Part shown: positions 1 through 58,618 of the stretch, piece by piece | How the letters are laid out: every line of letters begins with the position of its first letter | Numbering within the stretch: position 1 is the stretch's first letter | NCBI RefSeq assembly: GCF_004117855.1 | Contig: NZ_QWBW01000017.1 | Span: forward strand, 62,749 to 121,366 | Length of the DNA stretch: 58,618 bases | Direction of reading: 5' to 3' | Source: Modicisalibacter coralii | GTDB taxonomy: Bacteria; Pseudomonadota; Gammaproteobacteria; Pseudomonadales; Halomonadaceae | Program-made: the position numbers and the translations under genes | Notes under the pieces: model-generated | The model's database searches: none | The model's input: the letters and a program-made list of their open reading frames with translations, nothing else | What the model was told of the DNA's origin: nothing

Positions 1-697
1 GCGGCGCCTCGCGGTAGAGCGTGGGCATGGCGCGGGCGAGGATGATGCGGTTTTCCAGGGCATAGCCGGCCCCCGACGGCGCCTGCACCCGGTCGGCGAT
101 CACCCGCCACTGCCCGGCGGCATCGAGCACCAGGTCGATGCCGTGAAAGATCAACCCGGTGGGCGGCTTCCCGTCGCCATCAGGAGGTCGGTCACAGGCG
201 AGCAGGAAACCGGGGTGCTCGAAGATCAGCTCGGGGGGCAGCAGGCCCTCCTCGATCAGCCGGCGCGGCCCGTAGAGATCGGCGAACAGCGCATCGAACA
301 ACCGGCTGCGCTGGGTCAGGCCGACCTCGAGCGCGCGCCAGCTGGCGGGATCGATCGCCAGCGGCAGCGGATCGACCCGCCAGGTACGCAGGCGACCGCG
401 AGCGTCGTCGTGGACGTTGAAGGTCACGCCGTTCTCGTAGAGCAGCCGCTGGACCTCGTCGGAGCGCTCGGCGAGACCGGTCTCGCCGAGCGCGGCCAGC
501 GCCTCGAGCAGCCCGCGCCAGTGGGGGCGCAGACGGCCTTCGCCGTCGAGCAGGGCATCGAAGCCGGCGCCCGGCGCATAATCGCGGAGCAAGGTCTCAA
601 GCGCCTGCGCCGTTTCGGGCGGCAGCGGCGCATCGAGGGTGAGGGCATCGCGCAGCAGCGCGGCATCCGGCAGACCGGGAACATCATGACCCAGCAT
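1..697 (-). CDS. Circularly permuted ATP-grasp protein, N-terminal part (cut by window edge)
   Basis: About 232 residues are visible before the gene runs off the left end. The chosen ATG at 697 opens with MLGHDVPG. The segments PHWRGLLEALAALG, YENGVTFNVHDD, RSRLFDALFADLYG and QAPSGAGYALENR match the start of the COG2308 circularly permuted ATP-grasp family, often fused to a C-terminal alpha-E domain in proteins of roughly 850 residues. Whether that fusion exists here cannot be seen. The protein is a paralogue of the 484-residue ATP-grasp encoded at 4374-5828; both share the PSG...Y.LENR block. These enzymes are predicted to form amide or peptide-like bonds using ATP, but their substrates are unknown. 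The gene follows the transglutaminase gene on the same strand, 135 bases downstream, so they may be cotranscribed. The start is moderately certain because the upstream frame is open for only a few codons. Confidence 0.8.
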   Translation of the reverse strand, partial: MLGHDVPGLPDAALLRDALTLDAPLPPETAQALETLLRDYAPGAGFDALLDGEGRLRPHWRGLLEALAALGETGLAERSDEVQRLLYENGVTFNVHDDARGRLRTWRVDPLPLAIDPASWRALEVGLTQRSRLFDALFADLYGPRRLIEEGLLPPELIFEHPGFLLACDRPPDGDGKPPTGLIFHGIDLVLDAAGQWRVIADRVQAPSGAGYALENRIILARAMPTLYREAP

Positions 698-832
698 CGA
701 AAGAGCCCTGAGGTGATGAAAGCCGACGTCATGATACCGCGTCAACGCCCCGCCAAAGCATCGATCTGGGCGCTTGCACGACGGTATATGTGACGCCTCG
801 AAGGCCCTGCCCCGCCCCTTCGAGGCTCGCGT

Positions 833-3800
833 TCACGGCAGGCGCCGCAGATCCAGGGTCATCGGCAGCTCCAGGCTCGGCGTCTCGCACGGGGCGCTCA
901 TGGCCCCCTGAGTATGGCCTTCGGCCCAGAAACGCGCCAGACGCCGCGCCTCGGCCTCGTTGGCGTTGACCGGAAAGGTCTCGTAGTTGCGCCCGGCGGG
1001 ATGCGCGACATGGTAGGTGCAGCCGCCCACCGACCGCGCGTTCCAGGTATCGACGACATCGAAGACCAGCGGTGCCTGCACCGGAATCCGCGGGTGCAGC
1101 GCCGAGGGAGGCTGCCAGGCCCGAAAGCGCACCCCGGCGACCGCCTCGCCGACCCGGCCGGTGGGCGTCAGCGGCACCCGGCGCCCGTTGCAGGTGACCG
1201 CGTAACGGTCGCCGCTCATGCCCTCGACACGCACCTGCAAGCGCTCCACCGAGGAATCGACATAGCGCGCGGTGCCGCCGCCGGCGGTCTCCTCGCCGAG
1301 CACGTGCCAGGGCTCGATCGCCTGGCGCAGCTCGAGCCGGACATCGCGATAGGCCACCCGGCCGTGCACCGGAAAACGGAATTCCAGGAACGGCGCGAAC
1401 CATTCCTGCCGAAAGTCGAAACCGTGACGGCGCAGATCCTCGAGCACATCGCCGAGATCGTTCCACAGGCAGTGCGGGAGCAACCAGCGGTCGTGCAGCG
1501 CCGTTCCCCAGCGCACCAGCTTGCCGCGATACGGCCGCTCCCAGCAGCGCGCCACCAGGGCGCGAATCAGCAGCATCTGCATCAGGCTCATGCGGGCATG
1601 GGGCGGCATCTCGAAGGCGCGCAGCTCGACCAGTCCCAGGCGGCCGGTCTCGCTGTCCGGGGAATAGAGCTTGTCGATGCAGAACTCGGCGCGGTGGGTG
1701 TTGCCGGTGATGTCGGTGAGCAGGTGACGCAGCAGGCGATCGACCAGCCACGGCTGGGGCACCTCGCCCTCGGGCATCTGGGCCAGCGCGATCTCCAGCT
1801 CGTAGAGGGCCTCGTGGCGGGCCTCGTCGACCCGCGGTGCCTGGCTGGTGGGGCCCAGAAACAGGCCCGAGAACAGATACGACAGGCTGGGATGATGCTG
1901 CCAGTAGGTGAGCAGGCTGCCCAGCAGGTCGGGACGCCTCAGAAACGGCGAATCGGCGGGCGTCGCGCCGCCCAGAGTGACATGGTTGCCGCCGCCGGTA
2001 CCGGTGTGGCGGCCGTCGAGCATGAACTTCTCGGTACCCAGGCGGGCCTGGCGAGCCTCCTCGTAGAGGGTCTCGGTATTGGCGACCAGTGACGGCCAGT
2101 CTCCGGCCGGCATGATGTTGACCTCGATCACCCCCGGGTCGGGGGTGATCAGGAACTTGGTCAACCGCGGATCGGCCGGCGGCGGATAGCCCTCGACGAC
2201 CACCGGCATGGCCAGTTCGGCGGCGGTGTCCTCGATGCTCGCCACCAGATCGAGGTAGTGCTCGAGTCGCGTCAGCGGCGGCAGGAAGACGTGCACCCGG
2301 CCATCGCGCGGCTCGACGCACAGGCTGGTGTGGATCACCGCGTCGTCGCCATCCTCGCTGGGCCAGGCCTGGTCCTGCCACGTCTCGCCGCCCGGCTGGC
2401 GGTGCAGGCCGTGACCGGCATCGCCGGTGTGGTGGGCGTGCAACTCGCTGTAGCGACGCATCACCTCGCCGTGGACGTCGCCGAGCGCCTGGCGGAACTC
2501 GAACAGCGACTGGGGATGCGGCGAATCCGGACGCTCGACCCACGGCAGCGCGGTCAGCGGCAGGCGCAGGCCCATCGGCGAGTCGCCGGGGACCAGATAG
2601 AGATGGTCGCGCTTGAGCGGCCAGTTGCCGCTCTCCCAGGCATGGTCACGCTCTTGGGCATGGCGCAGCGGCAGCGCGAAGCCGGTGGCCTCGCCCAGCC
2701 CCCGTTCGAGCAGCTGGCCCAGGCGGCGGCGTTCCTCGTCGTCGTCGAGATCGTAGTCCCGCGGGTCGAGATTGACCGGCAACATGCGCTCGCGCCACAG
2801 GTAGTAATAGGCATCCTCGTAACCGGGAATAAGATGACGGACATCGAGCCCCAGGCGCCGCGTCAGGGCCTCGGCGAAGCGCCGGGCATCGTCGATGGTG
2901 CAACGCGCCGCCTGGCGATCGTCGGCGAGCAGCGCCTCGTCGCGCCACAACGGCACGCCGTCGCGTCGCCAGTAGCAGGCCAGCGCCCAGCGCGGCAACG
3001 ACTCCCCGGGATACCACTTGCCCTGATGGGTGTGCAGCAGCCCGCCCGCGGCGAAGCGCCGGCGCAGGCGCTTGAGCAGGTCGCCGGCGAGGCGGCGTTT
3101 GGTGGGCCCCAGCGCCGCGGTGTTCCATTCATCGCCGTCCATGTCGTCGATCGACACGAAGGTCGGCTCGCCGCCCAGGGTCAGCCGCACGTCGCCGGCC
3201 GCCAGACGTTCGTCGACGACCTCGCCGAGCGCCATGATCTCGGCCCACTGCGCCTCACTGTAGGGCTTGGTGACCCGCGGGTCCTCGTGGATACGCTCGA
3301 CGTGCATGGCGAAATCGAAGTCGACCTCGCACTCGTCGGAGAAGCCGCTGATCGGCGCCGCGCTGGACGGCTCCGGCGTCGCCGCCAGCGGGATGTGCCC
3401 CTCCCCCGCCAGCAACCCCGAGGTCGGGTCAAGGCCCACCCAGCCGGCGCCGGGAATGAACACCTCGGTCCAGGCATGCAGATCGGTGAAGTCGACCTCG
3501 GTGCCCGAGGGGCCGTCGAGCGCCTTGACGTCGGCGGCCAGTTGGATCAGGTAGCCGGACACGAAGCGCGCCGCCAGCCCCAGGTGGCGCAGGATCTGCA
3601 CCAGCAGCCAGGCGCTGTCGCGGCACGAGCCGCTGCCCTTGGCGAGGGTTTCCTCGCAGCTCTGCACCCCCGGCTCCATGCGCACCAGATAGGCGATGTC
3701 ATGCTGCAGGCGCTGGTTGAGCTCGACCAGGAAATCGACCACGCCCCGCGCCTCCGGCGATACCGCGCTCAGCCAGTCGCGCAGCCGCGAGCCCGCCTCG

Positions 3801-4162
3801 CGCACCTCGAGATAGGGCGCCAGCTCCTTGGCCAGCCCGTCGGGATAGGCGAAGGGAAACGTCTCGGCGTAGGGCTCGACGAAGAAATCGAAGGGATTGA
3901 TCACGGTCATCGGCGCGACGAGCTCGATATCGACCGTCAGTTGCGTGAGCTTTTCGGGGAACACCGCGCGGGCGATGAAGTTGCCGAACGGATCCTGCTG
4001 CCAATTGAGAAAGTGCGGGTCGCCGTCGATGGTCAGCGAATAGGCCTCGATCGGCGTCCGGCAATGCGGCGCGGGTCTCAGGCGGATCAGGTGTGGCGAG
4101 AGGTTGACCGGGCGGTCGAAATGATAGCGGGTGTGGTGCTGCAAGGCGACGCGAATCGTCAT
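833..4162 (-). CDS. Transglutaminase-like cysteine protein with DUF2126 domain
   Basis: This 1109-residue protein has a bacterial transglutaminase N-terminal beta domain (about residues 1-100), then a transglutaminase core with the full catalytic triad visible: Cys180 in GSGSCRDSAW, His229 in DLHAWTEVF and Asp245 in GLDPTSG. The remaining 800 or so residues are the DUF2126 extension, including the conserved GGEPTFVSIDD block. The ATG at 4162 was chosen because the homologous part starts with MTIRVALQHHTRY; a longer frame reaches 4252. Family members act as predicted peptidases or amidases and nearly always neighbour circularly permuted ATP-grasp and alpha-E genes, as here. The divergent ATP-grasp gene at 4374 shares its 211-base upstream region. 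The substrate is unknown. The domain call is firm and the function is inferred. Confidence 0.93.
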   Translation of the reverse strand: MTIRVALQHHTRYHFDRPVNLSPHLIRLRPAPHCRTPIEAYSLTIDGDPHFLNWQQDPFGNFIARAVFPEKLTQLTVDIELVAPMTVINPFDFFVEPYAETFPFAYPDGLAKELAPYLEVREAGSRLRDWLSAVSPEARGVVDFLVELNQRLQHDIAYLVRMEPGVQSCEETLAKGSGSCRDSAWLLVQILRHLGLAARFVSGYLIQLAADVKALDGPSGTEVDFTDLHAWTEVFIPGAGWVGLDPTSGLLAGEGHIPLAATPEPSSAAPISGFSDECEVDFDFAMHVERIHEDPRVTKPYSEAQWAEIMALGEVVDERLAAGDVRLTLGGEPTFVSIDDMDGDEWNTAALGPTKRRLAGDLLKRLRRRFAAGGLLHTHQGKWYPGESLPRWALACYWRRDGVPLWRDEALLADDRQAARCTIDDARRFAEALTRRLGLDVRHLIPGYEDAYYYLWRERMLPVNLDPRDYDLDDDEERRRLGQLLERGLGEATGFALPLRHAQERDHAWESGNWPLKRDHLYLVPGDSPMGLRLPLTALPWVERPDSPHPQSLFEFRQALGDVHGEVMRRYSELHAHHTGDAGHGLHRQPGGETWQDQAWPSEDGDDAVIHTSLCVEPRDGRVHVFLPPLTRLEHYLDLVASIEDTAAELAMPVVVEGYPPPADPRLTKFLITPDPGVIEVNIMPAGDWPSLVANTETLYEEARQARLGTEKFMLDGRHTGTGGGNHVTLGGATPADSPFLRRPDLLGSLLTYWQHHPSLSYLFSGLFLGPTSQAPRVDEARHEALYELEIALAQMPEGEVPQPWLVDRLLRHLLTDITGNTHRAEFCIDKLYSPDSETGRLGLVELRAFEMPPHARMSLMQMLLIRALVARCWERPYRGKLVRWGTALHDRWLLPHCLWNDLGDVLEDLRRHGFDFRQEWFAPFLEFRFPVHGRVAYRDVRLELRQAIEPWHVLGEETAGGGTARYVDSSVERLQVRVEGMSGDRYAVTCNGRRVPLTPTGRVGEAVAGVRFRAWQPPSALHPRIPVQAPLVFDVVDTWNARSVGGCTYHVAHPAGRNYETFPVNANEAEARRLARFWAEGHTQGAMSAPCETPSLELPMTLDLRRLP

Positions 4163-4373
4163 ATCGGCCCCCGTTGGCTCGACGAATACCGGTGCTACCG
4201 GCGGATGCCCTTCACTATCGACCGGGGGCGCGCCCAGCACAACCTGCAACATCGTGTCTCAACGCTCGGCGAGAGGCGATCGACGACGAACTGGTATAGC
4301 TTTAGGGAAGCCCACCCACTGGGCAACGGACCGACATCGCGACCCACGCCGGTCGCCAGGCGAGGTAACGCCC

Positions 4374-5828
4374 ATGAGTCTCATCGATTGGCAGAACTAC
4401 CGCAGCAACGATTTCTACGACGAGCTCCTGGCGGCCCCCGGCCAACCGCGCCCCGCGGCCCGGGAACTCTGCGACATCCTCGCCGGCTTCACGCCCCAGG
4501 ACCTGTCGGAGCGCAAGGCTGCCGCCGAGATCGCCATCCAGACCATGGGCATCACCTTCACCGTGTACTCCGAAGGCAGCATGATCGATCGCGCCTGGCC
4601 GTTCGACATCGTCCCGCGGATCATCCCCGCCGACGAATGGCGGCGCACCGAGGCCGGGCTCAAGCAGCGCGTCGAGGCGCTCAACCTGTTCATCGACGAC
4701 CTCTACCACGACCAGCGCATCGTCAGGGACAAGCTGCTGCCCGCCGAGGTGCTGGCCCAGTCGGTCAATTTCCGCCCGCAATGTCGCGGCATCGACCCGC
4801 CCCACCACGTCTGGGCGCACATCTGCGGTTCGGACCTGGTGCGCGACGCCGACGGCACCCTCTACGTCCTCGAGGACAATCTGCGCGTGCCCTCGGGCGT
4901 GTCCTACATGCTCGAGAACCGCAACGTCACCAAGCGCGTGCTGCCCGAAGTCTTCGCCACCGGCCGCATCCTGCCGGTCGACGACTACTGCGCGCAGCTC
5001 TATGACATGCTCGCCAGTCTCTCGCCACGGCCCTACGACGAGCCGCAGGTAGTGGTGCTCACCCCGGGCATCTACAACTCCGCCTATTACGAGCACGCCT
5101 ACCTGGCGCAGCAGATGGGCGTCGAGCTGGTCCAGGGCTCCGACCTGGTGGTGGATGACGACGACATCGTCTACATGCGCACCATCGAGGGGCTGACGCG
5201 GGTCGACGTGATCTATCGCCGCATCGACGACCTGTTCCTCGACCCGGAGGTCTTCAATCCCGCATCCACGCTGGGCGTCGCGGGGCTGATGCGCGCCTGG
5301 CGCGCCGGCAAGGTGGCACTGGCCAACGCCCCCGGCGCCGGTGTCGCCGACGACAAGGTGGTCTACGCCTTCGTGCCCCGGATCATCCGCTACTACCTCG
5401 ACCAGGAAGCCATCCTGCCCAACGTGCCCAGCTACCTGTGCATGTTCGAGGAGGACCGCCGCTACGTGCTCGATCACCTCGACGAACTGGTGGTCAAGCC
5501 GGCCAACGAGTCCGGCGGCTACGGCATGCTCATCGGCCCCCGCGCCACGCCGACCCAGCGCGCCGAGTTCGCCGAGCGGATCAAGGCCGACCCGCGCAAC
5601 TACATGGCTCAGCCGACACTGAACCTGTCTACCGCGCCGACGCTGTGCGACGGCAACGCCGAGCCCCGCCACGTCGATCTGCGCCCCTTCATCCTGTCCG
5701 GTACCGACATTCAGGTCACCACCGGCGGGCTGACGCGGGTGGCGCTGGTCAAGGACTCGCTAGTCGTGAACTCCTCGCAGGGCGGGGGAAGCAAGGACAC
5801 CTGGATCGTCGAGACCGAGGGGGAGTGA
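4374..5828 (+). CDS. Circularly permuted ATP-grasp protein
   Basis: This 484-residue protein begins MSLIDWQNYRSNDFYDEL after a GAGGTAA ribosome binding site at 4361. It carries hallmark COG2308/DUF404 segments: EIAIQTMGITFTVYSEG, LFIDDLYHDQRIV, EDNLRVPSGVSYMLENR and, near the C-terminus, VVKPANESGGYGM, the ATP-binding part of the permuted grasp fold. Family knowledge suggests an ATP-dependent amide ligase, probably acting with the alpha-E protein encoded 5 bases downstream and with the divergent transglutaminase. The length is typical for the stand-alone form, unlike the paralogue at 1-697, which looks like the start of the longer fused form. No product is known for this pathway. The family assignment is secure; the reaction is inference. 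Confidence 0.93.
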   Translation: MSLIDWQNYRSNDFYDELLAAPGQPRPAARELCDILAGFTPQDLSERKAAAEIAIQTMGITFTVYSEGSMIDRAWPFDIVPRIIPADEWRRTEAGLKQRVEALNLFIDDLYHDQRIVRDKLLPAEVLAQSVNFRPQCRGIDPPHHVWAHICGSDLVRDADGTLYVLEDNLRVPSGVSYMLENRNVTKRVLPEVFATGRILPVDDYCAQLYDMLASLSPRPYDEPQVVVLTPGIYNSAYYEHAYLAQQMGVELVQGSDLVVDDDDIVYMRTIEGLTRVDVIYRRIDDLFLDPEVFNPASTLGVAGLMRAWRAGKVALANAPGAGVADDKVVYAFVPRIIRYYLDQEAILPNVPSYLCMFEEDRRYVLDHLDELVVKPANESGGYGMLIGPRATPTQRAEFAERIKADPRNYMAQPTLNLSTAPTLCDGNAEPRHVDLRPFILSGTDIQVTTGGLTRVALVKDSLVVNSSQGGGSKDTWIVETEGE

Positions 5829-5833
5829 ACGCC

Positions 5834-6823
5834 ATGCTGTCGCGAGTCGCCGAGAACCTCTACTGGATGGCACGCTACCTCGAGCGCGCCGAGGACACCG
5901 CCCGCCTGGTCAGCGTCAACACCCACCTGCTGCTCGACCTGCCCCATCAGACCGCCCTGGGCTGGTCGACGCTGATCGACATCACCGGCAGCGACGCGAC
6001 CTTCGCCGAGCTGTACGACCGGCGCAACGAGAAGAACGTCGTGCACTTTCTCTGCCTGGAGCGCGAGAACCCGGGGTCGATCCTCTCCTCGCTGGCCGGC
6101 GCCCGGGAGAACCTGCGCACCACCCGCGACGTGGTTTCCCGCGAGATCTGGGAGCAGATCAACGAGATGTATCTCGAGGTCCGCGACCAGGCCGAGAACG
6201 CCCTCGCCCCGCGGCGGCGCGACGCCTTCCTCAAGCGCCTGGTCCGCGGCTGCCAGACACTCACCGGGCTGATCGAGGGCACCCTGAGCCATTCGGCGGC
6301 ACGCACCTTCATCGAGATCGGTCGTCACCTCGAACGCGCCGACATGACCACCCGCATCGTCGACGTGCGCTCGGGCAACCTGCTGCCCAAGGGCCCCGAA
6401 GAGCTGCGCCCCTTCGAGCACCTGCAGTGGATGAGCGTGCTCAAGTCGCTGACCGCCTATCAGATGTACCGTCAGCAGATCCGCCTGCGGGTACGCGGAC
6501 CGGACGTGCTGCGCTTTCTGCTCCAGGACCAGCACTTCCCCCGGGCCGTGGCGAGAACTCTCGAGGCACTGGCCTGGGACCTGCAGTCACTGCCCCGCCA
6601 CGACCGTGCCCTGGCGGCGGCGGCGCTGGTGCGCGCCGACATCCTCGAGGCCGACATGCAGGCACTGGCACGTTCCCCAGACGAGTTGCACGCCTTCATC
6701 GACGAGCTGCAGATCGGCTTCAATACCCTCCACGACGCCATCGCCAACACCTATTTCGCGCGCCTGGAAGACACCCCGCGGGGGCTGGTTCCCGGCCAGG
6801 AGGACGACGAGGAAGCCGATTAG
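5834..6823 (+). CDS. Alpha-E domain protein (DUF403)
   Basis: This 329-residue, almost fully helical protein opens with MLSRVAENLYWMARYLERAEDTARLV, the signature of the alpha-E family (two of its ERAE/ERAD-type motifs are visible, the second at IGRHLERADMTTR). The ATG at 5834 lies 5 bases after the ATP-grasp stop, so the two are surely cotranscribed. The open frame extends upstream through the ATP-grasp gene, but the family N-terminus and spacing fix this start. Alpha-E proteins are partners of circularly permuted ATP-grasp enzymes and are sometimes fused to them; no independent activity is established. The gene marks the left side of the AT-richer insert that follows. Confidence 0.93.
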   Translation: MLSRVAENLYWMARYLERAEDTARLVSVNTHLLLDLPHQTALGWSTLIDITGSDATFAELYDRRNEKNVVHFLCLERENPGSILSSLAGARENLRTTRDVVSREIWEQINEMYLEVRDQAENALAPRRRDAFLKRLVRGCQTLTGLIEGTLSHSAARTFIEIGRHLERADMTTRIVDVRSGNLLPKGPEELRPFEHLQWMSVLKSLTAYQMYRQQIRLRVRGPDVLRFLLQDQHFPRAVARTLEALAWDLQSLPRHDRALAAAALVRADILEADMQALARSPDELHAFIDELQIGFNTLHDAIANTYFARLEDTPRGLVPGQEDDEEAD

Positions 6824-6941
6824 TGCAGTGTATCGCCAGTAATACGAAACAATAGCGGTGCATAGTGATGCCAGCCAAGGCGCGGACGGCTTCCCAGCCT
6901 ACAGCTGACACTCCCAACGGATTATTCAACTATCCCCAAGC

Positions 6942-7502
6942 TCATGCTTGTATTCCCAGCAACCGCCTTACGCCACTAATCAACGCATTGAAACTGTGAG
7001 AATGGTTTTGATCGAGCGACAGATGGGGGCCCATCGACCGAGAACCTGCGACTTTCTGGTATGAGGACACCAGACGTTTTAACTCCTGATGAGGGCTACC
7101 TAATCTATCTGGCGATCGATATTTAGTTTTTTCCTGCTGGCGGCTCAGGTTCCTAATACAAAATGCGCGCTCGACCGCGACAAGATCACCCAAATAAAAA
7201 GATTCAAGCTCACGACAAGCAATACGTACCAACACATCTTCGCGCCCAGCCTGGCGGCATTTCTCAACCAAAGCAGCCTTGACGTCGGTGCAAACACCAC
7301 TATCCTGATCCCGAAGCACGACGAAAACCGTGTCTGGTTGCTGCCAGGCGCGCAACCTTTTGGGAAGGCGCTTTTCTAAATCCTGTTTGCCCTCGAAAAC
7401 GATATACTGGACTTGGATATCCTCAGGTATCAATCGAGGTAGTAGACCTTTCAACATTTCGCGAGCAGAGGGTTCTTCCAGAAAGAAAACCAGTTGACTC
7501 AT
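6942..7502 (-). CDS. DUF4276 (Toprim-like) protein, partner of the upstream ATPase
   Basis: This 186-residue protein resembles the DUF4276 family, with LVFFLEEPSAREMLKGLLPRL at the start, the FEGKQDLEKRLPKRL segment, a DQD acidic motif in VVLRDQDSG and RIACRELESFYLGD. This arrangement of an early Glu, a DxD and a later Glu is what Toprim-like nucleases display, although catalysis is not established for this family as far as I know. Its ATG overlaps the ATPase stop by 4 bases (ATGA at 7499-7502), so translation is coupled. Base composition is visibly more AT-rich than in the flanking genes, as in the ATPase, pointing to transfer. A defence or DNA-processing role is inferred from ATPase-plus-Toprim systems such as OLD, Gabija and PARIS. 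Confidence 0.85.
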   Translation of the reverse strand: MSQLVFFLEEPSAREMLKGLLPRLIPEDIQVQYIVFEGKQDLEKRLPKRLRAWQQPDTVFVVLRDQDSGVCTDVKAALVEKCRQAGREDVLVRIACRELESFYLGDLVAVERAFCIRNLSRQQEKTKYRSPDRLGSPHQELKRLVSSYQKVAGSRSMGPHLSLDQNHSHSFNALISGVRRLLGIQA

Positions 7503-8689
7503 TGCGGATCCGCTCCTCCGAACAGGCCCTCTTTCCAGAGATAACCCATCTGGTCACCTTCATCGGCAAATGCCACTAGCTGGGCATCCTCACTTGCACG
7601 CCGAATCTGCGTACACCCCTGCTCTTTGATCAGCCAGTATATCTCATCGACCTGCACAGCGTTGAGAAAATCAGGCGAGTGCGTGGATACAAAAACCTGA
7701 CCGCCACGCTCGGCATAGCCACGAAACTCCTCGGCCAGTTCCCACAACAGAGTAGGATAGAGCTGATTTTCCGGCTCCTCAATACATAGCAAGGGATGTG
7801 GCTCAGGGTCGTAAAGCAGCACCAAATAGGCAAACATCTTGATGGTGCCATCAGAGACATAGCGATCGATAAAAGGATCCCTGAACGATCCATCCTGAAA
7901 ATTCAGGATTAAGCGTCCATCCTGCATTAATACAGGTTCCACATCCCTAACTCCAGGCACGCGATGCTTCATCGCCTCGACAATCTGCTGAAAAATTTCC
8001 GAATAGTTCTCGTAGATATTTCTCGCTACGAGCTGCAAATTGTCGCCACTTACCGACAGATGTTCGAAATCACCGATCGACTCTTTGCTACCCCGAGCAA
8101 GGTTAATATGAAAGTCGGAAACATGCCAGTTTTCGATTAACTGTCGAAAAGCACTTGCAGCACGAAAGCGCTCGAACTGCCCTAGCCCTTTAATAGCGAG
8201 TACATCTTTGCCAACATTTTGCTGCTCACGCTCAAGCTGCTCATTCTGTTTATCAAAGTCTTCCTCATTGATAATGGCGTAACCAGAACCGCCCTCGAAA
8301 TCGAGAAAATGATACGGTGAGCCGTAGCGTCCGCGCTTGTAGCGCAGAACTTCTCGCTTGACGGTTGGCTGGCGAGCATCCAAGCCAATTTCCAGAAGAT
8401 AGGTAATAAGCCGTTCGATACCCGCAATTTCCATGCGGAACTTGATCTCGAAGCTGATACAGTCGTCGGCATTGGCACCGCGGCTCAATACCTCTTTGAA
8501 ACCGCCTCTGGCCTGAAGCGCGTGTCGCACGTTGTAGGTCAGACAGTCCTTAAGAAAGCCAAACACATCGAATAAAGTGCTCTTCCCGCTACCATTGGCC
8601 CCAACGATGACGCAGAAGCGCGGGATATCCGTCATCGCAGTGTTTTGAAAGCCTTTGAAATTGCAAATACGGATCGACTCGATACGCAT
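7499..8689 (-). CDS. AAA/SMC-like ATPase (AAA_15/AAA_21 type), predicted defence ATPase
   Basis: This 396-residue protein has a Walker A motif GANGSGKST at residues 30-38, an ABC-type signature in YVSDGTIKMFAYL, a Walker B region ending LLCIEEPENQLYP and the switch motif STHSPDFLNA. That is the layout of the RecF/OLD-like AAA ATPases. Two ATGs compete: 8695 and 8689. The second was chosen because a perfect AGGAGG (8697-8702) lies 7 bases before it but only 1 base before the first. It is followed by the DUF4276 gene with a 4-base overlap. No nuclease domain is fused to it, so the partner may supply that part. The composition is more AT-rich than its neighbours. The ATPase family is certain; the anti-phage role is inference from gene pairing and signs of transfer. 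Confidence 0.9.
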   Translation of the reverse strand: MRIESIRICNFKGFQNTAMTDIPRFCVIVGANGSGKSTLFDVFGFLKDCLTYNVRHALQARGGFKEVLSRGANADDCISFEIKFRMEIAGIERLITYLLEIGLDARQPTVKREVLRYKRGRYGSPYHFLDFEGGSGYAIINEEDFDKQNEQLEREQQNVGKDVLAIKGLGQFERFRAASAFRQLIENWHVSDFHINLARGSKESIGDFEHLSVSGDNLQLVARNIYENYSEIFQQIVEAMKHRVPGVRDVEPVLMQDGRLILNFQDGSFRDPFIDRYVSDGTIKMFAYLVLLYDPEPHPLLCIEEPENQLYPTLLWELAEEFRGYAERGGQVFVSTHSPDFLNAVQVDEIYWLIKEQGCTQIRRASEDAQLVAFADEGDQMGYLWKEGLFGGADPQ

Positions 8690-9249
8690 CGTCATACCTC
8701 CTGTCAGAGTTCGAGCCCGTCTACCCACTCGTGTGGCCGGTCTCGTGATAAGCGACAACAGTCACGCTCCAAGAGCCAATCTATTCACTATGGTTCGCGT
8801 CCATTCCATCCAATGCTTGCAGTCACACAACGCATACAGATGGTATACGAGCTGGCGAAACGAATCACCCTCTATGGCGCAGACACCAACTGCTATCCAG
8901 CATCTGATTTCACCTTTCTTCCTGCAGCGGCGGATCAGGGCAATCCTAACAGCCCGACACGCGCGCGGCGGAGCCCACTGAGCTATCGCCACCACGGTCA
9001 CTAGGTACTCAAGTGCTACTTCCAAGGCCAAGCTGCCATTTTTAGACTCGCTCCGGTATAGACATGGTGATCTAGCAGAAGTCGACGAATCTACTCACGG
9101 TCGTCGCAATAACAACATCTAGCTTTGATCTCTCGGTAGGTTATTCATTCGGGGCCCTACAGCTCGATGAGGTTATACAACTCGCCGTTGTACGAAGACT
9201 CCCCTCCATCGAGTCCTGCCGTCGAGTGAAGCCGACCCTCGCCTTGGGA
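8690..9249. other. Gene-free stretch between ATPase and zinc peptidase
   Basis: These 560 bases hold the AGGAGG ribosome binding site of the ATPase at 8697-8702 but no convincing gene. Short open frames exist on both strands (an 89-codon minus-strand frame at 8762-9031 is the longest on that strand) but they lack recognisable motifs and good ribosome binding sites. Composition is intermediate between the AT-richer insert and the GC-rich flanks. It may be the residue of a decayed gene at the right border of the insert. I found no direct repeats that would mark an attachment site. Confidence 0.6.
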
Positions 9250-10299
9250 CTAACCCGATGCCTGATGGATCAACTGGTGCACATAGGCCAGCTTGTCGCG
9301 GATCGCCGGGGTGACCACCTCGGGCACCAGGTCGGTCAGGCCCATCTCGCGGTTGAGTTCGTTGACGCCCAGGCCGACCTGATGGAACGCCGCCAGCATG
9401 CGCGTCAGGCTGGCGTCGTGATCCGCCGCGCTCACCCCCAGATGGTGGGCGGTATCGAGGACCGCGACGATGTCCAGGTAGAAGGCGAAGGTCTCGGCGA
9501 AGTCCTCCCACGGGTGCATGGTGGCGTAGGCGGAGACGTAACGCTGCGCCCAGTCGTCGGGCGGCCCGCTCTCGTAGTAGCGCTCCAGCGCCTCGCCGTA
9601 GGGCGGCGAGTCGTGGTCGCCGAAGACCTCGCGCGAGGCAGCTTCGTCACGCCCCTTGACCAGCAGGTCCCAGTAGTAGTGGCCGATCTCGTGGCGGAAA
9701 TGGCCAATCAACGTGCGATGGGACTCGTGCATGTCGACGCGCAGCCGCTCGCGCTCGACATCGTCGGCTTCCTTGACGTTGATGGTGATGTGCCCCTCGG
9801 CATGGCCGGTGTAGACCTTGTCGGTGCCGGCGGTGCTGCGCCACAGACCGGCGTCCGGCAAGGCATCGGCCATGAACGAGAAGCTCAACGGCGGCTCGAA
9901 GCCCTCCTCGGCGGTGCCGTGGGGCAGCCCCAGCAGGTCGAGGGTATAGAACAGCCGCCGCTTGGCCGCCTCGAGCGCCGCCCAGCGCTCGCGATGCCCC
10001 TCGATCGACAGGTCGGGCACCACATCGTTGTAGCGACAGCAGTCGCACAGGGCGTCCGCCTCGCCGTTGCCGTCGAGCGGTATCATGCGGTTGCAGACGT
10101 CATGCTCGAGATAGTTGAAGCACTTGAGCAGCGCCGCACCGCACTCGGCGTTGGTACAGCGAAAGCCCCCCTCGGCGAGCGGTTCGAGCGCGCTGATGCC
10201 CTGGCACACCGGACACCAGCCCACCTCGCGCTGACAGCTGAGACATCGGGTGTTGTCGAAGAACAGCCGGCTACCGCAGGTGCAGGAATAGGTTCTCAT
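9250..10299 (-). CDS. Putative zinc-binding metallopeptidase (Peptidase_Mx/DUF2248 family)
   Basis: This 349-residue protein starts at the ATG at 10299 (MRTYSCTCGSRLFF). The N-terminus is a zinc-ribbon-like region with paired cysteines (CTCG, CLSC, CPVC, CTNAEC, CDCC). The central HEIGHYYWD is the metal-binding HExxH peptidase motif, and PWEDFAETFAFYLDI downstream probably supplies a third ligand. Family members are often found beside circularly permuted ATP-grasp, alpha-E and transglutaminase genes, so this gene very likely belongs to the 1-6823 cluster and was separated from it by the insert at 6.9-9.2 kb. The substrate is unknown. A longer open frame reaches 10419, but the cysteine-rich family start and distance favour 10299. 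Confidence 0.9.
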   Translation of the reverse strand: MRTYSCTCGSRLFFDNTRCLSCQREVGWCPVCQGISALEPLAEGGFRCTNAECGAALLKCFNYLEHDVCNRMIPLDGNGEADALCDCCRYNDVVPDLSIEGHRERWAALEAAKRRLFYTLDLLGLPHGTAEEGFEPPLSFSFMADALPDAGLWRSTAGTDKVYTGHAEGHITINVKEADDVERERLRVDMHESHRTLIGHFRHEIGHYYWDLLVKGRDEAASREVFGDHDSPPYGEALERYYESGPPDDWAQRYVSAYATMHPWEDFAETFAFYLDIVAVLDTAHHLGVSAADHDASLTRMLAAFHQVGLGVNELNREMGLTDLVPEVVTPAIRDKLAYVHQLIHQASG

Positions 10300-10387
10300 G
10301 CCATGTTCTCCCGAACGTGAGCGCTCCATCGCCCTCTCTGCATAGCCGTTCGCGAGGCGGCTGGCAACCGGTTCGCAGTGTCGCGCG

Positions 10388-11902
10388 TCAGTCGTCGCGC
10401 AGGCTCCGCATATGCCCATCGCGCTCCATGGCCACGTGCCAGCTCAGCGCCTGCTCCAGGCAGTGCGGCGTCTGGCCGCCGCGCCGCAGGGCAGTCTCGA
10501 AGTAGCGTCTCAGCGCCGGGCGATAGGCCGGGTCGGCACAGTGCTCGATGATCAGCGGCGCGCGTTCGCGAGGGGCCAGTCCGCGCAGATCCGCCAGGCC
10601 GTGCTCGGTCACCAGGATGTCGACGTCGTGCTCGGTATGATCGACATGGCTGACGAAGGGCACCAGGCTCGACACGTCGCCGTCCTTGGCCAGCGACTTG
10701 GTGATGAACACCGATAGCTGGGCGTTGCGGGCGAAATCCCCCGAACCGCCGATGCCGTTCATCATCCGCGTGCCGCAGACGTGGGTGGAATTGACGTTGC
10801 CGTAGATATCCGCCTCCAGCGCCGTGTTGATGGCGATCACGCCCAGCCGACGCACGATGCCGGGGTGGTTGGACAGCTCCTGCGGACGCAGGATCAGGCG
10901 GTCGCGATACTTGGCGAGATTGCCCCATACCGAGTCGCCACGCGCCTCGGACAGGGTGATCGAGCACCCCGAGGCGTAATCGAGCTTGCCGGCGTCGAAC
11001 AGCTCGAAGGTCGAATCCTGGAGCACCTCGGAATACATGGTCAGGTGCTCGAAGGGGCCATGGGCCAGGCCGGTGACCACCGCGTTGGCCATGCTGCCGA
11101 TACCCGCCTGCAGCGGCAGCAAAGAGCGGGTCAGCCGACCGGCCTCCACCTCGGCGGTGAAGAACGCCGTCAGGTGATCGGCGATGCGCTGGGTATCGGC
11201 GTCCGGCGGCAGCACGGTGGACGGGCTGTCGCGGCCGTCGGTCACCACGATGGCGGCGATCTTCGCCGGATCGATGGGAATGTAGGGCGTGCCGATCCGC
11301 GAATCCGGCGCCACCACCGGAATCGGCGTGCGATTGGGGCGCATCTGGGGGATGTAGATGTCGTGCAGCCCCTCGAGTTCGGCCGGCGCCGACAGATTGA
11401 GTTCGATGATCACGCGCTTGGCGAGAATCGCGTAACTGGCCGAGTTGCCCACCGAGGTGGTCGGCACGATACCGCCCTCCTCGGTGATCGCCGCCGCCTC
11501 GACCACCGCCACGTCCAGGTCATGGAGCTGATGATTGCGCAGCAGCTCGACGGTCTCCGAGAGGTGCTGATCGATGAACATCACCTCGCCGGCATTGATC
11601 GCGCGACGCAGCGTACCATCGACCTGGAAGGGCATGCGGCGGGTGAGCACGTGGGCCTCGGTCAGCAGCTTGTCGAGATCGTTGCCCAGCGAAGCGCCGG
11701 TCATCAGGGTGATCGACAGCGGATCGCGCTGCGCGCGCTCGGCCAGCGCCCTGGGCACGGCCTTGGCCTCGCCGGCGCGGGTGAAGCCGCTCATGCCCAC
11801 CGTCATGCCGTTCTCGATCAGGGCGGCGGCCTGCTCGGCGCTACGCTCGAGTGACTCCCATCCGGGCAGGCGACAACGGGCCCCGATACTGGTGACGGTC
11901 AT
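10388..11902 (-). CDS. Acetyl-CoA hydrolase/transferase family protein (succinyl-CoA:acetate CoA-transferase type)
   Basis: This 504-residue enzyme belongs to the COG0427 class I CoA-transferases. The GMTVGMSGFTRAGEAK motif near residue 33 and YSEVLQDSTFELFDAG around residue 290 are diagnostic; Glu292 is in the position of the glutamate that carries CoA in succinyl-CoA:acetate CoA-transferases. The C-terminal GIGGSGDFARNA and VTEHGLADLRG motifs are intact. It probably transfers CoA between succinyl-CoA and acetate (or propionate) and so helps handle acetate in the cytoplasm. The ATG at 11902 is preceded by GGAGAG; a longer frame to 12043 lacks homology. The divergent 246-base region upstream contains two GTCGAC hexamers (11942-11947 and 11955-11960) that could be part of an operator. 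Confidence 0.93.
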   Translation of the reverse strand: MTVTSIGARCRLPGWESLERSAEQAAALIENGMTVGMSGFTRAGEAKAVPRALAERAQRDPLSITLMTGASLGNDLDKLLTEAHVLTRRMPFQVDGTLRRAINAGEVMFIDQHLSETVELLRNHQLHDLDVAVVEAAAITEEGGIVPTTSVGNSASYAILAKRVIIELNLSAPAELEGLHDIYIPQMRPNRTPIPVVAPDSRIGTPYIPIDPAKIAAIVVTDGRDSPSTVLPPDADTQRIADHLTAFFTAEVEAGRLTRSLLPLQAGIGSMANAVVTGLAHGPFEHLTMYSEVLQDSTFELFDAGKLDYASGCSITLSEARGDSVWGNLAKYRDRLILRPQELSNHPGIVRRLGVIAINTALEADIYGNVNSTHVCGTRMMNGIGGSGDFARNAQLSVFITKSLAKDGDVSSLVPFVSHVDHTEHDVDILVTEHGLADLRGLAPRERAPLIIEHCADPAYRPALRRYFETALRRGGQTPHCLEQALSWHVAMERDGHMRSLRDD

Positions 11903-12148
11903 GACAGGCTCTCCGGCAATGCAGACAATGATGAGGGCGGGGTCGACGAAGCGTGTCGACAATCGCAGCCCAAGAGGATTGCACGCTAACGAGGGGCTCG
12001 CCAACACCTTCGTCGTAAGACCTTGGTATAGGAAACACGCCATCGGCGGGTCCCTCGCCGCCAGCCGTGTCGGCCATCATTGGCGCCTCCCGTCGCCCCT
12101 GATACCGTTCCCCGATCCTTTCAGGCCGATCACTCAGGAGAGCCGCGC

Positions 12149-12757
12149 ATGGTCGATATCACGCTGACGTCATGCCGGGGCGGCGACATCACCCCCCATC
12201 TCGAGGCGCTCGCGCGCCTGCGCATTCGTGTCTTTCGCGACTTCCCCTATCTCTACGATGGCGATCTCGCCTACGAGGCCGATTACCTGTCGCGCTACGC
12301 CGAGTGCCCGGACAGCCTGTTCGTGCTGGCCTTCGACGGCGACACCCTGGTGGGCGCCGCCACCGGCATGCCGCTCGACGCCGAATGCCAGGCCTTTCGC
12401 CAGCCCTTCGAACGCGCCGGCATCGAGCCCCGCTCGGTCTTCTACTACGGCGAGTCGGTGCTGCTGCCGGCGTACCGGGGACAAGGCATCGGCAAGGCCT
12501 TCATGGCCGAACGCGAGGCACACGCCCGGCACCGGGGCTTTTCCCGGGTCGCCTTCTGCGCCGTCGAGCGCGCGCCGGATCATCCGCACCGACCCGCCGA
12601 CCATCGACCGCTGCACGGCTTCTGGAACGCGCGGGGCTATCGCCGCCAGCCGGCGCTGACCACGACCTTCGCCTGGAAGGACGTCGGCGACGACCGGGAG
12701 ACCGAGAAAACCATGGTATTCTGGCTGCGCGAACTCGAGGACCAGGAGCCGGCATGA
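12149..12757 (+). CDS. GNAT family N-acetyltransferase, coupled to nitrilase
   Basis: This 202-residue GNAT protein has the acetyl-CoA pyrophosphate-binding segment LPAYRGQGIGKAFMAER and a preceding beta strand FYYGESVLL. An AGGAG lies just before the ATG at 12149. The last bases overlap the start of the carbon-nitrogen hydrolase gene (ATGA at 12754-12757), so the pair is translationally coupled. In many bacteria these two domains occur as one fused protein, which supports joint action on the same substrate, possibly acylation followed by amide hydrolysis. The acceptor substrate cannot be read from the sequence. Confidence 0.88.
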   Translation: MVDITLTSCRGGDITPHLEALARLRIRVFRDFPYLYDGDLAYEADYLSRYAECPDSLFVLAFDGDTLVGAATGMPLDAECQAFRQPFERAGIEPRSVFYYGESVLLPAYRGQGIGKAFMAEREAHARHRGFSRVAFCAVERAPDHPHRPADHRPLHGFWNARGYRRQPALTTTFAWKDVGDDRETEKTMVFWLRELEDQEPA

Positions 12758-13689
12758 CCCGCATGATCGACGTCGCCACCGCCCAGTACCCGATCGACGC
12801 CCTGCGCGATTTCGACGAGTTCCGCGCCAAGGCCGAACGCTGGGTGCAGAATGCCGTCAATCACGGCGCCGACCTGCTGGTACTGCCCGAGTACGGCGGC
12901 ATGGAACTCGCCTCGCTGCTGCCCCCGGACGTGCGGGACGATCTGCACGCGCAGCTCGACGCCCTGCAGGCACTGCGCGACGCGGCGATCGCCACCTGGC
13001 GCGCGCTGGTCGAGCGCCATGGTGTGACGCTGCTGGCCCCGTCGATGCCCTGGCGGGTCGCGCCGGGCCGCTACGTCAATCGCGCCTGGTTGCTCGCCCC
13101 GGGTCACGCCGACTTCCAGGACAAGCAGATCATGACCCGCTTCGAGCGCGGCCCCTGGGGTATCTCGCCGGGCGACCCCGACACCGATGGCGCTCTCAAG
13201 GTCTTCGATACGCCGGTGGGTCGCCTCGGCGTGCTGATCTGCTACGACAGCGAATTCCCGCTCCTTGCCCGGAGCCTCGTCGAGGCCGGCGCGGAACTCT
13301 TGCTGGTGCCCAGTTGTACCGACACCGAGGCCGGCTATCACCGGGTTCGCTGGTGCGCCCAGGCACGCGCCATCGAGCAGCAGGTCGCGGTGATCCATTC
13401 GCCCACCAACGGCGAGGCCCTGTGGTCGCCGGCGGTGGACGTCAACGTCGGTCGCGCCGCCGTCTACACCCCCTGCGATCAGGGTTTCCCGCCGGACGGC
13501 GTGCTCACCCGCGCCCACGACGACACCCCCGGCTGGCAGTTCGCCCGGCTGGACCTCGACGCCATCGCCGCCCTGCGCGAGTCCGGGCAGGTCGACAACC
13601 ACAACGACTGGCGGCATCAGCGCCAGCGGCTGCAACCCGCCAGGGTGTCGCTGCGCCAGGCCCGGGCCGGCGCTGCCCGACAGGAGTGA
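12754..13689 (+). CDS. Carbon-nitrogen hydrolase (nitrilase superfamily)
   Basis: This 311-residue amidohydrolase shows the nitrilase-superfamily catalytic residues: Glu46 in LPEYGGM, Lys124 in QDKQIMTRFE and Cys163 in ICYDSEFP. It hydrolyses an amide or related C-N bond in a small molecule; the specific substrate is unknown. It starts within the GNAT stop codon (4-base overlap). Its reading frame remains open upstream through most of the GNAT gene, to about 12172, but the codons there show no family similarity. A clear intrinsic terminator follows directly at 13692-13711, closing the two-gene operon. Confidence 0.92.
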   Translation: MTRMIDVATAQYPIDALRDFDEFRAKAERWVQNAVNHGADLLVLPEYGGMELASLLPPDVRDDLHAQLDALQALRDAAIATWRALVERHGVTLLAPSMPWRVAPGRYVNRAWLLAPGHADFQDKQIMTRFERGPWGISPGDPDTDGALKVFDTPVGRLGVLICYDSEFPLLARSLVEAGAELLLVPSCTDTEAGYHRVRWCAQARAIEQQVAVIHSPTNGEALWSPAVDVNVGRAAVYTPCDQGFPPDGVLTRAHDDTPGWQFARLDLDAIAALRESGQVDNHNDWRHQRQRLQPARVSLRQARAGAARQE

Positions 13690-13691
13690 CC

Positions 13692-13711
13692 AAGCCCCTG
13701 CCGGGGCTTTT
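13692..13711 (+). terminator. Intrinsic terminator after nitrilase gene
   Basis: A 7-bp perfect stem, AAGCCCC and GGGGCTT, encloses a TGCC loop and runs into TTTT, 3 bases after the hydrolase stop. It overlaps the start of the predicted proS promoter. Confidence 0.8.
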
Positions 13712-13738
13712 GCCGCGCGCAGGGCAACCCCGTACAAT
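13710..13738 (+). promoter_or_regulatory. Predicted sigma-70 promoter of proS
   Basis: A TTGCCG -35 hexamer (13710-13715) and a TACAAT -10 hexamer (13733-13738) are separated by 17 bases, upstream of the proS start at 13795. The match is good and its place between a terminator and a housekeeping gene supports it. Confidence 0.6.
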
Positions 13739-13794
13739 GCCACGAATCGCCGATTCAGGCCCCTCAACGAGTCACTGAAGGAAACGCCGGACCC

Positions 13795-15516
13795 ATGCGC
13801 GCCAGTCAACTCTTGATCGCCACCCTCAAGGAAGTCCCCGCCGACGCCGAAGTCGTCAGCCATCAGTTGATGCTGCGCGCCGGGATGATCCGCCGTCTCA
13901 CGTCGGGGCTCTACACCTGGTTGCCGATCGGACTGCGCACCCTGCGCAAGGTCGAACGCATCGTGCGCGAGGAGATGGACCGTGCCGGCGCCCAGGAAAT
14001 ACTCATGCCGGCCGTGCAGCCGGCCGAGCTGTGGCAGGAGTCCGGCCGCTGGGAGCAGTACGGGCCCGAACTGCTGCGCCTCAAGGATCGTCACGATCGC
14101 GATTACTGCGTCGGCCCCACCCATGAAGAAGTGATCACCGATCTGGTGCGTCGTGAGCTGTCGAGCTACAAGCAGCTGCCGAGCAACTTCTATCAGATCC
14201 AGACCAAGTTCCGCGACGAGATCCGCCCGCGCTTCGGGGTGATGCGCTCGCGGGAATTCATCATGAAGGATGCCTATTCCTTCCACGCCGACGAGGCGTC
14301 GCTGAAGGCGGGCTATCAGGTGATGTACGACGCCTATGTGCGCATCTTCACGCGCCTGGGCCTGGACTTCCGCCCGGTGATCGCCGACAACGGCTCGATC
14401 GGCGGCACCGGTTCCCACGAGTTCCACGTGCTGGCCGATTCCGGCGAGGACGACATCATCTTCTCCAGCGAGTCCGACTACGCCGCCAACATGGAGAAGG
14501 CCGAGGCCCTGCCCGCCCCGCTCGGCGAGACGCCGGAGCGCCCGGCGCCGCAGGAGGAACTGCGCCTGGTCGACACGCCTCATGCGCGGACCATTGCCAC
14601 CCTGGTCGAAGAGCACGGACTGCCGATCGAGAAGACCATCAAGACGCTGATGGTGCATGCCGCCGACGGCGGATTGATCGCCCTGCTGGTTCGCGGCGAC
14701 CACGAACTCAACGAGGTCAAGGCCGAGAACCTGCCCGAGGTCGCCACCCCGCTGACCATGGCCAACGAAGACGAGATTCGCGCCGTGGTCGGCGCCGGCC
14801 CCGGCTCGCTGGGGCCGGTGAACCTGGACATGCCGGTCGTCATCGACCGCAGCGTGGCGCTGATGAGCGATTTCGGCGCCGGTGCCAACATCGACGGCAA
14901 GCATTACTTCGGCATCAACTGGGAGCGTGACGTCACCCTGCCCAGGGTCGCCGACCTGCGCAACGTGGTCGAGGGCGACCCGTCGCCGGACGGCAAGGGC
15001 ACGCTTTCGATCAAGCGCGGCATCGAGGTCGGCCACGTCTTCCAGCTCGGCACCAAGTACTCCGACGCCATGAATGCCACCGTGCTCGACGAAAACGGCA
15101 AGCCGGCCACGCTGTGGATGGGCTGCTACGGCATCGGCATCACGCGGATCGTCGCCGCGGCGATCGAGCAGAACCACGACGCCGCCGGGATCATCTGGCC
15201 CGATGCCATCGCCCCGTTCCAGGTGATGCTGGTGCCGATGAACGCCCACAAGTCGCAGCGCGTACGCGACACCGCCGAACGGCTCTACGAGACGCTGCGT
15301 GACCAGGGCTTCGACGTGCTGCTCGACGACCGCGATACCCGCCCGGGGGTCAAGTTCAACGACCAGGAACTGATCGGCATCCCCCATCGCATCGTCATCG
15401 GCGACCGCGGCCTCGACAACGGCGAGCTGGAGTACAAGGGGCGTCGCGACACCGACAACACCATGATTCCCGCCGACAGCGTCGCCGACTTCCTGCGTGA
15501 GCGGCTCGCGGGCTGA
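13795..15516 (+). CDS. proS: Prolyl-tRNA synthetase
   Basis: This 573-residue class II aminoacyl-tRNA synthetase of the bacterial ProS type attaches proline to tRNA-Pro. The start [20 protein letters not shown] is the family N-terminus. Motif 2 is seen in [19 protein letters not shown], and an editing (INS) domain of about 150-180 residues sits between motifs 2 and 3, including the [11 protein letters not shown] strand. The C-terminal anticodon-binding domain contains [17 protein letters not shown]. Length agrees with E. coli ProS (572). It has its own predicted promoter and follows a terminator, so it is the first gene of its transcript. The following lytic transglycosylase frame overlaps its end by 20 bases. 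Confidence 0.98.
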
Positions 15517-16117
15517 CCGTGCCCGGCGGCGGCACCGGGCGTTACGAGGGGTGGCAGCCGGTCTCGCGTTGTGCCCCGCCCTCGCCCTGGCCGCCGCCAA
15601 TGTTCCGGCGCAGGTCCCCGGGACGTTGCTCGATACCCTGGAAAGCGTGACCCATGCCCGCGGCACTCAGGCCGATGCCGCGACCTCGGCCTGGATCGCC
15701 ACCATGCAGGCGCGTCTGGCGCCGCGGCTGGGCGATCCCCGGGCACGCCGTCGTCTGTTGGCGCGCATCCATGCCGAAGCCCGACTGGCCGGCCTGAGCC
15801 CGGAAATCGTGCTGGCGGTGATTCAGGTCGAGAGCGGCTTTCGCCGCGACGCCGAATCGAGCGCCGGTGCCCAGGGCCTGATGCAGGTGATGCCGTTCTG
15901 GAAACGTGTCATCGGCCGGCGCGACGACGATCTCTTCGACCCCGTCACGAACCTGCGCTACGGCTGCACGATCCTCGGTTACTACCTGCGGCTCGAAAGC
16001 GGCGATCTGACCCGGGCCCTGGCCCGCTACAACGGCAGTCTGGGCGAGACCGGCTACCCGGAACGGGTGTTGCGGGCCTGGCAGACACGCTGGTGGCTGG
16101 CCGCGACGCTCGAATGA
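15497..16117 (+). CDS. Lytic transglycosylase (SLT domain), exported
   Basis: This 206-residue protein has an arginine-rich N-terminus followed by a hydrophobic stretch ending ALALAAA (residues 18-34), a signal peptide. The transglycosylase domain contains the catalytic Glu112 in IQVESGF, followed by [13 protein letters not shown] and [13 protein letters not shown]. It cleaves peptidoglycan glycan strands in the periplasm, forming 1,6-anhydromuramyl ends, the products that AmpG imports. The GTG start at 15497 lies inside the proS end, so a later start (GTG near 15551) cannot be excluded, but that would remove the charged n-region. The domain is small, with little beyond the SLT fold. Confidence 0.9.
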
Positions 16118-16240
16118 GCGACTTGACGAAACCGGGATAATGGCTCAGAAATCGATAAGGATCCCAGCAATTCTCCGTTGCCAACGCCATGCCCCCCGTT
16201 CGATGTTCGCTCCCCGCCCGCCCGCACAGGACTCCCCCGC

Positions 16241-17722
16241 GTGATCGCCACCCTTCGCCGTTGCCTCGGTCTCGTCATCTTCAGCCTGGCGCTGGTGGCC
16301 AGTCGTGCCGCGGAGCGTCTGTTGCGCGGCTCTTCGCCATGCTTTCCACGGCAAACCTTCTCGAGCCGACTTTACAGCCGCGTCAACGGCCTTCAGGCCA
16401 ACCTGTTGACCTGGCAGGCCCGCCTGCAGCCGCATGACGTCGATCCGCTGACGGGGATCGGCACCTGCCAGGCCGCGCTGGCGGAAATCGACCGGCTGAT
16501 CGAGCGCGGTAAGCCCTTTTCGCTGGCGAGCATGAGCATCGACAACATCAAGGCGATCAACGAGCGCCTGGGGCATGCGGTGGGCGATCAGTTGCTGGTG
16601 TCGCTGGCGCGACGCCTGATGCGTCTGGAGATCCACCGCGGCCGCGTCTACCGCCTGGGGGGCGACGAGTTCCTGATACTCGCCGCCCCACCGGCCGCCG
16701 GCGAGTGCTTCGACGAGCGTCTGCGCGAACGGCTCTGCCAGCCGCTCGAGCTCGACGGCACCTCGTTGATCCCGTCGCTGTCGCTGGCCGGTCTGCGCTA
16801 TCCCGAGAATGGTCAGGACGCGCGTCGCCTGCTGCGCCGTTCGCGGATCGCCCTGGCCCACGCCCGCCAGGCCCACGACGGTTACCACGCCTACGAAAGC
16901 CGGCTCGACCATCACCACGAGCGCGAACGTCAATTGCTGCGCGACATGGTCCTCGCCGTCCGTGAGCAGCAGTTGAGGATCGTCTACCAGCCCAAGATCC
17001 GCATCGCCGATGGCAGCGTGGTGGGTTTCGAGGCACTGATGCAGTGGCAGCATCCCGATCTGGGCCTGCTGCAGGCCGACGAATTCCTGCCGCTGGCGGT
17101 GGACTCCGGTCACATGGCGCTGCTGGGCGACTGGATGCTTCAGCACGTGATCGCCCAGATGGCGGTCTGGGTGCACGCGCGGCACCCCCAGCACGTTGCC
17201 GTCAACCTGTCCGCCGTGGACCTCGAGGACGCCCATCTCGGTCAGCGCATTACCGGCTGGCTCGAGGCACACGGCGTGGATCCGCGGCTGTTGATGCTCG
17301 AGATCACCGAGCAGTCGATGATGCGCGAACCGACGCTGGCCGCGCGCCTGCTCGCCGAACTGCGCGACCTGGGGATCCGGGTGGCCATCGACGATTTCGG
17401 CACCGGCTACTCGTCGCTGGCCCAGCTGCGCCGGTTGCCGCTGGACGTGCTCAAGATCGACAAGTCCTTCGTCCTCGAACTGCCCGCGCAGCCGGAGGAT
17501 GCGCTGATCGTCAACGCCAGCATCGCGCTGGCCCACAGCTTCGGCCTGGAGGTGATCGCCGAGGGGGTCGAGACCCCTCAGCACCTGCGTCTGCTCGCCG
17601 AGGCGGGCTGCGACCAGGCCCAGGGCTACCTGATCTCTCACGCTCTCGACGCCGACGAGGTCCCCGCCTGGCTGGAAGCCTATCGACGCCGGCCCCTGAA
17701 CGCCTTGCGCGGCGTGAACTGA
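16241..17722 (+). CDS. GGDEF-EAL domain protein (cyclic di-GMP turnover)
   Basis: This 493-residue protein has one probable membrane segment at the N-terminus (about residues 8-22), then a GGDEF domain starting DPLTGIG with an intact GGDEF at 140-144 and an EAL domain with intact EAL at 264-266 in FEALMQW. DDFGTGYSSL and KIDKSFV, which carry metal-binding and catalytic residues, are present, as is EGVET. Both activities could therefore be functional; the phosphodiesterase motifs are the better preserved. No sensory domain separates the membrane segment from GGDEF. The GTG at 16241 with AGGA nine bases upstream was preferred over a TTG at 16178. It probably tunes motility or biofilm formation. 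Confidence 0.9.
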   Translation: MIATLRRCLGLVIFSLALVASRAAERLLRGSSPCFPRQTFSSRLYSRVNGLQANLLTWQARLQPHDVDPLTGIGTCQAALAEIDRLIERGKPFSLASMSIDNIKAINERLGHAVGDQLLVSLARRLMRLEIHRGRVYRLGGDEFLILAAPPAAGECFDERLRERLCQPLELDGTSLIPSLSLAGLRYPENGQDARRLLRRSRIALAHARQAHDGYHAYESRLDHHHERERQLLRDMVLAVREQQLRIVYQPKIRIADGSVVGFEALMQWQHPDLGLLQADEFLPLAVDSGHMALLGDWMLQHVIAQMAVWVHARHPQHVAVNLSAVDLEDAHLGQRITGWLEAHGVDPRLLMLEITEQSMMREPTLAARLLAELRDLGIRVAIDDFGTGYSSLAQLRRLPLDVLKIDKSFVLELPAQPEDALIVNASIALAHSFGLEVIAEGVETPQHLRLLAEAGCDQAQGYLISHALDADEVPAWLEAYRRRPLNALRGVN

Positions 17723-17788
17723 GCGCTCGGTGGAACCGCCGACATCCTCCGGGGTCAAAGCGCTTACAGTCATGGAAGGAAGAGCCGC

Positions 17789-17986
17789 ATGCTTTCGGAC
17801 GCGATCGAGATCAGGAAGATCACCACGGGCGAGACGACACGCTACGAAGTCTACGACAGCGACACCGGCACCAGCCTGGGCCTCTTCGAGAGCCGGGAAC
17901 GTGCCGAGACCGAGCGACACCACCTCCAGCAATCCGCACGGGCGCTGCACATCCGCAGCAGACACGACGACACCGACACGGGCTGA
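17789..17986 (+). CDS. Small hypothetical protein, 65 residues
   Basis: A good ribosome binding site (GGAAGGAAGAG) precedes the ATG at 17789. The product MLSDAIEIRKITTGETTRY... is acidic at its end and has alternating beta-type and charged helical segments (YEVYDSDTGTSLGLF, then SRERAETERHHLQQ). I recognise no family. It stands alone between the GGDEF-EAL gene and a predicted minus-strand small RNA whose terminator begins 39 bases downstream. Codon use is like that of neighbouring genes, which supports it being real. Confidence 0.6.
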   Translation: MLSDAIEIRKITTGETTRYEVYDSDTGTSLGLFESRERAETERHHLQQSARALHIRSRHDDTDTG

Positions 17987-18024
17987 GCCGTCGGGGGATC
18001 GGGAAGCGCGGATGGCACCGATAT

Positions 18025-18050
18025 AAAAAAGCCGGCCCCTGAGGACCGGC
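18025..18050 (-). terminator. Intrinsic terminator of the predicted small RNA
   Basis: On the minus strand an 8-bp stem (GCCGGTCC with GGGCCGGC, one G-U pair) and a TCAG loop are followed by six T residues. No plus-strand T-run follows, so it terminates leftward transcription. It could also end slyD-rfaH readthrough. Confidence 0.85.
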
Positions 18051-18144
18051 ACATGGGGCAAATGCCCCTCCCTGACGACATCGTTCGATCCTGAACGACC
18101 GGTGAGAGCGGTTTGCCCCGCCGGTCGCTCATGAGCGATCCGAT
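18025..18144 (-). ncRNA. Predicted FNR/Anr-dependent small RNA, about 120 nt
   Basis: Between the 65-residue gene and the slyD-like gene, the minus strand carries a complete small transcription unit without an annotated gene. It has an FNR-type box and -10 element, a predicted start at 18144, a body of several perfect stems and a strong intrinsic terminator ending at 18025. Stems include a 14-bp palindrome at 18125-18138 (TCGCT, loop CATG, AGCGA) and a 6-bp stem with an AGGATC loop at 18081-18098. A further stem, GGGGC with GCCCC, precedes the terminator. Length and architecture recall E. coli FnrS, but I see no sequence identity with it. An open frame across the region has no coding features. 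The call rests on promoter geometry and terminator. Confidence 0.55.
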
Positions 18145-18150
18145 GTCCTC

Positions 18151-18192
18151 ACTGTAACCAATCCCGTCGCCGCGACGCCTGATCTGGATCAA
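18151..18192 (-). promoter_or_regulatory. Class II FNR/Anr-type promoter of the predicted small RNA
   Basis: Read on the minus strand, TTGATCCAGATCAG (18179-18192) differs by one base from the FNR consensus TTGAT-N4-ATCAA, and a TACAGT -10 hexamer lies at 18151-18156. With transcription starting at the A at 18144, the -10 box ends at -7 and the FNR box centres at -41.5, the exact class II activator position. No -35 box is evident, as expected for an activated promoter. Confidence 0.55.
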
Positions 18193-18256
18193 GACCGCCC
18201 CCTGCACCTGTCGCAGCCAGTTCACCCACTTGATCCCGGTCAGTTTTTCGCGGTTA

Positions 18257-18766
18257 TCAGCCGAACTTGCGGTCCTCCACCTGCGCCGCTTCGACGTCGC
18301 CGGGCAGCGGGTGCCCCTTGGCCAGCTCGGCGCGGGTCGCTTCGCGGATCGCCAGGATCTCGACGTCGTAGCGCAGGGCCCGGCCCGCCAGCGGATGGTT
18401 GGCGTCCACCGTGACCCGGTCGTCAGTAACCTCGAGGATCGTCACGGCACGCGGCCCGTCGGGTCCCTGGGCCTGAAAGCGCATCCCCGGCGCCAGCGTC
18501 TCGGCGCCACCGAAGGCACTGCGCGCCACCGGCTGCACCAAGGCCTCGTCACGCAGGCCATAGGCCTCGGCCGGTTGCAGGGTCACACTCAGGCGAGCCC
18601 CTTCGGCCTGGCCCGCGAGTGAGCGCTCGAGACCGGCGACGATGTTGTCGTGACCGTGGAGGTACTCCAGTGGGGTGTTGCGCTGGCGTGAATCGTCGAG
18701 TACCTCGCCGGCATCGTCACGCAGGGTATAATGCAGGGTCACCACTCGATGGGCGGCGATGGTCAT
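18257..18766 (-). CDS. slyD: FKBP-type peptidyl-prolyl isomerase, SlyD-like
   Basis: This 169-residue protein has the FKBP fold of the SlyD group: VTLHYTLRDDAGEVLDDS at the start, PLEYLHGHDNIVAGLE, an inserted flap domain (about 72-125) and the NHPLAGRALRYDVEI signature. It catalyses proline cis-trans isomerisation and acts as a folding helper in the cytoplasm. Unlike E. coli SlyD it ends DVEDRKFG-like after GDVEAAQ, with no His/Cys-rich nickel-binding tail, so a role in nickel delivery is unlikely. The ATG at 18766 was chosen at the family start. The rfaH-like gene ends 41 bases upstream on the same strand, so the pair is probably one operon. The symbol is by family and not certain. Confidence 0.88.
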   Translation of the reverse strand: MTIAAHRVVTLHYTLRDDAGEVLDDSRQRNTPLEYLHGHDNIVAGLERSLAGQAEGARLSVTLQPAEAYGLRDEALVQPVARSAFGGAETLAPGMRFQAQGPDGPRAVTILEVTDDRVTVDANHPLAGRALRYDVEILAIREATRAELAKGHPLPGDVEAAQVEDRKFG

Positions 18767-18807
18767 GGCGGTCTCCACAAGTCGATGGGAAGGGAAGTCG
18801 TGACAGA

Positions 18808-19341
18808 TCAACGACGGCGCAGATGCTCGACCGGCACCTCGAGACGCTGCTGACCATGCAGGAGGTTGAGCAGCACGATCGCCCGCTCCTCGCCTTTCTG
18901 GCGCTCGAACACGGCGCTCAGGGCGCGGAACGGCCCCTCGCCGATCTCCACCGCTTCGCCGGCGCGGAAATAGACGTTGACGCCGCGCGCGTCGACGCTG
19001 GCTGCCGCGTTGCCGCGCAACGTCTCGACCAGGGCGTCATCGACGGCCACGGGAGCGTCGCCGAAACCCACCAGCTTGAGCACGCCACGGGTCGAGCGGA
19101 TCGGCCGCCAGTTGCTGGCCAGCTTGTCGAGGCGAATGAACAGGTAATACGGAAACAGCGGCTCGTCGAGCCAGCACAACTTGCCCCGGCGCTTCTTCTG
19201 AACCTGCAGCACGGGATGAAAGATCTCGTAGCCCTGGTTGGCCAGATTGTCGCTGGCCCGGAACGATTCGCCACCCTTGCATTGAATCAGATACCAGCGG
19301 GGGATGGCGTCGTCGCTGCTCTTGTCGATCGCGTCATTCAT
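18808..19341 (-). CDS. rfaH: RfaH-like NusG-family transcription antiterminator
   Basis: This 177-residue protein contains an NGN domain opening with RWYLIQCKGGESFRA and continuing FHPVLQVQKKRRGKL and LFPYYLFIRLD, followed by a KOW-type C-terminal part (FRAGEAVEIGEGPFRAL). These are typical of RfaH, a specialised NusG paralogue that binds RNA polymerase at ops elements and promotes reading of long, horizontally acquired or envelope operons. No ops element was noticed in this window. The length exceeds E. coli RfaH (162) by a short N-terminal extension. It lies upstream of the slyD-like gene and diverges from ampG. Confidence 0.9.
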   Translation of the reverse strand: MNDAIDKSSDDAIPRWYLIQCKGGESFRASDNLANQGYEIFHPVLQVQKKRRGKLCWLDEPLFPYYLFIRLDKLASNWRPIRSTRGVLKLVGFGDAPVAVDDALVETLRGNAAASVDARGVNVYFRAGEAVEIGEGPFRALSAVFERQKGEERAIVLLNLLHGQQRLEVPVEHLRRR

Positions 19342-19510
19342 GCACTCATCCTTGCGTCAGCCGCTCGACCCGGCGAGTGGCTGGCGAGCATTGATCTCCG
19401 TGCGTCCAACCACGTAAGTTAGCCGCTTATCGATGTCATCCTACCATCGTTGATCGCCGTGATTGAGCGGCCCACGTCAAATTCCGCATTCCAGGCAGGA
19501 GAGCTTCACC

Positions 19511-20881
19511 ATGCCCCGTAACGCCCCCCATCGCTCCTGGCGAGACGCCCTGGCCGTATACTGTCAGGCGCCCGTCGTCGCGATGCTGTTTCTGGGCTTC
19601 GCCGCCGGGTTGCCGTTCCTGCTGGTGTTTTCCACCCTCACCGCCTGGCTGCGCGATGCCAGCGTCGATGTTACGGCGATCGGCTTCTTCTCGTGGATCG
19701 GCATGCTCTACTCCATCAAGCTGGTCTGGGCCCCGGTGGTCGATCGTCTGCCACTGCCGGGGCTGACACGGCTGCTCGGCCAACGACGCGGCTGGATGCT
19801 GATCGCCCAGTTGACGATCGCCGGCGGCCTGGTCGGCCTGGCGAGTCTCGATCCCCGCGAGAGCCTGGCGCTGGTCGCCGGCTTCGCCCTGCTGGTGGCC
19901 TTCGGTGCCGCCACCCAGGACATCGTCATCGACGCCTTTCGTATCGAATCCGCGGGCGAGGAGGTCCAGGCGGCCATGGCCTCGACCTACATCATCGGCT
20001 ATCGCGGGGGGCTACTGGCGGCCGGCGCGGGAGCGCTCTACATCGCCGACCTGGCCTCGTGGCACGTCGCCTATCTGAGCATGGCGGCACTGGTCGGGGT
20101 GGGGCTGATCACCGTGCTGCTGCGCCCCGAGCCACCGCGCGCCTCGCTGGCCGGGCAGTTGATCCACGAGCCCCGGGTACGCGGCTTCCTGCGTGCCAAC
20201 CGTCACCGCCCCCGGGTCTGGCGCCGCCTGGGCGCCTGGGTGACGGGCGCGATCGTCTGCCCCTTCACCGACTTCTTCACGCGCTACGGCCGCCAGGCAC
20301 TGTGGCTCTTGCTGCTGATCGGCCTGTTTCGCATCAGCGACCTGTCGATGGCGGCGATGGCCAACCCGCTGTACATCGACCTGGGATTCTCGCTGTCGCA
20401 GATCGCCAACGTCAGCAAGGTGTTCGGCATCCTCATGAGCATCACCGGTGGCGTGGTCGGCGGGCTGCTGGTGGTGCGCTACGGGATCGCCAACATGCTG
20501 CTGCTGGGGGCGGTGCTCGCGGCGGCCACCAATCTGCTGTTCGCGGCGCTGGCCACCCTGGGCGCGGAACTGCCCATGCTGGTGGTGACGATCATGAGCG
20601 ACAATCTCGCCAACGGCCTGGCCAGCACGGTGTTCATCGCCTTCCTGTCGAGTCTCACCTCGCGCGCCTACACCGCGACCCAGTACGCGCTGTTTTCCTC
20701 GCTGATGACCCTGCCGGGCAAGTTCATCGGCGGGTTCTCGGGGGTCGTGGTGGCCAATCAGGGCTATGCGATCTTCTTTCTCTGGTCGACGGCGCTGGGG
20801 CTACCCGCGATCCTGCTGGCCTGGCGGCTGAGCCGCGATCCACGCCTGATGGCGACACCCCACGCCGGCCAGGGGCGCTGA
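19511..20881 (+). CDS. ampG: AmpG-type muropeptide MFS permease
   Basis: This 456-residue multi-spanning inner-membrane protein starts after an AGGAG site at ATG 19511. FLGFAAGLPFLLVFSTLTAWL, FSWIGMLYSIKLVWAPVVDR and GAATQDIVIDAFRIE are AmpG hallmarks. AmpG imports GlcNAc-1,6-anhydroMurNAc peptides from the periplasm for recycling, which in many species also signals beta-lactamase induction. The window also contains a lytic transglycosylase that would produce such substrates, but no ampR or ampD. It converges on the SEC-C gene with only 9 bases between stops, and a shared inverted repeat spans both stop codons. Confidence 0.92.
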   Translation: MPRNAPHRSWRDALAVYCQAPVVAMLFLGFAAGLPFLLVFSTLTAWLRDASVDVTAIGFFSWIGMLYSIKLVWAPVVDRLPLPGLTRLLGQRRGWMLIAQLTIAGGLVGLASLDPRESLALVAGFALLVAFGAATQDIVIDAFRIESAGEEVQAAMASTYIIGYRGGLLAAGAGALYIADLASWHVAYLSMAALVGVGLITVLLRPEPPRASLAGQLIHEPRVRGFLRANRHRPRVWRRLGAWVTGAIVCPFTDFFTRYGRQALWLLLLIGLFRISDLSMAAMANPLYIDLGFSLSQIANVSKVFGILMSITGGVVGGLLVVRYGIANMLLLGAVLAAATNLLFAALATLGAELPMLVVTIMSDNLANGLASTVFIAFLSSLTSRAYTATQYALFSSLMTLPGKFIGGFSGVVVANQGYAIFFLWSTALGLPAILLAWRLSRDPRLMATPHAGQGR

Positions 20882-20897
20882 GATACTCTCTCAGCGC
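20875..20897. terminator. Shared inverted repeat spanning two convergent stop codons
   Basis: GCGCTGAGA (20875-20883) and TCTCAGCGC (20889-20897) form a perfect 9-bp inverted repeat around TACTC. The left arm contains the ampG stop codon and the right arm that of the SEC-C gene. No T-run follows on either strand, so termination efficiency is uncertain; it may act as a bidirectional 3'-end hairpin. Confidence 0.45.
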
Positions 20898-22732
20898 GCC
20901 GGCGGCGACTCGGCCAGCCGTCGCCGCTGTTCCGAGAGCCACTTGAGCGCCCCGCGGGTGGCCACCCACTGATCGCGCATCAGCGCCCGGTACTGCCAGG
21001 CCTCGGCCTTGGTACCGGGTTCGGGCACTTCCACGGCCAGGGGTACCGGCTTGGGGTTGTCGGCGCACATCATGGCGATGGCATGGCCGTTGAGAGCCTG
21101 GACCGCGTCCAGCGAGTCCTCGGCATCGTCGAAGCGCTCCAGCCGATAGAGCGCCAGCACGCGGCCCATCAGCACACCCAGCAGCGGGGCGTCGTCGTCC
21201 GCCGCGGGCTGATCGCTGAGGTCGAGGGCCTCGCGGTCGCGTCCTTCTCGCAGCAATTGATCGAGCACCAGTTCGCGCAGCCCCAGATTGTCCTGGTCGT
21301 CGAGCACCAGCAGGCGCTCGGCCAGATGCCGCGAACGCTGCCGGTCGCCGCGCTCCATGCCTACCACCAGCGCCAGCCCGGCGCGCAGGATCACCGCGTT
21401 GTCGGCATCGTCCCAGGCGAAGCGCCCCTGGAACGCCTCGAGCTGCTCCAGCCAGTGCTCCAGGCGTCGGGCAAGCGGGGCGAAGAAACTTTCGGCCATC
21501 CACGGCAGACTGCCGAAGCGGCTGGCCAGCGCCATGCTCAGGGTCTGCACCACCCGCGGCGAATCCAGCCACTCGGGGTGCGAACACAGTCCGACCAGCC
21601 ACTCCCCGGCCTGCGGCCAGGGGTCGTCCTGGAAGCCCAGCGCCGCCTCCTCGTCGACCTCGACGCCGAAGACGTCGCGCCACGCCGCATCCAGGGTGTC
21701 CTCGCGGGCGGTGGAGTGATACTCGATACGTCCGTCCTCACGCCGCTGGAAATGCAGCCGCGGCGGGGTGGGCAAGGCCTCGAGCAGGGCCTGGAGGTTG
21801 ATCAGGGGCTCGGCCAGGGCTTCCTCGGAATTGACCATCTGCTCGGCGAGCGTGGCCCCGGGGTTGTCGGCCAGATCGGCGAGGAACTGCAGCTGGTCGG
21901 CGTCCAGATCGCCACGCCGGGCAAGCCGGCGGAACCAGAAGCGGGCACGTTCGCCGGCTTCCTCGGGGTGCCCCTCGTGGAGCAGCAGCATGGCCTCGAT
22001 GTAGGCCAGGGTCGGCGAATCGGGCAGGGTCTGCTGGGCGCGCACGAAGGCCTCGCGGGCGCTGGCCAGATCGTCGCTGTCCAGATGCATCAGGCACAGC
22101 CGCTCCAGCGCCACGCCGCGCAGGAACAGCGGGCCGCGTTCGAGAATGGCGTCGAGCAGCGCGGCGCGCTTGCGGTTGAAACCGCGCTCCTGGTAGATGT
22201 CGATCAGCAGCTCGAAGGCCGGCTCGGTCTGTTCGGGCAGCCGGCTCCAGTCGGCGGCGTCGAAGAGCGTCTCGAGGATCTGCTGGGCGCGTCCGCGCTG
22301 GCCGCTCTCGGCGGCGATCAGCCCGGCTTCGAGCAACGCCTGGGCCGGCGCCCTGCCGCTGTCCAGCGCCGCCTTGAGGAGATCGCCCTTCCAGTCGCGC
22401 AGCGACAGCATCCACATCAGATGCGGCGGCACCGCACCGGGCAACTGGACCCCGCCGCAGCAGTGTTTCATCTTGCGACCGGAATCGCACCAGCAGGGTT
22501 CGTTGGGGCCCGGCCGGGCCAGCGGCTCACAGGCGAAGTCCAGCCGCGCCAGCGGCGTCTGGTTCCAGAGTTCCGGCGCCAGGGCCTGTGCCTGCGCCAG
22601 GTTGCCGCCCAGATACTTGACCCCTTCCTCGCGTGCCCAGGCCATCAGCGTGGGATAGTGTTCGTCGTCCCGGATCGCTGCCAGCGCGCCCCCGGCGTAA
22701 CCCAGCAGCTGTTCTACCCACATCGCCAGCAT
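20891..22732 (-). CDS. SEC-C motif protein with helical-repeat body
   Basis: This 613-residue protein has a SEC-C zinc-binding motif near the N-terminus: Cys80, Cys82, Cys91 and Cys92 in PCWCDSGRKMKHCCG. SEC-C motifs are found at the end of SecA and in many otherwise unrelated proteins, where they bind zinc and proteins. The remaining part is rich in leucine-alanine helical pairs resembling tetratricopeptide repeats (for example ALLEAGLIAAESGQRGRAQQIL). No catalytic domain is recognisable, and the function is unknown; it may be an adaptor. The ATG at 22732 was chosen because AGGAGG lies 6 bases before it; the next ATG at 22723 is too far from that site. Confidence 0.8.
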   Translation of the reverse strand: MLAMWVEQLLGYAGGALAAIRDDEHYPTLMAWAREEGVKYLGGNLAQAQALAPELWNQTPLARLDFACEPLARPGPNEPCWCDSGRKMKHCCGGVQLPGAVPPHLMWMLSLRDWKGDLLKAALDSGRAPAQALLEAGLIAAESGQRGRAQQILETLFDAADWSRLPEQTEPAFELLIDIYQERGFNRKRAALLDAILERGPLFLRGVALERLCLMHLDSDDLASAREAFVRAQQTLPDSPTLAYIEAMLLLHEGHPEEAGERARFWFRRLARRGDLDADQLQFLADLADNPGATLAEQMVNSEEALAEPLINLQALLEALPTPPRLHFQRREDGRIEYHSTAREDTLDAAWRDVFGVEVDEEAALGFQDDPWPQAGEWLVGLCSHPEWLDSPRVVQTLSMALASRFGSLPWMAESFFAPLARRLEHWLEQLEAFQGRFAWDDADNAVILRAGLALVVGMERGDRQRSRHLAERLLVLDDQDNLGLRELVLDQLLREGRDREALDLSDQPAADDDAPLLGVLMGRVLALYRLERFDDAEDSLDAVQALNGHAIAMMCADNPKPVPLAVEVPEPGTKAEAWQYRALMRDQWVATRGALKWLSEQRRRLAESPPAR

Positions 22733-22872
22733 CGCCACCCTCCTCGGAAAATCCGTGCAGTCTAGCATGCCCGGACGGCTCCACTCACCAGCCACGAACG
22801 GCTATGGCATGCGCCATCCGCGGGTGCTAGGGTAACGCCTGCCCACCTCGTCGCGTACAAGGACCTTCCGCG

Positions 22873-24783
22873 TTGTTCCTGCCGTTCCGCCGCGCCCGTC
22901 AACCCTCATCCGAAACCCCGCAGGTGCGCCTGGAACGCGAGGGCCGGGACGAGATTCGCCGCATCACCGCCGCCGTGGAGAAGGTGCCCTGGACGGTGAG
23001 CCTGATGCAGATCCTCTGGACCGCCGGCCCGGTGACCCTGCTCGGCGCCTGGGGCGGTTATCTGCTGGGCTACGGCAAGGCCCCCACCGCCGACAACTAC
23101 ATCTTCTTCATCTCCTACACGGTGATCACCGGCGCGGCGGGGATCATCGCCAACGTGCTCCACAACCTGACCGGCGGACGCCGTGCCGAACGCACCGCCA
23201 ACAAGATCGAGCGGGTGATCAAGAGCCTGCCGGAGCTGCTGCTGGCGACCCGCAACCTGATCGTGGAGAATCTCGAGGGCGATGCCCGACGTCGCGAGGC
23301 GGCGGCCATGCTGCTGCGCAAGCAGGACCTCGCGCCCGAGGGCGTCGAACTGGCGGCCATCGAGCTGCTCGACGATCGCGACAGTGCGCGCATCATCGCC
23401 CAGGTCGATATCTATCGGCGGGTCGGCCTGCATGCCCGCATCCGCGATCTGGTGGCCCTCTATCGTGACACCCTGGAGCCGCAGTTCGCCGAGATCGCCG
23501 AACTCGCCCCGGACGCCGCCACCCTGCTGCGCGACCGCTTCGAGGGACGCGCCCCGGACCTGCGCCAGGGCGTGCCGCGCGACAGCAACTTCATCGAACG
23601 CGTGCTGGCGGCCATCGAGGAAGACAACGACCTGCTGATGACCCTGCAGGACGTCGAGGAGATGCTGATCCTGGCCTTCGAACTGATCAGTGGCCGACGC
23701 ATTCCGCTGTTGACCTTCGAGTATCGCGGCCGCTGGCGACTGGCTCAGGCCCTCGACAATCTGGAAGAGGCGCGCGCCCGCTACCGGATCGCCCAGGCGA
23801 CCGGCCTGTCGCGCCTCAAGGCATTGACCGCCTATCTCGCCGAGCAGTCCGGCACGCTGGTCGAACATGCCGCCGCCGGGCTGCGCGCCGAGGTGCTGCT
23901 CGAGCGCTCGATCCAGGCCATGGACGCGCTGACCGAGCAGATCCAGCATCTCGCCCCGGAAGTCGCCCGCGGTCGCGACGAGCGTCGCGCGCAGCTGCGC
24001 CAGAAGGCCGACCTGCTGACCAACGCCATTCGCCTCTACAAGGCCGCCTACAGTGCCTACGAGGCGGTCGGCCGCAGTCATGCCCAACTGCTCAAGCGAT
24101 CCCAGCGCTGGGACGAGATCAGCGCCCGCCTCGCCGACCAGGACACCCGCCTGCGCCTGGGACCCGGCCGCCGCGGCCTGCGCATTCACGAGCGCGTCAT
24201 CGCCCTGGACGACGCCGCCAAGGCCGAAGTCTGCAAGCATCTGGCCCGCCACCTGAAGAGCGCCGGCATCGAACAGCCCCGGGCATCGCGTCCCCAGCCG
24301 CTGGAGCGCGACGCCCTGCTCGCCGTCGGCATGGACGTCGCCAAGCGCCTGGCGATCGAGATCGCCCTGGCGCTGGAGCCGCACATCCAGCTCTCGCGGC
24401 CCGAGGTGCAGCGCGCGATCAACGGCTCCAACGCCGCCGACTTCGGCCAGGTCGAGCCCAACCTGTCGGCCGGCGCCAAGGCGGCGCTGGGCGCGGCCAT
24501 GGTCAAGGAGATCGACGTCGATCTGTCGCGGACCGCCGAATCCCTGGCGCTGGCCCTGGTCCGCCACTATCGGGTGGATCTCGACCCCGCGGCGCGGCGC
24601 TTTCTCATCAAGCAGTACGGCGCTCGCGAGAGCACCCTCGACATGCTGGTCAACTACCAGGCCAGCCACCCGCGCAGCGAGGCGCGCTCGATCAGCTATC
24701 TCAGCCAGCGCCCCACCGTGGTGAGCGCACCGCGCCGCGACTGGTACCGGGCGCTGGTCCAGGCCAAGCGCGCCCTGGGCTGA
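22873..24783 (+). CDS. Hypothetical membrane-anchored helical protein
   Basis: I do not recognise this 636-residue protein. Near the N-terminus are two probable membrane segments (about 43-67 and 76-98) separated by a short charged loop. The rest is strongly helical, with many charged heptad-like stretches such as ERSIQAMDALTEQIQHLAPEVARG and RRAERTANKIERVIKSL, so a coiled-coil or bundle is likely. The start is uncertain: a TTG at 22873 with AGGA upstream is used because no ATG precedes the homologous-looking part. The gene is followed 73 bases later by topB on the same strand. It could be a cell-envelope scaffold; this is a guess. Confidence 0.7.
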   Translation: MFLPFRRARQPSSETPQVRLEREGRDEIRRITAAVEKVPWTVSLMQILWTAGPVTLLGAWGGYLLGYGKAPTADNYIFFISYTVITGAAGIIANVLHNLTGGRRAERTANKIERVIKSLPELLLATRNLIVENLEGDARRREAAAMLLRKQDLAPEGVELAAIELLDDRDSARIIAQVDIYRRVGLHARIRDLVALYRDTLEPQFAEIAELAPDAATLLRDRFEGRAPDLRQGVPRDSNFIERVLAAIEEDNDLLMTLQDVEEMLILAFELISGRRIPLLTFEYRGRWRLAQALDNLEEARARYRIAQATGLSRLKALTAYLAEQSGTLVEHAAAGLRAEVLLERSIQAMDALTEQIQHLAPEVARGRDERRAQLRQKADLLTNAIRLYKAAYSAYEAVGRSHAQLLKRSQRWDEISARLADQDTRLRLGPGRRGLRIHERVIALDDAAKAEVCKHLARHLKSAGIEQPRASRPQPLERDALLAVGMDVAKRLAIEIALALEPHIQLSRPEVQRAINGSNAADFGQVEPNLSAGAKAALGAAMVKEIDVDLSRTAESLALALVRHYRVDLDPAARRFLIKQYGARESTLDMLVNYQASHPRSEARSISYLSQRPTVVSAPRRDWYRALVQAKRALG

Positions 24784-24856
24784 CCGGCGCGGCAACTTGC
24801 CGCTGCCGCGTCATACTGGAAGAATATCCAGACACTCCGACACACAGCGGCCTCGC

Positions 24857-26806
24857 ATGCGCCTGATCATCGCCGAAAAACCCAGCCTGGCCCGGGCCAT
24901 CGCCGACGCCCTGCCCGGCAACGTCCAACGCCGCGACGGCGCCCTCGAGGTCGGCGACAACGTCGTCAGCTGGTGTCTGGGCCACCTGCTCGAACAGGCC
25001 GCCCCGGATGCCTACGACCCGCGCTTCAAGCAGTGGCGCCTGGATCATCTGCCGATCATCCCCGACACCTGGCGGCTCACGCCACGCCCCAAGGCGCGGG
25101 GCCAGCTCAAGGTGCTGCGCGAGTGGCTCAAGCGCGCCGACCGCGTGGTGCATGCCGGCGACCCGGACCGCGAGGGGCAATTGCTGGTTCAGGAGGTGAT
25201 CGAACATCTCGGCTGGCGGGGGCCCGTCGAGCGTTTGCTGATCAGCGACCTCAACCGCCCGGCGGTGGTCCGCGCGCTGGATACCATGGCCGACAATCGC
25301 GACTACCAGCCGCTCTACCGGGCCGCCCAGGCGCGCTCGCGGGCCGACTGGCTGTACGGCATCAACCTTTCGCGCGCCTGGACGCTGACCGGGCGTCAGG
25401 CGGGTCACGACGGCGTGCTCTCGGTGGGCCGGGTGCAGACGCCGGTGCTGGGCCTGGTGGTACGCCGCGACAACGAGATCGCGCGCTTCGTGCCGCGGCC
25501 CTTTCACGTGCTGTGGGCGGACCTGCGCGTCGCCGCCGGCACCCTACGCGCCTGGTGGCAGCCCGGCGAGTCGCACCCGCTCGACGATCAGGGGCGGCTG
25601 CTCCAGCGCGGCCCCGCCGAGGCCCTGGGTGCCCGACTGCCCGGCGCCGAGGGCCGGCTCACCGGTCTGGAGGCCCAGCACAAGCGCCAGAGCGCGCCGC
25701 TGCCCTACTCGCTGTCGGCGCTGCAGGTCGATGCCGCCCGTCGCTACCGGCTCTCCGCCAAGCGCGTGCTCGACCTCTGTCAGTCGCTCTACGAACGCCA
25801 CCAGTTGATCACCTACCCACGCTCCGACTGCCGTCACCTGCCCCGTGCCCATCGGGACGAGGCGCGGGCCACCCTGACCCGCGCCTGCCAGGGCGACGAG
25901 ATGCTCGCCGGGTGGCTGAACGGCGCCGACTTCGCTCGCCGCTCGCGGGCCTACGACGACGCCAAGGTGGGCGCGCACCATGCCCTCGCCCCCACCGGCA
26001 AGCCCTTCGATGCCGCACGACTGTCGCGCGAGGAGGCCGACATCTTCCGGCTGATCGCCCGCAACGTGCTGGCACAGTTCTATCCGGCCCTGGAGACCCG
26101 GGAGATCAAGGCCGAGTTCACGATTCTCGACGAGCGTTTCCGCGCCCAGGGCCGCGAGATTCTCGTGCCCGGCTGGAAGCCGCTGTTCACCACCCGCGAC
26201 GAGGCACCGCCACTGCCGCCGCTGACCGAGGGCGAATCGGCCACGGTCGTCGAAGCAGGGATCGACGACAAGGAAACCCGGCCACCGGAGCCGTTCACCG
26301 ACGCCAGTCTGATCAAGGCGATGATGAACATCGCCCGCTATGTCGACGACCCCGCGGTCAAGCGCACCCTGCGCGACACCGACGGCCTGGGCACCGAAGC
26401 GACCCGCGCCGGCATCGTCGAGACCCTGCTCGACCGCGGCTATCTGGTGCGCCAGGGCGGCGCCCTGCGCGCGACCCGGACCGGCCAGGCGCTGATCGCC
26501 GCCCTGCCCGATGCCGCCACCCGCCCCGAGCGCACCGCCCTCTGGGAGCAGCGCCTGCGGGCGATCGCCGAGAGCCAGGACCAGCCGGCGCCGTTTCTCG
26601 ACGCCCTGATCGGCGACCTGCGCACACTGCTCGCCGCCGCCGACAGCGAACGCATGCGTCAGGCGCTGAGCGGCGCCGAGGGGTTCACGGCCGGCAAGCC
26701 GACGCGCGGAGCGAAGCGCACCACGAACCGTCGCGGCAAGACCGGCCGAGGCAAGAGAACCACCACGGGGCGGCGTACCTCGCGCACTCGCAAGGAGACC
26801 TCCTGA
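24857..26806 (+). CDS. topB: DNA topoisomerase III
   Basis: This 649-residue type IA topoisomerase starts MRLIIAEKPSLARAIADAL, with the Toprim glutamate Glu7 and the DPDREG motif at 102-107. The active-site tyrosine that attacks DNA is Tyr320 in HQLITYPRSDC. It relaxes and decatenates single-stranded regions and helps resolve replication and recombination intermediates, usually with RecQ. The C-terminal tail is a run of Arg, Lys, Thr and Gly residues (about the last 45), a DNA-binding extension. Its stop TGA overlaps the next gene's ATG by one base, so the two are coupled. Confidence 0.96.
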   Translation: MRLIIAEKPSLARAIADALPGNVQRRDGALEVGDNVVSWCLGHLLEQAAPDAYDPRFKQWRLDHLPIIPDTWRLTPRPKARGQLKVLREWLKRADRVVHAGDPDREGQLLVQEVIEHLGWRGPVERLLISDLNRPAVVRALDTMADNRDYQPLYRAAQARSRADWLYGINLSRAWTLTGRQAGHDGVLSVGRVQTPVLGLVVRRDNEIARFVPRPFHVLWADLRVAAGTLRAWWQPGESHPLDDQGRLLQRGPAEALGARLPGAEGRLTGLEAQHKRQSAPLPYSLSALQVDAARRYRLSAKRVLDLCQSLYERHQLITYPRSDCRHLPRAHRDEARATLTRACQGDEMLAGWLNGADFARRSRAYDDAKVGAHHALAPTGKPFDAARLSREEADIFRLIARNVLAQFYPALETREIKAEFTILDERFRAQGREILVPGWKPLFTTRDEAPPLPPLTEGESATVVEAGIDDKETRPPEPFTDASLIKAMMNIARYVDDPAVKRTLRDTDGLGTEATRAGIVETLLDRGYLVRQGGALRATRTGQALIAALPDAATRPERTALWEQRLRAIAESQDQPAPFLDALIGDLRTLLAAADSERMRQALSGAEGFTAGKPTRGAKRTTNRRGKTGRGKRTTTGRRTSRTRKETS

Positions 26807-27687
26807 TGGCCGCGCCCTGGCTGATCCTAGGCGCGGGCTCGCTGGGTCGTCTACTCGCCGCCCGGCTGAGCGGTCGGCAGGCGCTGGCCCTGATCGGCCG
26901 CCGCGCCAGCGTCCGGGCGCTGAATCTGACCACGCCCGAGGGCCGCACGACGGATCACGCGGTGCCCCGCATCGTCATGGCCGACGCCCTATACCGGCCC
27001 GGCCTGGTCCACGTGACGACCAAGAGCCACGCGGTCGAGACGGCGCTCGAAGAGCTGGCCGGGCACATCGCCGCCGATACACCGCTGGTACTCTGGCAGA
27101 ACGGCTTTCAGGTCCAGCCCCGGGTGACGCGCGACTGGCTCGGCCCGGTGCTCTGCGCGGTGACCAGCGAGGGCGCCTACGTCGACGGCGAGGATGGCAT
27201 CGTGCACGCCGGTCACGGCACGACCCATCTGGGCAATCTCGACGGCGAGCATGCCGCCCTCGCCACCAGCGTGGCACGAACCCTGAGCGCCGCCGGCCTG
27301 CCCGGCCGGGCCTGTGACGACATTCGCCGCCGCCTGTGGCACAAGCTCGCCGTGAATGCGGCGATCAACCCCATGGTGGCGATCCATCGCATCCGCAATG
27401 GCGGACTGCGCGACCCTGCGCATCGGCCGCGCGTCGCGGCGATCATCGCCGAGGTCGCGACCGTCATGGCCGCGGAGCGGATCGAACCGCCGCAAGCCGG
27501 CTGGTCGGCGCATGTCTGGGGGGTGATCGAGGCCACCGCCGGCAATCGCGCCTCGATGCTGCAGGACGTGCTCGCCGGACGGCCCACCGAGCGGGAGGCG
27601 ATTCTCGGCCCGCTGCGCGAGGCGGCGGCCCGTCATGGCTTGGAGACGCCTGTCTTGGAGACGTTGTGGCGCGATACCCCTAGCTGA
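26806..27687 (+). CDS. panE: Ketopantoate reductase family protein
   Basis: This 293-residue protein has an N-terminal Rossmann fold, LILGAGSLGRLLAARL (the GxGxxG NADP-binding loop), and the KSHAVETALEEL segment. RLWHKLAVNAAINPM carries the conserved lysine and asparagines of 2-dehydropantoate 2-reductases. The C-terminal domain keeps the NRASMLQDVLAGRPTE motif, which contains the substrate-site serine. It would reduce ketopantoate to pantoate for coenzyme A synthesis. PanE families contain paralogues with other substrates, so the symbol is provisional. Its ATG overlaps the topB stop by one base. Confidence 0.85.
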   Translation: MAAPWLILGAGSLGRLLAARLSGRQALALIGRRASVRALNLTTPEGRTTDHAVPRIVMADALYRPGLVHVTTKSHAVETALEELAGHIAADTPLVLWQNGFQVQPRVTRDWLGPVLCAVTSEGAYVDGEDGIVHAGHGTTHLGNLDGEHAALATSVARTLSAAGLPGRACDDIRRRLWHKLAVNAAINPMVAIHRIRNGGLRDPAHRPRVAAIIAEVATVMAAERIEPPQAGWSAHVWGVIEATAGNRASMLQDVLAGRPTEREAILGPLREAAARHGLETPVLETLWRDTPS

Positions 27688-27822
27688 TGCTGGTAAAGAA
27701 AAGCGGGAAGGAAATTCGCCTGTAAAGCCAAACGGAGATAACGGTATAAATAGAATGGTAGCGGTATAACCCTGCAGTGCGGCGGCTACCCGGTCACGAC
27801 CAGCGAACGCCGCCCTTCGAGC

Positions 27823-27856
27823 AGAAGCCCGGCGCGCCTTCACGCACCGGGCTTCT
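27823..27856. terminator. Long hairpin between convergent panE-like and ppc genes
   Basis: AGAAGCCCGG (27823-27832) and CCGGGCTTCT (27847-27856) form a perfect 10-bp stem with a 14-base loop in the 193-base convergent intergenic region. No T-run follows on either side, so it is a likely 3'-end stabiliser or bidirectional terminator, not a textbook one. Confidence 0.55.
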
Positions 27857-27880
27857 CCAACCGGCCAACGCACGACCGGC

Positions 27881-30529
27881 CTAGCCGGTGTTGCGCAGCC
27901 CCGCGGCGATCCCCGCCATGGTCACCATCAGCGCCCGCGACAGCGCCGGGCTGATCGCCCCGTCGGCATCGCGGTTACGCTGCAGCAATTCGGCCTGCAG
28001 GCCGTGCAGCGGATCGATGTAGGGATTGCGCACGTCGATCGCCTGACGGATCAACGGCGTGCCCTCGAGCAGTTCGTCCTGATCGAGGATTCGCAGCAAG
28101 GCGCCGTGCAGCCGGTCCAGGCGATCGCGCAACGAGGCCCCCAGCGACTGCAGGGCCGGCTCGTCGACGAGACGCTGCTCGTAGTAGGCGGCAATGCCCC
28201 GGTCGGCCTTGGCGAGCAGCATCTCGAGCATGTCGAGGTAGGTGCCGAAGAACGGCCAGTGGCGGCGCATCTCGCGCAGGCGCTCGAGGCCGTCGGACTC
28301 CTCGATGCGGGTGGCGAAGGCCTCACCGCTGCCCAGCCAGGCGGGAAGCATCAGCCGGGTCTGGGTCCAGGCGAAGATCCAGGGGATCGCGCGCAGCGAC
28401 TCGACCCCGCCCTCCTGACGGCGCTTGGCCGGACGCGAGCCCAGCGGCAGGCGCCCCAGCGCGCCTTCCGGCGTCACGGCACGGAAGTACGGCACGAAGT
28501 CGGGATCCTCGCGGACCACGCCGACATAGGCGCCATGGGCGATCTCGGCCAGCCGGTCCATCTCCTCGCGCCACTCGGGCTCGGGCGACGGCGGCGGCAG
28601 CAGCGTCGCCTCGAGCACCGCGCAGGCGTAGATCTCCATCGAGCGCAGGGCGATGTCGGGTTGGCCGAACTTGAAGCGGATCATCTCGCCCTGCTCGGTG
28701 ACGCGCAGACTGCCGTTCACCGAGCCGGGCGGCTGGGAGAGGATGGCCGCATGCGCCGGGCCGCCGCCGCGGCCCACGGTGCCGCCCCGGCCGTGGAACA
28801 GCGTCAGGTTGACGCCGTGACGCCGGCAGACCTCGACCAGGGTCTCCTGGGCCCGATACTGGGCCCAGGCGGCGGCCAGCTGGCCGGCGTCCTTGGCCGA
28901 GTCTGAGTAGCCGATCATCACCTCCTGGGCGTCGCCGGCCATCTCGCGGTAGCCGGGCAGTGCCAGCAGTCGGTCGATCACCGCGCCGGCCCGGTCCAGA
29001 TCGTCGAGGGTCTCGAACAGCGGCGCGATGGGCAGGCGCACGTCGCCGCCCACCTCCTTCATCAACAGCGCCACCGCCAGCACATCGGACGGATGCCCCG
29101 CCATCGAGATGATGTAGGTGCCCAGCGCCTCGCGATGTTCCTGGGCGATCACCCGGAAGGTGTCGATCACCTCCCGCGCCTCGGTGGAGCAATCCCAGCG
29201 CCGCGGGATCAACGGCCGTGGCGAGACCAGTTCGCCGAGCAGGAAGGACTGGCGCTGCTCCTCGTCCCAATCCTGGTAGCGGCCCAGGCCCAGATAGCTG
29301 GTCAATTCGTCGAGCATCTGGGTATGACGGCTCGATTCCTGACGGATGTCGAGCTTGGTCAACGACACGCCGAACACCGCCACGCGACGCAGGGTGTCCA
29401 GCAAGGCGCCGTTGGCGATGGTGTCCAGCCCCACGTCGCACAGCGACCGGTAGCAGGTGAGCAGCGGCGCATAGAGCTGGTCGCGGGTCTCGATGATCGG
29501 CCCACCCTCGAAGGGCTTGCCGTCGAGACACGCCTTGGCCCAGTCGCGGGTCGCCTCGACCCGGACGATGAGCCGTTTGAGCAGCGCCCGGTAGGGTTCG
29601 GGCTCGTCGCCCACCTCGGCCTTGAGCGCGCTGTTGGCCTTCCACATCGACAGTTCGGCCTTGAGCTGCTCGAGATCGCGCAGGTAGAGATCGGCGGCCA
29701 TCCAGCGCCCCAGCAGCAGCACCTCGCGGGTGACCCGGGCGGTGACATTGGGGTTGCCGTCGCGGTCGCCGCCCATCCAGGAGGCGAAACGCAACGGCGA
29801 GGCGTCCAGCGGCAGACGCTCGCCGGCGGTGTCCAGCAGCAGGTTGTCGAGATCGCGGTGGAAATCGGGCACCGCCTGCCACAGCGAGTTCTCGATCACC
29901 GCGAACCCCCACTTGGCCTCGTCGACCGGCGTGGGGCGTTCGTGGCGGATCTCGTCGGTGTGCCAGGCCTGACTGATCAGTTCCTGCAGACGGCCGTGGA
30001 CGCGCGCCGCCTTCTCCGGATAGTCGAGCGAGCCCTCCATCGCCGTCAGGCACTCGTCGATGGCATCGTACTTCTGGATCAGCGTGCGCCGGATGACCTC
30101 GGTGGGATGGGCGGTCAGCACCAGTTCGACACGCATCCCGGCGAGCGTCTCGATCACCTGGCGCGGGCTGTGGCCGGAGCGGGTGATGCGTCCGAGCAGT
30201 TCGCCGAGCACCGGCTGCGACCCGGGCTTGTAGTCCTCGACCCGGCGGAATCGCGCCCGGTAATGCTGCTCGGCGATGTTGGCCAGGTTGAGAAACTGGT
30301 TGAAGGCGCGGGTCACCGGCAGCAGATCCTGGTCGGGCAAGGCGCGCAGATACTCGATCAGCTCGCGCTGCGAGCCGCCCTCGCCCTGACGCCCGCCCTT
30401 GGCCAGCGCGCGGATCGCCTCGATCTTGTCGACGAAGCCGGGGCCCAGGTCGTCGGCGATGGTGTGCCCCAGACTGTCGCCCAGAATCCGGACATTGTCG
30501 CGTAGCGATTCGTGCAGGTCGTCACTCAT
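27881..30529 (-). CDS. ppc: Phosphoenolpyruvate carboxylase
   Basis: This 882-residue enzyme carboxylates phosphoenolpyruvate with bicarbonate to oxaloacetate, replenishing the TCA cycle. Catalytic motifs are intact: LTAHPTEVIRRT with the key histidine, GGDRDGNPNVT, IGYSDSAKDAG and FHGRGGTVGRGGGP. The ending GLRNTG matches the conserved C-terminal QNTG-type tail involved in allosteric regulation. Length matches E. coli Ppc (883). The ATG at 30529 overlaps the mazG stop by 8 bases. This puts ppc at the end of the relA-mazG transcript, a less usual arrangement that may link its expression to that operon. Confidence 0.98.
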   Translation of the reverse strand: MSDDLHESLRDNVRILGDSLGHTIADDLGPGFVDKIEAIRALAKGGRQGEGGSQRELIEYLRALPDQDLLPVTRAFNQFLNLANIAEQHYRARFRRVEDYKPGSQPVLGELLGRITRSGHSPRQVIETLAGMRVELVLTAHPTEVIRRTLIQKYDAIDECLTAMEGSLDYPEKAARVHGRLQELISQAWHTDEIRHERPTPVDEAKWGFAVIENSLWQAVPDFHRDLDNLLLDTAGERLPLDASPLRFASWMGGDRDGNPNVTARVTREVLLLGRWMAADLYLRDLEQLKAELSMWKANSALKAEVGDEPEPYRALLKRLIVRVEATRDWAKACLDGKPFEGGPIIETRDQLYAPLLTCYRSLCDVGLDTIANGALLDTLRRVAVFGVSLTKLDIRQESSRHTQMLDELTSYLGLGRYQDWDEEQRQSFLLGELVSPRPLIPRRWDCSTEAREVIDTFRVIAQEHREALGTYIISMAGHPSDVLAVALLMKEVGGDVRLPIAPLFETLDDLDRAGAVIDRLLALPGYREMAGDAQEVMIGYSDSAKDAGQLAAAWAQYRAQETLVEVCRRHGVNLTLFHGRGGTVGRGGGPAHAAILSQPPGSVNGSLRVTEQGEMIRFKFGQPDIALRSMEIYACAVLEATLLPPPSPEPEWREEMDRLAEIAHGAYVGVVREDPDFVPYFRAVTPEGALGRLPLGSRPAKRRQEGGVESLRAIPWIFAWTQTRLMLPAWLGSGEAFATRIEESDGLERLREMRRHWPFFGTYLDMLEMLLAKADRGIAAYYEQRLVDEPALQSLGASLRDRLDRLHGALLRILDQDELLEGTPLIRQAIDVRNPYIDPLHGLQAELLQRNRDADGAISPALSRALMVTMAGIAAGLRNTG

Positions 30530-31373
30530 TGAGGCTCTCCTTGGAAGGGTTCCTTTCATGGCGCTTGGCGGCGTCCCAGTGGCGGTCCATCTCCGCCAGC
30601 GACACATCCTCGGGGCGCCGTTGCTGGTCGGCCAGCGCCCGCTCGACGTACTGAAAGCGCCGCTCGAACTTGGCATTGGTCCCGCGCAGCGCGCGTTCGG
30701 GATCGCTGCCCAGCCGTCGCGCCAGATTGACCACCGCGAACAGCAGGTCGCCGACCTCCTCGCCGGCGTGATCGACGTCGCCCTCGGCCAGCGCCTGCTC
30801 GACCTCGTCGAGCTCCTCGCGGATCTTGGCGATCACGCCGCGCTCGTCGGGCCAGTCGAAGCCGACCCGGGCGGCCCGCTTGGTCAGCTTGGCGGCCCGC
30901 GACAGCGCCGGCAGATTGCGCGGCACGTCGTCGAGCACCGAGATGGCGGCCCGCGCGTGACGCTCGTCGGCCTTGAGCGCCTCCCAGTTCGACTTGACCT
31001 GGCGGGTCTCGACCTCGGCGGCGCTCACCCCCTCGCGCCGCGAGGCCAGGGTGCCGTCGGGAAAGACGTGCGGGTGCCGGGCGAGCATCTTGGCGGTCAG
31101 GGTATCGACGACGTCGTGAAAGTCGAAGCGCCCCTCCTCCTCGGCGAAACGGCTGTAGTAGACCACCTGGAAGAGCAGGTCGCCCAGCTCGCCGGGCAGC
31201 TCATCGAAGGCCCGACGCTCGATGGCGTCGGCGACCTCGTAGGCTTCCTCCAGGGTGTGGGGGACGATCGAATCCCAGTCCTGCCTGACGTCCCAGGGGC
31301 AGCCCTCGCGGGGATCGCGAAGCACCGCCATCAGGCTCAGCAGGTCGTCGAGGCCGTGTCGGCGTGCGTTCAT
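30522..31373 (-). CDS. mazG: Nucleoside triphosphate pyrophosphohydrolase MazG
   Basis: This 283-residue protein has two MazG domains, each with the metal-binding glutamate pattern: EEAYEVADAI and ELGDLLFQVVYYSR in the first, EELDEVEQAL and EEVGDLLFAVVNLARR in the second. It converts nucleoside triphosphates, including aberrant ones, to monophosphates, and in E. coli lowers ppGpp. Its start overlaps the relA stop by 4 bases (ATGA at 31370-31373), the conserved relA-mazG coupling, and its end overlaps ppc by 8 bases. Confidence 0.97.
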   Translation of the reverse strand: MNARRHGLDDLLSLMAVLRDPREGCPWDVRQDWDSIVPHTLEEAYEVADAIERRAFDELPGELGDLLFQVVYYSRFAEEEGRFDFHDVVDTLTAKMLARHPHVFPDGTLASRREGVSAAEVETRQVKSNWEALKADERHARAAISVLDDVPRNLPALSRAAKLTKRAARVGFDWPDERGVIAKIREELDEVEQALAEGDVDHAGEEVGDLLFAVVNLARRLGSDPERALRGTNAKFERRFQYVERALADQQRRPEDVSLAEMDRHWDAAKRHERNPSKESLNE

Positions 31374-33634
31374 GATGGCGCTCCCGGCTGGTTGGCCCCG
31401 CTGCGCAGGCGCTTGACGTCGATCACGTTGGGCAGTTGCTGGATGCGCGAGAAGATTCGCCCCAGCGCTTCGAGGCCGTCGACCTCGAGGGTGATCTTCA
31501 TGCGCGCCACGTTGTCGTCCTTGTCGGTCCGCGTGTTGACGCTGAGCACGTTGACCCGGTCGTGGCTCAACACGTGGGTGACGTCGCGCAGCAGCCCGGA
31601 ACGATCCCAGGCCTCGATCTCCATGTCGACGGGATACTGGGTACGCGACTGATCGCCCCACTCCACGTCGACGATGCGCCCCGGCTCCTCGCTGCGCAAC
31701 TGCAGGATGTTGGGGCAATCCTGACGGTGGATGGTCACGCCGCGCCCCTGGGTGATGTAGCCGATGATCTGCTCGCCGGGGACCGGATGACAGCAGTTGG
31801 CCATGGTGGTCTTGAGATTGCCCACGCCCAGCACGGTGATGCCGTCGTCGGGGCTCTTCGCCGTCCGCCGGGGCTTGGTCAGCAGGCGATCGAGCTGTTC
31901 CTCGTCGTCGGTATCGCCGAACAGCTGCTGGGCCTGGTGAAGCACCTGACCGATGCGCAGGTCGCCGGCACCGATCGCCGCGTACATGTCGTCGGGGGTC
32001 GGGTAGTTGACCGCGCTGGCCAGGGTCGCCAGGTCGAGGCCCTCGATGTCGAGCCGGCGGAATTCCTTCTCGAACAGCGCGCGGCCCTCCTCGAGGTTCT
32101 GGTCGCGCGCCTGGTGCTTGAACCACGACTGGATCTTGGCGCGCGCCCGCGACGTGCGCACGAAGCCGAGATTGGGGTTGAGCCAGTCGCGGCTGGGCCC
32201 GCCCTTGGAGGCGGTGAGGATCTCCACCTGCTGGCCGGTCTTGAGCTTGAAGGTCAGCGGCACGATGCGGCCGTCGACCTTGGCCCCCCGGCAGCGGTGG
32301 CCGACCTCGGTGTGCACCCGATAGGCGAAGTCGATCGGCGTGGCGACCCGTGGCAGGTCGATGATGTGGCCGTCGGGGGTGAACACGTAGATGCGGTCCG
32401 GCGCCACGTCGCTGGACAGCCCTTCGCGCAGGTCGCCGAGTTCGCCCACCTCGTCCTGCCATTCCAGCACCTGGCGCAGCCAGGCGATCTTCTCCTCGTA
32501 GCTGCGGCTCTTGCTGCCCACGTCGTGGCCCTTGTAGCGCCAATGGGCGCAGACGCCGAGCTCGGCCTCCTCGTGCATGGCGAAGGTGCGGATCTGAATC
32601 TCCAGCACCTTGTTCTCGGGGCCGATCAACGCCGTGTGCAGCGACTGATAGCCATTCTTCTTGGGGTTGGCGATGTAGTCGTCGAACTCGTTGGGCACGT
32701 GATGCCAGCGCGAATGGACGATGCCCAGCGCGGTATAGCAGTCGGCGACCTCGGGCACCAGGATGCGCACCGCGCGCACGTCGTAGACCTGCGAGAAGTC
32801 GATGTGCTTGCGCTTCATCTTGCGCCAGATCGAATAGATGTGCTTGGCGCGCCCGTCGACCTCATAGCGCGAGATGCCGTTCTGCTCGAGCAACGATTCG
32901 AGCGTCGTGACCACATCCTGGATGTAGTGATCGCGGTCGACACGCTTCTCGGCGAGCAGCCGGGCGATCTTCTTGTACTCGTCCTCGTGAAGATAGCGGA
33001 ACGAGAGATCCTCGAGCTCCCACTTGAGATGCCCGATCCCCAGCCGGTGGGCCAGCGGCGCATAGATGTCGAACACCTCGCGCGCCACGCTCAGGCGCTT
33101 CTCGCGCGGGGCATCGCGAACCTGACGCAACGCGCAGGTCCGCTCGGCGATCTTGATCAGTGCCACGCGCACGTCATCGATCATCGTCACCAGCATTTTG
33201 CGCAGGTTTTCCTGCTGATTGTGCTGGGACAGCCCCTGACAGGGGGTCTGCTGCTGGCTGATCGCCGCCATGTTGAGCACGCCGTCGATCAGGCGCGTCA
33301 CCACGGCACCGAAACGCTTGCCGACCTGTTCGAGACTGATCTGACCCTCGCGCACCGCGCGATACAGGACCGCCGCTTCGAGGGCTTCCTGATCGAGCTT
33401 CAGTTCGCCGAGGATGTCGGCCATCTCCAGGCCGGTACGAAAACTGGAACCGTCGGCCATCCAGGCCTTGTGGGGTTTCTCGGTCTCGCGCGCCAGGCGG
33501 TCGGCGAGTTCGCAGGCGGCTTTCATTTCGCCGACGTCGCGCAGGCTGACATCGTCCTGCAGGCGCGCCAGCCAGCGATCGATGTCGACCTGACCGTCGG
33601 CGGTCAGTGGTTGATCTTCGCGAACCTTGACCAT
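31370..33634 (-). CDS. relA: GTP pyrophosphokinase RelA
   Basis: This 754-residue ppGpp synthetase has an inactive N-terminal HD domain in which the usual HD catalytic pair is lost, as in RelA and unlike SpoT. The synthetase domain contains FDDYIANPKKNGYQSLHT, and a TGS domain (IYVFTPDGHIIDLPRVATPIDF) and a C-terminal ACT domain follow. RelA makes (p)ppGpp on stalled ribosomes during amino-acid starvation. It lies 68 bases after rlmD and is coupled to mazG by a 4-base overlap. The gene order cysM-rlmD-relA-mazG matches that of Pseudomonas. Confidence 0.97.
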   Translation of the reverse strand: MVKVREDQPLTADGQVDIDRWLARLQDDVSLRDVGEMKAACELADRLARETEKPHKAWMADGSSFRTGLEMADILGELKLDQEALEAAVLYRAVREGQISLEQVGKRFGAVVTRLIDGVLNMAAISQQQTPCQGLSQHNQQENLRKMLVTMIDDVRVALIKIAERTCALRQVRDAPREKRLSVAREVFDIYAPLAHRLGIGHLKWELEDLSFRYLHEDEYKKIARLLAEKRVDRDHYIQDVVTTLESLLEQNGISRYEVDGRAKHIYSIWRKMKRKHIDFSQVYDVRAVRILVPEVADCYTALGIVHSRWHHVPNEFDDYIANPKKNGYQSLHTALIGPENKVLEIQIRTFAMHEEAELGVCAHWRYKGHDVGSKSRSYEEKIAWLRQVLEWQDEVGELGDLREGLSSDVAPDRIYVFTPDGHIIDLPRVATPIDFAYRVHTEVGHRCRGAKVDGRIVPLTFKLKTGQQVEILTASKGGPSRDWLNPNLGFVRTSRARAKIQSWFKHQARDQNLEEGRALFEKEFRRLDIEGLDLATLASAVNYPTPDDMYAAIGAGDLRIGQVLHQAQQLFGDTDDEEQLDRLLTKPRRTAKSPDDGITVLGVGNLKTTMANCCHPVPGEQIIGYITQGRGVTIHRQDCPNILQLRSEEPGRIVDVEWGDQSRTQYPVDMEIEAWDRSGLLRDVTHVLSHDRVNVLSVNTRTDKDDNVARMKITLEVDGLEALGRIFSRIQQLPNVIDVKRLRSGANQPGAPS

Positions 33635-33702
33635 GTGTCCTTGGGTACCTCTCCCCGGTTGTTCGGTGACCCGCCGAGCGCTGAACCGGCGGATCGGGTT
33701 CG

Positions 33703-35073
33703 TCAGCGCTCGCGCTCGAACAGCAGCATCGACTCGAGATGCGCGGTCTGGACGAACATGTCGGCCACGGCGGCCCGGCGGATGCGATAGCCGGCATGCA
33801 CGAGGCGTGCCGCATCGCGGGCCAGCGTGGCCGGATCACAGGCGACGTAGAGAATGCGCGGCACGCGGGAGGCGGCCAGGTCGAGACACGCCGCCTCGGC
33901 GCCCTCCCGGGGCGGGTCGAGCACCACCACGTCGATCTCGCCGCCGAAGCCCGGCGAACGGGTCAGGTCGACCTGACGTGCCTCGACATGGTGCAGGCCA
34001 TTGGCCGCCGCATTGTCGCGCAGTCGCGAGACCATCGCCGGGCTGCCTTCCAGCGCGAGCACCGCGCCGGCCTCGCCTGCCAGGGCCAGGGTGAAATTGC
34101 CGACCCCGGCGAACAGGTCGACGATGCGCTCCTCGCCCCGCAGCGCCAGCCAGTCGCGCGCGGTACTCACCAGCTGTCGGTTGACCTCGGCGTTGACCTG
34201 CAGGAAATCGCCGGGCTCGAAGCCCACCACGACATCGCGCGCCCCGCCCTTCAGGGTATAGCGCAATGTCCCGGGCTTGCCGAGCCAACGCCATTGCGGC
34301 TGGTCGCGTCCCACCTGCCAGACGACATGCACGCCGTGCGCCTCGCCCCATTCGCGCCAGCGCCGGGCGTCCGCCGGGTTGTCGCGCAACTGGCGGACCA
34401 CCACCACGCGCGAGTCGTCGCCGGCGAGGAGCTCGATATGACCGACACGGCGCACCGCCTCGAGCGATGCCAGCAGGTCGCGCAACGGCGTGAGCAGTTC
34501 CCCCAGTTCGGGCACCAGAATGGGGCATTGATCGATGTCGACCAGGTGGTGACTGCCCCGGGCACGAAACCCCAGATGGCAGTGGCCGCGACTGTCGAGC
34601 CTGACCCCGAGCCGCGCCCGGCGACGATAGCCGAGCGGCGCGCCGGCCAGCACGTCCACCGCGACGCCGAGTTCGATGCCGTGGCGTTCGAGCTGGTCGA
34701 CGAGCACCGAGCGCTTGTGGGCGCGCTGGGCATCGACGGCGAGATGCTGCAGGTCACAGCCCCCGCACCGACCGTAGTGCGGGCACGCCGGTACCGCCCG
34801 CTCCGCCGACGAGTGCCGACGGTGACGCACGTGCGCCTCGTCGAAGCGCTGGCGGCGGCGGTGGACGGCGATCTCGACGACTTCACCGGGCAACGCGTCG
34901 TCGACGAAGACGGTCTTGCCGTCACCATCACGGGACACCCCGCGCCCGTCGTGGGAGAGCCGCTGAATCGTCAGCGCCGCGCCGTCGCTCCCGGCTTCTT
35001 GACGCCGGGGAGCCGTCCGGGTCGTCGGTTTCGAAGACGTCCGCGCGGGACGTCGCTTGCCGAGCATCGCCAT
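33703..35073 (-). CDS. rlmD: 23S rRNA (uracil-1939-C5)-methyltransferase
   Basis: This 456-residue SAM-dependent enzyme methylates U1939 of 23S rRNA. A TRAM domain is followed by cysteines that hold a 4Fe-4S cluster: Cys97, Cys103 and Cys106 in CPHYGRCGGC and Cys183 in DQCPILVP. The SAM-binding motif is VDLFAGVGNFTLAL, and the catalytic cysteine is in YVACDPATLARD. The basic N-terminus (KRRPARTSSKPTTRTAPRR) is longer than in E. coli. Its start is one base after the cysM stop; a second ATG two codons later is possible. Confidence 0.95.
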   Translation of the reverse strand: MAMLGKRRPARTSSKPTTRTAPRRQEAGSDGAALTIQRLSHDGRGVSRDGDGKTVFVDDALPGEVVEIAVHRRRQRFDEAHVRHRRHSSAERAVPACPHYGRCGGCDLQHLAVDAQRAHKRSVLVDQLERHGIELGVAVDVLAGAPLGYRRRARLGVRLDSRGHCHLGFRARGSHHLVDIDQCPILVPELGELLTPLRDLLASLEAVRRVGHIELLAGDDSRVVVVRQLRDNPADARRWREWGEAHGVHVVWQVGRDQPQWRWLGKPGTLRYTLKGGARDVVVGFEPGDFLQVNAEVNRQLVSTARDWLALRGEERIVDLFAGVGNFTLALAGEAGAVLALEGSPAMVSRLRDNAAANGLHHVEARQVDLTRSPGFGGEIDVVVLDPPREGAEAACLDLAASRVPRILYVACDPATLARDAARLVHAGYRIRRAAVADMFVQTAHLESMLLFERER

Positions 35074-35074
35074 G

Positions 35075-35971
35075 TCAAACCTCGGGGGCGAAGAGCCCCG
35101 TCGACAGGTAGCGGTCGCCCCGATCGCAGACGATGAACGCGATCACGGCATTCTCCACCTGCTCGGCGATGCGCAGGGCGCCGGCCAGCGCCCCGCCGGA
35201 GGAGACCCCGGCGAGGATGCCTTCCTCGCGCGCCAGGCGCCGCATGTGCGCCTCGGCCTCGTGCTGGCCGATGTCCAGCACGCTGTCGACCCGCGAGGCG
35301 TCGAAGATGCTGGGCAGGTAGGCCGCCGGCCAGCGGCGGATACCGGCGATGCTCGCGCCGTCCTCGGGCTGCAGGCCGACGATCTGGATCGCCGGATTGC
35401 GCTCCTTGAGATAGCGCGAGACCCCCATGATGGTGCCCGTGGTCCCCATCGAACTGATGAAATGGGTGATCGTGCCCGCGGTCTGCTGCCAGAGTTCGGG
35501 GCCGGTGGTGCGGTAATGGGACAAGGGGTTGTCGGGATTGGCGAACTGGTTGAGCGGCTTGCCCTCACCACGTTCGATCATTGCGTCAGCCAGGTCGCGG
35601 GCGCCTTCCATGCCCTGCTCCCGGGTCACCGTGATCAGCCTGGCGCCGTAGGCCGCCATCGCCTGCTTGCGCTCGCTGGACGCGCTATCGGGCATGATCA
35701 GCACCATCCGATAGCCCTTGATGGCGGCGGCCATGGCCAGCGCGATCCCGGTATTGCCCGAGGTGGCCTCGATCAGTGTATCGCCCGGGGCGATCTCGCC
35801 GCGGGCCTCGGCCTCGCGGATCATCGACAGGGCCGGGCGATCCTTGACCGAACCGGCCGGATTGTTGCCTTCGAGCTTGGCCAGCAGGGTGTTGTTGCGG
35901 CCCGCGCCGATGCGCTGCAGGCGCACCAGCGGTGTATTGCCGACGCTGTCCTCGAGTGTGGGAAATTGCAT
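35075..35971 (-). CDS. cysM: Cysteine synthase B
   Basis: This 298-residue PLP enzyme makes cysteine from O-acetylserine and sulfide or thiosulfate. The PLP lysine is in NPAGSVKDRPA, the phosphate-binding loop is TSGNTGIALAMAAA, and the conserved GTTGTIMGVSRYLKE follows. The N-terminus (MQFPTLEDSVGNTPLVRLQR) matches CysM and distinguishes it from CysK. It is the first gene of the minus-strand cysM-rlmD-relA-mazG-ppc series and diverges from the BarA-type kinase gene, with a 178-base shared upstream region. Confidence 0.95.
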   Translation of the reverse strand: MQFPTLEDSVGNTPLVRLQRIGAGRNNTLLAKLEGNNPAGSVKDRPALSMIREAEARGEIAPGDTLIEATSGNTGIALAMAAAIKGYRMVLIMPDSASSERKQAMAAYGARLITVTREQGMEGARDLADAMIERGEGKPLNQFANPDNPLSHYRTTGPELWQQTAGTITHFISSMGTTGTIMGVSRYLKERNPAIQIVGLQPEDGASIAGIRRWPAAYLPSIFDASRVDSVLDIGQHEAEAHMRRLAREEGILAGVSSGGALAGALRIAEQVENAVIAFIVCDRGDRYLSTGLFAPEV

Positions 35972-36149
35972 GGACTCTTCCTTTTGGCCCCGTATGAGCC
36001 ACCCGTGGCGTGGCGGAACTCCGCCGCCACGGACGCACCCGGGCGGTGATAAAAACTCCCCGCATTATATCCCCGCCGTGCGGCAGTGGACAGGCAACCC
36101 CCCCGCCTGTGGCATACTCGCGGCATCGTCACCGTCACGGATGCACGTC

Positions 36150-38816
36150 ATGTCCTTGTGGTTCCGACTGATCGTCGCCTCGCTGGCGATGCCGCTGCTG
36201 GCCCTGGCCCTCCTGGGAGGCTGGCAGCTCTATGCGACCGATACCTGGCGGCGCGATGCCCTGGTCACCCGCGTCACGCAAGCGGTGGAGCTGGTGAGAC
36301 CGGAACTCGTCGCGGCGTCGCGGGACGAGCGGCTCGACTCGCTGCTCGGGCGCCTGGAAGCCCTCGACGGCGTCGCTGCGGTGGCCCTCGATCCGGCGCC
36401 CCCCGCGTCGGCGGCCGCCGGCCTGCACCGCGATGCGGGGCGCTGGCACGTGCGCCTCGCCCTGCCCGGCAGCCCACCGGCGTCCTCGGCTCCCCTCTGG
36501 CTGGACGTCACCCTGCGCCAGGGGGTGCTGGCCCTGCCGTTCTACCGGCAACTGTCGGAGCTCGCCCTGACCCTGCTTGGCGCTGCCCTGATCCTCGGCA
36601 GCGCGGCGCTGCTTCTGCCACGACGACTCTTTGCCACGCTGCAGGCCCAGCGGGACGTGCTGCAACGCGTCGCGTCCGGCGATCACGACGCGCGCCTGCC
36701 GGCGTCGCCCTTCCGCGAGCTGGACGATACCTCGCGTGCCATCAACGCCCTCGCCGACCATCTGCGTCAGGAGCACGAGGCGACGCACACCCGCATCGAA
36801 CGCACCACCGCCGACCTGCGCGAGTCGATGGAGACCATCGAGCGACAGAATCAGGAACTGGATGGCGCCCGCCGCCAGGCGCTCGAGGCCAGCCGCGTCA
36901 AGTCAGAGTTCCTCGCCAACGTGAGTCACGAGATCCGCACCCCGCTCAACGGCATCGTCGGCTTCTGCCGGTTGCTGCATCGCAGCCCCCTCGACGAGCA
37001 CCAGCGCGAGTGGCTCGGGCATGTCGAGCAGGCCGCCGACAATCTGCTCTCGCTGGTCAACGACATTCTCGACTTCTCCAAGCTGGAGGCCGGCAAACTG
37101 CCGCTGGACACGGTGGAACTCGATATCGCCGAGCTGGTCGACGAGGTACTGCTGCTCGAGGCCCCCGGTATCCAGAACAAGGGCCTGGAGATGCTCGGCC
37201 TGGTCTACGACGACGTACCGTCGTCGCTGCTCGGCGATCCGCTGCGCATCAAGCAGGTGCTGACCAATCTGACCCACAACGCGGTCAAGTTCACCGACCG
37301 GGGAGAAATCCTGGTGCGCGTCCAGGTCGAGGCGGACCATGGCAGCGAAGCGGTGATCGGCGTACGCGTCAGCGACACCGGCATGGGCCTGCCCCCCGAG
37401 GTCCGTCAGCAACTCTTCCAGCCCTTCGTCCAGGGCAGCGTCTCGCGCAGCACCCATCCGGGGGGCACGGGGCTGGGTCTGAAGATCTGCAAGCAGCTGC
37501 TGGACCAGATGGGCGGCGCCATCGACGTGACCAGCGAGGCCGGCACGGGCACCACCTTTCATGTCACGCTGCCACTGCGACTCGGCCAGTCCGGCGCCTC
37601 CCGCGCCGCGCTGCAGGACCTCGGCGGGCGGCATATCGCCCTGTTCGAGCCGCACGGGCCGAGCCGCCTGGCGCTGCGCCACTGGCTGCGCAGCGCCGCG
37701 GCGGTGGTGACGATCCTGGATACGCCGGCGACCCGCGAGACCCTGCCCGACGGCACCGACCTGCTGATCGAGGCGCTGCCCCACGCGACACTGCCGGCGC
37801 GCGAGCGCCTGGCAACGCTGGACTGCGCCATCCTGCTGCTGCGTCATGGCGAGCCCGACGACGACCCCGACCGGTTGCCGCCGCGCTGCCGAACCTTCCT
37901 CAAGCCCTTGACCCGCCAGCGCCTGGCCACGGCACTACACCAGTTGCTGGTCGACGAGGCGACCGGCCTGACGTCGCCCCCCGCCCCACTGCCGACGGCC
38001 GCGCCGGAGCCGCGCCGAACCACCGCGCGCCATCGCGTGCTGACCGTCGACGACATCGCCTCCAACCGTCTGCTGGTCGAGGAGTGGCTCAAGCATCGCG
38101 GGGTGGAGTGCGTGACCGCCCGGAACGGCGAGGAAGCCCTCGCCCTGGCCCGGGCGCAGCATTTCGACCTGGTGCTGATGGACATTCGTCTGCCGGGCAT
38201 GGATGGCATCGAGACCACGACCGCCCTGCGGCGCCTGGACGAACACTGGGCCAACTGCCCGGTCGTCGCCCTGACCGCCCATGCCCTGCCCGAGGACACG
38301 CGCGCGCTGGTGGATACCGGCATGCAGGCGGTACTCACCAAGCCGCTCGACGTGACGGCGCTGGATCGCCTGCTCGCGACCTACCTGGACCTGCCCGACG
38401 CGCCCCGCGACGACGCTCCGGCGCCCGCCACGCGGCAGGTCGCCCCGGCAGGCACCGACGACGAGGAACTGCCGGTGGTCGATACCGACCTCGGCACCAC
38501 CCTGGCCGGCGGCCGCCCGGACCTTGCCCAGCGCATGCTCGACGATCTGCTCGAGAGCCTCGACGAGAGCGAGGCGCGCCTGCGGCAGACCTACCAGGCC
38601 GGGGACGAGGAAGGGTTTCTCGACGCCGTTCACCACCTCAACGGCGCCTGTCGCTACTGCGGGGTACCGCAGTTGGCACTGGTCGCCGAGACGCTCGAAT
38701 CCCGGTTACGGGCGCAGGGCATCGATGCCGTGGCGGATATCCACGAGGCGTTGCTCGATGCCCTGCAGCGGCTGCGCGACTGGCGGTCCGAAACCACCTC
38801 GCCGGCGGCCCACTGA
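36150..38816 (+). CDS. gacS: Tripartite hybrid sensor kinase of the BarA/GacS type
   Basis: This 888-residue inner-membrane protein has two membrane segments around a periplasmic region, a HAMP linker, a coiled segment and a kinase domain with His260 in NVSHEIRTPLNG and the ATP-binding GGTGLGLKICKQLL. A degenerate receiver-like domain follows, then a true receiver with Asp678 in LMDIRLPGMDGIETT and a C-terminal Hpt domain with His828 in VHHLNGACRYCG. This His-Asp-His relay is that of GacS/BarA, which phosphorylates GacA/UvrY and so controls CsrA-sequestering RNAs. Two ATGs, 36141 and 36150, are possible; 36150 has a GGA eight bases upstream. It shares its upstream region with divergent cysM. 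Confidence 0.92.
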   Translation: MSLWFRLIVASLAMPLLALALLGGWQLYATDTWRRDALVTRVTQAVELVRPELVAASRDERLDSLLGRLEALDGVAAVALDPAPPASAAAGLHRDAGRWHVRLALPGSPPASSAPLWLDVTLRQGVLALPFYRQLSELALTLLGAALILGSAALLLPRRLFATLQAQRDVLQRVASGDHDARLPASPFRELDDTSRAINALADHLRQEHEATHTRIERTTADLRESMETIERQNQELDGARRQALEASRVKSEFLANVSHEIRTPLNGIVGFCRLLHRSPLDEHQREWLGHVEQAADNLLSLVNDILDFSKLEAGKLPLDTVELDIAELVDEVLLLEAPGIQNKGLEMLGLVYDDVPSSLLGDPLRIKQVLTNLTHNAVKFTDRGEILVRVQVEADHGSEAVIGVRVSDTGMGLPPEVRQQLFQPFVQGSVSRSTHPGGTGLGLKICKQLLDQMGGAIDVTSEAGTGTTFHVTLPLRLGQSGASRAALQDLGGRHIALFEPHGPSRLALRHWLRSAAAVVTILDTPATRETLPDGTDLLIEALPHATLPARERLATLDCAILLLRHGEPDDDPDRLPPRCRTFLKPLTRQRLATALHQLLVDEATGLTSPPAPLPTAAPEPRRTTARHRVLTVDDIASNRLLVEEWLKHRGVECVTARNGEEALALARAQHFDLVLMDIRLPGMDGIETTTALRRLDEHWANCPVVALTAHALPEDTRALVDTGMQAVLTKPLDVTALDRLLATYLDLPDAPRDDAPAPATRQVAPAGTDDEELPVVDTDLGTTLAGGRPDLAQRMLDDLLESLDESEARLRQTYQAGDEEGFLDAVHHLNGACRYCGVPQLALVAETLESRLRAQGIDAVADIHEALLDALQRLRDWRSETTSPAAH

Positions 38817-38817
38817 C

Positions 38818-39600
38818 TCAGTGCTCGTGGGCGTGCTCGTGATCGTCGAGGGCGGCCACGAAGCCCGCCTCGTAGCCGGCGACGACCCGCCGCTTCATCT
38901 CGGCGACCGCCTCCTTGAGCCCCACGAACAGCGCGCGGGCGATGATCGCGTGACCGATGTTGAGTTCGGTGATGCCCGGAATCGCCGCGATCGGCTCGAC
39001 GTTATGGTAGTGCAGGCCGTGACCGGCATTCACCGTCAGCCCAAGCTCCAGCGCCAGTTCGGCGGCCGCCGCGACCCGCGCGTGCTCGACGCGCGCACTC
39101 TCGCCACGGGCCTCGGCGTAGGCGCCGGTGTGCAGCTCGATCACCGGCGCCCCCACCTCGTAGGCGGCGCGGATCTGATCGGGCTCGGGGTCGATGAACA
39201 GCGAGACTTCGCAGCCGGCCGCGGCCAGACGTTCGCAGGCCGCGGCGATCGACTCCCGCGCGCCGACCACGTCCAGACCGCCCTCGGTGGTCAGCTCCTC
39301 GCGCTTTTCCGGGACCAGGCAGACGTTGTCCGGGCGCAGGCGTTCGGCGAAGGCGAGCATCTCCGCGGTGACCGCCATCTCCAGATTGATTCGGGTATTG
39401 AGCACCTCGGCGAGGCGCAGCACGTCGCGGTCCTGGATGTGCCGCCGGTCCTCGCGCAGGTGCAGCGTGATGCCGTCGGCGCCGGCCTCCTCGGCGAGCA
39501 GCGCCGCCTGGACGGGATCGGGGTAACGCGTGCCGCGCGCCTGACGCAGGGTCGCCACATGGTCGATGTTGACGCCGAGCAGAATGCGGGGAGGATGCAT
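38818..39600 (-). CDS. pdxJ: Pyridoxine 5'-phosphate synthase
   Basis: This 260-residue TIM-barrel enzyme joins 1-deoxy-xylulose 5-phosphate and 3-amino-2-oxopropyl phosphate to form pyridoxine 5'-phosphate. [36 protein letters not shown] and [17 protein letters not shown] are family signatures with catalytic His and Glu. The C-terminus DDHEHAHEH is a short His-rich tail not needed for the fold. It ends the lepA-lepB-rnc-era-recO-pdxJ series and converges with the kinase gene with one base between stops. A tandem repeat lies 44-92 bases upstream of the start. Confidence 0.96.
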
Positions 39601-39643
39601 GGGGGTCTCCTGGGAAAGCGGGTAATCAGGAGACAAGAGTAAT

Positions 39644-39692
39644 GACGGAAGACGGAAGACGGAAGACGGAAGACGGAAGACGGAAGACGGAA
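39644..39692. repeat. Perfect tandem heptamer repeat, 7 x GACGGAA
   Basis: Seven identical copies of GACGGAA occupy 49 bases in the recO-pdxJ gap (39601-39743), followed by GGACAGG, which resembles a degraded eighth unit. The unit is not a multiple of three and lies in the 5' region of pdxJ, not in coding sequence. It is likely to vary in copy number by slippage. Confidence 0.95.
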
Positions 39693-39743
39693 GGACAGGA
39701 TGACCGCCCGGGTGCAGAGGCCGCGCGTCCCGAAACTTTCCAA

Positions 39744-40457
39744 TCAGTGTCCCGACCCCCGGCGGCGACGCATCGCCAGCTGGTGCATCAGTTCCCGCGA
39801 ACGCAGCGGCTTCGCGCCCAGCAGCGGCGCCAGCGCGGCGCGCATCAGCGACTTGGCGGCCCCGGCGAGTCCCGGGCTGGCCCAGTCGCCCTGGGCGAGC
39901 AGGCGCAGGGTGCGCCCGTCGAGGCCCTGCCCCGCCGGGGCCCGCGCAAAGCGCCGGGGACCCGCCTGATAGACGTAACGCGCCTGCGGATCCAGCTCAC
40001 GGTCGTCGAGGTCGAGGAAGACCGGTTCGGCGTCGAGGGTCTCGAGCAGGCTCGCCTCCAGGCGGCGCAGCGCCGGCGCCCGCCCGGCCGGGTTGGGCAG
40101 CGCCCCGAGGGCGGCGGTATAGAAGGCGAACACCTCGGCGGTGGGCAGCATCGGTGGCAACAGGCGGGTCAGCAGCTCGTTGGCGTAGAGCCCGCACAGC
40201 AGGCCCTCACCGGCCAGCAGCAGCGCCGCGCCGTGGGTCTCGATCAGACGCAACCGCTTGAGTTCGTTGTCGCCACTCCAGGTGACGTGCAGCGGCGCGA
40301 AGGGCTGCAACCGCGAACGCGACTTGCTGCCGGCACGCTGCACGCCCTGGGCGACGGCCCGCACGCGGCCGTGATCGAGCGTGATCAGCTCGACCAGGGC
40401 GCTGGTCTCGCGGTAGGGGCGCCGATGCAGCAGATAGGCCGGTTGCGGTGTCATCAC
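39744..40457 (-). CDS. recO: DNA repair protein RecO
   Basis: This 237-residue protein has the OB-fold N-terminus seen in [21 protein letters not shown] and the helical core with [16 protein letters not shown]. RecO works with RecR to load RecA on SSB-coated single-stranded DNA. It lies 35 bases downstream of era in the conserved rnc-era-recO order. The first ATG (40457) is followed directly by another (40454), either of which could be used. The C-terminus ends in an Arg-rich stretch. Confidence 0.95.
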
Positions 40458-40492
40458 GGATCCAGTGCGCTCTCAGCCGAAGCCCGAAGCCG

Positions 40493-41392
40493 TCAGTCCA
40501 GATCGTAGCCCAGGCTCTTCAGCGCCCGATCGTCGTCGGACCAGCCGCGCTTGACCTTGACCCACAGGTTGAGCATCACCTTGGCATCGAAGGCCCGCTC
40601 CATCTCGAGGCGCGCCTCGCGGCCGATCTTCTTGATCCGCTCGCCGTTCTCGCCGATCAGGATCTTCTTCTGCCCCTGGCGCTCGACCAGCATCAGTGCG
40701 CTGACGTGCACCACCCGTCCCTCGTCGCGGAACTCCTCGATCTCCACGGTCATCTGGTAGGGCAGCTCGTCGCCGAGCTGGCGCATGACCTTCTCGCGCA
40801 CCAGTTCGGCGGCCAGGAAGCGCTGGCTGCGGTCGGTGACCTGGTCGTCGGGGAAATGATGCGTACTCTCGGGCAGGTACTGGGCCAGCTCGCCCTCAAG
40901 CTCGGGCACGTTGGTACCGTGCTTGGCCGAGATCGGCAGGATCGCCGCGAACTCACGCTTGGCCTGCAAGCGCTCGAGCCACGGCAAAAGCTCACTCTTG
41001 TCCTTGAGCCAGTCGACCTTGTTGACCGCCAGGATCACCGGGGCACGGACATGCGTGAGCTTGTCGAGCACCACGTCGTCCTCCTCGGTCCAGCGCGTGC
41101 GATCGACCAGAAACACCACGCAGTCGATGTCGCGCAGGGCCTGGGTCGCCGCCTGATTCATGAAGCGGTTGATGGCCTTGTTGCGATCCTTGCTCTGGAT
41201 GTGCATGCCCGGGGTGTCGACATAGATGAACTGATCGTCGCCCTCGGTCTTGATGCCCATCACCTGGTGGCGCGTGGTCTGCGGACGCCGCGAGGTGATC
41301 GAGATCTTCTGGCCGAGAATCCGGTTCATCAGCGTCGACTTGCCGACGTTGGGCCGGCCGACGATGGCGACGAAACCACAGCGCTGTGTCAT
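40493..41392 (-). CDS. era: GTPase Era
   Basis: This 299-residue GTPase has the G1 motif GRPNVGKS (12-19), DTPG in [13 protein letters not shown] and a C-terminal KH domain with [18 protein letters not shown]. Era binds 16S rRNA near its 3' end and is needed for small-subunit assembly. The ATG at 41392 overlaps the rnc stop by 4 bases (ATGA), so rnc and era are coupled as in E. coli and Pseudomonas. The open frame extends further upstream into rnc without homology. Confidence 0.97.
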
Positions 41393-42078
41393 GAACGACC
41401 TCCTCGCGGCTCGAGCAGGCTCAGGGCCTTTTCGGCGGCCTCCTGCTCGGCGTGACGCCGGCTGGAACCGACGCCCAGTGTATGATCGGCCAGCCGGTCG
41501 ACGTGGCACTCGACGGTGAACGTCTGGGCATGGGCCTCGCCCTCCACCGAGATCACCTCGTAGCGCGGCAGCGGCGACTGGCGCGACTGCAGGAATTCCT
41601 GGAGGCGTGTCTTGGGGTCCTTCTGGGTGTCGTGCAGATCGATCGACTCCAGACGCGTGCCGTACCAGGCCAGGATCCGCGCCTTGACGGCGTCCATGCC
41701 GGCGTCCAGGTAGATGGCGCCGATCACCGCTTCCATGGCATCGGCGAGAATCGAGTCGCGACGATACCCGCCGCTCTTCATCTCGCCGGAGCCCAGGCGA
41801 AGCTGATCGCCGAGATCGAACTCACGGGCCACTTCCGCCAGGGTCTGGCCCTTGACCAGCCGTGCCCGCAGGCGCGAGAGCTGCCCTTCGCGCGCCTGGG
41901 GGAACCGCTGGAAGAGGGCTTCGCCGATCACGAAATTGACGATGGAATCCCCCAGGAATTCCAGCCGCTCGTTGTTGTCGCCACCGAAGCTGCGGTGGGT
42001 CAGGGCCAGTTCCAGTAGCGCCGGGTCACGAAAGTCGTGACCGATGCGGCGACTGAAGGCGTGTTGCGAGGTACTCAC
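41389..42078 (-). CDS. rnc: Ribonuclease III
   Basis: This 229-residue double-strand-specific RNase processes rRNA precursors and many mRNAs. The catalytic signature ERLEFLGDS is at residues 37-45, with further metal ligands in [15 protein letters not shown]-terminal double-stranded RNA-binding domain contains [12 protein letters not shown] and [14 protein letters not shown] start at 42078 was chosen because it opens the family N-terminus ([15 protein letters not shown]) and lies 44 bases after lepB; the frame remains open further upstream but into lepB. It overlaps era by 4 bases. Confidence 0.95.
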
Positions 42079-42122
42079 GAAACGTCCGCTCTCGAGATGG
42101 CGTGAATGGTCGACTGCGCGGT

Positions 42123-42926
42123 TCAAGGAATCAACCGCACCGAACTGAAGCTGGGCAGACCGCCGTCCCAGTGCATCCACACGGCGAAGGCCTTGCCGAC
42201 GATGTTGGCTTCGGGCACGAAGCCCCAGTAGCGGCTGTCGTTGGAATGGTCGCGGTTGTCGCCCATCATGAAGTAATGCCCGGGCGGCACCACCACCTCG
42301 CGCATCTGCGGGCCGGGATCGCGAGGGTTGTTGTAGATGGCGTGCTCATGCTCGCCCAGCCACTCCTTGAAGCGCACTTCGCCGGGCGCCTTTTCCGGGT
42401 TGCGATCGACGACTTCCTTCTTCACCGGCTCGCCGTTGACGTAGAGCTGCTTGCCCTCGTAGCGGATCCGATCACCCGGCAGGCCCACCACGCGCTTGAT
42501 GAAATCCACCGACGGGTCCTCCGGGAAGCGGAACACCATGACGTCACCGCGCTGGGGCTCGCCGAGATCGAGGATCTCGGTGTGCGCCACCGGCAGACGC
42601 AGGCCGTAGGTGAACTTGTTGACCAGGATGAAATCGCCGATCTCGAGGGTGGGGCGCATCGACCCGGAGGGAATCTGAAAGGGCTCGATCACGAAGCTGC
42701 GCAGCAGCAACACCACCAGCAGCACGGGAAAGAACGACCGGGCATAGTCCACCGGCCAGGGTTCGCGGCTCAGCTTGTTGCGGCGCGACTCGTCCAGCGA
42801 GCCCCCCTCGCCCGCTTCGGCGGTGGCCAGCCGTGCCTGACGGCGACGACGCCACCAGACCAGGTCCAGCAACCAGACCAATCCCGTGACGGCGACGGCC
42901 ACCACCAGCAGTAGCGAAAAGTTCAT
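42123..42926 (-). CDS. lepB: Signal peptidase I
   Basis: This 267-residue inner-membrane protease removes signal peptides from exported proteins. Two membrane segments are seen (about 3-25 and 63-81). The catalytic Ser89 is in [10 protein letters not shown] and the general-base Lys144 in [25 protein letters not shown] is the conserved box E. The gene follows lepA by 14 bases. Length is shorter than E. coli LepB (324) but normal for pseudomonad-type enzymes. Confidence 0.97.
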
Positions 42927-42940
42927 GTCTGTCTCGATTC

Positions 42941-44758
42941 CTAGTCATTGACCTTGAGTACGGCGAGGAAGGCATCCTGCGGGATCTCGACGCGGCCCAC
43001 CTGCTTCATGCGCTTCTTGCCGGCCTTCTGCTTCTCGAGCAGTTTCTTCTTGCGCGTCACGTCGCCGCCATAACACTTGGCGGTCACGTTCTTGCGCAGC
43101 GCCTTGACCGTCGAGCGCGCCACCACCTGGCTGCCGATGGCGGCCTGGATCGCCACGTCGAACATCTGGCGTGGAATCAGTTCCTTCATCCGCTCGACCA
43201 GCGCCCGGCCGCGCCCCTGGGCGTGATCGCGATGGACGATCGCCGCCAGGGCGTCGACCTGATCGCCGTTGATCAGCACGTCGAGGCGTACCAGCTTGGC
43301 CGCCTGGAAGCGCTCGAAGCTGTAATCCAGCGACGCATAACCCCGCGAGATCGACTTGAGGCGATCGAAGAAGTCCATGACCACCTCGCTCATCGGCAGT
43401 TCATAGGCGAGCTGGATCTGGTTGCCGAGGAACTGCATGTCGAGCTGCACGCCGCGGCGCTGTTCGCACTCGGCGATGACGTTGCCGACGAACTCCTGCG
43501 GGACCAGGATGTTGGCACGCACGATCGGCTCGCGCATCTCCTCGACGCTGGCCAGGTCGGGCAGCTTCGACGGGTTGGAGACGTAGCGCGTCTCGCCCTT
43601 CTCCATCGCCAGCTCGTAGACCACCGTGGGCGCCGTGGTGATCAGGTCCAGGCCGTACTCGCGCTCGAGACGTTCCTGGATGATCTCCATGTGCAGCGTG
43701 CCCAGGAACCCGACCCGGAAACCGAAACCCAGGGCATCGGAATTCTCCGGCTCGTAATCCAGCGAGGCGTCGTTGAGCGCCAGCTTCTCCAGGGCGTCGC
43801 GGAACTCCTCGTAGTCGTCGGAAGTGACCGGGAACATCCCCGCGTAGACCTGCGGCTTGACCTTCTGGAAACCCGGCAGGCGTGGCGTGTCGGCGGTCTT
43901 GGCATGGGTGATGGTATCGCCCACCGGCGCGCCGTGGATGTCCTTGATCCCGGCGACGACGAAGCCTACCTCGCCGGCGCGCAGGATGCCGGTCTGCTTG
44001 CGCTTGGGCGTGAAGATCCCCACCTCGGTGACGTCCCAGTCGCGCCCGGTGGACTTCATGCGAATCTTGTCGCCCTTGCGCAGCGTGCCGTCGAACAGGC
44101 GGATCAGCGACACCACGCCCAGGTAATTGTCGAACCAGGAGTCGATGATCAGCGCCTGGAGCGGTTTCTCGGCGTCGCCCCGGGGCGGTGGAATGTCGCG
44201 CACCAGGCGCTCGAGCAGTCCTTCCATGCCCAGCCCGGTCTTGGCCGAGACCTGACAGGCGTCGACCGCGTCCAGGCCGATGATCTCCTCGATCTCCTGA
44301 GCCACGCGATCGGGGTCGGCCTGGGGCAGGTCGATCTTGTTGAGCACCGGCAGCACCTCGAGATCCTGGGCGATCGCGGTGTAGCAGTTGGCCACCGACT
44401 GGGCCTCGACGCCCTGGGCGGCATCGACCACCAGCAACGCCCCCTCGCAGGCGTAGAGCGAGCGCGAGACCTCGTAGGAGAAATCGACGTGCCCCGGCGT
44501 GTCGATGAAGTTGAGCTGATAGGTCTGGCCGTCTTCCGCCTGATAGTCCAGCGTGACCGACTGGGCCTTGATGGTGATCCCGCGTTCGCGCTCGAGATCC
44601 ATCGAGTCGAGCACCTGCTCCTTGAGCTCGCGTTCGGTCAGCCCGCCGCACAGTTGGATGATCCGGTCGGCCAGCGTCGACTTGCCGTGATCGATGTGCG
44701 CGATGATCGAAAAGTTGCGTATATTGTTGATGACCTTGCGGTTTTCAGCGTCTGACAT
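42941..44758 (-). CDS. lepA: Elongation factor 4 (LepA)
   Basis: This 605-residue translational GTPase has G1 [11 protein letters not shown]3 DTPGHVDF, G4 NKIDLPQAD and a C-terminal LepA-specific domain ending in the basic [20 protein letters not shown]. It back-translocates or remodels ribosomes and affects initiation under stress. The ATG at 44758 gives a protein close to the usual 599 residues. It starts the lepA-lepB-rnc-era-recO-pdxJ series; a terminator-like hairpin separates it from mucD upstream. Confidence 0.98.
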
Positions 44759-44898
44759 GCAATTGAACCCGGTTCGTGTACACGCACGCGTGCGGATCGG
44801 GACCGTCTGTCCCGGGCGGCGTGTCGAAGAAGATGGCGGCATTGTACCGACATGCCTCCGGCAAGGACAGCGAACGCCGTTCGGGGGACGACAGCAGA

Positions 44899-44920
44899 AC
44901 GGGGCCCGCAGGCCCCGTTC
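44899..44920 (-). terminator. Terminator-like hairpin between mucD and lepA
   Basis: AACGGGGCC and GGCCCCGTT form a perfect 9-bp stem with a 4-base loop 26 bases after the mucD stop. No T-run follows on the minus strand, so termination may be partial, allowing some readthrough into lepA. Confidence 0.55.
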
Positions 44921-44946
44921 CGGTCACGCACGAGCGTGGTGTCGGG

Positions 44947-46380
44947 TCATTCCGCCTTGCCGAGGCGCAGCGCCACGAACAGCGAATGGCCATCGCGATA
45001 CAGGCGTACCGGTACCGCACGGTCCTGTGTCACGCCCTCGATCGCCTTGGCGAGCTGCGTCGCCGACTCGACCGGCTTCTGATCGAGCGAGACGATGATG
45101 TCGCCGCTCTGGATACCGGCTTCGGCCGCGGCGCCGGTGGGGTCCACCTGCACGATGCGCACGCCGTGATCGAGACCGAGGCGGCCGAGTTCGTCGTCGC
45201 TCAGGTCGCGCACCGCCACGCCCAGGCGGGTCTGCGGGTCCTGGGCGCCGTCGTCGGACGCCTGCTGCAGCGCCTCTTCTGGCCAGTCGCCCACGGTGAC
45301 CTTCTGGGTCATCTGCTTGCCGTTGCGCAGCACGTCCAGCTTGACGGTCTCGCCGGGCGACACCTTGCCGATCAGGCGCGGCAGCTTGCTCGACTGATCG
45401 ACCTCCTCGCCGTCGACGGCGAGGATCACGTCACCCGCCTTGAGCCCCGCCTTGGCCGCCGGGGAATCGTCGGCGACATCGGCGATCAGTGCGCCGCGCT
45501 GATTCTTCAAGCCGAAGGACTCGGCCAGGTCGCGGGACACCGGCTGGATGACCACGCCCAGCCAGCCACGGCTGACGTGCCCGGTCGCCTTGAGCTGATC
45601 GGCGATGTCCATCGCCACGTTGATGGGGATGGCGAACGACAGCCCCATGAAGCCACCGCTGCGGGTGAATATCTGCGAGTTGATCCCCACGACCTTGCCG
45701 TCGAGGTTGAACAGCGGACCGCCCGAATTGCCCGGGTTGATGGCCACGTCGGTCTGGATGAACGGCACGTAGGCATCGGTCGGCAGGGTCCGGTCGATGG
45801 CGCTGACGATACCCGCGGTCACCGAATGGTCGAAACCGAACGGCGAGCCGATGGCGGCGACCCACTCACCGACCTCGAGATCGTCGGAGTCGCCGATGTT
45901 GAGGGTCGGCAGGTCCTTGGCATCGACCTTGAGCAGCGCCACGTCGGTCTTCTTGTCTTCACCGACCAGCTTGGCCTTGAGCTCGCGCCGGTCGTTGAGG
46001 CGGACCACGATCTTGTCGGCGCCATCGACCACGTGGGCATTGGTCATGATGTAGCCGTCCTGGCTGATGATGAAGCCGGAGCCCAGCGAATGCCGCTCCT
46101 CGGTGCCGCCGCCATTGCCGCCGCCGCGCGGGCCGAAGGGGATCTGATCACCGAAGAAATGGCGGAATATCTCGGGGACGTCCTGCTGGCCCTGGCCGCC
46201 CCACGGCCCCATGCTGCGGCGCTGCACCTCCTGGGTCGTCGAGATGTTGACGACCCCGGGGGCGGCCTGTTTCACCAGCTCGGTGAAGTCCGGCAGATCG
46301 CGCGCCTGCGCGCTCTGCACGGCGAATGCGGCTACCACGAGCATCAGCCACAAGGAGAGCTGTCGTGTGATGCGTTGCAT
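44947..46380 (-). CDS. mucD: Periplasmic serine protease of the Do/MucD family
   Basis: This 477-residue HtrA-type protease has a signal peptide (residues 1-27, ending VQSAQA), a trypsin-like domain with His116 in TNAHVVDG, Asp146 in KTDVALLKVD and Ser219 in NPGNSGGPLF, and two PDZ domains (about 250-345 and 370-470). A Gly-rich loop (GPRGGGNGGG) precedes the catalytic core. It degrades misfolded periplasmic proteins and in pseudomonads dampens AlgU signalling. The gene sits apart from algU-mucA-mucB, with two unrelated genes between, but it has its own AlgU-type promoter match. The ATG at 46380 begins the signal peptide. Confidence 0.95.
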   Translation of the reverse strand: MQRITRQLSLWLMLVVAAFAVQSAQARDLPDFTELVKQAAPGVVNISTTQEVQRRSMGPWGGQGQQDVPEIFRHFFGDQIPFGPRGGGNGGGTEERHSLGSGFIISQDGYIMTNAHVVDGADKIVVRLNDRRELKAKLVGEDKKTDVALLKVDAKDLPTLNIGDSDDLEVGEWVAAIGSPFGFDHSVTAGIVSAIDRTLPTDAYVPFIQTDVAINPGNSGGPLFNLDGKVVGINSQIFTRSGGFMGLSFAIPINVAMDIADQLKATGHVSRGWLGVVIQPVSRDLAESFGLKNQRGALIADVADDSPAAKAGLKAGDVILAVDGEEVDQSSKLPRLIGKVSPGETVKLDVLRNGKQMTQKVTVGDWPEEALQQASDDGAQDPQTRLGVAVRDLSDDELGRLGLDHGVRIVQVDPTGAAAEAGIQSGDIIVSLDQKPVESATQLAKAIEGVTQDRAVPVRLYRDGHSLFVALRLGKAE

Positions 46381-46738
46381 TGAGAACTCCTGCTTCGTGT
46401 TCCTGGGAACCCGGCCACGACGAAACCGTGCGGGGCGGCACCGATGTCCTCTCCTCGCGAGCTGCCGGGAGGCGGGATCGAACGTCACGGGCGTCGCCAC
46501 GACGAGACCGTCGCGGACAGGCTCGATCGCGGATCGCTGTTTAGCTGTCGGTGAGCGCAAGTAACGAACGAGTGACATTCATGCGCTCGGGGGGTTTGAT
46601 GCACGAGGCCGCGGAGAGTTCAGTCCGCCTCGCGAAATCGGCGCAGCTCGTCCCCTTGCCGTCACGCACGCCGCACGGCGGCGCCGGGGGCACGGTCGGG
46701 GATCGGCGAAATGCCGCACCGCCCTCCGCCCGGTCCGA
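46381..46738. other. Long upstream region of mucD
   Basis: These 358 bases contain no gene that I can support. They carry the predicted AlgU-type promoter at 46595-46621, which would give mucD a 5' untranslated leader of roughly 200 bases. A CAGGAG-like ribosome binding site (AGGAGTTCTCA before the ATG) lies just upstream of mucD. Confidence 0.6.
46595..46621 (-). promoter_or_regulatory. Predicted sigma-E/AlgU promoter of mucD
   Basis: On the minus strand GAACTC (46616-46621) and TCAAA (46595-46599) are separated by 16 bases. This closely matches the sigma-E consensus GAACTT-N16/17-TCAAA/TCTGA. Position upstream of mucD, a known sigma-E target in related species, supports it. Confidence 0.55.
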
Positions 46739-47218
46739 TCAAGCGTCCGCGAATCGCCTCAGCACGTCACCCTCCATGCGGTAGCGCACCCATTCCGACT
46801 GAGGCTGCGCCCCGATCGAGCGATAGAAATCGATGGCGGGCGTATTCCAGTCGAGCACGCTCCATTCCAGCCGTCCGCAATCGTTGCTCCAGGCCTGTCG
46901 AGCCAGGTGCTTGAGCAGCAGCTTGCCCGCGCCGAGGCCTCGGTGGTCGGTGCTGACATAGAGGTCTTCCAGATAGAGACCATTGCGGCCTTGCCAGGTC
47001 GAATAGCTGAAGAAGTACACCGCGTAACCGATGGGCCGACCGTCACACTCGCAGATCAACGCCCGGGCCGTTGCCTGCTCGTCGAAGAGACTGTGCTCGA
47101 TATCCGCGAGGCTGGCCGTGACCTCGTCCAACGCCTTCTCGTAGTCGGCCAACTCGCGGATGAATGCCAGTATGCATGGTGCATCGTCGATGGTGGCCGG
47201 GCGAACGTGCAGGTTCAC
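46739..47218 (-). CDS. GNAT family acetyltransferase (diamine acetyltransferase-like)
   Basis: This 159-residue GNAT protein has VRPATIDDAPCILAFIREL at the start, YLEDLYVSTDHRGLGAGKLL for acetyl-CoA binding and RLEWSVLDWNTPAIDFYRSIGA. These are typical of the group related to eukaryotic spermidine/spermine and thialysine acetyltransferases. It may acetylate a diamine or amino acid; substrate is uncertain. A GTG start at 47218 is chosen because GGAGA lies 8 bases before it; an ATG at 47251 lacks a site. It diverges from the LysR gene and may be its target. Confidence 0.85.
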   Translation of the reverse strand: MNLHVRPATIDDAPCILAFIRELADYEKALDEVTASLADIEHSLFDEQATARALICECDGRPIGYAVYFFSYSTWQGRNGLYLEDLYVSTDHRGLGAGKLLLKHLARQAWSNDCGRLEWSVLDWNTPAIDFYRSIGAQPQSEWVRYRMEGDVLRRFADA

Positions 47219-47308
47219 GATGGGAGTCTCCGCGTCGAATGGATGCCCCATCATGACGGCAGAGGTATACTGCATGTAGTGCATTTTCATCATCTTTCAG
47301 TGAACAGC

Positions 47309-48262
47309 ATGCATCCTTCCCTGCGCCGTCTCGACCTGAACCTCCTGCTGACATTCGACGCCCTGTACCGCCATCGCACGGTGGCCAACGCCGCCGCCGA
47401 ACTGGCCATCAGCGCGTCCGCCTTCAGCCACGCGCTCGCCCGGCTGCGCTCGGCGCTCAATGACGAGCTGTTCATCCGCCAGGGCAACCGCATGCACCCG
47501 ACCCAGCGAGCCGACCTGCTGGCCCCGGCGGTGGCGGCGAGCCTGAAGCTATTGTCCGACCAGCTCGGACAATGGGAACCCTTCGATCCCGCCACCAGTC
47601 AGCGTACGTTCGTGTTCGCGGCCACCGATTACACGGCCTTCGAACTGCTGCCGGGCCTCATCGGACAGCTCCAGCGGGCCGCCCCCGGCCTGCGTCTACG
47701 GCTGATCGCCTCCGATCGCAAGGTCTCCATCCAGGATCTGGCGTCCGGACGCATCGACTTTGCCCTGGGCTACAGCGAGGATCGCGAGACGCTGCCTGCC
47801 GGTATCGACAGCGAAGCGTGGCTGACGGACGATTACCTCGTCATCGCCAGCAGGCATCATCCCCGGATACGAGACACGCTGGACCTTCCCCGCTATCTGG
47901 CAGAACGGCATGCCGTCGTCACGCCCTGGGGAGAAGCTCGGGGTGTCGTGGATGGGGTGCTCGCCGGCATGGGCCTCGAGCGGGATGTCGCCCTGCAACT
48001 CCCCGCGGTGATGACGGCCCCCTTCATCATTGCCGAAAGCGAGTTGCTGATGACGATTCCACGCCGTGCCGCCGAGGCACTGCGTGCCGCCACCCCCATC
48101 GACCTGTATCCGGCGCCGTTCGCGATTCCGCCCTACACCCTCAAGCTCTACAGCCATAGCAAGTATGCCCGCAGCGACGCGCACGTCTGGATGTCGCGCC
48201 AGTTGAAAGAGCATTTCGCGAAACAGCATCGGGCGCCCTTCGAGAGCCCACGAACGCCGTGA
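47309..48262 (+). CDS. LysR family transcription regulator
   Basis: This 317-residue regulator has an N-terminal winged helix-turn-helix (LDLNLLLTFDALYRHRTVANAAAELAIS..., residues about 7-65) and a C-terminal periplasmic-binding-like effector domain. The ligand is unknown. It diverges from the GNAT gene with a 90-base shared region containing TATACT (47266-47271) and the TGCATGTAGTGCA segment, a possible operator. LysR proteins usually regulate the divergent neighbour, so the GNAT gene is the best candidate target. A GTG three codons upstream (47300) is an alternative start. The two genes together interrupt mucB-mucD. Confidence 0.9.
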   Translation: MHPSLRRLDLNLLLTFDALYRHRTVANAAAELAISASAFSHALARLRSALNDELFIRQGNRMHPTQRADLLAPAVAASLKLLSDQLGQWEPFDPATSQRTFVFAATDYTAFELLPGLIGQLQRAAPGLRLRLIASDRKVSIQDLASGRIDFALGYSEDRETLPAGIDSEAWLTDDYLVIASRHHPRIRDTLDLPRYLAERHAVVTPWGEARGVVDGVLAGMGLERDVALQLPAVMTAPFIIAESELLMTIPRRAAEALRAATPIDLYPAPFAIPPYTLKLYSHSKYARSDAHVWMSRQLKEHFAKQHRAPFESPRTP

Positions 48263-48279
48263 GCCGAGAGAATCCCCGA

Positions 48280-49269
48280 TCAGGGTGAGGCGGTTTTCGA
48301 GGCGGCGGGGCGATAATCGACGCGATCGGCCACCCGCGCCAGCACCAGCGGCGGGACTTCGCCCACCACCACGATCTGGAAGACGCGGTCGTCGAGCCGC
48401 ACGTGACGGACGGCGGCATGCGAGATCCCCAGACGGTGCAACCCGGGGCGCAACGCGGCGTCCGGGCCGCGCAGCGGCTCGATGAACAGACTGAAACTGG
48501 ACAGACCGTCGCTGTAGAGCCGTTGCGACAGCGGCTCGGCCTCGACGCCGTGGCCATCGGGCAGCGACAGCGGCCGGTACCCCGCCGGCAGCCACCCGGG
48601 CCGCCAGAGCCCCGGCGGCGGGTCGTCCGCCGGCTCGAACGCGACCGCCCGCTCGTAGAGACGTGGCTGGCCCAGTTCGGTCATCTGGAAGGTTTCCAGG
48701 ACCCGGCCGTCGAGACCGATCAGCACCTGCTTGAGCGGCAGTCCCGTCTCGCGGTCCAGCCACAGACGATGGCCATAGCGAAGGTTGTCGAGCGGCGCGA
48801 CGTCCAGACGCACGACGTTGCGCCCGGCGATGCGCGATTCGCCGTCGACGGAAAACCGATAATGGGCGTCGAGACGCGCCATGATCGCCGAGGGCGAGGT
48901 ACGACCGGAGCCGATGGCGCCCGAGAGATCGTCGCGCCCGACGCGCCCCTGACGCCGATAGACCACCGGCGGGCCGTCGAGATAGCTCGCCACCTCGTGC
49001 TCGGTACCGTCACGGATCTCGTGGGACAGCGCCAGGGTGCGCACGCCGGCGCCACTGATACGCACCGCACGGGCCTGGAACTGATAGCAGTGGCTGGCCC
49101 AGAGGCTGCGCTCTAGCCAGTCCCGGGGGGTGGTGTCCGACGACGGCGCGTCGGCGAGCTGGCGGCAATCGAAGCCGGTGGTGGCGGAGTCGGGCTGGGC
49201 CAGCACCGTGGCGCTGGCCAACAGCAGGGTCAGCGCCGCCAGGCAACGGGAGGGCGCCAGCCGGGGCAT
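48280..49269 (-). CDS. mucB: Sigma-E co-regulator MucB/RseB
   Basis: This 329-residue periplasmic protein has a signal peptide (LAALTLLLASATVLAQ) and the MucB/RseB two-domain fold, with SHEIRDGTEHEVASYLDG, YRFSVDGESRIAGRNVVRLDV and LFIEPLRGPDAAL visible. It binds the periplasmic part of MucA and shields it from proteolysis until lipid or misfolded-protein signals arrive. Its ATG overlaps the mucA stop by one base, so the pair is coupled. In contrast to Pseudomonas, mucC and mucD do not follow. Confidence 0.92.
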   Translation of the reverse strand: MPRLAPSRCLAALTLLLASATVLAQPDSATTGFDCRQLADAPSSDTTPRDWLERSLWASHCYQFQARAVRISGAGVRTLALSHEIRDGTEHEVASYLDGPPVVYRRQGRVGRDDLSGAIGSGRTSPSAIMARLDAHYRFSVDGESRIAGRNVVRLDVAPLDNLRYGHRLWLDRETGLPLKQVLIGLDGRVLETFQMTELGQPRLYERAVAFEPADDPPPGLWRPGWLPAGYRPLSLPDGHGVEAEPLSQRLYSDGLSSFSLFIEPLRGPDAALRPGLHRLGISHAAVRHVRLDDRVFQIVVVGEVPPLVLARVADRVDYRPAASKTASP

Positions 49270-49994
49270 CAGTGCCCTCCCAGGGATTCCTGGGCTGAGG
49301 CACGCAACAGCGGCATCCAGGTTTCGCCGGAGCGATAGGCCGCGCCCTGGGCGTGGCGGTCCAGATAGCGCTGCAGCAACTGCGCCTGCTCGAGATCGCC
49401 GGCCTGGGTGGACTGGGCGCCGGGGGCCATGAACATCGGGCTCTCGAAACCGGCGCCCACGGTCATCAAGCCGTTGTTGCCCGCCGAGAGGGCACCGGGA
49501 GAAAAGGCCGGATACTGGGGAAGATCGACGAGTTCGGCGCCGCCCGATGCCCTGGACCGCGTCTCGTTGGCCGCCATCCCGGGAGCCGCAGCGCCGGCGC
49601 CGCCGCTGGAAGATGTCGTGCGGGTCGCCATGTCCGGCGAGGTGACCGGGCTCGAGCCGTTGTAGACCTGCACGCCGGTGATCACCATCAACGACACCGT
49701 GGCCGCCACCGCGGCGCTCCCCGCGAACGACAGGCCGCCACGTCGGGCCACCGGTTCATCGGCGACACGGGGACGCGGCTCCGCTTCGATGCGCGCCATG
49801 ATCCCCGCCGAGAGATCGGCGCTCACGTCGACGTCGCGATCACGCGCCATGAGGCTGCGTGCCAGATGATAACGTCGCCAGACATCGGCATCCCCGGGAG
49901 ACTCGTCCAGCGACTTCAGCACGCGCCGCAATTCGAGTTCGTCTCCCTCGTTGTCCATCAACGCGGACAGCGATTCCCGTAGATTGTCGTTCAT
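49269..49994 (-). CDS. mucA: Anti-sigma factor MucA/RseA
   Basis: This 241-residue inner-membrane protein holds AlgU inactive. The cytoplasmic N-terminal domain (MNDNLRESLSALMDNEGDE..., with WRRYHLARSLM) binds the sigma factor; a single membrane segment covers about residues 89-109; the periplasmic part is rich in Ser, Gly and Ala and would be cut by a DegS/AlgW-type protease. Length is somewhat greater than that of P. aeruginosa MucA (194). It starts 184 bases after algU, an unusually wide gap for this pair. Confidence 0.92.
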   Translation of the reverse strand: MNDNLRESLSALMDNEGDELELRRVLKSLDESPGDADVWRRYHLARSLMARDRDVDVSADLSAGIMARIEAEPRPRVADEPVARRGGLSFAGSAAVAATVSLMVITGVQVYNGSSPVTSPDMATRTTSSSGGAGAAAPGMAANETRSRASGGAELVDLPQYPAFSPGALSAGNNGLMTVGAGFESPMFMAPGAQSTQAGDLEQAQLLQRYLDRHAQGAAYRSGETWMPLLRASAQESLGGH

Positions 49995-50178
49995 CTCACA
50001 CCCTCACAGTCGACAAGACGATGGAACGATCGCCGTCGTGCCCTCTTCGGCACGGCATCTGTCGTGCGCCATGCGTCGGCGCTCCATCGGTTTTCTCGCA
50101 TCCGATGATGCGAACACCCCCTGTGACGTCAAAAACGCCAGACAGTTCAGCGGGGTCGGGCAATTTTCTCGCGCTCCC

Positions 50179-50784
50179 TCATTCATGGATCATGTCCTGG
50201 CGATGCGCGCCGCTGAGCAACGGCTGGATATGCCGGTCCACCGCCTCACGGGCACGGAAGATGCGCGAACGCACCGTGCCCACCGGACACTGCATGATGT
50301 GCGCGATGTCCTCGTAGGACAGCCCGTCCATCTCGCGCAGCGTGATGGCGGTGCGCAAATCCTCGGGCAGTTGCTCGATGGCCTCGAAGACGGCGGCCTC
50401 GAGCTGATCGCGGGCGATCGCCGCCTCGGGAGTCTCGATGTCGGAAAGCCGCCCGCTGTGATCGACGACCTCGGCATCGCCGATATCCAGATCGCTGCCG
50501 GGCGGGCGACGCCCCTTGGAGACCAGGTGGTTCTTGGCGGTGTTGATGGCGATGCGGTACATCCAGGTATAGAAGGCGCTCTCCGAACGGAAGTTGCCCA
50601 ACGCCCGGTAGGCCTTGATGAACGCCTCCTGGGCGACGTCCTGGACCTCGGCATGGTCATGGACGTAACGCCCGATCAGGCCGATGATCTTGTGCTGGTA
50701 TTTCTTGACCAGCAGGTCGAAGGCCCGGTTGTCGCCCCGCTGGGCGCGCTCGACGAGTTGCTGATCGGTTTCCCGAATGCCCAT
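50179..50784 (-). CDS. algU: RNA polymerase sigma factor AlgU/RpoE
   Basis: This 201-residue ECF sigma factor controls the envelope stress response. Region 2 is seen in FDLLVKKYQHKIIGLIGRYV and FRSESAFYTWMYRIAINTAKNHL, and region 4 in LPEDLRTAITLREMDGLSYEDIAHIMQCPVGTVRSRIFRAR. It is very close to AlgU and E. coli RpoE. It is followed on the same strand by mucA and mucB. The region upstream is shared with the divergent DAHP synthase gene; I found no convincing GAACTT-type autoregulatory promoter there. Confidence 0.97.
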   Translation of the reverse strand: MGIRETDQQLVERAQRGDNRAFDLLVKKYQHKIIGLIGRYVHDHAEVQDVAQEAFIKAYRALGNFRSESAFYTWMYRIAINTAKNHLVSKGRRPPGSDLDIGDAEVVDHSGRLSDIETPEAAIARDQLEAAVFEAIEQLPEDLRTAITLREMDGLSYEDIAHIMQCPVGTVRSRIFRAREAVDRHIQPLLSGAHRQDMIHE

Positions 50785-50898
50785 TCAACGCCTCTCCGGC
50801 CGAACGACACGGAACGGATGACGGCCGGCGGGCGCGTAATGCCGCAGGCATGGCATGGCATGATTGAGGGTCATTGAGTCAACCTGGGACCTGGTAAG

Positions 50899-50923
50899 GG
50901 AACGTTTAGCGCCTAAGTGTTCC
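50899..50923. promoter_or_regulatory. Imperfect 25-bp dyad between algU and DAHP synthase genes
   Basis: GGAAC and GTTCC at the outer ends and TTAG and CTAA on either side of a GCG/CGC centre form a symmetrical element with two mismatched positions per arm. It sits in the divergent 269-base region and could be an operator; no known regulator site matches. Confidence 0.35.
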
Positions 50924-50986
50924 TGTTTCTGTCGCCTGCATCAAGACGAGCGACGATTTTAGCCGTCCGGTGAACCACGCCGGCGA

Positions 50987-51016
50987 TTGATTTCCCGGGG
51001 GCCGCCGGGCGATAGT
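50987..51016 (+). promoter_or_regulatory. Possible sigma-70 promoter of DAHP synthase gene
   Basis: TTGATT (50987-50992) and GATAGT (51011-51016) are 18 bases apart, upstream of the start at 51054. Both boxes deviate from consensus, so this is tentative. Confidence 0.35.
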
Positions 51017-51053
51017 AGAGGGATCACTCCGACACGCATCCACAGGTAGCTGA

Positions 51054-52133
51054 ATGTCAGAACAGCAGGTCAACAACCTCAACGTCCTCGCTCAGGACGT
51101 GCTGATCACCCCCGAAGCGCTGAAACAGGAAATTCCGCTCTCCGACCGCGCCGAACAGACGGTCATCGAGGGTCGCCGAACCATTCAACGCATTCTCGAC
51201 GGCGAGGATCCCCGGCTGCTGGTCGTCATCGGCCCCTGCTCCATCCACGATCCCGAGGCGGCCCGCGACTACGCCCGCCGTCTACGCCAGCTGGCCGACC
51301 GGGTCAGCGACAGCCTGTATATCGTCATGCGCGTCTACTTCGAGAAACCGCGCACCACGGTGGGCTGGAAGGGGTTGATCAACGACCCCCACCTCAACGA
51401 TTCCTTCGACATCTCCGAAGGCCTGCACATCGCCCGCAACCTGCTGGTCGAGCTGACCGAGATGGGCCTGCCGCTGGCCACCGAGGCGCTCGACCCGATC
51501 TCGCCCCAGTACCTGCAGGACTGCATCAGCTGGTCGGCGATCGGCGCGCGCACCACCGAGTCGCAGACGCACCGCGAGATGGCTTCCGGGCTGTCCTGCC
51601 CGGTGGGCTTCAAGAACGGCACCGACGGCAGCCTCGACGTGGCGGTCAACGCCCTCAAGTCGGTCGCCCACCCGCACAATTTCCTGGGCATCGACCAGGC
51701 CGGTCAGGTGGCGGTGATCCGTACCCGCGGCAACGCCTACGGCCACGTGGTGCTGCGCGGCGGCAACGGCAAGCCCAACTACGACAGCGTCAGCGTGGCG
51801 CTGGCCGAACAGGAACTCGCCAAGGCCGGCGTCAGCGCCAACCTCATGATCGACTGCTCCCACGCCAACTCCAACAAGGATCCGGCCCTGCAGTCGCTGG
51901 TCATGGACAACGTCACCAACCAGATCCTCGAGGGCAACCGCTCGATCATCGGCCTGATGGTCGAATCCAACATCGGCTGGGGCAATCAGTCGATTCCCGA
52001 GGATCGCAGCCAGCTCGAGTATGGCGTGTCGATCACCGATGCCTGCATCGACTGGGACACCACCGAACGGGTGCTCGCACAGATGGCCGACAAGCTCGCG
52101 CCGGTACTCGCCAGGCGCCGCAGCGCTGTCTGA
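51054..52133 (+). CDS. aroG: 3-deoxy-7-phosphoheptulonate synthase, class I
   Basis: This 359-residue enzyme condenses phosphoenolpyruvate and erythrose 4-phosphate to DAHP, the first step of the shikimate pathway for aromatic amino acids. VVIGPCSIHDPEAARDYA, RVYFEKPRTTVGWKGL, GFKNGTDGS and MIDCSHANSNKDP carry the metal and substrate residues. The N-terminus (about 40 residues) is of the type that confers feedback inhibition in AroF/G/H. Which aromatic amino acid inhibits it cannot be read here, so the symbol is by family. No aromatic-regulator box or leader peptide was recognised upstream. Confidence 0.94.
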   Translation: MSEQQVNNLNVLAQDVLITPEALKQEIPLSDRAEQTVIEGRRTIQRILDGEDPRLLVVIGPCSIHDPEAARDYARRLRQLADRVSDSLYIVMRVYFEKPRTTVGWKGLINDPHLNDSFDISEGLHIARNLLVELTEMGLPLATEALDPISPQYLQDCISWSAIGARTTESQTHREMASGLSCPVGFKNGTDGSLDVAVNALKSVAHPHNFLGIDQAGQVAVIRTRGNAYGHVVLRGGNGKPNYDSVSVALAEQELAKAGVSANLMIDCSHANSNKDPALQSLVMDNVTNQILEGNRSIIGLMVESNIGWGNQSIPEDRSQLEYGVSITDACIDWDTTERVLAQMADKLAPVLARRRSAV

Positions 52134-52156
52134 CCCCCGGCGGCACCCCGCAGCGC

Positions 52157-52187
52157 GACGCCCGGGGCCCTAGCGGCCCCGGGCGTC
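52157..52187. terminator. GC-rich hairpin between convergent DAHP synthase and dinG genes
   Basis: GACGCCCGGGGCC and GGCCCCGGGCGTC form a perfect 13-bp stem with a 5-base loop between the two convergent stops. No T-run flanks it, yet its stability and position suggest a shared 3'-end signal. Confidence 0.6.
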
Positions 52188-52223
52188 GGCTCGCCATGGC
52201 ACGATGCGTGACGACCGCGACGC

Positions 52224-54362
52224 TCAGCCGGCCGGCTGGCCATCGATCTCGCGGCGGAACGGCGGCAACGAGTCGAGCAGGGCCCGTCCGTAGCGCCGCG
52301 TCAGTACCCGCCGATCGAGCAGCGTGATGCGCCCCTCGTCGGCCTCCTTGCGGATCAGCCGCCCGCACGCCTGAACCAGCTTGATCGAGGCATCCGGCAC
52401 CGAGATGCGCATGAAGGGGTTACCGCCGCGACTCTCGATCCACTCGGCCAGGGTCGCCCCCACCGGATCGTCGGGCACGGCGAACGGCAGCCGGGTGATC
52501 ACCACATGGGTCAGGTAATGCCCGGGCAGGTCGATGCCCTCGGCGAAGCTCGCCAGGCCGAACAGCAGGCTCCCCTCCCCGGCGTCGATACGCTTGCGAT
52601 GGCGATCGAGCAGCTCGCGCTTGGGCAGCCGATCCTGGGCCAGCACCCGCGTGCGCAGCGCCTCGGGCAGCGCCTTTTCCACCGCACGCAGCTGGGCCCG
52701 GGACGAGAACAGCATCAGCACCGCCTCGCTCTCGTCCAGCGCGGCGACGAAGTCGACGATCGCCCGCTCGTGGGCCTCGCGATCGGCCGGGTCGACCGCC
52801 TCGCGAGGCACGCTGAGCACCGCCCGGGAGTAGTCGAAGGGACTCGGCAGCCGCTGGTAACGATAGCGGTTGGCCAGCCCCGCCCGCTCCTGCAGGCGCT
52901 CGAAGCGCCCCAGCGCGGTCAGGGTCGCCGAGGTGACCACGGCCCCATAGCAGCTGCCCCAGAGATGCCGGGCCAGGGTCTCGGCCGCCGAGACGGGGCT
53001 GGCGGAGAAGGTCAGCTCGCTCTCGCCGCCCTGGCTGTCGAAGGTCAGCCAGCGCGCCTGCGGCGGCTCGCCCTCGACGTCGTCGGCGGCCATCGCCTGC
53101 CATAACCCATGGGCTTCCAGCGCCCGCCCGTGCAGCAGCGCCACCAGCGGCAACCACGCCTCGGCCTGTTCGCGCGCCAGTCCGGTGGTCTTCTCCGGGT
53201 CCAGGCTCTCGCGCAGGATGCCGACCATGGTCTCCAGGTTGCGCGACATCTCGGCGAACGGCACGACCAAGCCCTCGGCCAATTCGCGCAGCGCCGGCGG
53301 TAGCCGCCCCATGGCGAAGCGGTGGTGGCGGGTCTCGCCGGCGGCCCCGTCGGGCAACTCGGCCAGCTGGTGGCCCAGTGCATAGGCCTCGCCGAGGCGC
53401 GGCTCCAGGGCGGCGATCGCCTCCGGGAATCCGGCCAGCAGGCGGGCCAGCGTCGGCTGCCCGGCGAGCGCGGTATTGAGCTCGGTCAGCGACTTCTTGA
53501 GCGTGCGCAGCCAGCGCAGCGTGGCGTTGACGCCGAAGCGGTGATAGAAGTGCTCGAGCGCCTTGTCGGGCAGGTGGTGGCCCTCGTCGAAGACATAGAT
53601 GCAGTCCTTGGGCGGCGGCAGCACCACACCACCGCCCAGCGACAGATCGGCGAGCACCAGATCGTGATTGGCGACGATCACGTCGGCCTGGTCGAGCCGA
53701 CGACGGGCACGGAAGAAGGCGCAGGCACTGAAGTGGCCACAGCGACGGTTGGTGCACTGGCGGTGATCGGTGGTCAGCCGCCGCCAGTCCCCGGGCTCGA
53801 TCGCCTCCGGCCAGCTGTCGCGGTCGCCCTCCCAGCGGCCACTGCCGTAGGCCTCGGCGAGCTCGTTGGCGAGCGCCGGGAAGCGCTCGTCGCCGCGCGC
53901 CTGGGCGGTGGGCTCGAACAGCGACAGCGTGGGGTTCTCCTCGCCGCCGTCGAGGGCCTGATCGAGCTTGGCCACACAGAGATAACGCCCGCGCCCCTTG
54001 GCCAGGGCGTATTCGAAATCGAGCCCGCTGTGACGCTTGAGCGCCGGCAGGTCCTGGTGCAGCACCTGTTCCTGGAGCGCCACCGTGGCGGTGGCGACCA
54101 CCAGCCGCTTGCCGCGCGCCCGGGCCACGGGCAGGGCCGCGAGCAGATAGGCCAGCGTCTTGCCGGTCCCGGTGCCCGCCTCGAGCACGCAGACGTGCTC
54201 GTTGGACAACCGCCGTCCGCTGTCGTCGGCCTCGATCCCCGCCAGGGTGCGGGCGATCTCGGCGATCATCAGCCGCTGACCGTAGCGCGGCGTCAGCTCG
54301 AGCCCCTCGAGCACCCGGCGGTAAGCGTCCTGAATCTCGCCCTTCAGCGCCTCGTCAAGCAT
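52224..54362 (-). CDS. dinG: ATP-dependent DNA helicase DinG
   Basis: This 712-residue XPD-like helicase unwinds DNA-RNA hybrids and other structures 5' to 3'. Walker A is EAGTGTGKT around residue 61-69, and the DEAH-type box is DEGH at 259-262. Four cysteines for an iron-sulfur cluster are present: Cys129, Cys203, Cys208 and Cys214, the last three with C-x4-C-x5-C spacing as in E. coli DinG. The ATG at 54362 (MLDEALKGEIQDAYRRVL) was chosen by family; the frame is open to 54434. A dispersed-type inverted repeat begins 11 bases upstream. Confidence 0.95.
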   Translation of the reverse strand: MLDEALKGEIQDAYRRVLEGLELTPRYGQRLMIAEIARTLAGIEADDSGRRLSNEHVCVLEAGTGTGKTLAYLLAALPVARARGKRLVVATATVALQEQVLHQDLPALKRHSGLDFEYALAKGRGRYLCVAKLDQALDGGEENPTLSLFEPTAQARGDERFPALANELAEAYGSGRWEGDRDSWPEAIEPGDWRRLTTDHRQCTNRRCGHFSACAFFRARRRLDQADVIVANHDLVLADLSLGGGVVLPPPKDCIYVFDEGHHLPDKALEHFYHRFGVNATLRWLRTLKKSLTELNTALAGQPTLARLLAGFPEAIAALEPRLGEAYALGHQLAELPDGAAGETRHHRFAMGRLPPALRELAEGLVVPFAEMSRNLETMVGILRESLDPEKTTGLAREQAEAWLPLVALLHGRALEAHGLWQAMAADDVEGEPPQARWLTFDSQGGESELTFSASPVSAAETLARHLWGSCYGAVVTSATLTALGRFERLQERAGLANRYRYQRLPSPFDYSRAVLSVPREAVDPADREAHERAIVDFVAALDESEAVLMLFSSRAQLRAVEKALPEALRTRVLAQDRLPKRELLDRHRKRIDAGEGSLLFGLASFAEGIDLPGHYLTHVVITRLPFAVPDDPVGATLAEWIESRGGNPFMRISVPDASIKLVQACGRLIRKEADEGRITLLDRRVLTRRYGRALLDSLPPFRREIDGQPAG

Positions 54363-54372
54363 ATCTGTCCTG

Positions 54373-54466
54373 GCTGTAAGCGTTGAGCCGTAGGCGACAA
54401 GCGGAACCCATTCCCGCCGAGCGCAACCGGCCAAGGCTGCAAGCTCCTTGACTCAAGGCTTACAGC
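54373..54466. repeat. Inverted repeat pair upstream of dinG (REP-like)
   Basis: GCTGTAAGCGTTGAG (54373-54387) and CTCAAGGCTTACAGC (54452-54466) are 15-base inverted arms with one mismatch, 64 bases apart. Between them lie further pieces such as ACAAGCGG and GGCTGCAAGC that look like degraded copies of the same motif. It fills the rhlB-dinG gap. Confidence 0.6.
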
Positions 54467-54485
54467 ACATGGCTTGCGGCTGCCG

Positions 54486-55760
54486 TCAAAGCAGCCCCTC
54501 GGGCGGATGCTCGCAGGGCAGCTTGTCGTCGATGAAGCGCTCGATCTCGGGCAGCGAGAAGGCGTCCTCCTCACCGACGAAACTGATCGATACGCCCTTG
54601 GCGCCGGCACGCCCGGTACGCCCGATACGGTGCACGTAATCCTCCGGGTCCTCGGGCAGCGTGTAGTTGATCACGTGGCTGACGTCGTCGATGTGGATGC
54701 CGCGACCGGCCACGTCGGTGGCCACCAGCACCGTCAGCTCGCCCTCGCGGAAGCGTTCCAGCGTCTTGATGCGCTGGCTCTGCGGCACGTCACCGGAGAG
54801 CATGGCCACGTCGATGCCAGCCTTGCGCAGCAGATCGTCGAGCTTGCGCACCAGGTCGCGGCGGTTGCCGAACACCATCACCCGCTCGAAGCTCTCCTGC
54901 TTGAGCAGGTTGACCAGCAGACGCTGCTTGTCGTCGTCGCTGACCAGGTAGACGCGCTGGTCGATGTCCGCCGCGTTGTCGACGGTGACCTCGATCTCGA
55001 CGTAGGCCGCCTCGTTGGTCCACTGGCTGGCCAGATTGAGGATGTCCTGGGTGAAGGTCGCCGAGAACAGGAAGGTCTGGCGCTCCTCGGTCTTCGGCGT
55101 ATGACGGATGATGCGCTTGACGTCGGGGATGAAGCCCATCGACAGCATGCGATCCGCCTCGTCGAGCACCAGCACCTCGGTCTGGCTCAGGTCGACGTCG
55201 CGCTTCTGCTGGAAGTCGAGCAGACGCCCGGGCGTGGCGACCAGGATATCGAGCTTCTTGGCGAGCTGATCACGCTGTTTCTGGTAGTCCATGCCGCCGA
55301 CCACACTGGCCACGTTGAGCGAGGTGAAGCGGGCCAGGGCCTTGGCGTCCTTCTCGATCTGCAGCGCCAGTTCGCGGGTCGGCGCGATGATCAGCGCACG
55401 CGGCGTGCCCGGCTTCTGACCGTCCGGCGCCTCTTCCTCGAGGAAATAGGCGAGAATCGAGATCAGAAAGGCCGCGGTCTTGCCGGTACCGGTCTGGGCC
55501 TTGCCGACCACGTCGCCGCCGAGCAGCGTGTGGATCAGCGCCTCGGCCTGGATCGGCGTGCAGTACTCGAACCCCAGGGCATGGATCGCCCGCATCAGCG
55601 GCAGCGGCAGATCGAAGTCGTGGAAACGCCACTTGCCGGCGACCGGCGGCACCTGGAACTGCCGCAGGTCCCAGCTGGACTGCGATTTGCGCGGCTTGCG
55701 ACGCCGCCGCTTGGGCTTGCGGTTCTGCGCCGGTGCGGCTGTCTTTTCCGACTCACTCAT
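54486..55760 (-). CDS. rhlB: DEAD-box RNA helicase RhlB
   Basis: This 424-residue helicase begins with a basic tail (about residues 1-30, [11 protein letters not shown]) that may bind RNA. Core motifs follow in order: Q motif near [41 protein letters not shown] and [10 protein letters not shown]. RhlB unwinds structured RNA, in E. coli as part of the degradosome. The ATG at 55760 was chosen by the family N-terminus. The following dinG gene is not tightly coupled (123 bases with a repeat between). Confidence 0.94.
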
Positions 55761-55924
55761 AGGCTTGCGGTTCTGTTCCGATTGCGTTGAAGGATAAAAA
55801 CGAGCGCCATTGTAACAGCCCTGGCCGATCAGGGCCCGCGCTCCACGATACGCCCGGGGCACGCCTGTCTCGGCAGCGCGCGAAACTGATAGAATGTCGC
55901 CAGCCTCGACTCAGGACGTATTCC

Positions 55925-56164
55925 ATGACGCGCAAGAAGAAGACCCGTTCGCTGGCCGACAAGGTGACGATTCGCACCGGCCGGCGCAAGGACTATCGCC
56001 AGTGGCGACACGACAACCCCGGCGAAGTCACCTCGTCACGCCGCTTCAGCCAGAAGAAACGCCAGCAGCGCAAGCTCCAGGCCGCCCGCAAGCTGGCTCG
56101 CCAGCAGCAGGCACGGACGCTCGATGTCCACGGGCATGACGACACGCCGAAGGGAGACACATGA
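55925..56164 (+). CDS. Small basic hypothetical protein, 79 residues
   Basis: This short protein is very rich in Lys and Arg ([21 protein letters not shown]..., [19 protein letters not shown]). Such composition suggests binding to nucleic acid or ribosomes, but I recognise no family. The final TGA overlaps the xthA start (ATGA at 56161-56164), so it is coupled to exonuclease III. A TAGAAT -10-like element lies at 55890-55895, about 30 bases upstream of the ATG. Confidence 0.7.
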
Positions 56165-56979
56165 TGCGCCTGGTCTCTTTCAACATCAACGGCGTGCGGG
56201 CGCGCCTGCATCAGCTGCAGGCGCTGATCGACACTCACCACCCCGACGTCATCGGCCTGCAGGAGACCAAGGTCCACGACGACGAGTTTCCGCTCGAGGC
56301 GGTCCGGGGGATGGGCTATCACGTCCACTACCACGGCCAGAAGGGCCACTATGGCGTCGCCCTGCTCACCCGCCAGGCACCGGAGGCCGTCTTCTACGGC
56401 CTGCCCGAGGATGGCGAGGACGCCCAGCGGCGCCTGATCGGCGCGCGCCTGACCGGCGACGACGGCGAGCCGCTGACCGTGTGGAACGGCTATTTCCCGC
56501 AGGGCGAGAACGTCGATCATCCGACCAAGTTCCCCCACAAGCGGGCCTTCTATGCCGGCCTCGCCGAGATGCTCGAGCGCGACTACCGTCCCGACCAGCG
56601 GCTGGCCGTGATGGGCGATTTCAACATCTCACCAGCGGACATCGACATCGGCATCGGCGAGGCCAACCGCCGGCGCTGGCTGCGCGAGGGCAAGACCAGC
56701 TTCCAGCCGGTGGAACGCGAGTGGCTGAAGCGTCTCGAGGACTGGGGGCTGGTCGACGGCTACCGGCTCTGCCATCCCAGCGACGCCGACACCTTCAGCT
56801 GGTTCGATTACCGCTCCAAGGGCTTCGACCGCGACCCCAAGCGCGGCCTGCGCATCGACTACATCCTGGTCACGGCGCCACTCGCCGAGCGGGTCACGGC
56901 GGCGGGCATCGACTATCCGCTGCGCGCCATGGAAAAGCCGTCCGACCACGCCCCGGTGTGGCTCGAACTGGACCTGTAA
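56161..56979 (+). CDS. xthA: Exodeoxyribonuclease III
   Basis: This 272-residue enzyme acts on abasic sites in DNA and degrades one strand 3' to 5'. The metal-binding Glu35 is in [28 protein letters not shown] and the final KPSDHAPVW carry the catalytic Asp, Asn and His of the EEP superfamily. The ATG at 56161 overlaps the stop of the small basic gene by 4 bases; the next codon (56164) is an alternative start. It converges on the TPR gene with a 16-base gap and no clear terminator. Confidence 0.96.
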
Positions 56980-56995
56980 CCCCCGCGTCCCACCC

Positions 56996-58228
56996 TCAAC
57001 CACCGGACGCCTCGTTCTGGGCCCCGTCGCCCTGCGCACCGTCGTCGAGCACCGTCAGCCAGGCCCGTGCCTGCTCGGCGCCGGCGTCACGGGCGGCCGC
57101 GAACGCCTGCCGCGCCGCGCCGATGTCACCCTGCTCGAAGGCCGCCACGCCCTCGAGCAGCCAGTCGCGCGGTTGTGCCTCGCCGGTTTCGCGCGCCTGG
57201 CGCAGCGCATCCACCGCCGTCTGCCAGCGCCCCCAGCCGTAGGCAAGCTCGCCCAGACGACGCCAGTCGTCGCCCGCCCGGCTACGTTCGGCCACCTCAC
57301 GCCAGGCGGCGAGCGCCTTGTCGCGGGCCCGGGCGGCACTCCACGCCCGGGCGAGCAGACGCCGCTCCTCGAGATCGTCGGGCAGGCGCCCCTGCTCGAG
57401 CGCCGCCACCAGGTGTTCCGCGGCGCGGGCCGGCGTCCCCCCGGCCAGATGCAGCTCGATGAGCCGACGCAGGTCGTCCTCGCCGGACAGCGCGCCGCGA
57501 CGCCAGCCGGCCTCCCAGATCGCCGCGGCACGGCCGGGCTGATCGAGTCGCTGGGCGAGCCCCGCGGCGCGGCGCCAGGCCTCGGCGGGCACGTCGTCGC
57601 CGGCCAGCCAGCCATCGATCACCTCGAGCGCCGCCTGGTCGCGCCCCGCCCGCTGGTAGACCGCGGCGGCGAGCGACTGCCAGCGCGCCGGGATGCCACC
57701 GGCGCGGCGCGCCCGGTCGACCCACTCAGCGGCACGCTTCCAGCGCTCGAGTTCCGCCTGGGCCTGCGCCATCAGCCAGTAATCGGCGGCCTCGCCCTGG
57801 CCGCTTTCCAGCCAGCGCCCCAGTAGTTCGGCGCCCTTGTCGGTCTGCCCGGCACGCAGGCGCAAGCGGGCCTCCTGCTGCAACCAGCGGCGCCGGTAGC
57901 GCGATTCGATGCCGTCGACACCCCGCGCCTCGGCGAACAGGTCCGCGGCACGCGCATCCTTGCCCTGCTCCGCCGCGGCCGTCGCCGCAATCTGCAGGAA
58001 CAGCGCCCGCGCCCAGCGATCGGCGGCGTTGCCACCCTCGAGCCGTTCGGCGGCGGCTTCGGCATCGCGGCGGAGCGCCGCCGGATCGCCGTTCTCGAGA
58101 CGCGCCTGGAGGCCCTCGAGACTCTTTACCATGTCGTCACGCAGCGCCGGCGCGGCGTCAACCGCCCCGGATACAAGCAACAGACCCGCGGCCAGCCAGC
58201 GGGCGAATCGGTGGTAATGCAGTCGCAT
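56996..58228 (-). CDS. TPR protein linked to a TonB2-type energy system
   Basis: This 410-residue exported protein has a signal peptide (WLAAGLLLVSGAVDAAPA) and then Ala-rich helical pairs typical of tetratricopeptide repeats (for example KGAELLGRWLESGQGEAADYWL and RAAAIWEAGWRRGALSGEDD). It follows the TonB gene; TPR proteins at this place are known from TonB2 operons in Vibrio and other marine gammaproteobacteria, where they assist the TonB-ExbB-ExbD complex at the envelope. The ATG at 58228 with GAGGG upstream was preferred over a GTG at 58240 overlapping the tonB stop. Confidence 0.85.
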   Translation of the reverse strand: MRLHYHRFARWLAAGLLLVSGAVDAAPALRDDMVKSLEGLQARLENGDPAALRRDAEAAAERLEGGNAADRWARALFLQIAATAAAEQGKDARAADLFAEARGVDGIESRYRRRWLQQEARLRLRAGQTDKGAELLGRWLESGQGEAADYWLMAQAQAELERWKRAAEWVDRARRAGGIPARWQSLAAAVYQRAGRDQAALEVIDGWLAGDDVPAEAWRRAAGLAQRLDQPGRAAAIWEAGWRRGALSGEDDLRRLIELHLAGGTPARAAEHLVAALEQGRLPDDLEERRLLARAWSAARARDKALAAWREVAERSRAGDDWRRLGELAYGWGRWQTAVDALRQARETGEAQPRDWLLEGVAAFEQGDIGAARQAFAAARDAGAEQARAWLTVLDDGAQGDGAQNEASGG

Positions 58229-58236
58229 GCTTGCCC

Positions 58237-58618
58237 TCACCCCTCGAGACGGAATACCAGACGCTGACGCGCCTCGCGCGGCTGCGGGGCGCGCTTGAAC
58301 TGCCAGTCGGCGATCGCCCGCAGCGCGGCCCGGTCGAAGACGTGCCGCGGCTCGGCATCGATCACCCGCAGCGAGTCGCGATCGACGCTACCGTCGGGAC
58401 GGATCGTGAAACGCAACTCGACATAGCCCTCGATCCCCCGTCGCTGTGCCCGGGAAGGATACGTCGGCGGCACCTTGCGGGTCGGTTGCGGCGAACTCAC
58501 CACCCCGGGGTCGGTCGGCGGCGCCTGGCTGGCCTCGGCCTGGGAGTCGCTGGCCGGCGCGCTCGCCGGGGCCTGCTGCTGTTGCGCTTCGACCATCGAC
58601 ACCGACATCGCCTTCTCG
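58237..58618 (-). CDS. TonB-family energy transducer, C-terminal part (cut by window edge)
   Basis: The last 126 residues or so of a TonB protein are present. After a Gln/Ala/Pro-rich linker (MVEAQQQQAPASAPASDS) comes the C-terminal domain: VPPTYPSRAQRRGIEGYVELRF, DGSVDRDSLRVIDAEPRHVFD and ALRAIADWQFK, with the YP box that contacts outer-membrane receptors. The frame continues open past the window end, so the membrane anchor is off-window; an internal ATG at 58608 is probably not the start. It resembles the short TonB2 class and is followed by the TPR gene with 8 bases between. Confidence 0.88.
   Translation of the reverse strand, partial: EKAMSVSMVEAQQQQAPASAPASDSQAEASQAPPTDPGVVSSPQPTRKVPPTYPSRAQRRGIEGYVELRFTIRPDGSVDRDSLRVIDAEPRHVFDRAALRAIADWQFKRAPQPREARQRLVFRLEG

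Follow-up and report, generated by a model that had tools for sequence, protein, structure and literature searches.

Features of the Locus

The DNA studied here, hereafter the window, is a stretch of 58,618 nucleotides from Modicisalibacter coralii (contig NZ_QWBW01000017.1). A segment of it located downstream of a slyD-like gene (named as in a preliminary description of the window) had been proposed to specify a possible new FNR/Anr-controlled small RNA. As stated there, the element is intergenic, with no minus-strand gene behind it. It is approached from the other side by a convergent 65-codon ORF, for which no Pfam or NCBIfam match was obtained at E ≤ 1, and a second, longer convergent plus-strand ORF is also found in its vicinity. 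The locus comprises the following features:

18257..18766, minus strand: slyD-like gene, upstream of the element and on the same strand
18230..18243, minus strand: distal FNR/ANR-like box CTGACCGGGATCAA, centered at about -92.5
18179..18192, minus strand: proximal FNR/ANR-like box TTGATCCAGATCAG, centered at -41.5 (class II); box present in 67/67 loci
18151..18156, minus strand: -10 hexamer TACAGT, 22 nt past the proximal box
18025..18144, minus strand: predicted noncoding transcript of 120 nt, putative start placed from the -10 hexamer
18080..18144, minus strand: 5' domain, predicted to form a single long hairpin, located where relatives have the CcoM ORF
18064..18079, minus strand: conserved tract GTCGTCAGGGAGGGGC, 5' part predicted to be unpaired
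18055..18068, minus strand: hairpin GGGGC-ATTT-GCCCC, from predicted fold and alignment
18025..18050, minus strand: intrinsic terminator, 8-bp stem plus T6; two stem pairs changed on both sides among 36 relatives
17790..17984, plus strand: convergent 65-codon ORF (MLSDAIEIRKITTGETTRYEVYD...)

The elements of the promoter could be verified as originally described. The proximal box (18192-18179, minus strand) is one base off the FNR consensus, agreeing with nine of the ten specified bases of TTGATNNNNATCAA, and is followed after a spacer of 22 nt by TACAGT (18156-18151), which ends at -7 relative to A18144. If transcription starts at this A, the center of the box at 18185.5 would correspond to position -41.5 and the arrangement to class II geometry. 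The distal box CTGACCGGGATCAA (18243-18230, minus strand) had been overlooked. Sites resembling TTGATNNNNATCAA with at most one mismatch occur four times in the window vs. 0.27 expected, such that a box alone constitutes mild evidence. A generic sigma-70 scan of positions 16000-20000 did not reveal any promoter-like site, which is unsurprising where a promoter lacks a good -35 region and depends on an activator. Two proteins of the FNR family scored over the cut-off in the window genome.

At the other end, the strong terminator consists of GCCGGTCC-TCAG-GGGCCGGC (18050-18031, minus strand; eight pairs, seven of them G-C) and the run TTTTTT (18030-18025). The predicted transcript would thus extend from A18144 to T18025 and comprise 120 nt, in line with the length of about 120 nt suggested earlier. 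This RNA does not contain any complete ORF of at least 10 codons and is predicted to fold 5.2 standard deviations below shuffled sequences, with none of 200 shuffles reaching an equally low value.

Relation to ccoM Units of Relatives

Using the window DNA as a query, 14 of 201 genomes of the family yielded matches at E ≤ 0.001, and beyond the window's own genome the 3' part alone aligned. The slyD-like gene was found in 10 other members of the genus, and we inspected the region that follows it in each of these. In six of them (L012-L017), a small ORF (MYWD-AV-FGLVTV...) takes the place that the candidate RNA's 5' half has in the window. The NCBIfam profile NF041600 names the same small protein from another genus as the cytochrome c oxidase subunit CcoM (58.7 bits vs. 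a cut-off of 40), the product of a gene of about 40 codons for a subunit of cbb3 oxidase. In G005 and G011, box, -10 hexamer and 3' element are present and the ORF is absent, while inspection by eye revealed traces alone of ccoM, box and 3' element in G002; nothing is present at the locus in G008.

In the whole family sample, CcoM was detected in 106 of 201 genomes at E ≤ 0.01. In 97 of these it was strong (E ≤ 5.1e-10), and the nine weaker cases (3e-5 to 0.0094) were set aside. In each of the 44 ccoM-bearing family loci that we read, CcoM is encoded after the -10 hexamer and ahead of the 3' element (GTCAGGG tract, hairpin, terminator); this is the case in none of the 23 loci classified as ORF-less (see below). 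The element of the window therefore represents a ccoM transcription unit without ccoM. It shares locus, promoter and 3' end with ccoM (NF041600) of halomonad relatives in the family Halomonadaceae, and the conserved GUCGUCAGGG-AGGGG tract, the hairpin, the terminator, both boxes and the -10 hexamer all remain, whereas the reading frame is absent. In the whole window genome, no CcoM scored over the cut-off, the best value with the 34-residue NF041600 profile being 12.8 of 40 bits. A tblastn-type CcoM match elsewhere in this genome (E 0.0048; 38% over 29 residues, inside a frame of 242 residues) was taken as chance.

All 30 ccoM loci fetched across the order feature an FNR-like box at most 180 nt upstream. 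In G046 (L045, 1490-1800) the ccoM frame is interrupted by an in-frame stop at codon 7 while FNR box and 3' element are kept, which places this unit midway between those with and those without the ORF. Two further observations concern the surroundings of ccoM. Directly past the ccoM/PhrS terminator of genome G161, matches to group II introns are located on the minus strand (L069, 967-1271; RF02001, 124 bits; RF01998, 58 bits), and in family f20 (L096, L104-L110) an apparent tRNA gene, noted by eye, follows ccoM on the opposite strand.

Distribution and Conservation of ORF-less Loci

To survey the family we used R1, a covariance model of the 3' element built from 36 sequences. The 3' elements for the underlying alignment, A1, had been gathered by a regular expression containing TCGTCAGGG, with the unusual rows L069 and L073 excluded, such that the invariance of TCGTCAGGG in A1 is partly due to selection; R1 later recovered variants of the 3' element without it. 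Matches at E ≤ 0.01 were obtained in 228 of 275 family genomes. At E ≤ 1e-5, R1 matched 118 of the 201 genomes also searched for CcoM, including 96 of the 97 with strong CcoM. Among the 118, 22 were without strong CcoM, one of them being G046 with its broken frame. The set of 23 ORF-less loci consists of 21 from the 201-genome sample (R1 at E ≤ 1e-5, no CcoM) and two from outside. The latter stem from 10 genomes that were opened out of 74 new R1 genomes and of which the other eight carry CcoM. The box did not serve as a criterion in choosing these loci. They span five genera, that of the window included, and the RNAs predicted from them range from 70 to 271 nt, the ends in L168 and L170 being set at the T run before the terminator.

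The arrangement of a box, exactly 22 nt and TAnnnT is present in 23/23 ORF-less and in 43/44 ccoM-bearing loci, with 21 nt in the 44th. In resampled sequence, 0.018 of 23 would be expected by chance, and the two controls, reverse strand and downstream stretches, did not yield a single case. This conservation of box, spacer and hexamer is decisive for the reality of the observation, which is thereby confirmed. The preliminary description had suggested looking for conservation among relatives, and box as well as terminator are indeed kept in ORF-less and in ccoM-bearing loci. The 420 nt preceding the 3' element contain two or more boxes in 42/44 ccoM-bearing and in 9/23 ORF-less loci.

In 20 of the 23 ORF-less loci, the RNA has a slyD-like gene as its neighbor. 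A comparison of five Pseudomonas species lists an Anr box ahead of slyD as shared by all of them (PMC6588701). In a SlyD tree of 63 loci, which omits L146, L155 and L166 (no slyD nearby) as well as one duplicate, the ORF-less label requires six changes, at least four of which are forced by well-supported branches. We infer that these changes are losses rather than gains, because ccoM with FNR-like boxes occurs across the order. The unit as a whole is dispensable in some species: G002 retains traces alone, and the genus members G003, G008 and G013 are without any R1 match. The disappearance of box, ORF and element from G002, as judged by eye, illustrates what can happen to such sequences without selection.

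Presence and Absence of the Oxidase

The window genome still encodes the CcoN oxidase. Among the 21 ORF-less genomes of the 201-genome sample, CcoN scored over the cut-off in six (G000, G005, G011, G109, G142, G188), six from genus g7 showed sub-cut-off matches alone (209-300 bits), and in nine no match was found at E ≤ 1e-50. CcoN scores are 730-732 bits in G000, G005 and G011 vs. 751-758 bits in seven ccoM-bearing members of the genus, as if the type of oxidase had changed in the former three.

Exact box spacing in the ORF-less loci, repeated loss of the ORF and the occurrence of the unit in genomes without CcoN together point to selection on the RNA itself.

Relationship to PhrS and Other Small RNAs

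The Rfam model for PhrS (RF01673) covers the ccoM transcript in all three tested loci of family f21, which we take to be Pseudomonadaceae (L082, L083, L087; 135-183 bits). Of the 44 ccoM-bearing loci from Halomonadaceae, 22 were tested and all of these match PhrS at E ≤ 0.05, ten of them at or above the gathering score of 37 bits. The ORF in the RF01673 consensus translates to CcoM (67 bits with the NCBIfam profile) and, on this sequence comparison, the 37-amino acid PhrS peptide is CcoM. In a literature search, we found no paper joining PhrS with CcoM and, among the matches listed, none on the RNA described here; those listed for PhrS together with Halomonas were unrelated as well.

PhrS has been described as an ANR-dependent dual-function small RNA of Pseudomonas (PMC9308961, PMC6700203), and its 37-amino acid peptide has been called highly conserved (PMC8395346, where PhrS is likewise termed a dual-function RNA). 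According to a review from 2022, a physiological function of the peptide has yet to be demonstrated, and the regulatory creg element follows right after the ORF (PMC9308961). Regulation of CRISPR by PhrS is reported to depend on creg and not on the ORF (PMC6700203).

The RNA of the window did not match the Rfam PhrS model at the gathering score nor at E ≤ 10, and the same holds true, at E up to 10, for all 10 ORF-less loci tested out of 23. The connection between ORF-less RNAs and PhrS is therefore drawn from position, promoter and 3' element. Both would stem from the ccoM transcription unit, and an ANR/FNR box driving the promoter is, judged by sequence and spacing, a feature of the window element just as it is of PhrS. 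At the position given for creg (PMC9308961, PMC6700203), just before the terminator, the window RNA has a conserved tract, the letters of which differ from the PhrS consensus. The CcoM ORF of about 37 codons is missing from the window RNA, which has a predicted length of 120 nt compared to about 212 nt for PhrS and obtains no Rfam score. The tract reads GUCGUCAGGGAGGGG in the window and GAGCACGCAAGGCA in the PhrS consensus; known targets of PhrS are pqsR and CRISPR leaders. The window RNA is thus best described as an ORF-less RNA of the PhrS type that falls outside the Rfam family by score and from which the defining ORF is absent. Of the initial proposal, the FNR/ANR-type promoter and the predicted RNA stand. 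The RNA is not simply new, as it constitutes the ORF-less remainder of a ccoM/PhrS unit. That unit is already known as an ANR-controlled dual-function RNA in Pseudomonas, and what is new here is an ORF-less RNA of the PhrS kind.

The comparison with FnrS of Escherichia coli that had originally been drawn captures a shared logic, FnrS being an FNR-induced short RNA with a terminator. Membership in the FnrS family was rejected: no FnrS row appeared in the Rfam search even at E up to 10, and the origin of the two RNAs is different. The search of the window against Rfam, likewise proposed at the outset, yielded no hit at the gathering score, and none of the rows up to E ≤ 10 was credible. Rows for Esr41, Atu_C8, MicF, Ysr49 and others were far below gathering and taken as chance. 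By description alone, the window RNA can be likened to SicX (PA1414) of Pseudomonas aeruginosa, a low-oxygen small RNA that has an Anr box and originates from an annotated protein-coding unit (PMC10247376). The functional part of SicX is located at its 5' end, and its paper reports no homologs outside P. aeruginosa (PMC10247376).

Fold of the Predicted RNA and Search for Targets

The 5' domain shows no conservation of sequence among relatives. Between G005 and G011, 9/52 positions differ in the 5' part and 3/59 elsewhere, with two of the latter forming a compensatory pair in the terminator. When these two sequences were folded jointly, 19/19 pairs of the 5' hairpin were kept, a result equaled in 4/5000 random trials for a fold that was itself built from both sequences; with a fold from one sequence alone, 18/21 pairs were kept and 558/5000 trials did as well. 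Covariation support for the 5' hairpin is weak.

The conserved tract GTCGTCAGGGAGGGGC is a candidate seed or binding site. In 14 genomes of the genus, counting also the sites within the RNA genes themselves, the exact complement CCCTGACGAC was found 222 times and the reversed control pattern 242 times. Complements of the tract are thus not enriched in these genomes. We examined all non-self complement sites in G000 (18/18), G005 (20/20), G006 (7/7) and G004 (7/7) and compared neighboring frames between the genomes. Three sites are shared. Two of them (L235/L253 and L272/L279) have a related frame on the opposite strand, while the third (L237/L258) is located 69 nt ahead of the start of a gene that presumably encodes an AGCS-type symporter, within the 5' leader. 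At this leader, the perfect match extends over 13 bp in G000, 11 bp in G005 (by eye) and 9 bp in G011, over 5-7 bp in other RNA-bearing relatives, and over 8 bp in G008 and 7 bp in G002, both without an R1 match here. As the match fades beyond the closest species and part of it also occurs in a genome that lacks the RNA, we regard the symporter leader as a candidate site and a weak lead.

Discussion

Promoter layout, loss of the ORF and repeated retention of the remainder are documented here at the level of sequence, and the segment has the appearance of a genuine small RNA gene under low-oxygen control, a counterpart of PhrS minus its messenger half. We consider it likely that the element is a small RNA gene that arose from a ccoM (PhrS-type) unit after loss of the CcoM frame and gives rise to an ANR/FNR-induced RNA of about 120 nt, the conserved tract of which would pair with targets. 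With somewhat less assurance, we favor the wider notion that a dual-function RNA was stripped of its coding half several times independently in the Halomonadaceae and that the ANR/FNR-induced regulatory RNA persists even where the oxidase is gone.

Four other explanations deserve consideration. A transcribed but functionless ccoM pseudogene, the promoter and terminator of which have not yet eroded, would be in agreement with the fact that decay does occur, as seen from the traces in G002 (by eye), the early stop in the ccoM frame of G046 and members of the genus without any R1 match. Such a decaying relic would hardly have maintained exact box spacing in 23/23 ORF-less loci or the 3' tract in five genera, including genomes without a CcoN match, after an ORF that was lost several times; moreover, G005 and G011 diverge in the 5' part (9/52) more than elsewhere (3/59), where two of the three differences are a compensatory terminator pair. 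Overall, we judge this explanation unlikely. Slightly more doubtful still is an RNA that acts by binding protein, as a sponge of the RsmA/CsrA or Hfq type, instead of pairing with RNA. GGA-type motifs are a hallmark of RsmA/CsrA-type sponges, and the tract of the window RNA includes GGGA, while a further motif, AGGA, falls within a putative local hairpin (CGTTC-AGGATC-GAACG) that is absent from the minimum-energy fold. Yet GGA is not constant, with four rows from genus g13 reading GTCGTCAGGGTAGGGGG, and sequence conservation is absent from the 5' domain. That the 3' element is a mere terminator for slyD or slyD read-through, and was retained as such, could be derived from the slyD-like gene upstream in 20/23 ORF-less loci but appears very improbable, given that no slyD match was obtained in the sequence retrieved for L146, L155 and L166 and that a terminator needs neither a -10 hexamer with an FNR box at a distance of 22 nt nor an unpaired GUCAGGG tract. 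Finally, the idea that the transcript encodes another small protein, for which short ORFs in several of the longer ORF-less RNAs might be cited, can be given hardly any credence, because nine of the 23 predicted RNAs are without a complete 10-codon ORF (L001, L002, L003, L146, L153, L154, L155, L166, L167) and the two shortest measure 70 and 80 nt.

For the PhrS-type RNA favored here, we infer transcription, control by oxygen, action in trans and targets as follows. Under low oxygen, ANR/FNR would bind to the box at -41.5, perhaps aided by the box near -92. Transcription would start at about 18144 and RNA polymerase would stop at the terminator, yielding a noncoding RNA of about 120 nt composed of the 5' hairpin, the unpaired GUCGUCAGGG, the GGGGC hairpin and the terminator. 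The tract, like creg of PhrS, would most likely pair with target RNAs and alter their translation or stability.

The Halomonadaceae would thereby offer a natural separation experiment: as lineages have lost the peptide and kept the RNA, it can be tested on which of the two halves of a dual-function RNA selection acts. At the same time, a predicted oxygen-controlled small RNA, without an Rfam match in the ORF-less loci tested, would be added to a family of halophiles that is used in biotechnology.
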